Shown here: positions 1 to 64,000 of the stretch, piece after piece
How the letters are laid out: each line of letters begins with the position of its first letter
Numbering within the stretch: position 1 is the stretch's first letter
Origin: Crenothrix sp. D3
GTDB taxonomy: Bacteria > Pseudomonadota > Gammaproteobacteria > Methylococcales > Methylomonadaceae
Assembly (NCBI GenBank): GCA_002134785.1
Contig: MBQZ01000018.1
Location: forward strand, 124,001-188,000
DNA: 64,000 nt
Direction: 5' to 3'
Notes under the pieces: model-generated
What the model saw: only the letters and a program-made list of their open reading frames with translations
Database searches by the model: none
What the model was told of the DNA's origin: nothing
Position numbers and translations under genes: made by a program

Positions 1-2522
1 ATTTGTACCGTGTCATTGGCGGATAATTGAAACGGCTCAGTTAAATCGGCTATCACTTTTAAGGCAATGATGTCAGCCGCTTCAGGGAATTTCAGGTTTT
101 CTAGCACGAGGACAAATTCATCACCGCCTAAACGCACCACCATATCGCTATCGCGCAAACAGCGGGTAATTCTTGCCGCAACTTGTTTCAGCAACTCATC
201 ACCAGCCGCGTGTCCTAACTTATCGTTCACCGCTTTGAATTTATCCAAATCCATCATAAAGACCGCAAATTGGCTATGATTACGACGATTAATGGCGATA
301 GCATACCGCAATCTATCCAATAATTTGCGCCGATTGGGTAAACCTGTGAGCGGGTCGTAAAAGGCTAATAGTTTAATTTCCTCTTCGGCGGCTTTGCGTT
401 CAGTAATGTCGATATGTGTTGACACATAATGGGTAATCTGGTCTTGGTTCGCTCTTACGGCAGTAATAGTCATGAATTCTGGATAAATATCACCATTTTT
501 ACGTTTATCCCAGATTTCGCCCTGCCAACCTCCGCTGTCATGAATGCTTTGCCATAAATTGTCATAAAACAAACGATCCTGTCGCCCAGAATGTAATATA
601 CGCGGTTTTTGATTAAGAACTTCTGCCTTGCTATAACCCGTAAGATTCGTAAATGCTTGATTGACATTAATAATATGGGTGCTGGCATCGGTAATCATCA
701 TGCCTACTGTCTGAGATTCAAAAATCGTGGCGGCAATGCGTAACTCCATTTCTGCGTGTTTGCGCTCGGTAATATCGTGAACTGTTGCTTGCAGCACGGT
801 TTTTTCATTTAAAATTAAGATATTGAGTAATACTTCAGTAAGAAAGCTCTCGCCTGTGTCTATTTTTTTATGTGTCCATTCAAAGCGCAATTGCCCTTTT
901 TCCAGTGCAGTAGCGATGTATTGCTGGGCGAGTATTAAGGAGCTTGTTCCACAAGGCTGTTCTAACGGTGATAAATCCGCAGGATGGTAAGTGCAAAATT
1001 CGGCAACTGTTTTACAACCGTATAAAGTAAGAGCCGCCTGATTACAATCAAAAATTACTGTATCCCACAACACTATTGCATCATTGCTTGAATCGTAAAG
1101 GGCGTGAAACTTTGATTCTGAATCGTATAAAGATTTTTCCAACCGCTTGCGTTCGGTGATTTCTCTTGTAAAGGCTAATTGGACAATATCACCATTTTCC
1201 AAGTTAAACGGGACTGCATGAGTTTCCATCCAGTGTCTTGTGTTTTTCAAGCCAATAATTTCAAATTCCATATTGCCTGACTTGCCATCACAGACGGCTT
1301 CATTAAAGGCTTGAAAAGCGTCACGATACTCAGGGGCAAGTAGTAAATAGACGCATTGATTGCGTACCTCATCTTCTGAGTCGGCTTCTATCATTGCCAA
1401 TCCTGACGAATTTATTGACAGCAGAGTGCCGTCACGCGCTACCAGTTTTACACATTCAGAGGTTGTATCGAGAATTGCGCGTAAGTGCCGTTCACTTTCT
1501 GTGAGTAGCTTTTCAATTTTTTTGCGGTCGCTAATATCCACCCAAAAACCAATAATTTGATAGGGTTTACCCGCTTCATCACACGTTAATCGTGCCTCGT
1601 TATACATCCAGCGATAGCTTCCATCCGCTGTGCGAAAGCGGTGTTCGTGCTGAAGTGTGTCATTTTTAAAAAGGTGCGACAGATGCTCATAAACCTGTGC
1701 GACATCATCAGGGTGAATATTGCTTTTCCAAAAATTGCATTTTTCATGGAATTGTTCGGGTAAGTATCCCAAAGTTGCAATGATATTCGGGCTGATATAG
1801 GTCAGCCTAAACGGCGGGGTTACTTCGCAAGTGAAGATTGTCACAGGTGCATTTGACAGCAAAAAATTCAGTTTTTCTTCACTTTTTTGCAATGCGCGTT
1901 CCATTTTTCTACGCTCAATTGCTCGGCTTTCTTTTTCTTCATTTTGGAAGGCAAGCTCTTTATTGGCAATGAGCAGCTCGGCTGCTTGTTTACTCGCGGT
2001 TATATCGGTTAAAACAATTCGCAGTGTGGGTTGGTGATCCGCTTTTAACATGGGAAGACAGTGCAGTTCTGCATAAAGCAAGTTATCGTTAGGCTGCTTT
2101 AGGCAAACTGTAATCGTTTTTTGCTGATTCCCCCGCATGACTTGAGCGAAAAAAAGATGCCAGCGATCCGAATCTGTGGCGTTGATAAAGCCTGCAAACC
2201 GCCGTTGTAGTAATTTGTAACGACTTTCTCTCAATAACGTTGCACCCGTCAGATTGATTTTTTCAATCAAGCCTTGATGTGAAAGCGTTAAATAGCCGAC
2301 GGGTGAAAACTCATACAAGTCAAAATAATCTTGCTGCGATTCTGCCAACGCCTCGTAAGATTGGCGTAAGTTCTCATTTTGCATTTCAAGTTCAATTTGA
2401 TGAACCTGAAGTTCGTAGAGTAATTCTTCAGCAGAGCGAGTGCGAGTCGCAGAATCTGTTGTGGACGCGGTGTGAAGTTGTTTCACAGCATCGGCGCGTA
2501 GTGAATTCTTTTTTTTGTCCAT
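1..2522 (-). CDS. PAS-domain sensor / diguanylate cyclase (GGDEF), C-terminus cut off by the window start
   Basis: Missing from the ORF track, probably because it has no stop inside the window. ATG at 2522-2520 reads MDKKKNSLRADAVKQLHTASTTDSATRTRSAEELLYELQVHQIELEMQNENLRQ; in the same frame near 110-140 it reads DMVVRLGGDEFVLVLENL (GGDEF motif). Frame agreement checked between the start and the GGDEF codons. Confidence 0.85.
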   Translation of the reverse strand, partial: MDKKKNSLRADAVKQLHTASTTDSATRTRSAEELLYELQVHQIELEMQNENLRQSYEALAESQQDYFDLYEFSPVGYLTLSHQGLIEKINLTGATLLRESRYKLLQRRFAGFINATDSDRWHLFFAQVMRGNQQKTITVCLKQPNDNLLYAELHCLPMLKADHQPTLRIVLTDITASKQAAELLIANKELAFQNEEKESRAIERRKMERALQKSEEKLNFLLSNAPVTIFTCEVTPPFRLTYISPNIIATLGYLPEQFHEKCNFWKSNIHPDDVAQVYEHLSHLFKNDTLQHEHRFRTADGSYRWMYNEARLTCDEAGKPYQIIGFWVDISDRKKIEKLLTESERHLRAILDTTSECVKLVARDGTLLSINSSGLAMIEADSEDEVRNQCVYLLLAPEYRDAFQAFNEAVCDGKSGNMEFEIIGLKNTRHWMETHAVPFNLENGDIVQLAFTREITERKRLEKSLYDSESKFHALYDSSNDAIVLWDTVIFDCNQAALTLYGCKTVAEFCTYHPADLSPLEQPCGTSSLILAQQYIATALEKGQLRFEWTHKKIDTGESFLTEVLLNILILNEKTVLQATVHDITERKHAEMELRIAATIFESQTVGMMITDASTHIINVNQAFTNLTGYSKAEVLNQKPRILHSGRQDRLFYDNLWQSIHDSGGWQGEIWDKRKNGDIYPEFMTITAVRANQDQITHYVSTHIDITERKAAEEEIKLLAFYDPLTGLPNRRKLLDRLRYAIAINRRNHSQFAVFMMDLDKFKAVNDKLGHAAGDELLKQVAARITRCLRDSDMVVRLGGDEFVLVLENLKFPEAADIIALKVIADLTEPFQLSANDTVQ

Positions 2523-2547
2523 ACCTTTATATAGCTAATAGCTAATG

Positions 2548-2664
2548 AAATGATTACAACACCGTTCGCACTGAGCTTGTCGAATGGTGTGAATGTGGGT
2601 TCTATAACTGAGCGAAGCCGAAGGACTCACCACGAACGGTATATTTTATTGTGCATTAGCTCTA
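2548..2664. repeat. Dispersed intergenic repeat (ACCGTTCGCACTGAGC...GAAGGACTCACCACGAACGGT), second copy at 58895-59015
   Basis: Direct comparison of the two copies; both contain the inverted ends ACCGTTCG / CGAACGGT. Confidence 0.85.
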
Positions 2665-2745
2665 CCCCACGAAATCGGGAAGAGCTTTTCTTTTTCCATG
2701 CTGAAAAGGATAACATTTTTCTAGTAGTGTGCGTAATATCAGTGA

Positions 2746-3522
2746 TTAATCAAAAATTGCCGCCTCCAGATGCTTACTTTCAGATAAACCTTTAAGTTTA
2801 GACTTGTCTTTTATGCCCGCGAAATGTGTCCCTGTTAAATTCGCCCCTGCAAAATTAGTCTCTTCTAGCGTTGTGCCTGTTAAATTCACATTCGTTAAAT
2901 CCGCATTGCTAAAATCTGCACCCGATAAATCGACACCAAACAAGTTAGCATTTTTTAATACGCTACCCGAAAGATTGGCAAACCGTAATAAAGCGCGATC
3001 AAGATTAGCATTGGTTAAATTCGCGCCTGTTAAATTGACATAATTCATACTGGCTCGCATTAAACCCATCGACTGATTTTTCATATCCACGCCCCAATTA
3101 GCGTTGGACAAATTGGCATGACTTAAATCAGCGCGGTCTAGCGTTGCAATAAAGCGACTGCCTGTTAAATTCGCATGGCTTAAATTCGCCCCACCGACAT
3201 GAACACCAAACACGCTGGTATTGGATAAATCAGCACCTGACAAATTGATTTTTGACATCACCGCTAAATCTAACACCAAGCCTGATAAATTGCTGTTGCT
3301 AAAATTGGCGCGGCGCATATCCGAACCCCATAAATTAGCATTTCTAAAATCCAATCCTGATAAATCTAACTCGGTTAAATCTTTCCGTTTTAAATCAGCA
3401 ACGTGGGTTTTATCGGCAGTAGCCAACCGTTGCTCTACTTCAGCACGCGTTAAATCGGCGGCTGATACCGATAAAGCCGTGCAAATGGCACATAGAGCTA
3501 AGCAATAGGCGGGGGTTTTCAT
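2746..3522 (-). CDS. Secreted pentapeptide-repeat protein
   Basis: Many A(N/D)Lxx repeats (ANLSHANLTGSRFIATLDRADLSHANLSNAN). Signal peptide MKTPAYCLALCAICTALSVSA supports a start at 3522 rather than 3612. Confidence 0.9.
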   Translation of the reverse strand: MKTPAYCLALCAICTALSVSAADLTRAEVEQRLATADKTHVADLKRKDLTELDLSGLDFRNANLWGSDMRRANFSNSNLSGLVLDLAVMSKINLSGADLSNTSVFGVHVGGANLSHANLTGSRFIATLDRADLSHANLSNANWGVDMKNQSMGLMRASMNYVNLTGANLTNANLDRALLRFANLSGSVLKNANLFGVDLSGADFSNADLTNVNLTGTTLEETNFAGANLTGTHFAGIKDKSKLKGLSESKHLEAAIFD

Positions 3523-3701
3523 GTGTGTAACTCCAAGTAAAAGTATGAAATAGAAATCAAAAAACCCTATTTTTGATTCCGCAGTTAAATTATCACAGGA
3601 GATAATTTGCAAAAATAGTCTGTTTGATGAACATCAGGATGTCAAATATTACGACTAACTAAAATACTGTCATCAGTCAATTCACAACTCAAGCGGTCTT
3701 C

Positions 3702-3721
3702 AATAGGGCAAATGCCCTATT
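3702..3721. promoter_or_regulatory. Perfect palindrome AATAGGGCA-AA-TGCCCTATT upstream of TonB receptor 1
   Basis: 9-bp perfect arms; the equivalent position upstream of receptor 2 (7133-7152) carries AATAAGGCA-AA-TGCCTTAGT, with a compensatory change in both arms. Confidence 0.5.
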
Positions 3722-3860
3722 TCAATATAAAAAGTAGGTTATATCCCCCTGTATATATACACAAAAAATACAACCAATTGAATTTAAACAATAATTTTTA
3801 TGGCGCATAAATTGCTAATGTTATAGTTCATTATAAAAATAAGTTATACAGGAATTGTTA

Positions 3861-6197
3861 GTGATTGATTTTAAACATCCCATAGTCAATAGAGAACACG
3901 CGAGACACGATTTTACTAAAGCTGCCATTATTGCTTTAGCTATTCCTGCATTGACACTGTCGATGACAACGCTAGCCACTGCTGAAACGGTTAAAAAAGC
4001 CGACTCTAAAACGGCAAAATCGAAAACATCAACCGCACAGAACGTACCCAGAAGTGAGAATCGTATTACTACACTTAATGAGATGACAGTTTCTGAAAAA
4101 CAATCGCATATTGATAATTGGCTAACCGAAGATATTGACTCTATCCCTGTGCAAAAAAGAACCGAACTGGGTCATTTGACCATGACCACGCCGCTGGCGG
4201 GTAGCGTCATCGATCAGCAAGAGCTGCAAACAGTCAAATACGTCGATTTTCTCCGTGAGCAGCTAAGCCGCGTTCCCAGTATTAGTTTGGGGCGCAATAT
4301 CCGTATAGCTGATGGTGGTAAAGCCTATACCAATAGCTTAATTGATGGCTTTGTCGTCGGTTCACCCACGGTTGGCAGCATGAGTCAGCCCGATACCATC
4401 AATCCTAAGGAAGTGGAGTCTATCGAAGTGATACGCGGCCCTGCTTCGGTGTTATATCCTAGCAATGGTATCGGTGGCACAATCAATGTTATTACTAAAG
4501 ACCCCAGTAAATTGCCTGAATACTCACTGTCTCAGGAAATCGGTATGTATGATTTATACAGAACGCAAGGTTCAGCCAGTGGTACGGTAAAAAGCCCTAT
4601 CAATGACATTGGTTATTTTGTTGGCTTTAATGCTATGCAATACAATCCGTGGAAAGATAGAACTAAATCTGAGCGTTATTCTGGCACGGGAAAAGTCGTA
4701 CTTCATCCCGATGATGTGTCAAAACTCACGTTACGATTTGATTATACCAGTTGGTATCAGCAAGACCCTGGCAGTCTTACTCGACAACAATGGGTTAATA
4801 ACTGGCAGCAAGCCAATCCTGCTATGTTGAATTTATATCAGGATTTTCAATATATTTCAGGCGTTGCTTCCTATAAACGTAAAGTGGGTGATGGTGGTGA
4901 ATTGGAAGTATCTTTTTCACGCCGCGATAAAATTGGCACTGACGCTAACCCTGGTGGCGGTAGTGCTGCCTCCAGTACCACGCAGCAAGAAATCAATTAT
5001 GGGCAGAACAACGCCCATACCGTTTATCGACAAGATTTTGATTTTGTGAAATCCCGTGTTTATACAGGTGTCGATGTCATTAACGGTTATCAAGACGTTG
5101 AAATATGGAATCGTCCTGCCAGTGGCTTTAATAGAACAACCAAAGCATCCGCTTCCAGCTATACCGAAACCCAAGTCGCCCCGTTTATGCAGTACGAATT
5201 TTCACCGCTCAATGGCGTATTCAAAGACGGCTTTTTAGCCTCTATGGATAACTTACGCTTTAATTTCGGGTTGCGTTATGAAGATTTTCAACAGCACTAT
5301 TATCAAACCTACAATTCCGCAGGCGGTGTACTTAAAAACAGTGGACAGAATTTTGATAAATTAATCAAAAAAGGCGGCTTAGATTATGAATATGTCAAAG
5401 ATCATACACTGTGGTTTGGTGTTGCCGATGGTTGGTTAGTGCCAGGAGCAAGTGTCAATGTTACCGCACAATATCCCAATGAAAACGTAACGCCTGAAAC
5501 CAGTATTACCAAACAACTGGGGTTGAGAGGCTTTTTTCGTGAGCAAGGGCTGACCTATGACATCACTGGCTTTGAAACCAACATTGATAACTACATCGCC
5601 TCGGTATTGTGTAGTGATAATCCGTCGATGTGCAACGGGTGGGCAAAATTACCTAACACGATCACTACAGGTCGAGTTACCACGGTCAACACGGCTAAAA
5701 CCACCGCTTCTTATACAGGCAACCCTGGAAAAGCCACTGTGAGAGGCTTTGAAACTAGCTTGGCGTACCAACCGCATGAGATGGTTAAATTTAGCGTTGC
5801 ACACACCTTAAGCTGGAACGTATTCAATAATTACAATGTGGGTGCGGTTAAATTAAATGGCGTGACAATGGCTATTTCACCCAAGCATCATGTTAATGGA
5901 CGTATTGCCGTGTATCCCATCAAAGGCTTAAGTGTGGAACTGGAAGCCGATTACTTAAGTCGCTACCAAACCAATATTCAAAATACCGACAGCTATGCAC
6001 GCCCCATGTTATTCAATTTGCGCAGTAGTTATCAGTTGAAAAACTGGACACTGTCATTGCAAGCTCTCAATTTATTAAATACTAAATATTCATCCAAAGT
6101 ATCTGCTAATGCGGCGAATGTTCAAAGTTATGGAGGCATTACTGGCATAGCTGATAGCCCGTTTCAGTTCCGCGCAGGGCTGGAATACAATTTTTAA
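3861..6197 (+). CDS. TonB-dependent outer-membrane receptor (copy 1)
   Basis: Signal peptide-like N-terminus (TKAAIIALAIPALTLSMTTLATAE), plug motif IEVIRGPASVLYPSNGIGGTINVITK, C-terminal FQFRAGLEYNF. GTG start at 3861 matches the start of the paralogue at 7288. Confidence 0.93.
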   Translation: MIDFKHPIVNREHARHDFTKAAIIALAIPALTLSMTTLATAETVKKADSKTAKSKTSTAQNVPRSENRITTLNEMTVSEKQSHIDNWLTEDIDSIPVQKRTELGHLTMTTPLAGSVIDQQELQTVKYVDFLREQLSRVPSISLGRNIRIADGGKAYTNSLIDGFVVGSPTVGSMSQPDTINPKEVESIEVIRGPASVLYPSNGIGGTINVITKDPSKLPEYSLSQEIGMYDLYRTQGSASGTVKSPINDIGYFVGFNAMQYNPWKDRTKSERYSGTGKVVLHPDDVSKLTLRFDYTSWYQQDPGSLTRQQWVNNWQQANPAMLNLYQDFQYISGVASYKRKVGDGGELEVSFSRRDKIGTDANPGGGSAASSTTQQEINYGQNNAHTVYRQDFDFVKSRVYTGVDVINGYQDVEIWNRPASGFNRTTKASASSYTETQVAPFMQYEFSPLNGVFKDGFLASMDNLRFNFGLRYEDFQQHYYQTYNSAGGVLKNSGQNFDKLIKKGGLDYEYVKDHTLWFGVADGWLVPGASVNVTAQYPNENVTPETSITKQLGLRGFFREQGLTYDITGFETNIDNYIASVLCSDNPSMCNGWAKLPNTITTGRVTTVNTAKTTASYTGNPGKATVRGFETSLAYQPHEMVKFSVAHTLSWNVFNNYNVGAVKLNGVTMAISPKHHVNGRIAVYPIKGLSVELEADYLSRYQTNIQNTDSYARPMLFNLRSSYQLKNWTLSLQALNLLNTKYSSKVSANAANVQSYGGITGIADSPFQFRAGLEYNF

Positions 6198-6221
6198 CAA
6201 CCACAACCAAGAGCAAATACC

Positions 6222-6535
6222 ATGAAAAAACACTGATCATCCTTGCATTAATGATGAGCGTCCCGTTAAGCGTTATAGCGGCTGAACCTGCTAAAGACTG
6301 CAAAAAAGGCGAGTGGCTGACTAAAGACTTAGGCTTGAATGCAGAGCAGCAAACCAAAGTTGACGCTTTGTTTGAGCAAAATGAAGTTAAAAAGAAAGCC
6401 TTGCACGATGAACTCAGTGCGCAAATAAAAGAAGTGCTGACACCTGAACAACACGCAAAAATGAAAGAAAAACACGATCAAATGAAAGCCAAGCACGCTG
6501 AAATAAAAGGCAAACACAGTTGCCCAGCAGAATAA
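6222..6535 (+). pseudogene. Spy/CpxP-like small periplasmic protein, copy 1, with a one-base frameshift in the signal peptide
   Basis: ATG + 6 A gives M K K H stop. The paralogue at 9664 has ATG + 7 A and reads MKKTLIALALMMTLPLTAMA. Downstream 6251-6535 stays open (LTKDLGLNAEQQTKVDALFEQNEVKKKALHDEL). Confidence 0.7.
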
Positions 6536-6555
6536 ACAATAACGGTTAGCTTTTG

Positions 6556-6581
6556 TTCCCACGCTGCTTCGTGCGTGGGAA
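6556..6581. repeat. Hairpin TTCCCACGC-TGCTTCG-TGCGTGGGAA
   Basis: Inverted repeat visible in sequence between copy 1 and the truncated receptor. Confidence 0.6.
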
Positions 6582-6630
6582 TGATAGTAATAACTTCATC
6601 AATCTACACTCATTGTCGAGAGCTATCAGA

Positions 6631-7137
6631 ATGAAACATCTACCACTTCTCTCCTTACTTACTGTTTTTTTCAGTACCAACACACACGCAGCCTTGTGGT
6701 TTACCGACCAACCAGCTGATAAAGCCATGCCTGCCAAGCAATCCACATCGAAAACCAAAGCAGATAGCCAAGCGAGTGACGAAACCGACAAGCAGGCGGT
6801 AAAAGGTCTGGAAGAAATGGTGGTCAGTGCGACCAAGACTGAAACCTTGCTTTCCAATGCCCTCGCCGCTGTGAGTGTCGTGACTCAAAAAGACATGGAG
6901 TCAAAAAATATTTCAAGATTAGGTGACGCATTGATCAGAGTTCCCAGTTTATTCTTAGGTTTCAATGCCACTGGACAGACGCAAGGTGCGTCTGGTTCGG
7001 GTGGTTTTTCGTTGCGCGGTGTCGATACCCGCCGCACATTGGTATTGGTTGATGGACAACCGTTACAGGATGTCAAATATTACGACCAACTAAAATACTA
7101 TCGTCAATCAATTCACAACCCAAGCGTTTTTCAATAA
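6631..7137 (+). pseudogene. 5' fragment of a third TonB-dependent receptor
   Basis: Signal peptide MKHLPLLSLLTVFFSTNTHA, TonB-box/plug-like LEEMVVSATKTETLLSNALAAVSVVTQKDME and GFSLRGVDTRRTLVLVDGQPLQD; the barrel is missing and the ORF runs into the duplicated upstream region of receptor 2. Confidence 0.85.
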
Positions 7138-7287
7138 GGCAAATGCCTTAGTCCCATAAAAAAAATAGGTGATATACCCTACACTACCCTCTCTAAAAAC
7201 ATAACAACCTGAATTTAAAGTCTTATTTTAATGGCATACAACTTGCTTTTTGTATGATTCATTATAAAAATAATACAGGAGTTGTGA

Positions 7288-9639
7288 GTGATTAATTTTA
7301 AACATTCCACACTAAATACATTAAATATAGAGAGCGCAAGACACAACTTTACTAAAGCTACCATTATTGCTTTAGCCATTCCCGCACTGACTCTGTCGAT
7401 GACAACGCCCGCTACCGCTGAAACAGTCAAAAACTCAGCTTCAAAAACGGCAAAATCGAAAACATCAACAGCGAAGAACGTACCCAGTAGTGAGGATCGT
7501 ATTATTGCACTCGATGAGATGACGGTTTCTGACAAACAATCGCATATTGATAATTGGTTGACCGAAGATATTGACTCTATCCCTGTGCAAAAAAGAACCG
7601 AACTGGGTAAATTAACCATGACCACACCCATAGCAGGGAGTGTCATCGATCAGCAAGAGCTGCAAACCGTCAAATACGTCGATCTTCTTCGTGAGCAACT
7701 GAGTCGAGTGCCAGGAATCAGTATGCAGCGTAATATTCGTATACCCGACGGTGGTAAATCCTATACCAATGGTGCAGTTGATGGTTTTATGGTCGGCTCA
7801 CCCAGCAATGGCAACACCACCAACAATACCGATACGATTAATCCCAAAGAAATAGAGTCTATTGAGGTGATGCGCGGTCCTGCTTCCGTGTTGTATCCCA
7901 GTAATGGCATCGGTGGCACTATCAATATTATTACCAAAGACCCCAGTAAATCACCTGAATACTCGCTGTCTCAGGAAATCGGTATGTATGATTTATATCG
8001 AACACAAGGCTCTGCGAGTGGCACGGTAAAAAGCCCTATCAATGACATCGGCTACTTTGTTGGCATTAGCGCGTTGCAATACAATCCGTGGCGAGATAGA
8101 AGTAAATCAAGGCGCACCTCTAGCACGGGTAAAGTGGTCTTACATCCCGATGACGTGTCAAAACTCACCTTACGATTTGATTATACCGATTGGTATCAAC
8201 AAAATGGCGGTCCTCTTAGCAGACAACAATGGAGTCAAAACTGGCAGCAAGCCAATCCTGCCATGCAGAATTTATATCAAAATTTCCAATATATTTCAGG
8301 ACTTGCGTCTTATAAACGTCAAGTCGGTAATGGCGGAGAGTTGGAAGTGTCTTTTTCAAAGCGCGATAAGAATGGAATCGATGCGAACCCAGGCGGTGGT
8401 AGTGGTGCATCCAGTACCACTGAGCAACACGTTAATCATGGTCAACATAATGCCCATACCGTTTATCGACAAGATTTTGATTTTGTTAAATCGCGCGTTT
8501 ATACGGGTGTCGATATTAATAACGGTTATCAAAATACCGACATTTGGAATCGTGCAGCAAATAGTTTCACAGCAACCTCTAAAGCATCGGCTAGTGTCTA
8601 TCATGAAACTCAAGTCGCCCCGTTTATGCAGTACGAATTTTCACCGCTGAACGGGGTATTTAAAGAAGGCTTTTTGTCTTCGATGGATAATCTACGTTTT
8701 AACTTTGGTTTGCGCCATGAAGATTATCAACAGCATTATTACCAGACCTATAACGCGGCAGGCGGCGTACTTAAAAATAGTGGGCAGAATTTCAATAAAT
8801 TAATCAAAAAAGGTGGTTTAGATTATGAATATGTCAAAGATCACACGCTGTGGTTCGGGGTTGCCGATGGTTGGTTGGTCCCAGGAGCGAGTGCCAGTGT
8901 CACCGCACAATATCCCAACTATAACGTAACGCCTGAAACCAGTATTACCAAACAACTGGGCTTGCGTGGTTTTTTTCGCGAGCAAGGGATGACCTACGAC
9001 ATCACCGCCTTTGAAACCAACATTGATAACTACATGGCATCCGTGTTGTGTAGTGATAATCCATCGGTGTGCGGCGCGTCGTGGTCAAAATTACCTAACA
9101 CTATCACTACAGGTCGAGTTACCACGGTCAACACGGCTAAAACCACCGCCTCTTATACGGGTAATCCAGGTAAAGTCACCGTTAGGGGGTTCGAGACCAG
9201 CTTGGCGTACCAACCGCATGACATGGTTAAATTTAGCGTTGCTCACACCTTGAACTGGAACTTTTGGAATAATTACAATGCAGGAGCAGTTAAATTAAAT
9301 GGGGTCACTATGGTCGGTGCGCCTAAGCACCATGTGAATGCGCGTGTCGCTGTTTATCCAGTGTCTGGATTAAGCGTGGAATTAGAAGCTGACTACTTGA
9401 GTCGCTACTACACCAATATCCAAAATACCAATACTTACTCACGCCCCATGTTGTTTAATTTGCGCAGTAGCTATCAATTGAAAAATTGGACGCTGTCATT
9501 GCAAGCTCTCAATTTATTAAATACCAAATACTCATCCAGAGTAACTTCCGATGCCGCTAATGTTCAAACTTACCAAGGTCTAGCGGGTATCAGCGATGGT
9601 CCATTTCAGTTCCGTGCAGGGCTAGAATACAATTTTTAA
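7288..9639 (+). CDS. TonB-dependent outer-membrane receptor (copy 2)
   Basis: Close paralogue of 3861-6197; plug motif IEVMRGPASVLYPSNGIGGTINIITK; C-terminal FQFRAGLEYNF. Confidence 0.93.
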   Translation: MINFKHSTLNTLNIESARHNFTKATIIALAIPALTLSMTTPATAETVKNSASKTAKSKTSTAKNVPSSEDRIIALDEMTVSDKQSHIDNWLTEDIDSIPVQKRTELGKLTMTTPIAGSVIDQQELQTVKYVDLLREQLSRVPGISMQRNIRIPDGGKSYTNGAVDGFMVGSPSNGNTTNNTDTINPKEIESIEVMRGPASVLYPSNGIGGTINIITKDPSKSPEYSLSQEIGMYDLYRTQGSASGTVKSPINDIGYFVGISALQYNPWRDRSKSRRTSSTGKVVLHPDDVSKLTLRFDYTDWYQQNGGPLSRQQWSQNWQQANPAMQNLYQNFQYISGLASYKRQVGNGGELEVSFSKRDKNGIDANPGGGSGASSTTEQHVNHGQHNAHTVYRQDFDFVKSRVYTGVDINNGYQNTDIWNRAANSFTATSKASASVYHETQVAPFMQYEFSPLNGVFKEGFLSSMDNLRFNFGLRHEDYQQHYYQTYNAAGGVLKNSGQNFNKLIKKGGLDYEYVKDHTLWFGVADGWLVPGASASVTAQYPNYNVTPETSITKQLGLRGFFREQGMTYDITAFETNIDNYMASVLCSDNPSVCGASWSKLPNTITTGRVTTVNTAKTTASYTGNPGKVTVRGFETSLAYQPHDMVKFSVAHTLNWNFWNNYNAGAVKLNGVTMVGAPKHHVNARVAVYPVSGLSVELEADYLSRYYTNIQNTNTYSRPMLFNLRSSYQLKNWTLSLQALNLLNTKYSSRVTSDAANVQTYQGLAGISDGPFQFRAGLEYNF

Positions 9640-9663
9640 CAACCACAACCCAGAGGAAATACC

Positions 9664-9999
9664 ATGAAAAAAACACTAATCGCACTGGCTTTAATGATGA
9701 CATTGCCATTAACCGCTATGGCAGTAGAACCTGCTAAAACCGAAGCAACACCCGCTAAAGATTGCAAAAAAAGCGCGTGGCTAACAAAAGACCTAGATCT
9801 CAATGCAGAACAACAAACTAAAGTGGACGCGCTATTTGAACAAAACGCAGTGAAAAAGAAAGCCTTACACGATGAACTCAGTACGCAAATCAAAGAAATA
9901 TTGACCCCTGAACAAAATGCCAAAATGAAAGAAAAACACGACCAGATGAAGGAAAAACACGCTGGAATGAAAGAAAAGCACGGCTGCCCACAAGAATAA
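9664..9999 (+). CDS. Spy/CpxP-like small periplasmic protein with His/Lys-rich C-terminus
   Basis: Signal peptide MKKTLIALALMMTLPLTAMA; LNAEQQTKVDALFEQN and LTPEQNAKMKEKHDQMKEKHAGMKEKHGCPQE resemble LTxxQ-type proteins. Confidence 0.7.
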   Translation: MKKTLIALALMMTLPLTAMAVEPAKTEATPAKDCKKSAWLTKDLDLNAEQQTKVDALFEQNAVKKKALHDELSTQIKEILTPEQNAKMKEKHDQMKEKHAGMKEKHGCPQE

Positions 10000-10092
10000 A
10001 GCTATTTCCCCCCCGTCATTAAGTAGGGGCGGGTCTTGTGCCTGCCCTTATTTTAATAGTTATTCAATGGCAATAACTCAGGAGTAACAACT

Positions 10093-11367
10093 ATGTCAAC
10101 CATCGACCCATTATCACCTATCGCTGAACCCACTCGTGTCACTGGTAAATATTCCACGAAAACACTTGCCGCACTAAAGAAGCTCACTTTACGCAAAGTG
10201 CTATTAAAACTGCATCTCTATATCACCCTGTGGCTGGGTGCATTTCTGGTTATGTCGGGTCTGACAGGTAGCTTATTGGTTTACGATCATGCTATTGATA
10301 AATGGCTTAATTCCGACACTATGCAGGTGGAAGTCGGGCAACAACGACTGCCCTTGTCGATACTGATTACGACTGCCAATCAGGCATCACCCATCAAAGC
10401 ACCACCCGCGAATATGCAGTTACCCGAAGACCCTGATGATGTATTGATGGTGCGCTACGAAGTGCCAATGGAACACAAAGAACACGCGGGGAAAACACAT
10501 AAAATGATGCACGCGCCCTTACACGAAGTCATGGTGAATCCGTATACAGGACAAGTGCTAGGGGATCGCGTCAGAAATGATTCCTTGATGTCGATAGTCT
10601 TGCGCTTGCACGCCAATCTGTTGATTGGTGATACGGGTAAATTAATTATGGGTATCACTGCCTTATTGACCTTGGTGCTAACCATCTCAGGTATTTATTT
10701 GTGGTGGCCGAAATTAAGCAAAATTAAACAGGCGTTTACTATCAAGCGTAATGCTAGTTTCACCCGTTTTAACATCGACCTGCATAAAACAGCGGGCATT
10801 TATACCGCTGTTGTTCTGTTTGCCGTCGCGCTCTCTGGCGTGTATTTCAATCTGCCCGAAGTCTTTAAGCCTGTCGTGAATTATTTCTCGCCACTCGATG
10901 GCATGACAGGCATGGCGGCGATGATGGAAATGAATGCAAAAACAAAATCCGCACCTAGCAATGGAGCTGCACCCTTATCGCCTGAAGCGATAGTCTTAGC
11001 GGTTGAAGCGGCGTATCCCAATATTGAAATTCAACGTTTAGTGTTGGCTAAAAAAGCCGATGACAGTATTCGCGTGACTGGGCGGCAAGTCGGTGAAATT
11101 CGCAGTAAAGGCGCGACTAATATCTGGGTAGATCAATACAGCGGTAAATTCCTGCAAGTCCGTGACCCGTTTAAATTTAATGCGGGTACGGCGTTTGTGA
11201 ACCTGCAACTGCCCTTGCACAACGGTGAAATTCTTGGCACTACAGGGCGCATTATGGTGCTGGTTACAGGGTTCGCGCCATTACTGTTAATGGTAACGGG
11301 CGTTATTCAATGGCTGAAAAAACGCAAAGCGAAACAGTTTCATGATGCGCGATTGAACAGCATTTAA
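10093..11367 (+). CDS. PepSY-associated transmembrane protein
   Basis: LRKVLLKLHLYITLWLGAFLVMSGLTGSLLVYDHAID and LTLVLTISGIYLWWPK are typical of PepSY_TM proteins encoded near siderophore receptors. Confidence 0.85.
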   Translation: MSTIDPLSPIAEPTRVTGKYSTKTLAALKKLTLRKVLLKLHLYITLWLGAFLVMSGLTGSLLVYDHAIDKWLNSDTMQVEVGQQRLPLSILITTANQASPIKAPPANMQLPEDPDDVLMVRYEVPMEHKEHAGKTHKMMHAPLHEVMVNPYTGQVLGDRVRNDSLMSIVLRLHANLLIGDTGKLIMGITALLTLVLTISGIYLWWPKLSKIKQAFTIKRNASFTRFNIDLHKTAGIYTAVVLFAVALSGVYFNLPEVFKPVVNYFSPLDGMTGMAAMMEMNAKTKSAPSNGAAPLSPEAIVLAVEAAYPNIEIQRLVLAKKADDSIRVTGRQVGEIRSKGATNIWVDQYSGKFLQVRDPFKFNAGTAFVNLQLPLHNGEILGTTGRIMVLVTGFAPLLLMVTGVIQWLKKRKAKQFHDARLNSI

Positions 11368-11426
11368 TCCATTAGCTTCCCGACCTGCATAACTGAGCAA
11401 TTACTATTTTTTAAAACACCATCATT

Positions 11427-14400
11427 ATGAATAAATTTAATTCAATCAATCTGTTATGGCTGATACTTTTAATATCAGTCACCATCCCCGCCGCTGCACA
11501 AGTTAAAATTGGCATTTTATCCACGCAGTTTGTGCTGGAACAAAAATTCAAACTCATGGAGCAAGCCGCAAAAAAACAAGGCGTGGAACTGGCGTGGACG
11601 CAAGTTGACCGCGATGGTGAAGCGGGTGTGAAACGGGTGATGGAAAATGCCAATATGGTCATTATTGACGCGCCGCGCAGTGATGATATAACCCTGATTG
11701 AGCGTGTCAGCGCAGGGGCAATGACGAACAACGCATTGCCCACGCTGAGTATTAACATGATGAATCTGCCCAATCGCCTTAAACCCGTGAATTTGGATGC
11801 GGCGGTGGCGGAACGCCTGTTTGATTATTACGCAGGTGGTACGCCGATTAATCATGAACGATTGTTTCAGTATTTAAACGCCCTGCTCACAGGCGGTGAT
11901 GTCAGCAAAATTGCTGAGCCGATGAAATTGCCGAATGGCGGGATTTATCATCCAAAATTTGCCGATTTTATTTTTGATAATCTGCCCGCTTATTTGGCGT
12001 GGTGGGAAACGCAAACGGGTAAAAAGTGGCAAGATAATCCTGTGATTGCAATGGAATCATCGTCCAGCCATATTTCCGATGGTCAATTGCGGATGCTTGA
12101 CGAGACCGTTGACAGTATTGAAAAAGCAGGCGGAGTGCCGTTGATTTTTTATCGTGCCACCCGCGTTGGTCAAGCAGGCGGCAGACCGACTGCACCAGCG
12201 GGCAGTGGTCGTCCAGAAGCCAGCGGCGAAAAACCACGCGGTCGCCCTGAATCAGCTCCGACAACAGCAACAGACAGGGGTTTTCCTAATCCTAAAGCTG
12301 CTCAAAGCGTTGCTGTTAATGAGCCGTTATTAACAATGGATGGCAAAATTATCGCCAACGTGTTGATGGTCAATACTTTTTTAGGCATGAATCCCGATGG
12401 TCGCAAAGCGTGGCATCAAGCAATGGGCATTCCTGTCATTAATATCCTGTCGTATCGCACAGGCACACGCGCCGATTATTACAAAGACTTAGCGGGTGTC
12501 AGCAGTTTTTATCTGCCGTTCACACTCACCAATGCCGAATACATCGGACTGCAAGACCCTGTGGTATTAGCCGCTAACGAAGGCGGCGAAATGGTGCCGA
12601 TACCTGAACAAATGGCTCTGTTGACAGGCAAAGTGATGAATCTTGCCAAGTTACAAACGCTAAAAAATGCCGATAAAAAAGTCGCGTTGTTATTTTGGAA
12701 TCATCCCCCAGGTGAAAAAAATCAGGGCGCGTCCAATATGAACGTCCCGCGCTCTATCGAATACCTGATTGACCAACTGCGTGCAGAAGGTTATGTCTTT
12801 GATAAGGCTAACGAACAGGAAATCATTGCCGCCGTTGCCACCATGCTCAGACCGCGTTATCGACGCGGGGAAATAGACGCGCTGATGAAAACCCCACATT
12901 GGGATTTTTTACCGCTGGACACTTACAAAAAATGGTTTGCCACCTTGCCTGAATCGGTGCAAGCGGATGTCAATAAAGCCTTTGGTGAACCTGAAAAAGC
13001 GAAATGGTTAGCCGATAAAGACGGCGTGCGGGGTTTTGTGATTCCGCGTATGAAGTTGGGTAATCTGGTGATGATGCCACAACCTGCACGCGGTGAAATG
13101 GCGACCGATGAAGATGAGAAAAAAATGTTTCATGACACCAAATTACCGCTTAATCATTCGTATCTGGCGGGCTATTTGTGGATTCGTGAACAATTCGCCG
13201 CCAATGCCATCATTCATTTTGGTACCCACGGCTCACAAGAATGGTCGCAAGGTAAAGAGCGCGGCTTATGGGCATTCGACTACCCCAATCTGCTGGTCGG
13301 CAATGTGCCTGTTGTCTATCCGTACATCATTGACAATATCAGCGAAGCGATTCACGTCAAACGCCGTGGACGCGGAGTGATTGTCAGTTATCAAACGCCT
13401 GCGTTTGCCCCCGCAGGGCTATCGGATGAATTTGTCAAAATTAACGACACCATTCGTGAATACCGCGCCTTGGATGACGGCCCTGTGAAAATCAGCAGTC
13501 GGCAATCCATTATCGACCAAGCGATTAAAATGAATATCGCCAAGGATTTAAAAATGTCGCCTGAAAATTTAGCGACCAACTTTGAAGAATCGTTACGCGA
13601 TATTGAAAATTATCTGGAAGAACTGGGTTCAGCCATGCAGCCTTTGGGTTTGCACACCTTGGGCAAAGATGCTGAACGCGGGCATTTAATCAGTAATGTC
13701 ATGCAGATGTTGGGACAGCCTTACTATGCAGCCTTGGGTATTGATTCAGTTGCCACGTTTAAAGCCGATTACAAACAACTGCAACAATCCAAACCCTATA
13801 AATTCACCGAAGAATGGGTATTTTCCGATAAGCCATTAACCGAACTGAGCGACGAAAAATTGCGGGTGCAAGTGGAATTAGGGCGTAAATATCTAATTGA
13901 TTTATACGCCAAACATGAAATAGAAGGCGTGAGTGCGGTGTTATCGTCACGCTGGATAGACCCTTCTTATGGCGGCGACCCCATTCGTAACCCTGATTCA
14001 TTACCGACAGGGCGCAATATGTATGGCTTTGATCCCTCGCGTGTGCCAACTCGTGCCGCTTATGACGCGGGTAAAAAATCCATTGAAGATTTGATTAACA
14101 GCTACAAAGAAGCTCATGCAGGTCAACCGCCCGAAAAACTCACTTTTACGATGTTCAGCTCAGAAACCATGCGCCACATGGGAATGCTGGAAGCACAGAT
14201 TATGGCAGCAATGGGCGTAAAACCCATCTGGGATGCAGGTGGGCGTGTCACGGGAATCGAAGTCATTCCGCAAGCAGAATTGGGCAGACCGCGTATAGAC
14301 ACCATTATTTCCATCAACGGATTATATCGAGACCAGTTCCCCAATGTCATGGAACGCTTTAATGAAGCCATCATCATGGTGGCTAAACTGAACGAAGCCG

Positions 14401-15554
14401 ATAACGTCAATTTTGTGCGTGCCAATACCCAGCGTATTAAAGCCGACTTTATCAAACAAGGCGTGGAGGAAAAAAAGGCGGAAGAATTCGCCCTGACACG
14501 CATTTTCGGTGAACAAAGCGGTGAATACGGTACTAAATTACCCAAAGCAACGCTGGCTTCTGACAAATGGGAAAAAGACGACGGTAAACTGGCAAATCTG
14601 TATTTGGACAGAATGTCATGGGGCTACGGGCCTAATCCTGCTAACTGGAGCAAAAAACTGCAAGATGCTACAGGAAAAGAGGTCAATACCTACGCGGCGC
14701 AGCTGAAAGGCACTAGTGCGGTGGTGTTCTCGCGCTCGTCTAATTTACGCGGTTTATTAGATACCGACCATCCGTTTGAATTCATGGGCGGCATTTCGCT
14801 TGCCGTACAACAGTTAGACGGCAAAGCCCCGCAAATGTACATTTCTAATATGCGCGATCCCAATAAAACCAAGTTGGAAAGCGCGGAAAAATTCATGGCA
14901 AAAGAATTACGCGCGGTCTATCAGCATCCTAATTGGGTTAAAGAAATGCAGAAAGAGGGTTACTCAGGCACGTTGCAAATGCTCAACACCGTCAATAATT
15001 TCTGGGGCTGGCAAACAATGGACAAAAATGTGGTGCGCGACGACCAGTGGCAGGAATTTCATGAAGTGTATGTGAAAGATAAATACAAACTGGGAACGCG
15101 TGAATGGTTTGAAAAATCCAATCCGACCGCGTTAGCACAAATTACTGAACGCATGATTGAAGCTATCCGCAAAGATTACTGGAAAGCCGATGAACAAACC
15201 AAAAAGGAACTGGTAGAAATTTATCAGGAAATTGCCAAAAAGCACGATGTCCAAACCAATAATGAAGCCTTTAAAACCTATGTAGCGCAATTAGCGCAAG
15301 GCTACGGCGTGAGTGCCAATGCCGCTCCTGCGGCGGCGCAAGCAACACCTGCACAACAAGCAACTGCCCCGCAAAACCCGACTGTATCAGTGCAAGGGCA
15401 ACAACTGCAAAAACAAGAAAAAGCCAGTGATACCGAACCCGACTGGACGCGCTGGCTGTACTTACTGCCCGTATTATTGAGTTTATTCGGCGGTATGTTG
15501 TGGCAGTTATGGTCACAAAAGCCAATAGGGGGTGTTGCAAAAGTCAGCAGTTAG
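11427..15554 (+). CDS. CobN-like chelatase large subunit, secreted and membrane-anchored (HmuS-like)
   Basis: 1375 aa with CobN-type motifs (IIHFGTHGSQEWSQGKERGLW, YPYIIDNISEAIHVKRRGRGVIVSYQTP, FGEQSGEYGTKLPK). N-terminal signal peptide and C-terminal TM WTRWLYLLPVLLSLFGGMLWQLW, which cytosolic CobN lacks. Confidence 0.88.
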   Translation: MNKFNSINLLWLILLISVTIPAAAQVKIGILSTQFVLEQKFKLMEQAAKKQGVELAWTQVDRDGEAGVKRVMENANMVIIDAPRSDDITLIERVSAGAMTNNALPTLSINMMNLPNRLKPVNLDAAVAERLFDYYAGGTPINHERLFQYLNALLTGGDVSKIAEPMKLPNGGIYHPKFADFIFDNLPAYLAWWETQTGKKWQDNPVIAMESSSSHISDGQLRMLDETVDSIEKAGGVPLIFYRATRVGQAGGRPTAPAGSGRPEASGEKPRGRPESAPTTATDRGFPNPKAAQSVAVNEPLLTMDGKIIANVLMVNTFLGMNPDGRKAWHQAMGIPVINILSYRTGTRADYYKDLAGVSSFYLPFTLTNAEYIGLQDPVVLAANEGGEMVPIPEQMALLTGKVMNLAKLQTLKNADKKVALLFWNHPPGEKNQGASNMNVPRSIEYLIDQLRAEGYVFDKANEQEIIAAVATMLRPRYRRGEIDALMKTPHWDFLPLDTYKKWFATLPESVQADVNKAFGEPEKAKWLADKDGVRGFVIPRMKLGNLVMMPQPARGEMATDEDEKKMFHDTKLPLNHSYLAGYLWIREQFAANAIIHFGTHGSQEWSQGKERGLWAFDYPNLLVGNVPVVYPYIIDNISEAIHVKRRGRGVIVSYQTPAFAPAGLSDEFVKINDTIREYRALDDGPVKISSRQSIIDQAIKMNIAKDLKMSPENLATNFEESLRDIENYLEELGSAMQPLGLHTLGKDAERGHLISNVMQMLGQPYYAALGIDSVATFKADYKQLQQSKPYKFTEEWVFSDKPLTELSDEKLRVQVELGRKYLIDLYAKHEIEGVSAVLSSRWIDPSYGGDPIRNPDSLPTGRNMYGFDPSRVPTRAAYDAGKKSIEDLINSYKEAHAGQPPEKLTFTMFSSETMRHMGMLEAQIMAAMGVKPIWDAGGRVTGIEVIPQAELGRPRIDTIISINGLYRDQFPNVMERFNEAIIMVAKLNEADNVNFVRANTQRIKADFIKQGVEEKKAEEFALTRIFGEQSGEYGTKLPKATLASDKWEKDDGKLANLYLDRMSWGYGPNPANWSKKLQDATGKEVNTYAAQLKGTSAVVFSRSSNLRGLLDTDHPFEFMGGISLAVQQLDGKAPQMYISNMRDPNKTKLESAEKFMAKELRAVYQHPNWVKEMQKEGYSGTLQMLNTVNNFWGWQTMDKNVVRDDQWQEFHEVYVKDKYKLGTREWFEKSNPTALAQITERMIEAIRKDYWKADEQTKKELVEIYQEIAKKHDVQTNNEAFKTYVAQLAQGYGVSANAAPAAAQATPAQQATAPQNPTVSVQGQQLQKQEKASDTEPDWTRWLYLLPVLLSLFGGMLWQLWSQKPIGGVAKVSS

Positions 15555-15633
15555 CTTATTCCCCTCGTTCCCACATAGCGCGTGGAAACTTGAACAACTT
15601 TTTTGTTAAACCTCATAAGAGAATTACTAAATC

Positions 15634-16125
15634 ATGTCATTTATCGAATTATCGCTATACGAAGTTACCAAGTATTTTTTAACCCCTGTCTTACTGCTTA
15701 TCATCGCTATGTTTCTGTATGCGTTTTTTATGTTCGGCATATTTTTGATGGAATTAGCGCAAAGAATGTGGGCGAATAGCCAACAACAGACCTATCCAAA
15801 CCGCCTTGATAGCTATCGTAAGAGCATCAAAAATTGCACCATTGAAGACATGGAGTTATTTATTCTAAAACAATTAGAACCGTTAAAAATTGTCTCGCGT
15901 GCCTCGCCGATGCTGGGTTTAGTCGCCACTATGATTCCTATGGGGCCTGCGTTGCTATCACTCACCGAAGGCAATAGCCGCAACGTCAGTGAAAATTTAG
16001 TGGTCGCGTTTTCCGCTGTTATCACCGCGCTATTAGCCGCCTCTATCACTTTCGTGATTCTTACCGTCCGCCGCCGCTGGTTATTAACTGAATTGCGGGC
16101 TGTTAGCCCATTGATAGGAGAGTAA
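15634..16125 (+). CDS. MotA/TolQ/ExbB-like proton channel family protein
   Basis: Multiple TM segments; SRASPMLGLVATMIPMGPAL matches the TolQ/ExbB-family core. Confidence 0.85.
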   Translation: MSFIELSLYEVTKYFLTPVLLLIIAMFLYAFFMFGIFLMELAQRMWANSQQQTYPNRLDSYRKSIKNCTIEDMELFILKQLEPLKIVSRASPMLGLVATMIPMGPALLSLTEGNSRNVSENLVVAFSAVITALLAASITFVILTVRRRWLLTELRAVSPLIGE

Positions 16126-16127
16126 GC

Positions 16128-16466
16128 GTGGCAAAAAGCAGACTGCATATTTTAGAAGATGAAGAACTTGATGATCCTATTTTGTCCATCGTCAACGCCG
16201 TTGACGTATTTCTAGTCATCATCGCCATTTTATTTATCATCGTCATGGAAAACCCGCTCAATCCATTCAATGAAGATAAAGTGGTTGTCATTAAAAATCC
16301 GGGTGAAAAGAACATGGAAATGACCATCAAGGACGGCAAAAAAATGGAAAAATACAAAGCGACAGGCAAAATTGGTGAAGGTGAAGGCATGAAAGCGGGT
16401 GTTACCTACCAGCTAAAAGATGGCTCTTTTGTCTATGTGCCAGAAAAGGAAGCCGCTGCAAAATAA
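16128..16466 (+). CDS. DUF2149-like single-TM protein
   Basis: DDPILSIVNAVDVFLVIIAILFIIVMENPLNPF motif; 2-bp gap after the ExbB-like gene. Confidence 0.8.
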   Translation: MAKSRLHILEDEELDDPILSIVNAVDVFLVIIAILFIIVMENPLNPFNEDKVVVIKNPGEKNMEMTIKDGKKMEKYKATGKIGEGEGMKAGVTYQLKDGSFVYVPEKEAAAK

Positions 16467-16476
16467 CAGCGTTATA

Positions 16477-16499
16477 GAGACGTTGCACAGCAACGTCTC
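16477..16499 (+). terminator. Stem-loop GAGACGTTGC-ACA-GCAACGTCTC after the DUF2149 gene
   Basis: 10-bp perfect stem 11 bp after the stop; weak T-tract. Confidence 0.5.
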
Positions 16500-16658
16500 A
16501 GTAATCATTATTTGTTATAGATTTTAAGCACCAGCTTATAAAACCACGCTGGGCGAAATAATACCACCCAGATTAATACCACCCCTGTAATAGGAAATGG
16601 CCCTATTTCAAGGATAGTAATTAATAATAAGACCAGCAAACAAAAAAAGCGCATGGCT

Positions 16659-19070
16659 CTACCTAGCTAAGCGTTGCTCGGTCTCTAGCACCAGTTGCGT
16701 AGTTTTCAGCACAGTATCAGGCGTGACACTCATGGAATCAATACCAATTTCCACCAAAAATTCTGCCATTTCAGGGTAATCGGATGGAGCTTGACCGCAT
16801 AAGCCACAATGTCTACCGTTACGTTTCGCGCCTATCACTGCCATGCGTATCATTTCTTTTACGCCATCATCACGTTCATCAAAATCTTCTGCCAGTATCG
16901 CTGAATCTCTATCTACACCTAGCGTTAATTGGGTTAAATCATTTGAGCCAATCGAAAAACCATCAAAGTGTTCTGAAAACGCATCGATGGAAATCACGTT
17001 ATTGGGAATTTCACACATCACATAAATCTGTAAACCATTATCGCCGCGCTTCAAACCTAACTCTGCCATGTAGTTCAAGACTTTTTTAGCTTCTTGTACA
17101 CGCCGACAAAAGGGAATCATTAAAATGACATTGGTTAAACCCATGTCATCACGCACTCGCTTCATTGCCGCACATTCTAGCGCAAAGCCTTCACGGTAAG
17201 CAGGATGGGTATAACGCGACGCGCCACGAAAGCCAATCATCGGATTTTCTTCGTTAAATTCAAAATCACGTCCGCCTAATAGCGTGGCGTATTCGTTGGT
17301 TTTAAAATCTGACATTCGCACCACCACGGGTTTAGGATAAAACGCCGCGCCAATCGTGCCAACCCCTTCGGCTAATTTAGAAATAAAAAACTCTTCGCTA
17401 CTGGCATAACTGCGGGTTAATACTTTGAGTTGTTCGCGTTCGCTGGCATCGGTCACACGTTCAGGATGAATCAACGCCATTGGATGCGCTTTGATATATT
17501 CAGTAATAATGAACTCCATCCGCGCCAAACCCACGCCATCATTGGGTAGAAAGCTAGTTTTAAACGCCACTTCAGGATTGCCAAGATTAAGCATAATATG
17601 AGTTTTTGGGTGCTTTAAGTCTGATAAATCAAGTCGCTCAACGGTAAAATCCAACTGCCCTGCGTACACTTTACCGACATCACCTTCTGCACAAGACACG
17701 GTAATCATGTCGCCTGTTTTAATTAACGCAGTCGCATTGTCACAGCCTACCACCGCAGGCAATCCCAATTCGCGCGACACTATCGCGGAATGACAAGTGC
17801 GCCCTCCCCTATTGGTGACGATTGCCGAGGCAATTTTCATAATAGGTTCCCAATCGGGCGTGGTCATATCAGCAATTAATACTTCCCCTGCTTTAAACTC
17901 GCCTAATTGTTCGGCTTTAAGAATCACTCGTGCCTTACCCACGGCAATTTTACTGCCGACTGAATGCCCTAAAACTAAGGCTTTCGCGCCTTGTTTTAGT
18001 GTGTACTGTTCTAGCACCATGCCGCTGAGTTGTGATACCACGGTTTCAGGTCTAGCTTGCACGATATATAACACACCGTCCAAGCCATCTTTTGCCCACT
18101 CGATGTCCATCGGTTTGGATTGTCCTGCTTTTTTGCTGTAATGGTTTTCGATTTTAATCGCGTAATCAGCCAGCGTTAGCACATCAGTATCAGTTAAACA
18201 AAAGCGATTACGTTCTTCAGCTGAGGTGACAATATTGCGTGTGGATTCGCGGGTGCGTCCGTCGCTATACACCATTTTTATTTTTTTCGCGCCTAAGGTA
18301 CGCCGTAATACTGCGCGATGCCCTTGGTTAAACGTTGGTTTATGAACATAAAATTCATCGGGATCAACTGAGCCTTGCACCACGTTTTCGCCTAAGCCAT
18401 AAGCTCCCGTAATAAACACCACATCGGAAAAACCCGACTCAGTATCCAAGGAAAACATCACGCCGCTGGCATCCAAATCCGAACGCACCATTTTCATAAT
18501 GCCGATGGATAACGCTAATTTAAAATGGTCGAAACCTTGATCGACACGGTAATGAATAGCACGGTCGGTGAATAAACTGGCAAAGCAACGTTTACAGGCT
18601 TCCAGTAATGCCTGCTCACCGCGTATATTTAAAAAAGTATCTTGTTGCCCTGCAAAACTGGCAGTGGGTAAATCTTCGGCAGTGGCAGAACTACGCACGG
18701 CGACACTTAAGTCTTCACCGTATTGCACTTGGAGTTGAACATAGGCATCGAGAATTTGCATCTCAAGGTCTTTGGGTAACGGCGCGGCATAAATAATGTC
18801 GCGGGCTTTTCGGGCGCGGCTGGCTAAATCGGCAACATCTTCGGGGTTTAAATCATCCAATACCTCATGCAATGCTTGCCAACCATCGGCTGCATCTAAC
18901 ATATAACAGTACGCTTCTGCGGTCACTGCAAACCCATTGGGGATTTGAACACCTTGCGGCGTGAGTTCTCGATACATTTCACCTAACGAGGCATTTTTGC
19001 CACCGACCAGCGGTACATCCTCAATGCCTAACTCATTAAACCAACGAATATAATTTGTTTGTTCGGACAT
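16659..19070 (-). CDS. ppsA: Phosphoenolpyruvate synthase
   Basis: 803 aa; GGKNASLGEMYREL, TNRGGRTCHSAIVSRELGLPAVVG (phospho-His region), GSNDLTQLTLGVDRDS, CGLCGQAPSDYPE. Confidence 0.96.
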   Translation of the reverse strand: MSEQTNYIRWFNELGIEDVPLVGGKNASLGEMYRELTPQGVQIPNGFAVTAEAYCYMLDAADGWQALHEVLDDLNPEDVADLASRARKARDIIYAAPLPKDLEMQILDAYVQLQVQYGEDLSVAVRSSATAEDLPTASFAGQQDTFLNIRGEQALLEACKRCFASLFTDRAIHYRVDQGFDHFKLALSIGIMKMVRSDLDASGVMFSLDTESGFSDVVFITGAYGLGENVVQGSVDPDEFYVHKPTFNQGHRAVLRRTLGAKKIKMVYSDGRTRESTRNIVTSAEERNRFCLTDTDVLTLADYAIKIENHYSKKAGQSKPMDIEWAKDGLDGVLYIVQARPETVVSQLSGMVLEQYTLKQGAKALVLGHSVGSKIAVGKARVILKAEQLGEFKAGEVLIADMTTPDWEPIMKIASAIVTNRGGRTCHSAIVSRELGLPAVVGCDNATALIKTGDMITVSCAEGDVGKVYAGQLDFTVERLDLSDLKHPKTHIMLNLGNPEVAFKTSFLPNDGVGLARMEFIITEYIKAHPMALIHPERVTDASEREQLKVLTRSYASSEEFFISKLAEGVGTIGAAFYPKPVVVRMSDFKTNEYATLLGGRDFEFNEENPMIGFRGASRYTHPAYREGFALECAAMKRVRDDMGLTNVILMIPFCRRVQEAKKVLNYMAELGLKRGDNGLQIYVMCEIPNNVISIDAFSEHFDGFSIGSNDLTQLTLGVDRDSAILAEDFDERDDGVKEMIRMAVIGAKRNGRHCGLCGQAPSDYPEMAEFLVEIGIDSMSVTPDTVLKTTQLVLETEQRLAR

Positions 19071-19138
19071 GATATTCTCCTTAAGTTGTACATGACAAAA
19101 GCTGAATCAATCAGCTTGGATAAAATAACAGGGTAAGT

Positions 19139-22033
19139 TTACTCGTAATCTGCTAACGATGGGCAAGTACAAACAACGTGCCTATCACCGTAGACATTAT
19201 CAATCCGCCCAACAGGTGGCCAGTATTTATCATCGTGTTGGTGATTATCTGGAAAAAAGGCTTGTTGTCTGGAATATGGCAATGTCCATTCATCGAGTAG
19301 TAGTTGATGCGTATGGGGCGCGTTGTGTAGCAGGTTATTTTCTGCATCGGCTACGCCTGTTTCAATGGCGTTAATTTCCTGCCGAATGGCAATGAGTGCG
19401 TCACAGAAACGGTCAATTTCAGTTTTACTTTCGCTTTCAGTCGGTTCTATCATAAGCGTATTGGCGACAGGAAACGAAACGGTGGGCGCGTGAAAACCGT
19501 AATCAATCAGGCGTTTGGCGATGTCTTCTACGCTAACGTTACTGGTTTTTTTAAACTCATGACAATCAATAATACATTCATGCGCCACCCAACCATTTTT
19601 GCCCGTGTATAAAATCGGGTAGTACGGGGCGAGACGTTTGGCAATGTAATTGGCATTTAAAATAGCGGTCAACGTGGCACGTTTTAAACCTGCCGCGCCC
19701 ATCATAGCGATATACGCCCACGAAATACCGTATAAACTCGCTGAACCCCACGGCGCGGCAGACACTGTGCCTATCGTGCCATGTTCACCTTTAGCAGGAT
19801 TAACGCCATCCACCACAGGATGGTCAGGTAAAAAAGGTGCGAGATGTGCGCCGACACCAATCGGACCAACACCTGGCCCACCGCCACCGTGTGGAATGCA
19901 GAAGGTTTTATGCAGATTAAGATGAGCAACATCGGCACCGATTTTGCCAGGCCGACTTAAGCCCACCAACGCGTTAAAGTTCGCACCATCTAAATAAACC
20001 TGCCCACCGTGTTGGTGAATGAGGTCACATATTTCACGAAAAGCCTCTTCATAAACGCCGTGCGTGGACGGGTAAGTAATCATCAACGCGGCGAGCGACT
20101 CTTGGTATGCACTGACTTTGGCGCGTAAATCATCCAGACTGACATTGCCGTTATCATCACAGGCGACGACCACCACTTTAAAACCTGCCATTACTGCACT
20201 GGCGGGATTCGTGCCATGTGCGGACGCAGGTATTAAACAAATATCACGTTGCCCCTGCCCTCTTGCCTCATGATATTTACGAATCACTAACAGCCCCGTG
20301 TATTCACCTTGTGAACCTGCATTAGGTTGTAAGGAAAACGCATCAAAGCCAGTCAAATCGCAGAGCATATCTTCCAGTTCGGTAAATAATTGCTGATAGC
20401 CGTGCGTTTGATACAGCGGCGCGAATGGGTGTAAACCGTTAAATTCATGATAAGAGATAGTTTGCATTTCAGTCGCCGCATTGAGTTTCATGGTGCATGA
20501 ACCTAATGGAATCATAGCGCGATCTAGGGCTATATCACGGCGGGCTAATCTGCACATATAACGCATCATTTCAGTTTCTGAATGATAACGGGCAAACACA
20601 GGGTGTTGCAAAATAGCGTCGTCGCGCAATAAGTCATCAGGAATACATTCAACAAGACGAGTATTCAGGGTGTTAATGTCGGGCATATCCGCTGTTACTG
20701 AGGCGAATACTTGCCAGACGGCTCTTAATTGCTTGCGCGTGGTGGTTTCATCTAAAGAAATACCGATGTGGTCAGTATCAATAATCCGCAGATTAATGTT
20801 GGCTTCATTGGCTTGCGCGGCAAACCGTTTAGCGCGGTTGGGGGTGTAAATAACCAAGGTGTCAAAATAACACTGACTAATGACGTGATGACCTAATTGA
20901 GCAATGCCAGCGGCGAGAATTTGTGTGTAACGATGCACGCGCCCTGCAATTAAACGCAAGCCTTCTGCACCGTGATACACCGCATAAAAACCCGCAATAA
21001 TCGCCAGTAACACTTGTGCAGTGCAGATATTGCTGGTGGCTTTATCGCGGCGAATATGTTGCTCGCGGGTTTGTAATGCCATACGCAAGGCAATGTGTCC
21101 GTGACTATCTTTGGAAACCCCGATAATACGGCCGGGGACTGAACGTTTGTACTCATCTTTAGTCGCAAAAAACGCCGCATGAGGGCCGCCGTAACCCATC
21201 GGCACACCAAACCGTTGTGAATTGCCGACCACAATATCAACGCCGAAAGCTGCTGGTGGTTTGAGCAACACGAGGCTTAATAAGTCAGTCGCGACGGTGA
21301 CTAACGCTGATTTAGCGTGGGCAATAGCGGTGATGTCGCTGAGGTCTTTTATCTCGCCTTTAGAATTGGGATACTGCACCAGCAGGGCAAAAAAATCCTG
21401 TTGTGCTAAGTCCTGATAAGGGTCGGCAACAATAACCTCATAACCCAAAGACTGAGCGCGAGTTTTAACGACCGCTATGGTTTGCGGGTGACACTCTGAA
21501 TCGACCACAATGCAGTTACTTAAATTGCTTGATAACCGCCGCGACATGGTCATGGCTTCCGCCGCCGCTGTCGCTTCATCAAGCAAAGACGCATTCGCCA
21601 ATTCCATGCCCGTTAAATCAATAATCATTTGCTGAAAGTTTAATAGAGCTTCCAGCCGTCCTTGACTGACTTCGGCTTGATACGGCGTATAAGCGGTGTA
21701 CCAGCTTGGATTTTCCAGCACATTACGCTTAATAACTGCGGGCATTAACGTGTCGTAATAACCCATGCCTATCATGGAAACAAAGACTTTATTGCGCCCA
21801 CGCATAGTGCGCAGGTGCTTAATAACGGCACGTTCACTCATCGTTTCGGTGAGTTTTAACGGTTCATGATTCAGAATATTGGCAGGAATGGCTTGCGCGA
21901 TAATGTCTTCCAGTTCACTCAAACCCAATTCTGCCAGCATGGTTTTTATTTGCTGTGGATTAGAACCGATGTGACGGTTGACAAAATTACCGCGCATTTC
22001 CAGTTGATTCAAGCTAGGGCTAGTGTTTGACAT
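19139..22033 (-). CDS. gcvP: Glycine dehydrogenase (aminomethyl-transferring), P protein
   Basis: 964 aa; [63 protein letters not shown]. Confidence 0.97.
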
Positions 22034-22072
22034 GATGTTTACCTGTGATAGCGATGGAGAATAAATGGTAAT
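21995..22072. repeat. 78-bp direct repeat (gcvT-gcvP junction), copy A
   Basis: Near-identical to 26288-26365; contains the gcvP start and a remnant of the last gcvT codons ([10 protein letters not shown]). Confidence 0.9.
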
Positions 22073-22134
22073 ATTGGATAGAATATCAAATAGATTATGC
22101 GTTAAAGATTGAAAAGAGGGTTAGTTGAATTTAA

Positions 22135-22163
22135 CTCGTTCCCAATCTCCGCTTGGGAACGAG
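22135..22163. repeat. Palindromic repeat CTCGTTCCCAATCTCCGCTTGGGAACGAG
   Basis: Inverted repeat; related inverted copy at 22236-22263. Confidence 0.75.
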
Positions 22164-22235
22164 AAAGCTGCATGAACTCTGGAATTGCATTTATGACTTG
22201 AATCCAAGAATCGTCAAGCAGAGCTTGAGGGTAGG

Positions 22236-22263
22236 CATTCCCAAGCGGAGCTTGGGAACGAGA
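22236..22263. repeat. Palindromic repeat CATTCCCAAGCGGAGCTTGGGAACGAG
   Basis: Same family as 22135-22163. Confidence 0.75.
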
Positions 22264-22269
22264 AATCTT

Positions 22270-23208
22270 CTAAAAAGATTCCACAAATTGATTTCTGCCT
22301 TGTTCTTTAGCTTTATATAAACAATTATCTGCTGTTTTTATAAAATCCTGTAACTTATGGTTAGCCTCTGGAATAACGCAACTTATACCTAAACTAATAG
22401 TGACATAACTAGCTGTAGATGATTTTTCATGGGGTATTTTTAAATCCCGCACCGCTTGACAAACTTGTTCGCTAATTTCAATCGCACCAGCAATGCAGGT
22501 ATTTGGCAAAATTACACCAAACTCTTCACCGCCATAACGAGCCGCTAAATCCGTTGGACGTTTTAAAACTTCTTCTATTGCTTGGGCAACTCGTTTTAAA
22601 CAATCATCGCCACCTTGATGCCCGTAAGTATCATTATAGGGTTTAAAAAAATCTATATCAGCAATCAATAAAGCAATAGATTGTTTCTCGCGCATGGCAC
22701 GTTGCCATTCCTGTTCTAAATAACTATCAAATTGACGACGATTGGCAATTTGAGTTAATCCATCTGACATGGAAAGTTTATGCAAGCGTTGATTTGTTAT
22801 TTCTAATTGTTTCTGTAAATTAATTATTTTTAAATGAGTTTCAATACGCGCCAACACATCTTCTATTTGAATGGGTTTAGTAATATAATCAACCCCGCCC
22901 AGTTCAAATCCTTTTAACTTATCTATCGTTTCAACTAACGCACTAATAAAAATTACAGGAATAGCTTCGGTAATTGCCTCCGTCTTTAATCGCAGACAGG
23001 TTTCATAACCATCTATATCAGGCATGATAATATCTAATAAAATAATATCAGGCTGTTTTCTTATAGCGCACTCAATACCACTAACACCATCTTTTTTGAC
23101 TAAAACTTTCGCCCCCGTAGTTGTTAAATAATTACATAACACATCTAAATTAATCGGATTATCATCAATGACTAAAATAGTTGCATTCTGCACATAGTTA
23201 GTTTTCAT
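22270..23208 (-). CDS. Response regulator with receiver and GGDEF domains (diguanylate cyclase)
   Basis: ILVIDDNPINLDVL, DIILLDIIMPDIDGYETC, LAARYGGEEFGVILPNT. Confidence 0.92.
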   Translation of the reverse strand: MKTNYVQNATILVIDDNPINLDVLCNYLTTTGAKVLVKKDGVSGIECAIRKQPDIILLDIIMPDIDGYETCLRLKTEAITEAIPVIFISALVETIDKLKGFELGGVDYITKPIQIEDVLARIETHLKIINLQKQLEITNQRLHKLSMSDGLTQIANRRQFDSYLEQEWQRAMREKQSIALLIADIDFFKPYNDTYGHQGGDDCLKRVAQAIEEVLKRPTDLAARYGGEEFGVILPNTCIAGAIEISEQVCQAVRDLKIPHEKSSTASYVTISLGISCVIPEANHKLQDFIKTADNCLYKAKEQGRNQFVESF

Positions 23209-23210
23209 AG

Positions 23211-25988
23211 TTATTCCAGTTGACAACGTTTAATAAATTGGAAAATTTCTTTGTCTGAATAAGTTTTTGCGAATGTCTGTATTTTTTTCACAAAGACTGG
23301 ATATTGATATAATTGTTCCAGTCGTTTATTTAAAGCTACAAAATCACCATCTTGAGTAAGTTCATAAAGTAGTGTTAATTCCGTAGTGTCGGGTATTTCC
23401 ATACTATCGTTATTTTCTACATTGACGGGTAATTGCGATTCATAAATCCAACTTAATTGCAATTGTTCTTGCAATGTTTTAAATAACTTATCAACTTGAA
23501 CGGGTTTGTCTAATACCGCATTAAAACCGTGTTCATTGAGTAATTTATTAGACTGTAAAGTAGAACTCGCTGAAATAGAGACGACTTTAAGATGCTGTAA
23601 TATTTTATCTTGCCGTATAATCCGTATCATTTCAAAACCATCCATAACAGGCATTCTTAAATCGCTTAGTATTAAATCGGGTTTAAAAAGTGGGATTATT
23701 GATAATGCCTCTTGTCCGTTAGTCGCTTCCATCAGTTGAAAATCTAATGGGGTTAATAAAGACATTAATACCTCACGATTATCAGAAATATCATCGATTA
23801 TTAAAATGCGCTGCCTTTGACCTTGATAGCCGATAATAAAGTCAGAATCATAAGCGGCGTGTTCTGATTGCAAGCATTCAGTAATGGGTAACTGTAATTC
23901 AAACCAAAAAATACTTCCCTTATTAAGCTCGCTATTAACTTGTAATTCACCGCCCATTAATTGAACAAGTTTATTGCTAATGGATAAGCCTAAACCAGTG
24001 CCTTCAATTTGGCGATTGTGTTCACCTACTTGCTTGAATGCCTGAAAAACTGCTGATAAATCCGATTGTGCGATACCCACGTCTTCATCAATCACTGCAA
24101 ATCGACACCGACAATCTTGTTCATTTCTATTGAGTATTTGCACTTGCAAAGTAATTGCATTTTTATCGGTAAATTTTACCGCATTACTTAATAAATTGAG
24201 TAATACCTGACTTAATCGTTTTCCATCGACTAATACAAAATAGGGTAAATCTTCAGGCAAATCTAATATGAGCGATAGGTTTTTTTCTTTAGTACGCACT
24301 TCAACAATGGCACACAAACTGACTAACATTTCTTTTAAATTAAAACTCTGTGCATATAATTCCATTTTTTGGTCTTCAATTTTAGATAAATCTAAAATAT
24401 CGGTAATTAAACTTAATAAATGGTCACCACTGCGTTCAATAATATTCAATCCCGATTCAGCTTGCTTATACTGCATGATTTGTTTATCACGCTTTAATAT
24501 TTTGGCATAACCTAAAATACCATTTAATGGTGTGCGTAATTCATGATTCATATTGGCTAAAAAGATCGTTTTTGCTTTATTAGCAATTTCGGCTTTATCT
24601 TTAGCAATCACCAATTCAGCGGTGCGCTCTTGGACGCGATTTTCTAAAGTTTCAAAAGATTCTTGTAAATCATGTGCCATACTATTAAATGAGCCTGCTA
24701 GGATTTTTAATTCTTTAATTCCTTCGATATTGACGACTTGATTTAATTTACCGTCAGAAATTTCTTTACTGGCTTGACTTAAGCGGCGTATGGGTTTGGT
24801 AATTAAATTGGACGTGGCTATTCCTAAAATAATAGCCACCAATAATGTGATCAGGCAAAGTAAAGCCGTTAATTGAGTATTCGCTTGAATTTGTGCGGTG
24901 AAATCAGCTTGAGGAATAGCGATAACTGTCAACCAATCTAAATCTTTTTCATTTTGTAGCGGGATAACTTGCACAAAATAAGGCTTATTATCAATCTCTA
25001 CACTCAATTCTTGCAAGTTATTAATCAATTTAAAATCCGTAAATTTATTTTTTAAATAAATCGCCGTTTTTTGAGTGACTACATGACTACTATTAACAAC
25101 ATTCAATCGCCTTTTGTTTGGATCGGCTCTATTCAAACTTTGTTTATTATCGGTTGCCATGAGGCTTGGATTAAAAGGGGTTTCGCCCGTAGACGTTGCA
25201 ATAAGGAGTCCTTGTCTATCAATAATAAAAGCCTGCCCTGTTTTACCAATTTTTAGGCTGGTTAAGAAATTGCCTATTCGATTGAGCGAAAAAATAGAAT
25301 GCACAATCCCTTGAAAGATAGTGTGTTTATCATAAAAAGGTACCATGCTCATAATCACTAAGTCAGGTCTATTTGCAGCGAATGACACCACCATCTGCCT
25401 AGTTAAAGTGTTTGCTTGTTTGGTATTTTTGTACCAAGGATTCGACGCTGGGTCATTATGCGGATCAAAATTGGAAATGCTACTCATCAACTCACCTTGC
25501 TTACCTTCATTGTCGGCAAGGTAAGTATTAAAGTTGTAATCTGTTGATTTATTCATGAGACGAATAAAATGCGCATTATCTCGAATGAGGTGATCGTGAC
25601 CGATACTTAAGAACTCTTTTGTTTCGGTGACCATACCTATGGTATTTAACTCATCATAAATTTGTATTTCTTGCCAAAAATACTGTTGTACAGCGGCTAA
25701 ATTTTTCCAAGGTAACAAACCGAGTTTAATAGCAGCCGCATTGTTTTGAATCACCTGTTTTTGTTTTTGAAGAAGTTGGGACAAATTTTGGTTAATACGC
25801 TCTCCGACTTCATTCATTAACGGTTTAGCCATTTCCTCTATGGTTTTTTGTCCACTCTGATAAGAAAAATAACCCACCAAACCCACTGCCAGCATAATTT
25901 GTAAGACAAAAGGAAGAATTAATACGAAGCGCAAAGAAATCTTGCGATTTTGTTTATATCTACTGGCGGAATTATTCATAATAGGCAT
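23211..25988 (-). CDS. Hybrid sensor histidine kinase (Cache-type sensor, HAMP, HisKA, HATPase, receiver)
   Basis: FLANMNHELRTPLNGILGYAKIL (H box), GTGLGLSISNKLVQLMGGEL, DLILSDLRMPVMDGFEMI, N-terminal TM segments flanking an extracytoplasmic region. Confidence 0.93.
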   Translation of the reverse strand: MPIMNNSASRYKQNRKISLRFVLILPFVLQIMLAVGLVGYFSYQSGQKTIEEMAKPLMNEVGERINQNLSQLLQKQKQVIQNNAAAIKLGLLPWKNLAAVQQYFWQEIQIYDELNTIGMVTETKEFLSIGHDHLIRDNAHFIRLMNKSTDYNFNTYLADNEGKQGELMSSISNFDPHNDPASNPWYKNTKQANTLTRQMVVSFAANRPDLVIMSMVPFYDKHTIFQGIVHSIFSLNRIGNFLTSLKIGKTGQAFIIDRQGLLIATSTGETPFNPSLMATDNKQSLNRADPNKRRLNVVNSSHVVTQKTAIYLKNKFTDFKLINNLQELSVEIDNKPYFVQVIPLQNEKDLDWLTVIAIPQADFTAQIQANTQLTALLCLITLLVAIILGIATSNLITKPIRRLSQASKEISDGKLNQVVNIEGIKELKILAGSFNSMAHDLQESFETLENRVQERTAELVIAKDKAEIANKAKTIFLANMNHELRTPLNGILGYAKILKRDKQIMQYKQAESGLNIIERSGDHLLSLITDILDLSKIEDQKMELYAQSFNLKEMLVSLCAIVEVRTKEKNLSLILDLPEDLPYFVLVDGKRLSQVLLNLLSNAVKFTDKNAITLQVQILNRNEQDCRCRFAVIDEDVGIAQSDLSAVFQAFKQVGEHNRQIEGTGLGLSISNKLVQLMGGELQVNSELNKGSIFWFELQLPITECLQSEHAAYDSDFIIGYQGQRQRILIIDDISDNREVLMSLLTPLDFQLMEATNGQEALSIIPLFKPDLILSDLRMPVMDGFEMIRIIRQDKILQHLKVVSISASSTLQSNKLLNEHGFNAVLDKPVQVDKLFKTLQEQLQLSWIYESQLPVNVENNDSMEIPDTTELTLLYELTQDGDFVALNKRLEQLYQYPVFVKKIQTFAKTYSDKEIFQFIKRCQLE

Positions 25989-26076
25989 AGCTAAATTAAA
26001 TCTAAAATTTTCTCAAATTGAAATTGCCGTACTAACTTGCTTAAATGTTCTTGAATTCAAGCCAAATGGTTAGCAA

Positions 26077-26163
26077 GTAGCCCGCATGGAGCTTGCGGAA
26101 TGCGGGGCTTTTCGTGATGATGTCACTGTTCCCCCGTGTTCCGCTACGCTCCACACGGGCTAC
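26077..26163. repeat. Long imperfect inverted repeat GTAGCCCG...CGGGCTAC
   Basis: Complementary ends visible; intergenic. Confidence 0.7.
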
Positions 26164-26179
26164 AAATTGAAAATTAACG

Positions 26180-26284
26180 CGATAAGATGCGCTAATCATA
26201 GGATGTGCTGAGGTACGAACGCGCTCGTTTGAGAAACTTGATGCGAATGATGCGCCTCCTATCGTCGGCACATCCTATGACACT
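26180..26284 (-). repeat. Dispersed intergenic repeat (GTAGGATGTGCCGAC family), inverted relative to 59015-59116
   Basis: The reverse complement aligns with 59015-59116; the spurious ORFs MPTIGGASFASSFSNERV and MPTIRGALFALYFSNEYV come from it. Confidence 0.8.
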
Positions 26285-26287
26285 GCA

Positions 26288-26365
26288 CATTTCCAGTTGA
26301 TTCAAGCTAGGGCTAGTGTTTGACATGATGTCTACCTTTGGTAGCGATGGGGAATAAAGGGTAAT
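26288..26365. repeat. 78-bp direct repeat (gcvT-gcvP junction), copy B
   Basis: Contains the gcvT C-terminus (LPFIPHRYQR*) followed by a remnant gcvP start ([13 protein letters not shown]). Confidence 0.9.
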
Positions 26366-27426
26366 TGAGTGACGGTAACGGCAATTTTTTGATTACGGAC
26401 AGTGGCGTATAAAGCATTACCGATACTGACGGAATCACGGTTAAGTAACGCCATTGCAATCGGTTTATTCAAACTGGGGGAAAAACTGCCACTGGTGACA
26501 TAGCCCACGGTATTATTATCACTGTCGGTAATGATGCTGCCGTCGCGCACAGGCATTTTGCTTTCAACCAATAGCCCTGCGCGGAGTGTGTCTGAACCGT
26601 GTTGATACTGCTGCGCAATTTTAGCCGCACCCAGAAAATCGCTAGGGTCTTTTTTAATCAGCCAACGTAAACCTGCTTCAATGGGGGTAATGGTTTCAGT
26701 CAGTTCATGCCCATAAAGACAAAGTCCTGCTTCCAAACGCAAGGTATCTCTCGCCCCTAAGCCAATTGCTTCCACGTCGTCTTCAGCAAGTAATAAACGC
26801 GCGAGTTGTTCGACTTGCTGATTAGCGACTGAAATTTCAAAACCATCTTCACCCGTATAGCCGCTACGACTGACATGACAAGGAATACCGTCAATTTCAG
26901 TGGTACAGGCGTGCATAAACCGCAAACTAGCAGCGGCTGGCGAAAACTTTTGCATCACCGTGACTGCTTTAATCCCTTGTAGGGCGATTAATGCCTGTTC
27001 TGGCAGTTTTTTAAGTTCACAGTTTGATGAAAGATGGGCTTTTAAATGGGAAAAATCTTTGTCTTTGCAAGCCGCATTAACAATCAGCATTAGCCCATTA
27101 TCAACACGAGTCACGATGATGTCGTCAATAATGCCGCCGTCGTGATTGGTTAAAACGGTGTATTTTTGTTGACCTAGTTGAAGGTTGCTCAGTGTGCTGG
27201 GAGTCAGGTTTTCAAGTTCACTGACAGCAGTTTCGCCTAAAATCAGACATTGCCCCATGTGAGAAATATCAAATAAACCCGCGTGATTGCGACAATGATT
27301 ATGTTCATGAATAATGCCTTTGCGGTACTGCACGGGCATAAAATAACCCGCAAAGCCGACCATTTTGGCAGCCAGTTCAAGATGTAGAGAATAAAGCGGG
27401 GTTTGTTTTAACGTTTGTTCTAACAT
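26332..27426 (-). CDS. gcvT: Aminomethyltransferase (glycine cleavage T protein)
   Basis: 364 aa; TPLYSLHLELAAKMVGFAGYFMPVQY, GLFDISHMGQ, SRSGYTGEDGFEIS, RDTLRLEAGLCLYGHEL. Confidence 0.96.
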   Translation of the reverse strand: MLEQTLKQTPLYSLHLELAAKMVGFAGYFMPVQYRKGIIHEHNHCRNHAGLFDISHMGQCLILGETAVSELENLTPSTLSNLQLGQQKYTVLTNHDGGIIDDIIVTRVDNGLMLIVNAACKDKDFSHLKAHLSSNCELKKLPEQALIALQGIKAVTVMQKFSPAAASLRFMHACTTEIDGIPCHVSRSGYTGEDGFEISVANQQVEQLARLLLAEDDVEAIGLGARDTLRLEAGLCLYGHELTETITPIEAGLRWLIKKDPSDFLGAAKIAQQYQHGSDTLRAGLLVESKMPVRDGSIITDSDNNTVGYVTSGSFSPSLNKPIAMALLNRDSVSIGNALYATVRNQKIAVTVTQLPFIPHRYQR

Positions 27427-27573
27427 AATGACACTCTATTTTGCTGGGGTAAGCTCGTAGTGTAACGCTGAAAAAACGATATTCCAAGATTGTTGTTTTA
27501 TACAGTAACTGTCCTCTTAATCAGTACGTTGCAACGACAGGCAACGTGGCTAATTAAGAGTTCAGTATGTCTA

Positions 27574-29640
27574 TTAAAGTGCTAATTTAACTGTTTCGCG
27601 TGCTTCGCAAACTACGATGCTACGCGCGGATACAGTTTGCCTGTCACCCGTAACTAACCATTGATTAGTGCGTTCAATCATGTTGTCAGGCGAGGGCGCG
27701 GCAGTATTCATAGCCATATACCAACGCCGCTGAGCTATCACAGGCAGTGATGCGTAAATTGCGTGGTCAGACATATTAATAATAACGTGTAAATCTTCTT
27801 CAACATCAGAAGAGCCAGCTAACGTAAAGGCTAAAATTTGTGACTCTGGATTATCCCACTGCGGTTCATTTAAATTAACGCCGTGCCATGTAATATCAAG
27901 AATGCCGCGTGTCGGTTCGATACGACCTGTTAAATAACGCGGACGTGATAAAGTCGGATGCCGACGACGAAAGGCGATGAGTTCACGCACAAAACGCAAC
28001 ATATCTTTGTTGGTTTCGGTGAGTTGCCAGTTTAGCCATGAAATTTCATTGTTTTGACACCACGCATTATTATTGCCACCTTGAGTGTGTAGAAATTCAT
28101 CACCCGCCAGAAACATCGGTACGCCTTGGCTTAAAAATAAGAGTGCCATGAAATTACGCGCTTGTTGTCTGCGCAGTGTGAGTATATAAGGATTATTGGT
28201 TTCGCCTTCCTCACCACAATTCCAGCTTAAATTATCGTTCGTGCCATCACGGTTTTCTTCACCGTTTGCCATATTGTGTTTTTCATTATGGCTGACTAAA
28301 TCCCACAGTGTGAAACCATCGTGACAGGTAATAAAATTAACACTGCTAGACGGTTGTCGATGATCGTCCGCGTATAAATCGCTACTACCTGTTAAACAAG
28401 TAGCCACTTTATTGACTAAGCCTCGATCTCCTTTCACAAAACGGCGCATGACATCACGGTATTGACCGTTCCATTCTGCCCAGCGTGTGCCAGGAAAAGA
28501 GCCGACTTGATACAACCCTGCGGCATCCCACGCTTCAGCAATAATCGGCGTATTAATCAAGGCATGAGATAACTCAATACTCCACGGCAGTGACGGATTG
28601 GCTAATGGTGTTCCATCTTCACCGCGTGTAAACACACTGGCAAGATCAAATCGAAACCCATCAACACCCATTTCATTCACCCAATACTCTAAACAGTGAA
28701 CCAAGAAGTGTGTGACTAACGGGTGGTTACAATTAATGGTATTGCCGCACCCCGTGTAATCATGATAATGCAGGCGATCAGGCGAATGATGATAAAAAAT
28801 ATCATCCAACAAGGCTTTGAAATGAATAGTTGGCCCGCCTTCACCGCCTTCACTGGTGTGATTAAAAACCACGTCTAACAGAATCCCCATATCAGCGGCG
28901 TGTAACGCTTGAACCAATTCTTTAAATTCATCTACAGGTTTGGAAGTCGCGCAATAATTTGGGTGGGGCGCGTAAAAGCCATAAGGGCTATAACCCCAAT
29001 AATTTTCATTACCGAGATCCATGACACCGTCGGGTGCATCTTGCTCATCAAACGCCATGACAGGCAGTAGCTCAACGTGGGTAATACCCAGTTCTTTAAG
29101 GTAAGGGATTTTTTCAATTAAGCCCTTAAAGGTATGGGGATGTCGTACACCTGATGATGGATGTTGTGTAAAACCGCCGACATGAACTTCATAAATAATC
29201 GCACCTTCTAACGACTTAGGCTTGGAATTAACAGGTAAATTAGCGGGATTGTAATGTAAGTCGCTGACGATACCGCGCAAGCCATTACTTGAATTTTTCA
29301 CCGCTTGACTACGATTCCATTTTTTGTTGCTAACAGCTCGCGCCCACGGGTCTAAAATTTCCCACCAAGAGCCATCAGGTTTTTGTACGCGCCAAGTATA
29401 GAGCGTACCGACAGGTAATTTCTTAACTGTAACGTGCCACGAAAAAAATGTTCGTTGCCGCTCTAAGTCAAGCACAATCACCTGCATCGGTTCATCGCAG
29501 TCTTCTGTTTCGTACAGTAATAATTCAACTGCTATCGCCTGACGACTAAAAATAGAAAAATTGGTGGCATCGACATTCCATGCCGCACCTGAAGGTGAAC
29601 GAACACCAATATTTGTTATAAAACGAGGAGTTGTACGCAT
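27574..29640 (-). CDS. glgX: Glycogen debranching enzyme
   Basis: GH13 motifs DVVFNHTSEGGEGGP, GVDGFRFDLASVF, FITCHDGFTLWDLVSHNEKHNMANGEENRDG. Confidence 0.94.
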   Translation of the reverse strand: MRTTPRFITNIGVRSPSGAAWNVDATNFSIFSRQAIAVELLLYETEDCDEPMQVIVLDLERQRTFFSWHVTVKKLPVGTLYTWRVQKPDGSWWEILDPWARAVSNKKWNRSQAVKNSSNGLRGIVSDLHYNPANLPVNSKPKSLEGAIIYEVHVGGFTQHPSSGVRHPHTFKGLIEKIPYLKELGITHVELLPVMAFDEQDAPDGVMDLGNENYWGYSPYGFYAPHPNYCATSKPVDEFKELVQALHAADMGILLDVVFNHTSEGGEGGPTIHFKALLDDIFYHHSPDRLHYHDYTGCGNTINCNHPLVTHFLVHCLEYWVNEMGVDGFRFDLASVFTRGEDGTPLANPSLPWSIELSHALINTPIIAEAWDAAGLYQVGSFPGTRWAEWNGQYRDVMRRFVKGDRGLVNKVATCLTGSSDLYADDHRQPSSSVNFITCHDGFTLWDLVSHNEKHNMANGEENRDGTNDNLSWNCGEEGETNNPYILTLRRQQARNFMALLFLSQGVPMFLAGDEFLHTQGGNNNAWCQNNEISWLNWQLTETNKDMLRFVRELIAFRRRHPTLSRPRYLTGRIEPTRGILDITWHGVNLNEPQWDNPESQILAFTLAGSSDVEEDLHVIINMSDHAIYASLPVIAQRRWYMAMNTAAPSPDNMIERTNQWLVTGDRQTVSARSIVVCEARETVKLAL

Positions 29641-29835
29641 TATTTTAACTCTCAACAGTTATCAGCCATGTGGTTCACGGTCTTTTTATAAAAAAATGGA
29701 AAGTGTCTATTGTACAGTTTATGAGACAAATTATATTAAAATAGCAACATAATTGAAAAACATTCGTTTTATGAGACACTTAGAAGCGAGCAGTGTACAA
29801 TTTGGGTTTGTAGTACTCTCTTTGGTTTTTTCTTT

Positions 29836-31983
29836 ATGATCCCCGCACCTAATCTATTCAGTTATCGCCCGTACTGGGCAAAGCGTTTTGGTATCTCGCC
29901 CGTTTTACCTATGAGCAAAGCAGAAATGGACGCGCTAGGCTGGGACAGTTGTGACATTATTCTAGTCACGGGTGATGCTTATATTGATCATCCTAGTTTT
30001 GGCATGGCGTTAATCGGTCGCTTATTAGAAGCCCAAGGCTTTCGCGTCGGTATTATCTCCCAACCCGATTGGACAAACGCCAGCGACTTTAAAAAACTAG
30101 GTCGTCCAAACCTGTTTTTTGGTGTCACGGGCGGTAATATGGATTCGATGGTCAATCGTTATACCTCTGACAAAAAAATCCGTTCCAATGATGCCTATAC
30201 ACCCGATGGCGCGGCAGGAAAACGTCCAGATCGTGCAGTGAATGTTTATTCGCACCGTTGCCGTGAAGCCTATAAAGAGGTAGCGATTATTATCGGTGGT
30301 ATCGAGGCCAGTTTGCGCCGTATTGCTCATTATGATTATTGGTCAGATACTGTGCGTAAATCGGTATTACTGGATTCCAAAGCCGATTTATTAGTGTATG
30401 GCAATGCGGAACGGCAAATCGTTGAAATCGCTCATCGTTTAGCTAATGGCGAAAAAGTCACTGAATTAACTGATATACGCGGCACGGTGCATTTTGTTAA
30501 ACAAATACCCGACGGCTACGCGCTGAAAGATTCTACTGATATTGATAAAGTCGGTGCGGTACAACAGCCTCATAATCCCTATCAAGAAGAGCCTGCGTGT
30601 GACATCAGCACACCTGCAAATCCTGCTGAGCAAACTATCGCACCCACCATACGCGTACTACGCGCTAAAACCGTGATTCGCCTACCCGCATTCGAAGCCG
30701 TTAAAGACGACCCCATTTTGTACGCTCACGCATCACGCGTCATGCACGGCGAAACCAATCCCGGTAATGCGCGTCCGCTGATTCAACAACACGGCACACG
30801 GCAACTGTGGGTTAATCCACCGCCCATTCCTTTAAGCACCAAAGAAATGGATGGCGTGTTTGATTTGCCTTATTCGCGTGTGCCACATAAAGAATACGGC
30901 GATGCGAATGTTCCCGCGTTTGAAATGATTCAACATTCGGTCAACATCATGCGCGGCTGTTTTGGTGGCTGTACCTTCTGCTCGATTACCGAACACGAAG
31001 GGCGGATTATTCAAAGCCGCTCAGAAGATTCTATTATTAAAGAAATTGAAGCCATCCGCGACACCTCACCCAATTTCACAGGGCATATTTCCGACTTAGG
31101 CGGCCCTACTGCGAATATGTACCGCCTCGCCTGTAAAGATGAAAAAATTGAAGCTGCGTGTCGTAAACCGTCGTGCGTGTATCCAATTATTTGCCCGAAT
31201 TTAAACACCGACCATTCGCCACTCATTAAACTCTATCGCAGAGCGCGGGCTTTAAAAGGCATCAAAAAAATCTTTATCGCTTCAGGATTACGCTACGATT
31301 TAGCCGTTGAATCACCTGAATATGTCAAAGAACTCGTTACCCATCACGTTGGTGGTTATTTAAAAATTGCCCCCGAACATACCGAACAAGGCGTATTGTC
31401 AAAAATGATGAAGCCTGGGATGGGAACTTACGACCGCTTCAAAGAAATGTTTGATAAATATTCTAAAGAAGCAGGTAAAGAGCAATATCTTATTCCCTAC
31501 TTTATCGCCGCTCACCCTGGAACGACTGATAACGATATGCTCAATCTGGCGTTATGGCTAAAAGCGAATGGCTTTAGAGCGGATCAAGTGCAAGCGTTTT
31601 TACCGTCACCGATGTCCATTGCTACCGCCATGTATCATTCAGGCAAAGACACACTACACAAAGTCGCTCGCAATGCTGAAGATATACCGATTCCCAAAAC
31701 CTTTAAACAACGCCGCTTACACAAAGCCTTTTTACGCTATCACGACCCAAAAAATTGGCCATTATTGCGTGATGCACTAAAAGCAATGGGACGCAGCGAT
31801 TTAATCGGCAACGGTAAAAAACATTTAATTCCGACTTTTCAACCTAAAGGATTTGAAGAAATACCTGATAAAACTCAAACATTTAGAACAAAATACACAG
31901 GTTTACATAAAGAAAATAACCGAAAAAGTCCGCCGCCAGCATTTAAAAAGCAAAAAAATATTTCAAAAAGTCTTGTCAAATAG
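29836..31983 (+). CDS. YgiQ-family radical SAM protein
   Basis: [29 protein letters not shown] (CxxxCxxC-type cluster), [12 protein letters not shown]-terminus; 715 aa. Confidence 0.93.
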
Positions 31984-32013
31984 AAAACCTCCCCGTATAA
32001 TGATGGCTTCTTC

Positions 32014-32089
32014 GCTGGTGTAGCTCAGTTGGTAGAGCAGCTGATTTGTAATCAGCCGGTCAGGAGTTCGAATCCCCTCACTAGCTCCA
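32014..32089 (+). tRNA. tRNA-Thr (TGT)
   Basis: Complete cloverleaf: acceptor GCTGGTG/CACTAGC, anticodon loop within CTGATTTGTAATCAG, GTTCGAATC, encoded CCA. Confidence 0.95.
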
Positions 32090-32100
32090 AAGAATTCAAA

Positions 32101-32131
32101 GCCTTAGGTTATCATGACCTAAGGCTTTTTT
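32101..32131 (+). terminator. Rho-independent terminator after tRNA-Thr
   Basis: GCCTTAGGT-TATCATG-ACCTAAGGC followed by TTTTTT. Confidence 0.92.
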
Positions 32132-32351
32132 ATTGCCTGTTAAAAAGTTAATAAGCACATCTCTGTACATGAGAGATGATGTCAAACAAGTAACTTATTG
32201 ATTTAAAAGGATTTATAATGTAATTTTTATTTATACACCAACGCCGTATTCGTTGGGTTGCGAAAGAGCCGCAACCTAACCTACAAACTAATCAGGAAAT
32301 TGTTTGTGATTGGATGGTGTGGTTGCTATTTATTAAGTGTATCTAGCGTTA

Positions 32352-35003
32352 TCATGACAATGTTTCTCTTAATCGTTCTCGCAATTGGGCTAAATTATCA
32401 CTAACCGTCTTTCCTAAAGAACCATCATCATTAACAAGATGTAGTTTTTGATTATTGCGTGTCAGGAAAATAACTTTTCCATAGCTGGTAGAATCTCGCC
32501 CCGCCTTATTCATTGCGTCCTTAGTATCGTGTTTTGTTTCAACTAGACGTATTTTCGGCTCTGCATCTTGATAGTATTTAACACACAGCACAAAGTCAGG
32601 ATAAAAATAATTGGCTTTGTCTGCTCTAACAATTGCTGTTGAATAAGGTTTTCTGTCTGGGTTTCTGTGCCACCATAAAACAAAATCGCTTGTGTCTAAT
32701 GCCCTTGCAAACGGTAACTCTTCATTATTTAACGTATAGGTATAATCAAAGTAACCAATGCTACAAACAGACTCATCGGCTAATGAATAAACTTTATCAG
32801 TCAAAAAACGCCGTTCATCAATCAATAACACCTGCTCAACTTGTGCCATTGCCTCTTTAGACGGCGGATAGTAGCCATAGATATTTTTAGGTGATTGAAT
32901 TAGCGATAGTTCAGCAGGGAAAATCATTGCATCGGGTAACGGTTGAGCGGTAATAGTTAATACTTGAGTTGCAATTTCTTTATTAATACTTTCGATTAAC
33001 TCCTGTTGTAAGAAAATAATCAATACATGGGCAGTATCGCGGCAGGATTGCTTTATCTCTTGTTCGGTAATTGCGTCATTACTTAATTCTAACCATTGCT
33101 TAACTTCCGAATAAAGACGCTGTTCTAAAATACTCAGTAAAATTTTATGGTCTGCCTCTTCCAATTGCGGCAAACTCTTTAAAATACGCTTGGCTTCTCT
33201 AGCCATAGAGTCACGATTTAAAACCAGATAAATGCCTGTTTCGTCCAGTTTGTGTCTATTAATCAAATCAGTAGAAACTTCCGTTGCAAGAATCTTATCC
33301 CTAGCCGCGCTTAATGCGTTTTTGAACTGGTCGGATGAATAAGAAAGTTTTTCAGCAACAGAACGCGCTATGCTATCCAAACTATTCAAAGCAGGACGTT
33401 TTTCTGATATTAATGCTTGATTAAAATAAGGTAAGTTTTGTTTTAATGGATAAAGCGCGATATTAATTTCTTGATAAGCCGCTTCAATGGCGGTTCTATT
33501 CGATAATGGCAATTCAAGTTTAATTTTTTGAGCAGGAACAATTTTAATATCTTTCAATGCAAAAGCGTCATCTGGAATAAGACTTTCTTGTTTTTGCGGG
33601 TAATTAATAGGCGGTTGAATTGTAGTAATCGGCTTATTATCAGCTTGATTATCTTCGTCTAATAACGGCAATGGTAAATTAGGCATAATCGGTAGCTGAT
33701 TAATAGGGCGATTAGTAATAATGATATTACCGCTTTTAGTCGCATGAGCATTTAATTTTTCGGGTGAACTTTTTAACTCTGATTCTATTTTTTGCAGGTC
33801 TAACGCTCTTTGAAAACCCTCTTGAGTATCGGCATTGGCAAGATATAAAAATGCGGTTTGCAAATCTGCATGAAGTTCTTGCTTTAACATGGCACTGCGT
33901 ACTTGCCTATCCACGCGCATAATACGCCCGACAAATTGGGTAGCAAAATCGGTATCGATCACGGTTTTCATCGAAGCCAGTGTAAAAGCGCGTGGCGCGT
34001 CAAAACCCGTTCCCGCTGACTCTTTAAATATCAATACTTCTTTATGCGGATTATTGGCAATACTCGCCATCAATACAGGGTCTGGATTATCGGCACTGTG
34101 TTCACCAATCACACCATGCGGTACGTTGCACTGTTCGATTAAATACTGAACTGCCTCGGCAATTGTGTCTTTACCATTTTCCACCTGCACCAATAACAAC
34201 GGCACAGTGGCGATATTATTTTCAAGCAATAATTTCTTTAAATATAAATGCCGTTGCCACGCTTGCTTTAAAACTGATTTACGAATATCAGCTAGATTTT
34301 TCCATAGTTCCCCAACGCGATAAACATAAGCCACCACATAGCGTTTATTTAACCGTGCCTCAACGGCTTGGTCTCGACTGACAAAAAACGATTGATCATG
34401 AGAAAATCCGCTATATCCTAAAAATAGATTTAGTTTCTGGTCTTTAGGTGTTGCGGTTGCCAATATCAATTTATCGGGGGCAAGTTGTTTACAGAATTTA
34501 CCAAACTCCGTTTCACTGCTCACACCAATATGGGCTTCATCAATCACCACGCCAATTTTTAAGCCATTCGCTCTGGCTCTGGCTATCAAGTCAAAAATAG
34601 CAATCGTGTATTCATCGGAGGGATTAAAAATTTTGCGTTGCTGGGATTTACTGGCGACTTGTTGCGCGTTGGCAATCAACACATCACCGTTTTTATGGTC
34701 ATATTGCCGTTCGGTTGCCATCAAATACGGCTTTAAAGTCTGGCAGTTAGCGGTTATCGCCTCTTCTGTTTGCTTGACTAGATTCACAAAAGGCACAAAC
34801 CACAACCATAAAAACTGGTCTTGTTGGCACAGTTTTTCTAATACTCTGCTAATCATTAACGTTTTGCCTGAACCTGTCGGGGCGCGTAATAAAGCGGGTA
34901 ACGATGAATTCAGCAAGTGTTGACTCATGCCCTCAATAATGTCACTTTGAAATTTTTCTTCAACAACAGGCGGGGTTTTTGGGGTACTAAAATCAAATAA
35001 CAC
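32352..35003 (-). CDS. Type III restriction-like Res subunit (SF2 helicase + PD-(D/E)XK nuclease)
   Basis: RAPTGSGKTLMIS (Walker A), VIDEAH, QFVGRIMRVDRQVR (motif VI); C-terminal YPDFVLCVKYYQDAEPKIRLVETKHD fits PD..ExK. Confidence 0.87.
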   Translation of the reverse strand: MLFDFSTPKTPPVVEEKFQSDIIEGMSQHLLNSSLPALLRAPTGSGKTLMISRVLEKLCQQDQFLWLWFVPFVNLVKQTEEAITANCQTLKPYLMATERQYDHKNGDVLIANAQQVASKSQQRKIFNPSDEYTIAIFDLIARARANGLKIGVVIDEAHIGVSSETEFGKFCKQLAPDKLILATATPKDQKLNLFLGYSGFSHDQSFFVSRDQAVEARLNKRYVVAYVYRVGELWKNLADIRKSVLKQAWQRHLYLKKLLLENNIATVPLLLVQVENGKDTIAEAVQYLIEQCNVPHGVIGEHSADNPDPVLMASIANNPHKEVLIFKESAGTGFDAPRAFTLASMKTVIDTDFATQFVGRIMRVDRQVRSAMLKQELHADLQTAFLYLANADTQEGFQRALDLQKIESELKSSPEKLNAHATKSGNIIITNRPINQLPIMPNLPLPLLDEDNQADNKPITTIQPPINYPQKQESLIPDDAFALKDIKIVPAQKIKLELPLSNRTAIEAAYQEINIALYPLKQNLPYFNQALISEKRPALNSLDSIARSVAEKLSYSSDQFKNALSAARDKILATEVSTDLINRHKLDETGIYLVLNRDSMAREAKRILKSLPQLEEADHKILLSILEQRLYSEVKQWLELSNDAITEQEIKQSCRDTAHVLIIFLQQELIESINKEIATQVLTITAQPLPDAMIFPAELSLIQSPKNIYGYYPPSKEAMAQVEQVLLIDERRFLTDKVYSLADESVCSIGYFDYTYTLNNEELPFARALDTSDFVLWWHRNPDRKPYSTAIVRADKANYFYPDFVLCVKYYQDAEPKIRLVETKHDTKDAMNKAGRDSTSYGKVIFLTRNNQKLHLVNDDGSLGKTVSDNLAQLRERLRETLS

Positions 35004-35092
35004 GACTTATTCCTTTGTGGAGTCCAAGGCAAGACTTGGACGGGTTAGAACGCCCAAAACTTGTTTTGGACTCCTGAAAAATGGATTTGAAG

Positions 35093-36943
35093 CTATACTC
35101 CTTGTGCTGACAAAACCGCCTCAAGTGCTGATAGGCTTTGAATGGTTTTATAAGGTGCGAGTAACTCCGCCACTGAATCAGGTCTATCGGAATAAACGAT
35201 GAGTTGCGACACGGGCAGACTAATCAAATCCGCAATAACGCTTTCATTCAACTGAGGACAAAAAACAATCGCCGTTTCCATGTCTGCATGAATCGTGTTA
35301 ATGCTTGCCGCTGTGTAGGGCAGTATGTCATTACGGATTTTTAAACACAGACTGTTCCAAATCAATGCAGGGTGTAAATCCTGCGTCACATCGGCAGGGC
35401 GAATTTTATCCATGCGGCAATAGGCAAAATTACCGCCTGTCGGTTTAACTTTTTTGTAGCCTTCAATCACGCGCTGCACCCGAACCCGACACACATCACG
35501 ACACAGGTTTTTATTCTCGGTGTCATTCGGTGGGGCTTCGCTATTGGAGATTAAAATAAACTGCCTGTTGCCTTGGTCTGCCTGATTCAATTGCAACACC
35601 GCTTGTGCTGTTGTGCCTGAACCTGCAAAGAAATCTAAAATAATGTCATTCGGCTGGGTAGCTTGTTGTAATAGGTTTTTGATGAGTGATAATGGCTTTG
35701 CATAGTTGAAAGAGCGATTATCGAAAATGTCAGAAATAATTTTCGCCCCCTCTTGATTACTCCCAGATACAAAACTGGTTTCTGCTTCGTAATCGCCTTT
35801 TTCAAAAGTAGGTACTATCCAACTCGACAAAGGTTGAGTTTGATTGCGCAAATCTGCTTTATAGCGTTTAAATTGCGGACGACCAAAACCAACGGGACGA
35901 CCAACCCAAAAATCCAAATCTGGTAGGTCTCGGCGTAACAATGGAGTTTTTCCACTTTTTGGCACGTCACCAGCATCAATGGCTATCAACAATTCTTCTA
36001 TCGTTGACCATATTTCAACTCTTGGTTCGTTGGGAAAAATAACTTGCCCCAATTCAATAAATTCTTCCATAGGTTTGGTTTGAACTCTTTGTCCCTCTTT
36101 TAGCCGATTTTTTGATGCAAATCGCCAAACACTATCAGGATTAGGTGGATAGGCAATGCTAGTTTTTGGGTCAATCAAAGGATAATAAAGATTAGGTCGT
36201 TCTTTATGGGAAAAACCTAATGTTATATCACCTAGTCGCCAATCTCCGCGTGGGTCTTTATCTGGATTGCCATACATCTCATAACTTTTACCAAACCCGC
36301 GAAATTCAAAACCAGCCCTGCCATAAACCAGTATATGCTCATGATCGACACTTAAAAAACATTGCTGATTGGCATTAGAACCCTGCCGATTTCTCCAAGT
36401 TAATGTACCTAAACGCATACCCTGAAACACCTTATCCATTAACAATTCCAGCTTAGCGCGGTTTTCATCATTAATGGACACCAAAATCACACCATCGGAA
36501 GCCAATAAATCACGCGCCAACAGTAAGCGACGATACAGAAATTCTAACCACATCGAATCTTTATAATGGTCGTCTTTATTCACATAACGGTCGTTATAAA
36601 CCCAGTCCTTATTGCCCGTGTTATAAGGTGGGTCAATATACATCACACGGATTTTATTAGTATGCGTGGCGCGTAAACAGCGCAAAGCATCAAAATTATC
36701 GCCTTCAATAATCAAATTACGATAAGGCGCGTCCCCCACTGATAACGGCGACCCGTGTTCCTCTGCCAACTGCAAAAACACCGCGTCACTGTTCACCGCC
36801 TTGTCATGTTCAATCTGGTTGCGTTCCCAATACAAGCCCAATTTTTGTTCAGTCTTGTATTGAATCAATAAATTGCGTAATTCAGTTTCTGTGAGCGCGT
36901 CTAAGTTAGTTTGCAAAAGGTCGGTATTATTGGTGTCGTCCAT
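35093..36943 (-). CDS. Type III-like site-specific DNA methyltransferase (Mod)
   Basis: RVMYIDPPYNTGNKDWVYNDRYV (DPPY) and IILDFFAGSGTTAQAVLQLN (SAM-binding). Confidence 0.93.
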   Translation of the reverse strand: MDDTNNTDLLQTNLDALTETELRNLLIQYKTEQKLGLYWERNQIEHDKAVNSDAVFLQLAEEHGSPLSVGDAPYRNLIIEGDNFDALRCLRATHTNKIRVMYIDPPYNTGNKDWVYNDRYVNKDDHYKDSMWLEFLYRRLLLARDLLASDGVILVSINDENRAKLELLMDKVFQGMRLGTLTWRNRQGSNANQQCFLSVDHEHILVYGRAGFEFRGFGKSYEMYGNPDKDPRGDWRLGDITLGFSHKERPNLYYPLIDPKTSIAYPPNPDSVWRFASKNRLKEGQRVQTKPMEEFIELGQVIFPNEPRVEIWSTIEELLIAIDAGDVPKSGKTPLLRRDLPDLDFWVGRPVGFGRPQFKRYKADLRNQTQPLSSWIVPTFEKGDYEAETSFVSGSNQEGAKIISDIFDNRSFNYAKPLSLIKNLLQQATQPNDIILDFFAGSGTTAQAVLQLNQADQGNRQFILISNSEAPPNDTENKNLCRDVCRVRVQRVIEGYKKVKPTGGNFAYCRMDKIRPADVTQDLHPALIWNSLCLKIRNDILPYTAASINTIHADMETAIVFCPQLNESVIADLISLPVSQLIVYSDRPDSVAELLAPYKTIQSLSALEAVLSAQGV

Positions 36944-37225
36944 AATTTTTAGTGTGTGTAAAGCGGATTGTTATCAAGCATTCTCTGATAACCCCCACCT
37001 GATTACAAACTTTTAAATTTAACGGACTTGATACGAATACCCTTTAAAGCATTACTTTGTCGGTAGGTTTAGTGTTGAGGATAGCTCTATGATAACGTAG
37101 GTCGGAATAAGACCATCCAAGCGATAGCGCAGGACGGACGTTTCCGACATTGCGCGAGTTTGTCGGAAACTACAGAGTTACTTAATAGGTTACGTTTTGT
37201 AATATCAGCAGGTGGTTATGTTGCT

Positions 37226-37630
37226 TTATCGTTTTAACAGCAAGGCTTGCAAGTCTTTAGCGGCGGTTTCACAGTCTTTTGCTGATTGCTCAACGCGGCG
37301 TTGTAATAATAGGCTGGCACTTGAACCTTCGCTATCCAGTGCGGCGTATTCATTCAGTGCTTCACACTTTTTCTGCATGGTTTGTTCTGCCTGTGATAAA
37401 GCAGGGAGATTGTTTGGCTTTTCATCATTTTCCGTTAGTGCCATCATCTCGCTGGTCAGGTGATTTTGTAATTTGAATACGGTCTCTACATAGCGAGTGA
37501 ACTCTTCGCGTGTCTGCCCATCTGCGCCATAGCCGCTAAAAAATGGTAGTGAACACGCTGGTAATATCATCGTTATTAATAATCCTATTACGCCTTGAAA
37601 ACCTATCCGTTTTGCCATTTGAAATTTCAT
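37226..37630 (-). CDS. Hypothetical lipoprotein
   Basis: Lipobox-like GLLITMILPAC; coiled-coil-like remainder. Confidence 0.65.
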   Translation of the reverse strand: MKFQMAKRIGFQGVIGLLITMILPACSLPFFSGYGADGQTREEFTRYVETVFKLQNHLTSEMMALTENDEKPNNLPALSQAEQTMQKKCEALNEYAALDSEGSSASLLLQRRVEQSAKDCETAAKDLQALLLKR

Positions 37631-37833
37631 GCCGCTACATTATTTTTTTGATTTAAAGTGCCAATATACTATAAATTCGGGCGAATTAATCACAAAAATA
37701 ATAGGCTCCTCCTATTTTTCCACACTAAAACTGCTTTAATAGTTGCCCTGTTTTTTTGTATTATCCAATTTCTGCTAGGTGTATACTTCGCCGCTTACAC
37801 CTATAATCAATTCGAAAGTACAGGTTCAACATC

Positions 37834-39198
37834 ATGACTGAAAAGACCGTAAGTAAATATCTACTCAACCTTGAGAAACACTTCGCTAGTGATAACCCTG
37901 TGTTATTAAAAGCCGCAAAAATATTCCATGAATTCGATCAATTGGAATACGACTTAGGGTTAATTGAAATGGATGATACCACTGCGTCAAGCAGTTCATG
38001 GTGGCCTATCGTTAGCTTGATTGGCGGTAATTCAACGGCAAAATCGAAGTTTATTAATAATTATTTAGGCACGGATCAACTCACGTCAGGTATTCAAACT
38101 GCCGCACATAAATTTACGGTGTTATTGCATAATAATCAAGCCACTTCAGTGACACTACCTGGTACGGCATTGGATGTGGATCATCGTTATCCGTTTTATC
38201 AAATCAGCGAAAAAATGGAACAGCATCAAAAAGGCGAAGGCAGTCGCATTAATGCTTATCTGGAATTAAAAACTATTCACAGTGAGCGTTTAAAAGGTAA
38301 GCTGTTTGTCGATGCACCTAATATGAATGCCTCACAAATAAATCCGATTGATTCGTTATTAACTAAACATATCATTGAAAATTCTGATTTAGTTTTAGTG
38401 TTTACCGATGTCTTTGAGAGTATCACGCCACTGGTTAATGAACTCATTCAACAGATTATTATTCATCAAGATGCCAATAAATTTATGTTTATTGTGGATC
38501 AACCAGCGGCTTTTATGAGTCCTGCTAATAGCCATGAAATTATCGCGGCGGCGCAAAGACAGTTATTCGATTTAGGGATTAACGCAGGACAATTCATTGC
38601 CTTATCGAGTCAACAAAATGATTTTACTGAAATAGAGCAGCGCATGACTAATGTCGCGCATGACCGCTCTTACCGTGTGCTTAATTGTCTGGAAAGAAGG
38701 ATTCATGACCTACAGGATGTAGTTATTAGCGAAGTGAGAAAAGATTTAGCCGTGTGGAAAGAACGTTCTAATATGTCCACACTCATTATTTTGGGTTTTG
38801 TTGCCTTCCTTGCCGTATTAATTGAAGTAGAAGTGGGGCTATTAGAGTTCCTACTCGATCCCATTATCGGGCCTATTATCATTGTCAGTTTAATAGCTAT
38901 TATGCTACCACTGCATTTAATGATTAGTCGATTGCAAGCAAAATTCATTATTAGCCGCTTAGCTAAACGCCAAAAACAATTATTAATCACCGAAAATTTA
39001 GCCAGTTTTTTTGAAAAAAATCTCACTATCGGACGGATGATATTACCCGTGAGTGAACCTGTCGGCTGGAATAAAAAAACCAAAGCCCGTTTAGCGCAGT
39101 TATTAGATAAAGCCAAGCAATTGGTGCAATCGTTAAATGACGATTTTGGTAGTTACGATGAGCAATCTTTAAAAGATTACTTAGATTCGATTAAATAG
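37834..39198 (+). CDS. Dynamin-like GTPase, predicted membrane protein
   Basis: P-loop-like VSLIGGNSTAKSKFINNYLG, LFVDAPN (G3-like), two C-terminal hydrophobic segments (TLIILGFVAFLAVLIEVEVGLLEFLLDPIIGPIIIVSLIAIMLPLHLMI). Confidence 0.7.
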   Translation: MTEKTVSKYLLNLEKHFASDNPVLLKAAKIFHEFDQLEYDLGLIEMDDTTASSSSWWPIVSLIGGNSTAKSKFINNYLGTDQLTSGIQTAAHKFTVLLHNNQATSVTLPGTALDVDHRYPFYQISEKMEQHQKGEGSRINAYLELKTIHSERLKGKLFVDAPNMNASQINPIDSLLTKHIIENSDLVLVFTDVFESITPLVNELIQQIIIHQDANKFMFIVDQPAAFMSPANSHEIIAAAQRQLFDLGINAGQFIALSSQQNDFTEIEQRMTNVAHDRSYRVLNCLERRIHDLQDVVISEVRKDLAVWKERSNMSTLIILGFVAFLAVLIEVEVGLLEFLLDPIIGPIIIVSLIAIMLPLHLMISRLQAKFIISRLAKRQKQLLITENLASFFEKNLTIGRMILPVSEPVGWNKKTKARLAQLLDKAKQLVQSLNDDFGSYDEQSLKDYLDSIK

Positions 39199-39219
39199 TG
39201 TGAATGGATTCATCTTATT

Positions 39220-39717
39220 ATGATAGATGCGGCAAAAAAATACTTACCCCTGTGTTGGTTTGACGCTAACGTACTTGATTTAGTTAAATCAACCAGCTTT
39301 TTGAAGCTGAATAGTGTGATTTTTTGGGTGGCTCAGTATTTTTTGCAGACGAATATGACGGACGATCCTGTTGAATCATTTTTTGAGGTCTCTTTCGAGC
39401 TGTTATTAACGTTTGGATTTATAGGCGTAATGTTATTTTTTGATAAAATGCTTTACGCCTACGTTCAGCTAACAACAGCTATTTTATTCTGCACCAACAT
39501 CCTATCTGTTTTTATCGTCCCCGTCATGGTTTGGCTAACAGTGACGGATGACCCATTAAGTTATTATGTCATGGGTATTTTATTATTATGGTTTTACAGC
39601 TTAATCACTACTATTTTCAAAATAACGTTAGCGATTAACTCAATAGCTAGTTTCGCCTTATCGCTACTGTATTTTATCGTGGTGTATCTAGGTGCGGTTG
39701 GTTTGGGGCAAATATGA
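39220..39717 (+). CDS. Hypothetical multi-pass membrane protein
   Basis: 165 aa with several hydrophobic stretches; 21 bp after the GTPase gene. Confidence 0.65.
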   Translation: MIDAAKKYLPLCWFDANVLDLVKSTSFLKLNSVIFWVAQYFLQTNMTDDPVESFFEVSFELLLTFGFIGVMLFFDKMLYAYVQLTTAILFCTNILSVFIVPVMVWLTVTDDPLSYYVMGILLLWFYSLITTIFKITLAINSIASFALSLLYFIVVYLGAVGLGQI

Positions 39718-39746
39718 GGGAGATGGAAGGGGGTAAAACAAGATTG

Positions 39747-39823
39747 TGGTGCGCCCGAGCGGATTCGAACCTCTGACCTCAGCCTCCGGAGGGCTGCGCT
39801 CTATCCAGCTGAGCTACGGGCGC
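39747..39823 (-). tRNA. tRNA-Arg (CCG)
   Basis: Reverse strand GCGCCCGTAGCTCAGCTGGATAGAGCGCAGCCCTCCGGAGGCTGAGGTCAGAGGTTCGAATCCGCTCGGGCGCACCA; loop CTCCGGA. Confidence 0.95.
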
Positions 39824-39857
39824 GTAAGCGGCGTATTCTAACCGATAGCTGTTCTAA

Positions 39858-41849
39858 TTACGACAACATTGTTTTTAAATTAGCAAGATTTGCCTTGCCA
39901 CGTTCTTTAATCACCTCAGGACTGAGTTGTTTTTTATTCACCCATTCCAAATCATCCTCAGGTAATTCGTTTAAAAAACGACTAGGCTCACATTCGCTGA
40001 TTTCGCCGTAGCGTTTACGGTGCGTGCAGTAACTAAAGGTACAACTACGCTGAGCGCGAGTAATCCCCACATACGCTAAACGGCGTTCTTCTTCGATATT
40101 ATCGGTTTCAATGCTGTTTTGATGCGGCAAAATGTTTTCTTCCACACCAATTAAAAACACATGAGGAAACTCCAAGCCTTTCGCCGCGTGTAGCGTCATT
40201 AAGCTCACTTGGTCGTGGGCTTCTTCTTCCTCATTACGTTCTAAAATATCCATTAACATAATTTTTGCTACTACTTCGGATAACGATTTTTTACTGCTGT
40301 CTTTTTCAGCAATCCGTTTTAACCACGCCACTAAATCATTGACATTACGCAGCCTGCGGTCAGCCGTTTCTTTGCTTTTGCTGTCTTCTTTGAGATGCTG
40401 TTCATAACCGATTTCTTGTATGACTTGCTCAACGACGGCAAAGGTATCGCCGATTTCCACCCGTTGAGCGGTATTTACTAACCAGTTTTGGAATTTTTCT
40501 AAGCGATGACGAGCTTTATCGGGTAAATGTTGTGACAATCCCAGTTCACTACTGGCAGCAAATAAACTAATGTGGCGTTCGTTGGCATACGCGCCTAATT
40601 TTTCCAACGTGGTATGCCCTATTTCACGGCGTGGCGTATTGATAACGCGCAAATAAGCGGCATCATCTTGTGGATTGACCAATAAACGCAAATAACTCAA
40701 CACATCTTTCACTTCTGAGTAAGCAAAAAACGAGGTGCTACCGCTGATAAAATACGGCACATTGTTTTCGCGTAAACAGGTTTCAAACAAGCGTGATTGA
40801 TGATTACCGCGATATAAAATCGCATAGTCGCTGTATTTGCCGCCGTGTTTAAATTTGTGGTGAATAATCTCTGATACCACTTGTTGAGCTTCCACGACAT
40901 CATTTTTATGACTTAATACTCTGAGTGGTTCACCATAACCCAGTTCACTCCACAGCCGTTTTTCAAACGCATGGGGATTATTCGCAATTAACTGATTAGC
41001 GACTTTTAAAATCCGCCCCGCAGAACGATAATTTTGCTCCAGCTTAATGACTTGCAAACGCGGATAATCTTTTTGTAATTGGCTGAGGTTTTCAGGATGT
41101 GCGCCGCGCCACGCATAAATGGATTGGTCATCATCACCAACAACGGTAAAACGCCCCAAATTACCTGCCAATAATTTAATTAATTGATATTGGCTGATAT
41201 TGGTATCTTGATATTCATCGACTAATAAATAACGTATTTTATTTTGCCATTTAGTTAATACTTCCGAATGCTGTTGAAATAATAAGACGGGCAACAAAAT
41301 TAAATCATCAAAATCCACTGCATTATAGGATTTTAAACAGCGATTATAATCAGCATACAAAACGGCAATATTCGCTGATGCAGTCTGTGCGGCTTGCTCA
41401 GGCGTGACAAACGCATTTTTCCATTGCCCGATTTGCCACGCATACTGGTCGATTAAATCTGTGTCATAAGTATTCAATGAATGGCTAATAATATTCTTTA
41501 ATAACGCGTGTTTGTCCTGCTCATCAAATAAAGTAATCCCTGATTTATAACCCAAACTTTTATGCTCTAGCTTTAAAATATCCAGCCCTAAAGAATGAAA
41601 CGTAGATACTCGTAAACCACGACTTTGTTCAGGACGTAATAATTTAAACACCCGACTTTGCATTTCCCGCGCCGCTTTATTAGTAAACGTCACCGCCGCG
41701 ATATGGCGAGCAGGCAAACCTTGTTTAACCAGATAGGCAATTTTTTCGGTAATTACGCGTGTTTTGCCACTGCCAGCCCCTGCTAATACTAACAAGGGAT
41801 GGTCTATGGCTTTAACAGCGGTTTGTTGCTGGGGATTGAGTTGGGTCAT
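39858..41849 (-). CDS. rep: ATP-dependent DNA helicase Rep (UvrD/Rep family)
   Basis: LNPQQQTAVKAIDHPLLVLAGAGSGKTRVIT, VDEYQDTNISQYQLIKLL, DDDQSIYAWRGA, TLHAAKGLEFPHVF. Confidence 0.93.
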   Translation of the reverse strand: MTQLNPQQQTAVKAIDHPLLVLAGAGSGKTRVITEKIAYLVKQGLPARHIAAVTFTNKAAREMQSRVFKLLRPEQSRGLRVSTFHSLGLDILKLEHKSLGYKSGITLFDEQDKHALLKNIISHSLNTYDTDLIDQYAWQIGQWKNAFVTPEQAAQTASANIAVLYADYNRCLKSYNAVDFDDLILLPVLLFQQHSEVLTKWQNKIRYLLVDEYQDTNISQYQLIKLLAGNLGRFTVVGDDDQSIYAWRGAHPENLSQLQKDYPRLQVIKLEQNYRSAGRILKVANQLIANNPHAFEKRLWSELGYGEPLRVLSHKNDVVEAQQVVSEIIHHKFKHGGKYSDYAILYRGNHQSRLFETCLRENNVPYFISGSTSFFAYSEVKDVLSYLRLLVNPQDDAAYLRVINTPRREIGHTTLEKLGAYANERHISLFAASSELGLSQHLPDKARHRLEKFQNWLVNTAQRVEIGDTFAVVEQVIQEIGYEQHLKEDSKSKETADRRLRNVNDLVAWLKRIAEKDSSKKSLSEVVAKIMLMDILERNEEEEAHDQVSLMTLHAAKGLEFPHVFLIGVEENILPHQNSIETDNIEEERRLAYVGITRAQRSCTFSYCTHRKRYGEISECEPSRFLNELPEDDLEWVNKKQLSPEVIKERGKANLANLKTMLS

Positions 41850-41906
41850 TTAAAGTGCTTGGGACTTTTTTGTGTTGGCGGGATTGGACTGGGAACGTCG
41901 CAGAAT

Positions 41907-41939
41907 AAACCTCCGAGGTTTTAAAAACCTCGGAGGTTT
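41907..41939. terminator. Palindrome AAACCTCCGAGGTTTTAAAAACCTCGGAGGTTT between rep and gatC
   Basis: Near-perfect 15-16 bp arms with T/A-rich ends; could be a terminator or dispersed palindrome. Confidence 0.6.
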
Positions 41940-41944
41940 GCGTA

Positions 41945-42277
41945 TTATTCGATGACTTTAGGTACTAAATACAAACCCTCTTCCACACGCGGCGCGACGC
42001 TTTGATACAGTTCGCGCTGATTGGTTTCTGTCACTTCATCGGCGCGTAATAATTGCGTGGCATCTAATGGATTCAATAATGGCTCTATACCATCCGTATT
42101 AACGGCATTCATTTGTGCAACTAAATTTAAAATGTCACCTATGATGAGGGTATAGCTGTACACGCGGTTTTCAGGTATCGCTAAACGAGCTAAATGGGCG
42201 ACTTTAACAATTGTATCTGGAGTAATTTGAACAGAACAAGAAACCTTTTCAAATTCTTCTAACGAATTTTCTGACAT
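41945..42277 (-). CDS. gatC: Asp-tRNA(Asn)/Glu-tRNA(Gln) amidotransferase subunit C
   Basis: VKVAHLARLAIPE, ILNLVAQMNAVNTDGIEPLLNP, LRADEVTET; start at MSENSLEEF (42277), just after the gatA stop. Confidence 0.92.
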   Translation of the reverse strand: MSENSLEEFEKVSCSVQITPDTIVKVAHLARLAIPENRVYSYTLIIGDILNLVAQMNAVNTDGIEPLLNPLDATQLLRADEVTETNQRELYQSVAPRVEEGLYLVPKVIE

Positions 42278-42279
42278 AA

Positions 42280-43767
42280 TTAAACTCCGCTGAAAGCGAT
42301 GGGTGATTGACGATGCCAATCGGTCACTTGTTGATATTGATGCGCCACGTTTAGCAGTTTGGCTTCATTAAAATAATCACCAATAATCTGCAAGCCGACG
42401 GGTAAGTTATCACTGAAACCGACAGGAATCGACAACGCTGGAACACCTGCCAAACTGATGGGTAGCGTGTAAATATCACCTAAATACATGGCAATCGGAT
42501 CATCGGATTTTTCGCCAATTTTAAACGCGGTGGTCGGTGTCACAGGCCCCATTAATACATCAACGTCATTAAACGCTGCAACAAAATCATTTTTGATTAA
42601 GCGGCGGATTTTTTGCGCTTTCAGATAATAAGCATCGTAATAACCTGACGATAAAGCGTAAGTACCGATGACAATACGGCGTTTTACTTCATCACCAAAA
42701 CCTTCCCAACGACTGCGTTCATACAAGTCTTGTAAGTTGGTCGGGGCATCACAAGAATGCCCAAAACGCACGCCATCAAAACGCGATAAATTCGCTGAGG
42801 CTTCGGCGGGGGCGATAACATAATATGCCGCGACCGATAAATGACTGTTCGGCAGGCTGACTTCTTTCACGGTCGCGCCTAAGCGTTTAAATTGTTCAAC
42901 GGCTTCGTTAATGACTTTCGCCACACCTGCATCCAAACCGTCAGCAAAAAATTCTTTTGGAATACCAATGCGTAAACCTGTCAGCGGTTCATTGAGAGTC
43001 GCGCTGTAATCAGGTACAGGCATATTGGCACTGGTGGAATCACGCACATCAAAGCCGCTGATGGTTTGTAAAATCAACGCCATGTCTTCCGCTGAACGTG
43101 CCATTGGGCCACATTGATCCAAACTAGACGCATACGCCGTCATGCCATAACGGGAAATCCGTCCATAAGTAGGCTTGATACTGCTTATGCCACAATAAGA
43201 CGCAGGTTGACGTACTGAACCGCCTGTATCACTGCCCAAGGAATAGGGCGCAAGTCCTGCGGCAATCGCCGCCGCTGAGCCACCTGAACTGCCGCCTGGA
43301 ACACGGCTGGTGTCCCAAGGATTGCGTACTACACCAAAAGCACTGTTTTCATTCGATGAACCCATCGCAAATTCATCCATATTCACCTTGCCCAATAACA
43401 CTGCACCCGCGTGGTTTAATTTATCGTAAACCGTCGCATCATAAGGTGATTTAAAATTGCGGAGCATATTTGACCCACAGGTAGTCAATATGCCTTTAGT
43501 ACAGAATAAATCTTTCAGCGCGTAAGGCACACCTGCCAGCGGGTGATTTAATTCTCCGCTTCTGATTTTATTATCCACTTCAATGGCTTGGGCGCGAGCT
43601 TTATCTTGCACCACAGTGATATAGGCATTGAGCTGGGGGTCGTATTGCTCGATACGGTTTAAAAAAAGCTCAACCAGCTCCATGACTGAAATGTCTTTAT
43701 TGACAATTTTATGATGAAGTTCTTTGCTGGTGAGTGTACTCAAATCGCCTTGAGTCGCTGCGGTCAT
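42280..43767 (-). CDS. gatA: Asp-tRNA(Asn)/Glu-tRNA(Gln) amidotransferase subunit A
   Basis: Amidase signature [36 protein letters not shown]; 495 aa. Confidence 0.97.
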
Positions 43768-44047
43768 AATGATTGTTCTCCTGTAGTGATAATCGATAGA
43801 ACGAGGGTTAAATAAAGACTATTGTATTAGTAACCCAACATAAATCGAACAGATAGATGATGAATAGGATTTTTTTTGACATTTCACCACTTATCGTGGA
43901 CTTATTGGGCGTGTTGAGTTATTGTTAAAATCGTGTAAGTTGAACGTATTACAGCTTGCTCAGATTGATTTTTTGGTCAGTGTTATAACCAAATTAGTAA
44001 GCGTTATAAATGACCTAATGACTTATATATTTTAGGAGGAATTAACC

Positions 44048-44455
44048 ATGAATAAAAAGTTATTTACTGCCTGTGTGCTTAGCACCGCCTTATTATTTGT
44101 AGGGACGGCTAACGCCGAAGAAGAACAAAGTTATTTATCTGGTTTTAGTTCGAGGGTCAGTCAAGGATTTGCTAATACCACCACTGGCTTCGTTGAATTA
44201 CCCAAAAACGTTATTAACATCAGCAATGAGAGCAACATTTTTGTAGGCTTTACATGGGGCGTGTTGCGCGGAACATTTGAAACCGTAGGTCGAACAGTCA
44301 TAGGCGTTGCACAATTAATTACGGCACCTATCCCCACTGACCCTTATATGTCACCGCCTTATGTATGGAATCGTTTTAGCGAAGATACCCGTTATTTTGG
44401 TGAGCATTTACCCGGCTACTGGACTACTTATGGTCCTGCTGATGACGGCGAATAA
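44048..44455 (+). CDS. Exosortase system-associated protein, TIGR04073-like
   Basis: Signal peptide; FANTTTGFVELPKNVINISNESNIFVGFTWGVLRGTFETVGRTVIGVAQLITAPIPT pattern. Confidence 0.7.
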   Translation: MNKKLFTACVLSTALLFVGTANAEEEQSYLSGFSSRVSQGFANTTTGFVELPKNVINISNESNIFVGFTWGVLRGTFETVGRTVIGVAQLITAPIPTDPYMSPPYVWNRFSEDTRYFGEHLPGYWTTYGPADDGE

Positions 44456-44591
44456 CCATTCCTGTTTAAGTGCTTAACAATCGGTTGATAGAGTTCATTG
44501 GGTTTTACGCCAACTTTTTTGCTAAGCACTTCTAGTTCTTATATTCATCTACCACTAATCAAAGTGGGGATTTGACTGAGAGGATAAAATC

Positions 44592-45287
44592 ATGAAAAAA
44601 CACACTATATACCTACCATTTGCTGTGTTAGTTACTGCGCTTAGTGCGTGCAGTACCCCACCGCAACAAGACATTCCCGCGCTGACTGCTGGAATTGATG
44701 CTTCAGTTGCTGGTCATTACGGACAGGCAATTCTGCATGAAGATCAAGCCAATAAAACCCGCGCAGTCGCTAATAAAGTATTAGAACATTGGACGAATGA
44801 TCATTATTGGAATATTGACGAATATCAAAAAGGCATGACTGCTGCCACTGATTCTGCTGCGCATCGTCTTGAATCTGAAAAACACCTGTGCCAATGGCTA
44901 ACAGAGGTTCATGGTCAAAATCACCCGCAAGACACCGCGTTTTATCAAGCGGTTGCTTATTTTCACACAGGTGTAGACACACCGTTTAAAGTCAATAATG
45001 AAGACATTGCCGTTGCAGGTCATTGGCTACAACTCTATCCAAACGCAACCGCTGATGTCACTGCTTCTGCCGATACCATTGGCAGTGCAAGTAGCAATCA
45101 GAGCTTATCCGATAGAAGATCTGACTCAATTAGCAAGTTGCTGATGGCTCATGGTGCTAGAGCAGAACAACTTCATGTGACTGCACTTGGTGAACAAGGC
45201 CCTCCCCACACTGCTAGCCAAGCAAATCGCTCTGGTGCAGTAGGTGCTATTCATTTCAACTATGCAGATTGCCCTAATGTAAAATAA
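44592..45287 (+). CDS. Lipoprotein with OmpA-like C-terminal segment
   Basis: Lipobox LVTALSAC; LSDRRSDSISKLLMAHGARAEQLHVTALGEQGP resembles the OmpA peptidoglycan-binding motif. Confidence 0.7.
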   Translation: MKKHTIYLPFAVLVTALSACSTPPQQDIPALTAGIDASVAGHYGQAILHEDQANKTRAVANKVLEHWTNDHYWNIDEYQKGMTAATDSAAHRLESEKHLCQWLTEVHGQNHPQDTAFYQAVAYFHTGVDTPFKVNNEDIAVAGHWLQLYPNATADVTASADTIGSASSNQSLSDRRSDSISKLLMAHGARAEQLHVTALGEQGPPHTASQANRSGAVGAIHFNYADCPNVK

Positions 45288-45366
45288 GCCGAGTAGGGTG
45301 CGTAATGCGCACCCTATAGGCATTTTGACAATCAAACGTTACGCCGTTTAACTGTTTGATTGTCAG

Positions 45367-46203
45367 CTACCTTAGCGTATTCAGTAAAACAACCGTTATT
45401 TCTGGCGGCACTCTAAATCTCACAGGCAAAATACTCGTACCAATACCATTGGTGACGAATATATTACCGCCACCTTCTGAAATATAGCCTGTGGCGAATT
45501 TTTCGCCATATTGGGACGGCACAATTAAGCGACCTAATAACGGTAAATTCACTTGCCCGCCGTGCGTATGCCCTGCGAAGGTCATGACAATTCGCTTAGG
45601 CAATTCATAAAAAATATCGGGATTATGCGTGAATGCGATAACCGTGGCGTTGTCGGGAATAGCGCGTAAGGCTTGGGCAGTATCGTGTTGCCCCATCCAA
45701 TAATCACCAATGCCAGCTAGCCAAAAATTACAACTGCCATTTTTAATGGGTAACGCTGCGTTATCTAATAGTCGAATACCCTCATGTTGAAACGCTGCTT
45801 GTACTCGTGTCGCGCTATACCACCAATCATGATTGCCTAATACCGCATACACACCCAGTTTTGCGGTTAATTTTTTCAGTTCTTGAGCAATAGGTTCAGG
45901 TTTTACGAATGTGCCACCCATTACTTCATGAATCACATAATCACCCGCCAATAAAATTAAATCGGGGTGAATAGCGTTTGTTGCTTCGACAACTTTAGCC
46001 AAATTAGCTATGCCATTATGCGGTGAGCCAACGTGTAAATCAGACAATACGACGATTTTTAAGCTGTTACAACTTGCGGGCCATCGCCGCAGTTTAATGT
46101 TGGTGGTTGTGGTGATAAAACTGGATGGCTCAAGCCAAAAAGCCCATAAACCCAGCACTAGCAATAGAATAAATAGTGGCGATAGTACGAGAACGCGTTT
46201 CAT
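45367..46203 (-). CDS. Metallophosphoesterase
   Basis: VVLSDLHVGSPH, LLAGDYV, VLGNHDWW, TFAGHTHGGQVNLP. Confidence 0.93.
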   Translation of the reverse strand: MKRVLVLSPLFILLLVLGLWAFWLEPSSFITTTTNIKLRRWPASCNSLKIVVLSDLHVGSPHNGIANLAKVVEATNAIHPDLILLAGDYVIHEVMGGTFVKPEPIAQELKKLTAKLGVYAVLGNHDWWYSATRVQAAFQHEGIRLLDNAALPIKNGSCNFWLAGIGDYWMGQHDTAQALRAIPDNATVIAFTHNPDIFYELPKRIVMTFAGHTHGGQVNLPLLGRLIVPSQYGEKFATGYISEGGGNIFVTNGIGTSILPVRFRVPPEITVVLLNTLR

Positions 46204-46229
46204 TTTGCCTTTTTGTGCAGCATTCGTAG

Positions 46230-46278
46230 GTTGGGTTAGATTTATTTCTGCGATAGCGGAAATAAATCGTAACCCAAC
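46230..46278. repeat. Palindromic repeat GTTGGGTTAGATTTATTTC...GAAATAAATCGTAACCCAAC
   Basis: About 22-bp near-perfect inverted arms; intergenic. Confidence 0.85.
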
Positions 46279-46331
46279 AAAGTACGGATGATTGTGATGC
46301 TGCTGTGATGTTAATTGAGGGAATATTCAAT

Positions 46332-46745
46332 CTATTCTGTTGATGTTTGGTTAATAACAGTACGCAAGTCTCTTGCGACAACAGGGTCGGAAAGCAATTC
46401 AGCTATGGCTTGCTCTAATGATTCTTTGTCTTCGCAAACACATTTTTGTCCAGAAAAAAATATTGCACAAGGATAGCCAGTAGAAGATTGTGTCCACTCA
46501 GCTAAAGTATATGTTTCTTGTGAATATTCTAAAGAAATTGGATTTTTAGCGACAATATCCCAGCATTCATCATGAAATTGATTTGGGGGATTATAATTAT
46601 TAAGCTCAATAACCAACTTACCATCATAAGCCTTATTAAGTTGCCGATTTAACTCAGCAAATACAGTCTCTATTTCCTTATTATTTGCATCATATTGATT
46701 GACTAACTCCAAACCTTTATTCAGTGAATCCACAAAATTAATCAT
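46332..46745 (-). CDS. Hypothetical protein, translationally overlapping the upstream EEP nuclease-like gene
   Basis: 137 aa; starts inside the end of 46738-47640. Confidence 0.6.
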   Translation of the reverse strand: MINFVDSLNKGLELVNQYDANNKEIETVFAELNRQLNKAYDGKLVIELNNYNPPNQFHDECWDIVAKNPISLEYSQETYTLAEWTQSSTGYPCAIFFSGQKCVCEDKESLEQAIAELLSDPVVARDLRTVINQTSTE

Positions 46746-47640
46746 GACTAATCTCTTTTTCTAATACGGAAATAATGGGTAAATGGTCAAATTTTTGTTT
46801 ATTATCCATCACCCGATTAAATAATTCAGGCGTGTTAATAATGCCTGTTGATATTTCGTTTAAATGCCAATCACCACCGCCGACAAAACACGCGGAAAAA
46901 ATCATTTGGTCAAAGGTATGCCAGCGTGTAATAGAACCACTCTTGTAATAATAACTACCGCAACGGTTTTTTATCGTTGCATCCTCGCCACGTTGATAGT
47001 GTTGTGTTTCGCCTAAATGTCGCCAAAACGGATTGTAAAGTAAGAAAGTGTTTTTCCTTGCCCTTGTTATATCGCGTGTCGCCTCTAAACCTGTTGTTAA
47101 AGAATCAGAAAATGGCTCATCGTTATAATCGCCTAATAAAATAACAGGTGCTACATCATCACTCTTTAAAATAGCACTCACTTCGTCGCGTAATCTAATG
47201 CCTAAATGCACTCTATCGAGGTTTTCAGTATGCAATCGACTTGCCCAATGTGAAATAAAAAACTGCACAGGCTTATCATAATTTTTTACGGCAACAATTA
47301 TTTTTTGCGCTATTTTGGCAGTGCTGGTTGCTTTAGAAACAGTAATATCTTGCGTCTCTAAAACTTGCAATTTGTCTTCCCGCACTAACACACAACTATC
47401 AAATGAAATGCGACTATATTTCTTCGCTAAATTAAACCAGCGAAAACCATTGATAATTGTGTTTTGTTCAAGATAATCAAAATAGCAGTCGTTTATTTCA
47501 CCTAAAGCAATGAAATCAGCTTGCCCATCGTTCACAAATCCTTCCACAACACGGCAAATGATATTGAGTTGTTCATCTGATGCGGGCGTATCACTTAATG
47601 GGGCTAAGCTGGTATTCCACCAAATTAACGTTAATTTCAT
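46738..47640 (-). CDS. Endonuclease/exonuclease/phosphatase (EEP) family protein
   Basis: ADFIALGEINDCYFDYLE, VILLGDYNDEPFSDSL (GDxND), KFDHLPIIS (DHxP). Confidence 0.82.
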   Translation of the reverse strand: MKLTLIWWNTSLAPLSDTPASDEQLNIICRVVEGFVNDGQADFIALGEINDCYFDYLEQNTIINGFRWFNLAKKYSRISFDSCVLVREDKLQVLETQDITVSKATSTAKIAQKIIVAVKNYDKPVQFFISHWASRLHTENLDRVHLGIRLRDEVSAILKSDDVAPVILLGDYNDEPFSDSLTTGLEATRDITRARKNTFLLYNPFWRHLGETQHYQRGEDATIKNRCGSYYYKSGSITRWHTFDQMIFSACFVGGGDWHLNEISTGIINTPELFNRVMDNKQKFDHLPIISVLEKEISHD

Positions 47641-47655
47641 TAAGCTGTTGCCGCC

Positions 47656-48036
47656 TTAACTTTTGATATAACTGAACCGCTGGTCATCGTTAGGCGTACC
47701 TTCAAAAACACCATTCGATTCTGCCGCTGCATCCCATAACACGACTTCTTCAATTTTTTTTGCAAGGGCAAAATCTTTTTCGGTAATGCCTTTGGCGGAA
47801 TGAGTGACTAATTTAACGATAACAAACGCGTAAGAAATACTCATATCGGGGTGATGCCATGCTTTTTCGGCTAAATGTCCGACCGTTGTCACGACCATGA
47901 GCGTGGCTTTCCAGCCGCTGGTTTTTATTTTGCGTCTAATCCAGCCGTCTTGATATGTCCAATTGGGCAACTCGTCTTTTAAGCGTTGTTCAATTTCTTC
48001 ATCGCTGAAGGCGGTCGGGTGTGAATGTTCTGACAT
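47656..48036 (-). CDS. phhB: Pterin-4a-carbinolamine dehydratase
   Basis: GHLAEKAWHHPDMSISYAFVIVKLVTHSAKGITEKDFALAKKIEEV. Confidence 0.85.
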   Translation of the reverse strand: MSEHSHPTAFSDEEIEQRLKDELPNWTYQDGWIRRKIKTSGWKATLMVVTTVGHLAEKAWHHPDMSISYAFVIVKLVTHSAKGITEKDFALAKKIEEVVLWDAAAESNGVFEGTPNDDQRFSYIKS

Positions 48037-48041
48037 GACGT

Positions 48042-48908
48042 TTATACCTCAGTAGCGGTTGATTTAATCTGCTCAATAATGCCATCCAATTCTTCTAAAC
48101 TGGAATAAGCAATGACTAATTTCCCTGTGCCATTTTCTTTGTGGTCGATGGATACTTTCGCGCCCAATTTTGCCGTTAAATCTTCTTGTAGACGGCGTGT
48201 GTCATGGTCTATCACTTTTACATTGGGTGGTTTTGGTGCTTCTTGTGCTTCTTTCACTAAGCGTTCAGTTGCTCTAACCGTTAAACCGTCTTTGACTGTT
48301 TTACGCGCGATGTCTACTTGCTTAACCCCTTCCAAGGATAACAAGGCGCGGGCGTGTCCCATGTCTATCTGCTTATTAACTAAGAGCGTTTTTACTTCGA
48401 CGTGTAAATCTAGCAGTCTTAATAAATTAGTCACTGTGGCGCGAGATTTGCCAATTGCATCCGCAATTTGTTGATGCGTCATGGCGAACTCTTCGAGTAA
48501 GCGTTTTAACGCATCGGCTTCTTCTAACGGATTCAAATCTTCGCGTTGAATATTTTCAATCAGCGCGATTGACATCGCACTGGAATCATCAATGGTTTTA
48601 ATGACCACAGGCACTTCGGCTAAGCCTGCCAATTGTGCGGCTCGCCACCGCCGTTCACCCGCGACAATTTCATATTGATACGGCGCGAGCAGGCGCACGA
48701 CTATTGGCTGAATAATGCCTTGAGCTTTAATCGAATTAGCTAAATCTTGTAGTTTTTCAGGATTAATATCTTTGCGTGGTTGGTATTTGCCGCGCTGTAA
48801 ATACTCGATAGGCAGTGTTTCCAGTGTATGCGGTTTATGTTCTTTAGTAGACACATCGCCTAATAAAGCATCTAGCCCTCGTCCTAAGCCCCGTTTTTTT
48901 ACATTCAT
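48042..48908 (-). CDS. parB: Chromosome partitioning protein ParB
   Basis: KKRGLGRGLDALL, YQYEIVAGERRWRAAQLAGL, HQQIADAIGKSRATVTNLLRLL. Confidence 0.95.
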   Translation of the reverse strand: MNVKKRGLGRGLDALLGDVSTKEHKPHTLETLPIEYLQRGKYQPRKDINPEKLQDLANSIKAQGIIQPIVVRLLAPYQYEIVAGERRWRAAQLAGLAEVPVVIKTIDDSSAMSIALIENIQREDLNPLEEADALKRLLEEFAMTHQQIADAIGKSRATVTNLLRLLDLHVEVKTLLVNKQIDMGHARALLSLEGVKQVDIARKTVKDGLTVRATERLVKEAQEAPKPPNVKVIDHDTRRLQEDLTAKLGAKVSIDHKENGTGKLVIAYSSLEELDGIIEQIKSTATEV

Positions 48909-49162
48909 CGTGTTGGTTTCTCTATGTTGAGATGCTGAACCAGTGCTTCAAAGTCCTCTAGCATCTCTTTCAGTGCTTCGACTTCTTTAATCAGATTGGC
49001 GTTTTCTTTTTGTATGGCTTTCATCAATGCGACTGCCGATATAATCGCATCATCATCGCTAGACTGAGTTTTAGCGCGTGGTACGATGCTAGAGACAGGC
49101 GAAGAAACATCCACTAACAACGCTTCCAGCCCACGCCCTAAACCCCGTTTTTGCGCGGTCAT
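48905..49162 (-). CDS. Small ParB-N-terminus-like protein (85 aa) with coiled-coil-like tail
   Basis: MTAQKRGLGRGLEALLVDVSS matches the ParB N-terminus; no ParB core or HTH; overlaps both parA and parB by 4 bp. Confidence 0.8.
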   Translation of the reverse strand: MTAQKRGLGRGLEALLVDVSSPVSSIVPRAKTQSSDDDAIISAVALMKAIQKENANLIKEVEALKEMLEDFEALVQHLNIEKPTR

Positions 49163-49926
49163 GGATTTTCTTTTCTAATCATTTCACCGACTAAGGCAAT
49201 ATACGCTAATGCCCCGCGTGAGGATTTATCGTAGCTTATGACGGGCAAACCATGACTAGGGGCTTCGGCTAAACGTATATTTCTGGGAATACAGGTACGA
49301 AACACTTTGTCACCAAAATAGCGTAATAATTGTTCAGACACGTCTTTGGTTAAGCGATTTCTGTCATCGTACATAGTGCGCAAAATGCCTTCCAAATGTA
49401 AGGTTGGATTCACGGTATCCTGAATATTTTTCAGCGTCGTCATTAATGCTGACAAACCTTCTAGCGCGTAATACTCGCATTGCATCGGTATCAACAAACT
49501 GTCCGCTGCTACCATTGCATTAAGCGTCAGCATATTTAATGAGGGTGGGCAGTCAATCAGAATAAAATCGTAATTAGCTTTTATTGGCAGCAAGGCATCC
49601 GCTAAACGTTGTTCTTTACGATCTGCCTGCATTAATTCCACTTCGGCAGCGGTTAAGTCTGAATTACCCGCAATCACTGAAAAGCCAATATTAGGTAGCT
49701 CAATAATGGTTTCGCTGACGGGTACAGTCGCCATTAACAGTTCATAACTAGAATGTTGAATATCATGTTTATCAACGCCACAGCCCATTGCCGCATTCCC
49801 TTGTGGATCAAGGTCTACTAGCAAGATGCGCCGCTTAGCCGCAGCCAGAGAAGCTGCCAAATTCACACTGGTTGTTGTTTTTCCTACGCCACCTTTTTGA
49901 TTGGTGACGGCAATGATTTTTCCCAC
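49159..49926 (-). CDS. parA: Chromosome partitioning ATPase ParA
   Basis: IIAVTNQKGGVGKTTTSVNLAASLA, LVDLDPQGNAAMGCG, DCPPSLNMLTLNAM. Confidence 0.96.
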   Translation of the reverse strand: MGKIIAVTNQKGGVGKTTTSVNLAASLAAAKRRILLVDLDPQGNAAMGCGVDKHDIQHSSYELLMATVPVSETIIELPNIGFSVIAGNSDLTAAEVELMQADRKEQRLADALLPIKANYDFILIDCPPSLNMLTLNAMVAADSLLIPMQCEYYALEGLSALMTTLKNIQDTVNPTLHLEGILRTMYDDRNRLTKDVSEQLLRYFGDKVFRTCIPRNIRLAEAPSHGLPVISYDKSSRGALAYIALVGEMIRKENP

Positions 49927-49981
49927 GTTTTTTCCTCAGCTATTACTTTGATAGTAGCCATTATATTCTTTTTAGAAAACT

Positions 49982-52123
49982 CTAGTCATTGATAGCATCA
50001 ACTTTATGCTGTAACGCCGCTCTGACACAGCGCAAAACATCGTAACTGTAAGTTCCTTCAAAGTAGTCATAGATAGGTTTTAGCATCGTTTGTTGCTCTT
50101 CTGGCAGATTCAATAGACTGGTTTCTATTTGCTTGATTTCTTGTTCAGTTACGTCAATTACATCGGTTAATATCAGCAAACCTTGTGCGATAGCCTCGCT
50201 CAAATGGGTGTAAACCGTGGAGGATTTTAAGGCTCTTTTTTCAGCAATTTTTTGTACCGTTAATCCCAATCTGAATAATCGTATTGATTCAGCAGCGGTG
50301 TCGGATAAATCGTTATCCTCACCAAAAAACTCCCGAATAATGACTAAAAACTTCTCGCCGTATAAGTCTAATTTGCGTTGCCCTACGCCTGATAATTGCG
50401 CCATTTTCTCTAAGGTCGTCGGTTTGTGTTCCATCATTTCCATGAGCGTGGCATCGTGAAAAATCACATAAGGTGGCACTTCTTGAGCATCAGCAATTTC
50501 ACGACGTTTAGCGCGTAGCGTGTCCCATAACAGCGCGTTACTGTCATCACGACTACGCGCAATACCTGCGATTTTCTTATCGCGTTTGATTTTTTCCTGC
50601 TTAATATCTTTGCGTAAAATCAATTGCTGTTCACCGCGCAAAATTGGGCGACTGGCTTCAATCAGATTTAACACGCCAAAATGTTCAAAATTAATGGCAA
50701 CCAAACCACGCGCCACTAATTGCCGAAACACCGAATGCCATTGTTGTTCATCCACGGCTTTACCGATACCAAACGTGGAGATTTGGTGATGATTCGCGCT
50801 GACAATCCGTTCGTTTTGTTTGCCTTGCAACACATCAATTAAATAAGCCACACCATAACGTGAGCCTGTGCGGTAAATACACGATAGAGCTTGCTGCGCG
50901 GCGATTGTGCCATCCCACGTCTGCACAGGTTCTAAGCAAGTGTCGCAATTACCGCAAGGTTGCTCAAGCACATCACCAAAATAGCCCAGTAGCGTTTGTC
51001 GCCGACAATGCACTTGCTCACAGAGTGCCAACATGGCATCGAGTTTATGTAATTCCAGACGTTTATGCGTTTCATCGGCATCCGAACCTGCCAACATTCG
51101 TTTTAACATCACCACATCTTGCAAGCCGTAAACCATCCACGCATCGGCTGGTAAACCATCACGTCCTGCTCTACCCGTTTCTTGATAATAGGCTTCGACA
51201 CTTTTCGGTAAATCCAAATGGGCAACAAAACGCACATTGGGTTTATCAATCCCCATACCAAACGCAATGGTAGCCACGATAACGACGCTCTCTTGCCGTA
51301 AAAATTGCTGTTGATGCTGTTGTCGGTCATTACTATTCATACCTGCATGGTAGGGCAAAGCGTTAATGCCTTGCGTGCGTAGCCATTGTGCGGTTTCTTC
51401 GACTTTTTTCCGCGATAAACAATAAATAATACCTGCGTCGCCGTCATGTTGGTGACGGATAAACGCCAGTAATTGCTGCCGAGGATTTTGTTTTTGAACG
51501 ATGGCATAACGAATATTGGGACGGTCAAAACCGCTCAAATACAGTGGCGCGTGTTCCAGTTTTAAACGAACAATAATTTCTTGACGGGTACGTTCGTCTG
51601 CCGTTGCGGTTAAGGCGATACGCGGAATAGTCGGAAACCGTTCATGCAGTATCGACAGTTGTAAATAATCTGCCCGAAAATCATGCCCCCATTGTGAAAC
51701 ACAATGGGCTTCATCAATAGCAAACAGCGACACTTTTATACGGTTGAATAAGTCTAAGGTACGCGGCGCAGATAGCCGTTCAGGTGCGATATACAACAAA
51801 TCCAGTTCATTATTAACGAGTTGCTGCTCAATCCCCCGCGCTTGTTCCATCGTCAACGTGGAATTAAGAAACGCCGCTTTCACACCCAATTGCAACAACG
51901 CATCAACTTGATCCTGCATCAATGCAATCAGCGGTGAAATCACAATACCTACGCCGTCCCGCACTAAGGCAGGGATTTGATAACACAACGACTTACCACC
52001 ACCCGTTGGCATTAACACCAAGGCATCCTGCCCCGCTATAACGTGTTCAATGACCGCTTGCTGTTGCCCACGAAAACTATCGTAGCCAAAAACTGTTTTT
52101 AATACATCGAGGGGCTGGTTCAT
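49982..52123 (-). CDS. recQ: ATP-dependent DNA helicase RecQ
   Basis: [64 protein letters not shown] domain at C-terminus. Confidence 0.96.
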
Positions 52124-52345
52124 TTACTGATTAGAATGGCGACGAGAATGCGGCGATTATATCAGGACTGGACACGCGATGACTTTTACAAGCAACTGCT
52201 TGAATACAGGTTGACATCCTCCCCAGCACAAACCAAGGTTTGTACTCCAGCGTAGCGAAAATCCTAATATTCAAGTTGTGTTTTTATATAAACTAACTCA
52301 TATTATCTTTTCGCCGAATCAGATTTAGAAGCCTGCTAATGCAGG

Positions 52346-52816
52346 ATGGAAGTTATTATGAAACAGATTACATTAATATGTTTTGTTCTTGCCTTGATTG
52401 CCAGCAACTCAACATGGGCGAGAGGGTACTATGGCAATCACTACGGTGGTAATTGGGGCAGAAACTGGGGTGGGCATTATGGTGGAGGCTATTATGGTCG
52501 TGGTGGCTACTACAACTACAATGGTATAGGTTTAGGGCTAGGGCTAGGACTAGGACTAGGTTATGGTCTCGGCTATGGTTTAGGCGGCTATTATGGCAAT
52601 AATTACAACTCGCCTTATTATGGCTATCCATCCACTACTATCGTCACCGTACCCGCAACACCCCCAGTTTACATTCAGCAAGCTGCCCCTGTTGTCCAAC
52701 AATATCCAGCGGGTTACTGGTATTATTGCAACAATCCGCAAGGCTATTACCCATACATCAAACAATGCCAAAATGGTTGGCAACAAGTTTCACCCACACC
52801 ACCAGCACCTCGTTAA
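52346..52816 (+). CDS. Secreted Gly/Tyr-rich low-complexity protein
   Basis: Signal peptide plus YYGNHYGGNWGRNWGGHYGGGYYGRGG and GLGLGLGLGLGYGLGYGLGG. Confidence 0.7.
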   Translation: MEVIMKQITLICFVLALIASNSTWARGYYGNHYGGNWGRNWGGHYGGGYYGRGGYYNYNGIGLGLGLGLGLGYGLGYGLGGYYGNNYNSPYYGYPSTTIVTVPATPPVYIQQAAPVVQQYPAGYWYYCNNPQGYYPYIKQCQNGWQQVSPTPPAPR

Positions 52817-52827
52817 GGAGTCGCAAT

Positions 52828-53355
52828 ATGTCACGTTTTTCTATCGTGCTTTCAAGTACAGTTATATTGGCAGTCACCAGTTGTGCTGTTGTACCAACTG
52901 GATCTAGTGTCGTGGTATTACCCGGAACTGGCATTTCTTTCGACAAATTTCGTAACGATGATGTCAATTGTCAACAATTTGCCTCTTATCAGCTTGATGG
53001 TACTACCGCGAATGACGCAGCAATAAGCAGTGGCATCATTAGTGCAATCATCGGTTCAGCGTTAGGCGCGGCAGCAGGTGCTATTATCGGAGGAGGCAAT
53101 GGTGCAATCATTGGTGCAGGTAGTGGTTTGTTGGCAGGCAGCTTAATGGGTACCAGTGCTGCCAGCGGTTCTATGTCTGAGGTGCAACAACGCTATGACG
53201 GAGCTTATATTCAATGTATGTATGCGAAAGGTCATCAAGTGCCTGTGTCAGGACAATTTTTCGGTGTAACCTCTCAGCCAACCGCACCATCAACTGCCAA
53301 TATTCCACCGCCACCCGCTGGTTTACCGCCACCGCCGCCAGCTTATTCAAAATAA
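52828..53355 (+). CDS. Glycine-zipper lipoprotein
   Basis: MSRFSIVLSSTVILAVTSC lipobox; IIGSALGAAAGAIIGGGNGAIIGAGSGLLAGSLMG. Start corrected from 52726 to 52828. Confidence 0.75.
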   Translation: MSRFSIVLSSTVILAVTSCAVVPTGSSVVVLPGTGISFDKFRNDDVNCQQFASYQLDGTTANDAAISSGIISAIIGSALGAAAGAIIGGGNGAIIGAGSGLLAGSLMGTSAASGSMSEVQQRYDGAYIQCMYAKGHQVPVSGQFFGVTSQPTAPSTANIPPPPAGLPPPPPAYSK

Positions 53356-53564
53356 AGAAAAACTACGCGATGTTAATCATCTTAATTTAAAAGTCATTGC
53401 CAATAACTAAATCAATAACAACATCGACGCGCTGTTCTTCAACGCCTGTTTCTGTATTACGCAGAATTAAATAATGCGTAGTCTTTTTACTGTAATCTTT
53501 ATTTTGCAAAGACAAACTGATGTGTCAACACTTTTCAGGAAATGAGGTGACACGATGTAAAACA

Positions 53565-54431
53565 TCACTCTATGTTTTGTATCTGTTCACGCATTTGCTC
53601 AATCAGCACTTTAAGTTCAATCGCTATTTGTGAGATTTGAGTATCGACGGATTTTGAGCCTAGGGTATTGGCTTCACGGTTCAGTTCCTGCATTAAAAAA
53701 TCTAATCGTTTACCTGCTGGTTCTTCTTCATTGAGTACGCGTAAGACTTCTTTAGCATGGGTAGTTAAGCGATCTAATTCTTCAGAGACATCGAGTTTTT
53801 GTATTAAAAATAGGAGTTCTTGCTCTAAACGATCAAAATCAGGCTGAGCAACTAATTCAACAACTTTATCTTTCAGTTTGTTGCGTATTTGTAGCATAAC
53901 GGCAGGTATGCGTTGACTAGCAGTGGCAGCAAATTCATGTACTTTTTGACAGCGACTTTCGACCAATAATTTTAGTTGCGCTCCTTCTCTGGCGCGAACG
54001 ATTAATAAGTCACCTACCGTTTGTTTTACTAGCTGCGTCACGCCTTCATTGAGTTTAGTTTTGTCAGTGCTTGGCTCTTGTAAAATACCTGGGAAAGCCA
54101 GTACATCTAAAGCTGAAAAGGGCTGTGGTGTCATCATGCGTATTTCAATTTGTTCAGTCGCGGCGAGCAGAACAGCCAGCGCGTCATGGTTAACGATAAA
54201 ACCTTGCCCCTGTTTCGCAGGTTTTTTATAGCTAATTGAACATTCAAGTTTGCCGCGTTTAATGTGCGCACTCAGTAAGGCACGCAAATCGGTTTCCATA
54301 AAGCGTAAGGCTTCAGGTAATTTTAAACTGACATCACTGTAGCGGTGATTTACTGAGCGTATTTCACAGTTGATGGTTAAATCGCTTATTTCTGCCTCAT
54401 TACAGGCATAAGCAGTCATACTTTTTATCAT
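53565..54431 (-). CDS. YicC/YloC-family endoribonuclease
   Basis: MIKSMTAYA, EIRSVNHRYSDVSLKLPEALR, GKRLDFLMQELNREANTLGSKS. Confidence 0.93.
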   Translation of the reverse strand: MIKSMTAYACNEAEISDLTINCEIRSVNHRYSDVSLKLPEALRFMETDLRALLSAHIKRGKLECSISYKKPAKQGQGFIVNHDALAVLLAATEQIEIRMMTPQPFSALDVLAFPGILQEPSTDKTKLNEGVTQLVKQTVGDLLIVRAREGAQLKLLVESRCQKVHEFAATASQRIPAVMLQIRNKLKDKVVELVAQPDFDRLEQELLFLIQKLDVSEELDRLTTHAKEVLRVLNEEEPAGKRLDFLMQELNREANTLGSKSVDTQISQIAIELKVLIEQMREQIQNIE

Positions 54432-54555
54432 GTTTCACCTAGAGAGTCGTGATATGTTGAGCAACAGGGCATTATAGCCCAGTAGTGAATGACGTGAGAT
54501 GCAGTTATTAGAAGTTCAGGTATACTGCTCAGTTTTTCATTTTAACGGAACATTC

Positions 54556-55278
54556 ATGAGACCTAGCGGACGCAACCCAGATCAACTAAGAGAGATAAAA
54601 TTTACCTGCAATTTCACCAAGCACGCAGAAGGCTCAGTGTTAGTTGAATTTGGTGACACGCGGGTATTGTGTACCGCCAGTGTTGATAAATCCGTACCTC
54701 GATTTTTAAAAGGCAAAGGTGAAGGCTGGATTACGGCTGAATACGGAATGTTGCCACGTTCTACGCATAGCCGTATGAACCGTGAAGCCAGTCATGGCAA
54801 ACAAGGCGGACGTACCTTAGAAATTCAACGCTTAATTGGTCGTTCATTACGCGCAGCAGTGGATTTAAAAGCATTAGGCGAGCATACCATTACCATTGAT
54901 TGTGATGTCTTACAAGCCGATGGTGGTACACGCACTGCCGCCATTACGGGTGGTTTTGTCGCCTTATCACTCGCAGTACAAAAAATGATTAAACGCAAAC
55001 AAATCAAATCTAGCCCATTACATGGGCAAATAGCCTCGGTTTCAGTGGGTATTTATGAGGGTGTTCCCGTATTAGATATGGATTATGCGGAAGACTGCCA
55101 AGCAGAAACTGATATGAATGTCGTCATGAATGATGCCGCTGCTTTTATTGAAATTCAAGGCACAGCAGAAGGTCATGCGTTTAGAAAAGATGAATTAGAT
55201 GCCATGTTAGAACTCGCCAGCGTGGGTATTAAGCAATTACTGGAAAAACAACGTGTAGCCTTAGAAAATGCTCAGTAA
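54556..55278 (+). CDS. rph: Ribonuclease PH
   Basis: [74 protein letters not shown]. Start 54556 chosen over 54499. Confidence 0.96.
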
Positions 55279-55372
55279 CCGCTGTTAAAATCTCAAACTT
55301 CTCTTATTTAATAAGCGTAAAATCAGCAACGCATTACTGCAACAACCCTAAAATAAAAACTACGGAGTCGTT

Positions 55373-56224
55373 ATGTCAAACAAAACAATCATCACCGTCT
55401 CAACACTGTGGCGTTATCCTGCAAAATCCATGATGGGTGAAGAACTCAATGGCGCGTCTATCACAATGGGTGGCGTATTAGGCGATCGGTCTTACGCGCT
55501 GATTGATACAGAAACCAATAAAGTGGTGTCTGCGAAAAATCCAAAAAAATGGCCCAACTTTTTTTCATTTCGCGCGGCTTATACCATGCCACCTGAGTCG
55601 AATACTGTTCAGCCAATTTGGATTACGCTACCCGACGGCACGGTATTACGCAGTGATCAGGCTGATATTAATCAACAGTTATCAACTTTTTTGGGTCGCT
55701 CAGTCACTTTAGCAACACAAGCACCTGAGGCAGCAGAATTAGAGCAATATTGCCCAGAATTTGACGGTGAAGCCAATGAAATATCCAATGACGCTGTGGC
55801 AGGTGATGCCGCTCAAGGTTCATTTTTTGATTATTCAGCGTTGCATTTATTGACCACTAGCTCAATAGAAGCCATGCAAAAACTGTATCCCGAAGGGCGT
55901 TTTGAAGCTAAACGATTTAGACCCAACATGATGATAGACACCAGCGGTTTGAATGGTTTTGTCGAAAACGATTGGGTAGGAAAAACGATTAGCATCGGTG
56001 ATACAGTACGTTTGCGCATATCAGACCCTTGTCCACGTTGTGTTATGCCAACACTCGCACAAGGTGATTTACCCGCTGATAATGGCATCCTCAAACACGC
56101 CATTGCTAAAAATCGCCCCCTTGTGCCGTTTGCTGGCAAAGAATTACCCAGCGTCGGCGTTTACGCCCAAGTCATTCAAGCGGGTTGGGTTAAGCGCGGC
56201 GACATTATCACTATTGAAGATTAA
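55373..56224 (+). CDS. MOSC domain protein
   Basis: LWRYPAKSMMGEEL N-terminal barrel and RISDPCPRCVMPT. Confidence 0.88.
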   Translation: MSNKTIITVSTLWRYPAKSMMGEELNGASITMGGVLGDRSYALIDTETNKVVSAKNPKKWPNFFSFRAAYTMPPESNTVQPIWITLPDGTVLRSDQADINQQLSTFLGRSVTLATQAPEAAELEQYCPEFDGEANEISNDAVAGDAAQGSFFDYSALHLLTTSSIEAMQKLYPEGRFEAKRFRPNMMIDTSGLNGFVENDWVGKTISIGDTVRLRISDPCPRCVMPTLAQGDLPADNGILKHAIAKNRPLVPFAGKELPSVGVYAQVIQAGWVKRGDIITIED

Positions 56225-56317
56225 GTTTAGCGTTGTAAGATGGGTAGAGGCGATAGCTGAAACCCATCATTATTAGCGTATTTGCTACGCAATGCGACCC
56301 TTACCATGAGGTTTTCC

Positions 56318-56929
56318 ATGACTTTTTCCAACCACCAAAAAATCGTCCTCGCCAGTGGCAATGCTGGCAAAATCAAAGAAATTCAAGCCCTATTAATAGG
56401 GCATCCTATCGTGCCGCAATCGTTGTTTAATGTAGAAGAAGCCGAAGAAACAGGGACGACGTTTGTCGAAAATGCCATTATTAAAGCTAGAAATGCCGCG
56501 CACCATTGTGGGTTGCCTGCTATTGCCGATGATTCTGGTTTAGTGGTTGATGCTCTGAATGGCGCACCAGCAGTGTATTCGGCACGTTATGCAGGGGTTG
56601 GCGCGAGTGATAATGACAATACGCAAAAATTACTACACGCACTGGAAGGCGTACCCGACGCACAACGTACCGCGCGGTTTATTTGCGTAATGGTATTTAT
56701 GGAACACGCCGATGATCCGTTGCCGATTATTGCCCAAGGTAGCTGGGAAGGTCGGATTTTAACGCAACCCGCAGGTAGTAATGGCTTTGGTTATGACCCT
56801 GTGTTTTTTGTGCCTGAATACGGTTGTGCATCGGCGGAGTTATCGCCCGAAATCAAAAACTCGTTGAGTCATCGTGGTATTGCGTTAAAAAAATTAACCG
56901 ATGCGATTAAAGCGCGGGAGTTGCTGTAA
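56318..56929 (+). CDS. rdgB: XTP/dITP diphosphatase (RdgB/HAM1)
   Basis: [65 protein letters not shown]. Confidence 0.95.
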
Positions 56930-56935
56930 TACACC

Positions 56936-57961
56936 ATGTTACTGACTATCGCTCAACAATTTTCCCCCGCTATTATCGACATTGCGCCACTAGGTAATGG
57001 ATTGATTAATGATACTTTTTTAGTCACCGCCGCTGATTTTTCCTTTGTTCTGCAACGCATCAACGCGCAAGTATTTCCTGAACCCGAACAAATTATGAGT
57101 AATTTGCAGCAGCTTAATCAGCATCTGGGACAAAAAACCGCGCCAAAATTGCAAATGCCTGCGTTGTTAAAAACCACGGCTGGGCAAGATTTTTTTCGTG
57201 ATGAAAACGGCGATGTATGGCGGGCATTAAGTTTTATCGCTAATAGCGAAAGTTTGGCAACGCTGGATAATGTAGACATAGCGGCACAAGTCGGTTTTGC
57301 GCTGGGGCATTTTCATTGTTTAGTCAGTGATTTAAACCCTGAACTTCTGCATGATACCTTGCCCAGTTTTCATATCGCGCCTGCTTATTTACAACACTAT
57401 CAACAGGTTTTAACACAAACTATCGTGTTCCCAGAAAACACCTATTGCGCAGAATTTATCGCGCAATACCAACACATTACCGCTGATTTAGAAACCGCGA
57501 AACAGCAAGGTTTATTAACATTGCGCGTTACCCACGGCGACCCGAAGCTGGATAATTTTTTGTTCGATAAACACAGCGGCACGGTTATCAGTCTGATTGA
57601 TTTGGACACCGTCAAACCCGCGCTAGTGCATTACGACATCGGCGATTGTTTGCGCTCTTGTTGCCATAATGCAGCAGGTGAATTTGATATGACGGTGTGT
57701 GAAGTGATACTGAAAAATTATCTACACGAAGCACGCGCGTTTTTTACCGAATACGATTATGCGTATTTATACTCTGCCATTCGCTTGATACCGTTTGAAT
57801 TGGGACTACGGTTTTATACTGATTATTTGCAGGGCAATCGTTATTTCAAAGTCACTGATGACCAGCAAAACTTACACCGCGCCATTGCACAATTCAAATT
57901 ATGCGCCAGTGTCATGACCCAAGAAGCCGTTATTAAACAACTCATTGCCCGCTTAACATGA
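56936..57961 (+). CDS. Phosphotransferase (APH / hexosamine kinase-like)
   Basis: LRVTHGDPKLDNFLFD...VISLIDLDTV catalytic motifs. Confidence 0.8.
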   Translation: MLLTIAQQFSPAIIDIAPLGNGLINDTFLVTAADFSFVLQRINAQVFPEPEQIMSNLQQLNQHLGQKTAPKLQMPALLKTTAGQDFFRDENGDVWRALSFIANSESLATLDNVDIAAQVGFALGHFHCLVSDLNPELLHDTLPSFHIAPAYLQHYQQVLTQTIVFPENTYCAEFIAQYQHITADLETAKQQGLLTLRVTHGDPKLDNFLFDKHSGTVISLIDLDTVKPALVHYDIGDCLRSCCHNAAGEFDMTVCEVILKNYLHEARAFFTEYDYAYLYSAIRLIPFELGLRFYTDYLQGNRYFKVTDDQQNLHRAIAQFKLCASVMTQEAVIKQLIARLT

Positions 57962-58863
57962 TAAAAAATCAGCGGCTGATGGGTTGCATCTTGGTTTTAT
58001 TGGGCGCAGCGGGATTTTCCACCAAGGCGATTTTAATCAAACTGGCTTACGCGGCAGACGGGCAACTGGACGCGATTACCCTGTTGGCATTGCGAATGCT
58101 GTTCGCATTACCGATGTTTTTAATCGCGGCAGTGTGGCATCAGAAAAAATCGGCTGAACCTGCTTTGAATAAAAAACAATGGGGTATTGTGATTATTCTG
58201 GGCTTGATGGGTTATTACATTGCCAGTTATCTGGATTTTCTGGGTTTGCAGACCATTTCAGCGGGACTGGAGCGGCTGATTATTTTTTCTTACCCGACTT
58301 TTGTCGTGCTGTTTTCCGCGCTTTATTATCGCCGCGCCTTGACTGCATCGGTCATGATTGCGCTGGGCTTAAGTTACATCGGCATTTTGCTGGTGTTTAT
58401 CGAATCCCTATCACTGACATCAACCAACATCGTGCTGGGTTCGGCTTATGTATTGAGCAGTGCGCTGATTTTTTCCGTATTTGTCATGGGCAGCGGCGTG
58501 ATGGTACATCGCATTGGCTCAGTACGTTTTACCGCCTACACTATGACCGTTGCCAGTATTGCCACCCTCACCCATTTTGCCTTTCATCATGATTTAGTGC
58601 ATACAGTCAGCACCATTCCATTAAACGTTTATGTCTTAAGCCTGATTATGGCGATTTTTGCCACCGTGTTACCGTCGTTTTTAATGAATAACGGCATTAA
58701 AAAAGTCGGCGCGCGTAGCGCGGCAATTCTCAGTTCCGTCGGCCCGATTATTACACTCGCATTAGCAAATAGCTTATTGCAGGAAAACATTACTAACACG
58801 CAATTGCTGGGAACGTTTTTTGTGTTGGCAGGTGGGTTGGTGGTGGGGCGGATGAAGGCGTAG
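57958..58863 (+). CDS. EamA/DMT-family transporter
   Basis: 301 aa, about 10 hydrophobic segments, GAAGFSTKAILIKLAY and duplicated EamA organisation. Confidence 0.88.
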   Translation: MIKNQRLMGCILVLLGAAGFSTKAILIKLAYAADGQLDAITLLALRMLFALPMFLIAAVWHQKKSAEPALNKKQWGIVIILGLMGYYIASYLDFLGLQTISAGLERLIIFSYPTFVVLFSALYYRRALTASVMIALGLSYIGILLVFIESLSLTSTNIVLGSAYVLSSALIFSVFVMGSGVMVHRIGSVRFTAYTMTVASIATLTHFAFHHDLVHTVSTIPLNVYVLSLIMAIFATVLPSFLMNNGIKKVGARSAAILSSVGPIITLALANSLLQENITNTQLLGTFFVLAGGLVVGRMKA

Positions 58864-58894
58864 CACCGAAAAATAGATAATGCTAACAGTCATA

Positions 58895-59015
58895 AAATGA
58901 TTACAAAACCGTTCGCACTGAGCCTGTTGAAGTGTGAAGGTGGTTCGACAAGGCTCTCCTGAGTTTAGCGAAGGACTCACCACGAACGGTATCATTTTAT
59001 TGTGCGTTAGCTCTA
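58895..59015. repeat. Dispersed intergenic repeat, second copy of 2548-2664
   Basis: Shares AAATGATTACAAxACCGTTCGCACTGAGC and GAAGGACTCACCACGAACGGTAT...TTTTATTGTGCxTTAGCTCTA. Confidence 0.85.
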
Positions 59016-59116
59016 GTGCCGTAGGATGTGCCGACTATAAGAGGTGCATTATTCGCGTTATATTTCTCGAACGAATATGTTTGTACCTCCAATATAGCCC
59101 ATCTTATCGTATTAGG
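59015..59116 (+). repeat. Dispersed intergenic repeat (GTAGGATGTGCCGAC family)
   Basis: Matches the reverse complement of 26180-26284. Confidence 0.75.
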
Positions 59117-59177
59117 ATGTAATGCTGTTTCCAGTTACTATTCTCGCCTACTTAAAATTCACAGGATTAGTCAGTTT

Positions 59178-60074
59178 ATGAGTTTCTTACGCCCCGTTTA
59201 TACCGAGTATTTATTCAAGCAATTACAAAAGCAATCGTTGAATGTGTATGGTTCAGCGGGACAAGGGCGCGAGCGGTTATTAGCTGATTTACACGAGCTA
59301 GCAACACCTGCGGGGATTTTGGTGGTGACTGCCAATATGAAAGCCTACGCGAAAAATTACGAGGGCTTTATCAAAGATTTAACTCGCCAGCTTGCCAATC
59401 AATTGACTATTTCTAATGCGTCATTGAGTTTGGAGCAGTTAATAGACCAACACAGTCAGCAGAAAACCGTGTGGATTTTGTTACATAATTTTGACGCGAT
59501 TTTGAACAACACCCAGTTAGATAAACAGTTTGGCATTGCATTTTTTGACCAGATGAACGCGCTAAAAAATCGCCCCCGCTGTTTTTTGTTATGTATGACA
59601 GAGCGACCCTTTAGGCAGTATCAACTTTATGCTGAGAAAATCCATAGCCTGTCACCGTTGGATTTGGGGCTTGATGCACTGACAAACTTGACGCGGGATG
59701 AATGTGAGCAGGAATTACAGCGGCGGGCGTTGGGTTTGCAGGACAAACATTTAAGGCAGTTATTGGCGTGTGTTTATGCGCATTCTTCGCCCTACCGTTT
59801 TTTGGAGTATGCGTGTAATCGGATTACGGTGGAGGCTAATAAATCCAAATTGTTTGAGCGTCGCTTAGAAATTTGGCAGGACGATTTTAAACAGCAAGAT
59901 AAGCGCGGTGCGGTAGGTGGCTTGCATACATTAGAAAATAAATTCACCATTGTTTCTCGTGAATTAAAACGGTTACTTTTGGTAATGACTGGACTTGCTA
60001 CGGTGATTACGGCTTTTTCTGAAAAAGGGCAACAAGCAGTAGGCTGGATAATGAAACTTTTTGGAAAACAATAA
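59178..60074 (+). CDS. Predicted ATPase-like protein with degenerate P-loop and C-terminal hydrophobic segment
   Basis: SLNVYGSAGQGRERLLADL (GKS/T replaced by GRE), VWILLHNFDAIL (Walker-B-like position), LLLVMTGLATVITAF near C-terminus. The 59028 start lies in a repeat; MSFLRPVYTEYLF at 59178 is preferred. Confidence 0.65.
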   Translation: MSFLRPVYTEYLFKQLQKQSLNVYGSAGQGRERLLADLHELATPAGILVVTANMKAYAKNYEGFIKDLTRQLANQLTISNASLSLEQLIDQHSQQKTVWILLHNFDAILNNTQLDKQFGIAFFDQMNALKNRPRCFLLCMTERPFRQYQLYAEKIHSLSPLDLGLDALTNLTRDECEQELQRRALGLQDKHLRQLLACVYAHSSPYRFLEYACNRITVEANKSKLFERRLEIWQDDFKQQDKRGAVGGLHTLENKFTIVSRELKRLLLVMTGLATVITAFSEKGQQAVGWIMKLFGKQ

Positions 60075-62335
60075 TGTTTGATAATCAAGATTTGGATGCT
60101 GTTTTTATTAAGCCAACTGTGCCGAAAAATAGTTGGCAAATGTTGTGTTGGGTTCTTTTTGAACCTAAATTATTAAAACAATATAGTGATAACTTAAGTC
60201 GTAAAAAAAGCTTAGTTATTTTATTAAAAGCCTATCCGTTGTTGATTGTACTTTCCTGTCTGCTTTACCTATTAGGAGGGGCTTTTATTGTTGGCTTGGA
60301 ATTACCACGTTTATTTCCAGAACAATTTAAACCTGAATTTATTGAGCAGTTTTTGAGTCAACCAAGTTTTTGGGATAATTATTATGTAACTATCCAAAAA
60401 ACTGGGTTGAAATTTATTTCAAATTTGGCTTTTGGCTTGGCTTTTTGCTTGGTTGGTGGCTTGGTTCTTGGCTTAGCTTTTGGCTTGGCTGGTAGCTTGG
60501 CTTTTGGCTTGGCTTTTGGCTTGACTGGTGGCTTGGCTCTTGGCTTGGCTTTTGGCTTGGTTCTTGGCTTGGCTAGTGGCTTGGCTTTTGGTTTAGCTTT
60601 TGGCTTGGCTTTTTGCTTGGTTCTTGGCTTGGTTCTTGTCTTGGTTCTTGGCTTGGCTAGTGGCTTGTTGGCTAGTAGCTTGTCTGGTGGTTTGGCTTTT
60701 GGTTTGGCTAGTGGTTTGGCTTTTTATATTAGTTATTTTCGTATTATCTCTTATCCATGCTATTACTTTTTTAAAATGGAGTTTCATCATGCCCCATATT
60801 TATACGATGCTAATATCTGGCTACCCATTTGGCGAGCAAAAACACGCTTAGGTAATTTAGCCTTAGAAACACCAGAAATTGCCTTTAAATTCATTCTTTT
60901 TTTACGCACTTATAGACCATTACAAACTAAACTCGCTGATAATATTTTTCATGCGGCATTAGCAGGATATTGGTTACAAAATCCACTGGAAGTTCAATTT
61001 CTAAATCCGCCCATTATAAAACATGAAAAGTTAAATCCTTCGGCGGATTGGTTAAAACAATTAGCTATTTTAAAAGCCCAATTAATTAGTTTTAATCAAC
61101 AAAGTAATATTCAGTTAAAACAACAGCACGGTTTGCAATTATTCAAAGAATTAGAAAATTTTAAACAACAAACCTTAGTCGAAAATTTGAGCTGGCGAGA
61201 TTATTATCTGAAAGCCATAGAACTCTGGCTAAAAGTCGCCTATGAACAGTTAGAGCAATTAAAACTCCAAGCCTTAAGCCATGAACCGATAACTGCCAAT
61301 GTGTATTTATCTGGCGAAGCGTTAAACCCTGAAATGCACCGCGCTATTTTTTTAGGGCGTGACGATGTAAAAGACCAATTTTCCCGCAAAGTCCTTACCT
61401 CCCCGCAAATGCCGATGTTTTTAATTCAAGGACAACGCCGCACGGGTAAAACAAGTTTGTTAAATTTCTTAGAACCCTTATTAGGCGCGGGCTTTCGAGT
61501 AATTAAACAAGACCTGCAAAACAGCGACCTTAAAAGCATTCCTGATTGGTTAGCCAATTTACAACAACGCATTAGCCCTTATTTAGACACCCCACAACTC
61601 ACTCCCGCCCGCAGTGAAGATTGGTTGCAAAGTTGGCAAGCGGTGCAGTCCTGTTTAAGCCAGTTCAACGGCAACAGCCATTACAAACTGATATTGGCAT
61701 TTGATGAATACGAAGGCATTCACACCCTGTTACAACAAGACCCCATCCAAGGCGAACGCCTGTTAGCCGCCATGCGCAGCTTTTCGCAATCACAAAACAA
61801 AGTGGTGTTTTTATTTGTCGGTGCGGCGTTGTTTTCAGAATTGGAACAGCCGAACTGGAGTAAATATTTCGTGCAAGCGCAACGCTTTCGAGTGGATTAT
61901 TTAAAACACGATGATGCTATTCGCTTAATCACTGAACCCGTCAAACTGAACTATCCGCCCACCGTGTGTGAACAAATGTTTGATTTAACTCAAGGTCATC
62001 CCGCGTTATTGCAATTGCTGTGTTCAAAAATGGTGGACATCGCCAACACCGAAAATAAAAAAGATATGAGCCAAGCCGATTTAGACGCAGTGATACAGGA
62101 CGTTAGCAATGAGCGCGAAACCTCGGCGATTTTGATTTTCTGGAAAGATTTTTGTGCCGACCCAGCCTGTAAAAAAACCGTAAAACAAATTTTAAACGGT
62201 GAAACGGTAGAGCCAAATCAACATCTATACCATTTGGAAGAACACGGTTTTATTGTCGAACAAAATGGACGCTGGCAAATGCGCGTGCCGTTGTTTGCAA
62301 TGTGGCTGAAACGCTTTGCGGAACGGGTTGTGTAA
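60074..62335 (+). CDS. Membrane AAA-type ATPase with (GLAF)n glycine-zipper repeat domain and C-terminal winged-helix-like region
   Basis: Repeats GLAFGLAFGLTGGLALGLAFGLVLGL; MFLIQGQRRTGKTSLLNFL (Walker A); LILAFDEYEGIH (Walker B); HLEEHGFIVEQNGRWQMRVPLFAMWL. Overlaps the upstream stop. Confidence 0.75.
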   Translation: MFDNQDLDAVFIKPTVPKNSWQMLCWVLFEPKLLKQYSDNLSRKKSLVILLKAYPLLIVLSCLLYLLGGAFIVGLELPRLFPEQFKPEFIEQFLSQPSFWDNYYVTIQKTGLKFISNLAFGLAFCLVGGLVLGLAFGLAGSLAFGLAFGLTGGLALGLAFGLVLGLASGLAFGLAFGLAFCLVLGLVLVLVLGLASGLLASSLSGGLAFGLASGLAFYISYFRIISYPCYYFFKMEFHHAPYLYDANIWLPIWRAKTRLGNLALETPEIAFKFILFLRTYRPLQTKLADNIFHAALAGYWLQNPLEVQFLNPPIIKHEKLNPSADWLKQLAILKAQLISFNQQSNIQLKQQHGLQLFKELENFKQQTLVENLSWRDYYLKAIELWLKVAYEQLEQLKLQALSHEPITANVYLSGEALNPEMHRAIFLGRDDVKDQFSRKVLTSPQMPMFLIQGQRRTGKTSLLNFLEPLLGAGFRVIKQDLQNSDLKSIPDWLANLQQRISPYLDTPQLTPARSEDWLQSWQAVQSCLSQFNGNSHYKLILAFDEYEGIHTLLQQDPIQGERLLAAMRSFSQSQNKVVFLFVGAALFSELEQPNWSKYFVQAQRFRVDYLKHDDAIRLITEPVKLNYPPTVCEQMFDLTQGHPALLQLLCSKMVDIANTENKKDMSQADLDAVIQDVSNERETSAILIFWKDFCADPACKKTVKQILNGETVEPNQHLYHLEEHGFIVEQNGRWQMRVPLFAMWLKRFAERVV
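60425..60725 (+). repeat. Imperfect 12-nt tandem repeat (GGCTTGGCTTTT) encoding GLAF units
   Basis: Direct reading; about 300 bp of GGCTTGGCTnTT-type units. Confidence 0.9.
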
Positions 62336-62356
62336 TACTTTTTAGAACGTGCTAGG

Positions 62357-62419
62357 TGGTGTCCCGACAGGAATCGAAGCTGTAACCTGTCCCTTAGGAG
62401 GGGACTGCGCTATCCAGCC
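62357..62419 (-). pseudogene. 5'-truncated tRNA-Arg(CCT)-like remnant
   Basis: Reverse strand GGCTGGATAGCGCAGTCCCCTCCTAAGGGACAGGTTACAGCTTCGATTCCTGTCGGGACACCA: anticodon stem GTCCC/GGGAC with loop CTCCTAA, T-arm with one mismatch, CCA end. The 5' acceptor strand and 5' D-stem are missing. Confidence 0.75.
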
Positions 62420-62421
62420 TT

Positions 62422-62479
62422 GTAGGGTACGCTGTGCGTACCGTTAAACGCCCAAAGGTACGCACACAGCGTACCCTAC
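62422..62479. repeat. Strong inverted repeat GTAGGGTACGCTGTGCGTACC...GGTACGCACACAGCGTACCCTAC
   Basis: About 20-bp near-perfect arms; abuts the tRNA remnant. Confidence 0.9.
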
Positions 62480-62501
62480 TCAATCACATCCTTGTGACTG
62501 T

Positions 62502-62523
62502 ATTCCAGCATCCATGCTGGAAT
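62502..62523. repeat. Palindrome ATTCCAGCATCCATGCTGGAAT
   Basis: Inverted repeat visible directly. Confidence 0.7.
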
Positions 62524-62684
62524 GACGACGACTCTTAAATACACGCCGACTTTTTATTGTGAACTTACGCTTCTTTAAAATGGCACGATAAGATGAATAA
62601 GGATAGCCCCCTAAAATCACTGACAAAACTTACACACGTTGGATTTCGTAGAGTGAGCAAGTTTTACCCACTCTACGTTTAAAC

Positions 62685-63410
62685 TTAGGCGATATTAAAA
62701 TACGGGGGCATTTCGTTGATGTAAGCCATGTACATAGCATCTGCCATGACCCATAACACATCGAGTTTGAATTGTAGGATTTGTACCATGCGATCTTGTT
62801 GTTCGCGGGTTTTGTACCAATCTAGGGTGATGGCTAAACCGTGTTCGACATCACGGCGGGCTTCGGTGAGGCGTTTTCTAAAATAGATGTAGCCTTCTTG
62901 TTCTACCCACGGGTAGTGTTCTGGCCAATTGTCTAAGCGTTGTTGGTGAATTTTTGGGGCGAATAATTCGGTGAGTGAGGAGCTTGCCGCTTCGTGCCAT
63001 TCGGCTCTGCGGGCAAAATTCACATAGGCATCAACTGCAAAACGCACAGCGGGTAAAACGTGTTGTTGTGATAGCAGTTCTTCGCGGGTTAAGCCTACTG
63101 CAATACCTAATTGTATCCACGCTTCTATGCCGCCGACATCGCCTTCGTGTCCGTCGTGGTCTTGAATGCGTTGTATCCATTTGGAGCGGGTTTCACGGTC
63201 TGGGCAGTTGGCGAGGATATTCGCGTCTTTAATCGGTATCATGACTTGATAATAAAAACGGTTGGCGACCCAGCCTTGTAGTTGGGCTTTGGTGAGCTTG
63301 CCTTCATTCATCAGCGTGTGGTACGGGTGATGAATGTGGTAATACTTTTCCATGCCGCGTAGGGCGGCTTCAAATTCTTCTTTTGTCCAAGCGGGTTGGT
63401 TGTTGCTCAT
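62685..63410 (-). CDS. pqqC: Pyrroloquinoline-quinone synthase PqqC
   Basis: [71 protein letters not shown]. Start taken as MSNNQPAW. Confidence 0.96.
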
Positions 63411-63420
63411 GAGTATTTTC

Positions 63421-64000
63421 CTATAAATCAATTTCTAAACCATCGTAAGCCACTTCAATCCCTGCGGCATCGAGAATTTTACGTTGCTCTGAATCATCGT
63501 CTAAAATTGGGTTGGTGTTGTTGATGTGTATCAAAATTTTACGCGCCTTGGCGACGGTGTTTAATACTTCTATCATGCCACCCGCGCCAGATTGTGGTAA
63601 ATGCCCAATTTCACGCGCTTTTTTGTGGCTGATGTTTTGAGTACACATTTCGTCATCTGTCCAAAATGTGCCATCGACTAGCAAGCAATCGACTGACTGC
63701 ATGGCATCCATAACGTGCGGTTCTATTTCACCAAGACCAGGGGAATAAAAGACTTTTTTGCCTGTGGAAATCTGCTCGATAATCACGCCGATATTGTCAC
63801 CTTCATGCGGGTCATTACGGTGTGGCGAATAAGGCGGGGCTTTACTTTTTAAGGCTTGGGTGTAAAAACGTAAATCTTCAATCGCAGGAATGGTGAACGA
63901 GCTGCCATCAACAGGAATCGGGTGATGGTTTACCGTGCAGTAGTCTTTCAGCATAGTAAATAATGGAAAACCTGTGGTTAAATCTTGCTTAACCATTTCG
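63421..64000 (-). CDS. pqqB: PQQ biosynthesis protein PqqB, N-terminus beyond the window
   Basis: [62 protein letters not shown]-fold-like; the ORF reaches the window edge. Confidence 0.93.

Follow-up and report, generated by a model that had tools for sequence, protein, structure and literature searches.

In a 64,000-nucleotide stretch of DNA from Crenothrix sp. D3 (hereafter, the window), we found an operon that probably strips a scarce metal from an imported metal complex. Genes for a CobN-like protein, an ExbB/TolQ-like protein, and a DUF2149 protein (hereafter, the trio) lie on the same strand, downstream of two TonB receptor genes and a PepSY_TM gene. With slightly better than even confidence, we propose that this is a motor-coupled, reductive periplasmic de-chelatase operon that acquires the metal from the imported complex.

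Gene cluster and promoters

Profile searches matched the three trio genes to the CobN, ExbB/TolQ, and DUF2149 families at the coordinates given in a preliminary description of the window, and also recovered the duplicated TonB receptors and the PepSY membrane protein that it had placed beside them. The features are as follows.

3705..3749, + strand, two dyad-symmetric sites upstream of receptor 1 (AGGGCAAATGCCCT at 3705-3718 and AGGTTATATCCCCC at 3736-3749)
3801..3816, + strand, sigma-54 type -24/-12 promoter of receptor 1, TGGCGCATAAATTGCT
3855..6197, + strand, TonB-dependent receptor 1 (Plug domain, 46 bits)
6251..6535, + strand, small Spy/LTXXQ-like protein 1 (19.6 bits, under cut-off)
6553..7137, + strand, truncated third TonB receptor ORF between the two receptor copies, plug only, 194 aa, probable remnant (Plug, 51 bits)
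7136..7180, + strand, two dyad-symmetric sites upstream of receptor 2 (AAGGCAAATGCCTT at 7136-7149 and AGGTGATATACCCT at 7167-7180)
7232..7247, + strand, sigma-54 type promoter of receptor 2, TGGCATACAACTTGCT
7288..9639, + strand, TonB-dependent receptor 2 (Plug, 51 bits)
9664..9999, + strand, small Spy/LTXXQ-like protein 2 (19.8 bits, under cut-off)
10093..11367, + strand, PepSY_TM inner-membrane protein, homolog of the FoxB siderophore reductase (PepSY_TM, 225 bits)
11427..15554, + strand, predicted periplasmic CobN/HmuS-like chelatase (PF02514 CobN-Mg_chel, 948 bits)
15634..16125, + strand, ExbB/TolQ-like motor stator (PF01618 MotA_ExbB, 27 bits, cut-off 22.9)
16128..16466, + strand, DUF2149, probable ExbD-like partner (PF09919, 86 bits)

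By analogy with copy 2, the GTG at 3861 is the more likely start of receptor 1. The two small genes described earlier as Spy-like are present, but their assignment falls below the Pfam cut-off of 24.3 bits. For the receptor substrate, no NCBIfam model came near its cut-off and the PDB matches were at plug level alone; the nearest solved chains to receptor 2 were YncD/PqqU (62 bits), and a substrate is not assignable from such matches.

The preliminary description was incomplete in that it missed both the sigma-54 promoters and the FoxB-type reductase. The receptor promoters rank among the four best in 128 kb of strand, and that of receptor 1 is kept in six related loci. For receptor 1, the two dyads precede the -24 element by 96 and 65 bases, with identical spacing at 7136/7167 and in two related loci (L004 and L007). 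A genome search with the enhancer pattern recovered both receptor promoters and two unrelated single matches elsewhere. The dyads are candidate sites for an enhancer-binding protein, under which transcription would start at the sigma-54 promoters and the genes would be co-regulated. Zur control was ruled out: neither the first 20 kb of the window nor the related loci contained a Zur box when up to one mismatch was allowed, two- to three-mismatch matches alone occurred at a frequency near chance, and near-matches genome-wide were rarer than those of a control pattern.

The PepSY_TM protein aligned with FoxB (7abw) at an E value of 3.8e-32 with all four heme histidines matched (candidates 41, 173, 231, and 376), which indicates a homolog of FoxB-type heme reductases, newly recognised here. 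PepSY_TM genes also occur within the cluster in L003, L012, L091, and L092, the last with a 4Fe-4S polyferredoxin gene between the receptor and PepSY_TM. A polyferredoxin and a double-cubane-type reductase (HGD-D) are encoded next to the cluster in L004 and L006, accompanied by the ATPase of this reductase in L004 and by TonB and ExbB-ExbD in L006. Several related clusters (L002, L004, and L007) have no PepSY_TM; hence, reduction by this protein cannot be obligatory. Furthermore, CrpH of B. pertussis functions independently of its neighbouring receptor (PMC13038864), so that such a gene pair is no proof of a common substrate.

The CobN-like protein and its putative motor partners

The trio recurred in 39 loci examined, spanning phyla; of 11 cytosolic CobN/BchH loci, none had it, and every one lacked both ExbB and DUF2149. 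ExbB and DUF2149 adjoined the CobN-like gene in 10 of the 11 loci that were recovered with CobN and had intact downstream DNA; conversely, loci recovered with DUF2149 contained a CobN-like gene in all cases except one, the weakest, below the cut-off. The trio is no chance neighbourhood. In the tree, the window protein grouped with trio-linked, signal-peptide-bearing proteins, apart from cytosolic CobN, with a support of 99.6. Within the trio-linked periplasmic CobN-like proteins (HmuS, the PA1923 type, and others), to which it belongs, it fell outside the HmuS clade. Placing the window clade with CobN (p-AU 0.41) or with type C (p-AU 0.44) was not rejected; accordingly, the tree does not support HmuS as the closest relative and cannot show that the protein is nearer to HmuS than to the CobN branch, as had been supposed.

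A signal peptide and a C-terminal anchor characterise the trio-linked group. The window protein has a hydrophobic N-terminal signal (residues 6-24) with an AAA|Q-like site, in agreement with the preliminary description; a C-terminal hydrophobic segment, described there as a TM helix, is present but just under the Kyte-Doolittle threshold, which close relatives exceed. The protein is supported as a periplasm-facing chelatase relative. Its candidate axial or acid residues are His601 (HFGTHG), equivalent to the catalytic His-538 of HmuS within the HFG(T/A)HG pattern, and His1115 with Glu1118 (DHPFEFMGG). Where HmuS has LSLDHxxEFMGG (His-1209/Glu-1212), the window has LLDTDHPFEFMGG, in which the DH..EFMGG core is exact and the LSL part is not. 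The His/Glu pair is kept in HmuS and the window protein and is absent from most wider relatives and from all true CobN; HFGTHG, S911, R1103-x-S-N, and D1114-H1115-x-x-E1118 are common to both proteins. The best fold match was HmuS 9d26 (TMq 0.74, versus 0.69 for CobN and 0.64 for ChlH), which was also the best PDB match by sequence. The second catalytic His, missing in cytosolic CobN, and the fold bear out the resemblance to HmuS-HmuU-HmuV noted previously.

The family profile of the ExbB-like protein found TolQ chains (E 8e-19) and ExbB chains (E 1.5e-16), and its P-x-x-G-L-x-x-T pore motif is present. The DUF2149 protein has a single Asp-bearing transmembrane helix (Asn23 and Asp26) and a predicted strand-rich periplasmic domain, whose structure model is poor (pLDDT 62). 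It matched ExbD weakly at helix level (hhalign probability 33%) and is a probable ExbD-like partner. These profile matches agree with the earlier suggestion of a PMF-type motor pair beside the CobN-like protein.

Proposed mechanism and alternatives

In the proposed mechanism, the metal complex, either a tetrapyrrole or a metallophore resembling one, would reach the periplasm through the two TonB receptors. Electrons may cross the inner membrane via the two hemes of the FoxB-like protein and reduce the bound metal. The complex would lodge in the central cleft of the membrane-anchored CobN-like protein, with His601 and His1115/Glu1118 on either side of it; the protein would protonate the ligand and free the metal ion, a chelatase reaction in reverse, as in HmuS. 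A small motor powered by protons, formed by the ExbB-like/DUF2149 pair, would move or reset the chelatase in place of the CobS/ChlI partner, which is driven by ATP and is therefore unusable for a protein in the periplasm. Iron is the leading candidate for the metal, although at less than even probability, followed by cobalt or nickel, then copper, and lastly zinc or another metal.

We count in favour of this mechanism the trio linkage, the branch with 99.6 support, the residues and fold shared with HmuS, the signal and anchor, the FoxB homology, and the redox neighbours. The expression of relatives under metal starvation also favours it: hmu is expressed at low Fe, PA1922-PA1925 belongs to the Zur regulon and is made under low Zn (PMC4542158, PMC9431628), and methanogen CobN1 is made under low Ni. 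Counted against it are the missing heme-site residues and methionine-rich insertion described below, the patchy PepSY_TM, the weak DUF2149-ExbD match, the lack of an inner-membrane importer for the freed metal within the cluster, and the independence of CrpH. The original idea of a periplasmic, possibly PMF-driven system moving metal into or out of an imported ligand is supported as to the chelatase relative, motor pair, and receptors, and unsupported as to the HmuS-defining features and tree kinship.

The CobN-like protein might instead be a periplasmic metallophore-binding platform without enzyme activity, with ExbB/DUF2149 energizing hand-over or the receptors themselves. Several type B and C relatives carry Asp/Gln at the catalytic His/Glu positions, so that the chemistry may differ between them; some clusters have their own TonB-ExbB-ExbD, and a chaperone role was considered by the authors on P. 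gingivalis HmuS. However, the clade of the window protein retains the His/Glu pair in 14/14 copies covering the site and His601 in 15/15, and we regard a mere platform as rather unlikely.

A lower probability still is given to a strict HmuS ortholog that takes iron from heme in a methanotroph, even though the trio, the DHxxEFMGG and HFGTHG motifs, and the best PDB matches agree with it. The methionine-rich insertion (HmuS domain IV) is absent: 262 residues separate HFGTHG from PTGRN with no Met in the insertion region, whereas HmuS references have 324-512 residues over this span and 5-18 Met per 60. The head/neck heme axial ligands Met-79 and His-254 are replaced by Pro83 and Leu319, in an N-terminal alignment weaker than the rest, and the propionate-pocket residues Ser1014/Ser1067/Gln1198/Ser1199/Trp1202 are Ser/Asn/Ser/Ser/Arg (2/5 retained). 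No HmuT-like permease is present in the cluster and no DUF2162 in the genome; HmuY was not found, as described earlier, in a search whose control gave no match either. Strict HmuS membership is ruled out on the insertion, Met-79, His-254, and the pocket, and without these heme-site features a heme substrate is not implied. Since the His/Glu pair and fold are shared, the HmuS-defining features are missing, and the tree does not support a placement closest to HmuS, the protein is, judged from its residues, HmuS-like in mechanism and not a strict HmuS.

Periplasmic metal insertion, by charging an apo-ligand or salvaging an imported apo-corrinoid or apo-porphyrin, would fit a fold family of Co and Mg insertases and the NCBIfam name CobN. 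It is nevertheless quite improbable: the genome lacks CobT, as stated in the preliminary claim that CobS/CobT are absent, and has no PF02514 gene other than 11427-15554, the cluster has no cobalamin (cob) genes, and characterised trio members act in removal or fall in scarcity regulons. The ordinary aerobic cobaltochelatase of vitamin B12 synthesis given by automatic annotation (equivalog model NF004644, 1680 bits, cut-off 1248) deserves almost no credence, a cytosolic CobN being ruled out by the signal peptide, anchor, trio linkage, missing CobT, and tree placement.

More tentatively, and at somewhat less than even probability, there may be a whole family of de-chelatases that work in the periplasm, are driven by a proton motor, and have interchangeable metals (Fe, Zn, Ni, Co, and Cu), in which a sigma-54-controlled methanotroph branch, assisted by a FoxB-like reductase, would strip a non-heme-b tetrapyrrole or metallophore. 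If so, ExbB-type motors would gain a further use, driving an enzyme, in addition to their functions in TonB-driven transport, in flagella, and in the Tol system. It was not until 2025 that HmuS was shown to be a heme de-chelatase, and what its ExbB-like and DUF2149 partners contribute is still an open question in the field. Residue signatures separate the cytosolic insertases among annotated "CobN" proteins from several groups that are exported and motor-linked, some with and some without the HmuS catalytic His, a grouping that yields specific predictions that can be checked by mutation. For methanotrophs, in which methane oxidation depends on scarce metals, the operon suggests a route of metal supply that has gone unrecognised.

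Comparison with known systems

Cytosolic CobN and ChlH/BchH share the six-domain fold and an HFGTHG-type loop with the window protein, but are cytosolic, require ATP-driven CobS/ChlI partners, and lack ExbB/DUF2149; CobN has Asp-Asp and Gln where the window has DH..E. Trio clusters on named plasmids of Runella slithyformis, Trichlorobacter lovleyi, and Azospirillum brasilense likewise contain a TonB receptor gene or have one nearby, although their CobN-like proteins are just 32-39% identical to the window protein, and those of Runella and Trichlorobacter have Asp at the catalytic His position. Unlike the window, the Runella cluster has a nickel setting (hypCDEF and a NicO-like permease); that of Trichlorobacter has DUF2162 and TonB-ExbBD.

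The FoxB/CrpH PepSY_TM reductases (PDB 7ABW; PMC13038864) likewise have four heme-ligand histidines and an adjacent receptor gene, whereas the window PepSY_TM gene adjoins a putative de-chelatase and its motor. In B. thetaiotaomicron HmuS-HmuU-HmuV (PDB 9D26, PMC12583661), a periplasmic protein of CobN fold, anchored at both its N and C termini, is accompanied by ExbB-like and DUF2149 partners, with a TonB receptor alongside. Equivalents of His538/His1209/Glu1212 occur in the window protein, and changing His538 to Ala abolished heme-to-PPIX conversion by HmuS (PMC12583661). Only the R, S, U, and V types of the six-gene hmu operon (YRSTUV) are found here, with sigma-54 promoters and a FoxB-like reductase that the hmu operon lacks.

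PA1922-PA1925 of P. aeruginosa (PMC4542158, PMC9431628) is a gammaproteobacterial operon of the same four gene types, namely TonB receptor, CobN-like, ExbB/D-like, and DUF2149. This counterpart was overlooked in the preliminary description, whose list of candidate metals consequently lacked zinc. PA1923 is strongly induced in the zinc response and still filed as cobalamin synthesis. The P. aeruginosa operon, a Zur-controlled zinc starvation operon unlike that of the window and its relatives, is the closest published functional parallel.

Composition and linkage of the gene cluster

The CobN, ExbB and DUF2149 family assignments proposed in the preliminary description were each confirmed by Pfam. 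The three genes end a series lying entirely on the + strand (3855-16466), downstream of which lies a convergent phosphoenolpyruvate synthase gene.

3801, -24/-12 element TGGCGCATAAATTGCT of receptor 1
3855-6197 (+), receptor 1
(+), Spy-like gene
6553-7137 (+), truncated, plug-only receptor ORF
7232, -24/-12 element TGGCATACAACTTGCT of receptor 2
7288-9639 (+), receptor 2
(+), Spy-like gene
10093-11367 (+), PepSY_TM gene
11427-15554 (+), CobN-like gene
15634-16125 (+), ExbB-like gene
16128-16466 (+), DUF2149 gene

The promoter-receptor-Spy-like unit is tandemly duplicated, and the tail of the truncated ORF recurs upstream of receptor 1 (3640-3710 and 7060-7140). An intergenic inverted repeat, GTTCCCACGCTGCTTCGTGCGTGGGAA (6557-6583), recurs in degenerate form between the genes for the CobN-like and ExbB-like proteins (15569-15590) and resembles a small interspersed palindromic repeat.

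About 55 loci were read, recovered by the CobN-like protein, by DUF2149 (20 matches above the cut-off in 387 gammaproteobacterial genomes) or by protein search of plasmids. All three genes were found together at 39 loci, in most cases accompanied by a TonB receptor; these include the loci of Azospirillum brasilense, Runella slithyformis and Trichlorobacter and the hmu operons of Prevotella and Bacteroides. Neither partner was present at any of 11 loci for cytosolic CobN or BchH. The three genes form a genuine unit.

On the R. slithyformis plasmid pRUNSL01, the trio, a receptor and a NicO-like permease gene lie inside a [NiFe]-hydrogenase maturation (hyp) cluster, a setting that suggests nickel as the metal of this branch. 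A Cupriavidus sp. EM10 plasmid carries two tandem CobN-like genes, with no ExbB or DUF2149 gene found there; one product has a signal-like N-terminus and groups with the exported proteins in the tree; the other is a true CobN. Two Methylobacter MAGs encode, divergently upstream of the cluster, a signal-bearing multi-TM protein of 1360-1375 aa (L004:1023-5105 (-) and L007:977-5104 (-)); a Pfam search with the former gave no match. A type B2 methanotroph cluster includes an EF-hand protein gene (L091:11957-12619 (-)), possibly hinting at a link to calcium or a lanthanide.

The genome (3.63 Mb, 99.99% complete; window on contig 18) was described as that of a probable methanotroph, which is reasonable because the CobN-like protein shares 94-98% identity with its counterparts in named Methylococcales MAGs and 78-81% with those in Methylobacter and Methylococcaceae MAGs. 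A strong match covering its gene was found in only two of seven sampled same-genus relatives; the distribution of the cluster is patchy.

Kinship and predicted active site of the CobN-like protein

NCBIfam model NF004644 names the protein "cobaltochelatase subunit CobN". No other PF02514 protein is encoded in the genome, and the absence of CobT, noted earlier beside the gene, holds genome-wide. The signal peptide and C-terminal TM helix previously described correspond to a hydrophobic N-terminal signal and a hydrophobic C-terminal anchor; most relatives in its group share them, whereas cytosolic CobN/BchH proteins mostly do not.

In a tree of 52 proteins, the window protein formed a fully supported clade (type A) with methylotroph, Thiomicrorhabdus and betaproteobacterial proteins; this clade joined further exported proteins of proteobacteria (type B) with support of 100. 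One branch (support 99.6) set every exported group, namely A, B, C, HmuS and Runella/Trichlorobacter, apart from CobN/BchH. More than one order of these groups withstood the AU test, which rejected neither the placement of the window clade with CobN instead of HmuS (p-AU 0.41) nor its grouping with type C (p-AU 0.44). A relationship closer to HmuS than to CobN is indicated by pairwise score (HmuS, 444 bits; CobN, 331; ChlH, 330) and by TM-score of the AlphaFold model (residues 131-1290, mean pLDDT 73; HmuS, 0.74; CobN, 0.69; ChlH, 0.64), but not by the tree.

In HmuS, His538 and His1209 (with Glu1212) face each other over the central cleft, and His538Ala abolishes the reaction (PMC12583661). 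The equivalents in the window protein, His601, His1115 and Glu1118, are kept in every type A copy covering these positions, whereas Asp and Gln or Asp predominate there in true CobN and in types B and C. The motif with His1115 and Glu1118 is preceded by R-x-S-N in most exported groups versus Q-D-N-R in CobN. Strict identity with HmuS was rejected: Pro and Leu replace the heme ligands Met79 and His254 of the HmuS head, and the methionine-rich insertion of HmuS is missing from the window protein. Three of five porphyrin-pocket positions also differ from HmuS, being Arg, Ser and Asn. Because the catalytic residues are shared but the ligand, insertion and pocket features differ, the chemistry looks HmuS-like and the substrate is probably other than heme b; the Arg found where HmuS has Trp may favour a ligand richer in carboxylates.

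Probable electron delivery and motor pair, and proposed mechanism

The PepSY_TM protein is a homolog of FoxB (PDB 7abw; E 3.8e-32), and its His41, His173, His231 and His376 align with histidines of 7abw. In FoxB, each of the two hemes is bound by a histidine pair, and proteins of this type act as periplasmic reductases of ferrisiderophores; CrpH, adjoining a copper receptor, requires the same kind of histidines. Heme iron must be reduced before its release by HmuS (PMC12583661). PepSY_TM genes also occur in four other clusters (L003, L012, L091 and L092), and in L092 a polyferredoxin gene separates this gene from the receptor. In L004 (14276-18477) and L006 (11398-14544), the trio cluster is flanked by genes for DUF4198, a polyferredoxin and a 2-hydroxyglutaryl-CoA-dehydratase-type (HGD-D, double-cubane-type) reductase; the BcrAD-type ATPase of this reductase was seen in L004, and the L006 sequence ends after HGD-D. 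The window genome has no HGD-D gene. Functions for electron delivery seem to accompany this clade repeatedly. In the close relative L003, an iron/manganese superoxide dismutase gene (7190-7933) lies between the PepSY_TM and CobN-like genes.

The ExbB-like family profile matches TolQ and ExbB structures, and the pore motif P-x-x-G-L-x-x-T is retained. DUF2149 has a single helix, in which Asp26 is nearly invariant (and fully so in the close set), followed by strands predicted at low confidence. The helix matches the ExbD helix bearing the proton-binding Asp; because this match is short, kinship with ExbD is likely but not proven.

We propose that, in the window clade, a metal complex would be imported and then reduced, after which the metal would be released with proton assistance, motor coupling completing the model. 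By analogy, the direction would be removal rather than insertion, because HmuS removes metal and the relatives are regulated by scarcity. The cluster contains no inner-membrane importer, and the genome lacks DUF2162.

Promoters and comparison with metal-scarcity systems

The elements at 3801 and 7232 rank among the top four sites of this kind in 128 kb of strand; by chance, 0.07 would be expected with a less strict cut-off in 390 bases of shuffled sequence. In L002 to L007, the cluster's first gene has an equivalent site upstream (in L006, upstream of tonB), and none was found at the non-methanotroph relatives L008, L010, L012 and L015. Both window promoters, as well as those of L004 and L007, have two palindromic sites of the type AGGKNATATNMCCT, at distances of 96-98 and 65-66 bases upstream from the -24 element, a pairing that fits the usual layout for an enhancer-binding protein and makes them candidate sites. 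RpoN is encoded in the genome.

The system is genuine and conserved, and is a variant of the HmuS/PA1923 kind. The same gene set in Pseudomonas aeruginosa, PA1922-PA1925, is under the control of Zur, and depletion of zinc induces it 45- to 147-fold (PMC4542158, PMC9431628). That of Porphyromonas gingivalis and Prevotella intermedia (hmuYRSTUV) is induced by iron limitation, and methanogen "CobN1" is produced at a high level only under nickel limitation. Because these relatives respond to zinc, iron or nickel scarcity, the window system belongs to a metal-scarcity family broader than heme. Whereas hmu is regulated by iron and PA1922-PA1925 by Zur, the window cluster has -24/-12 promoters instead.
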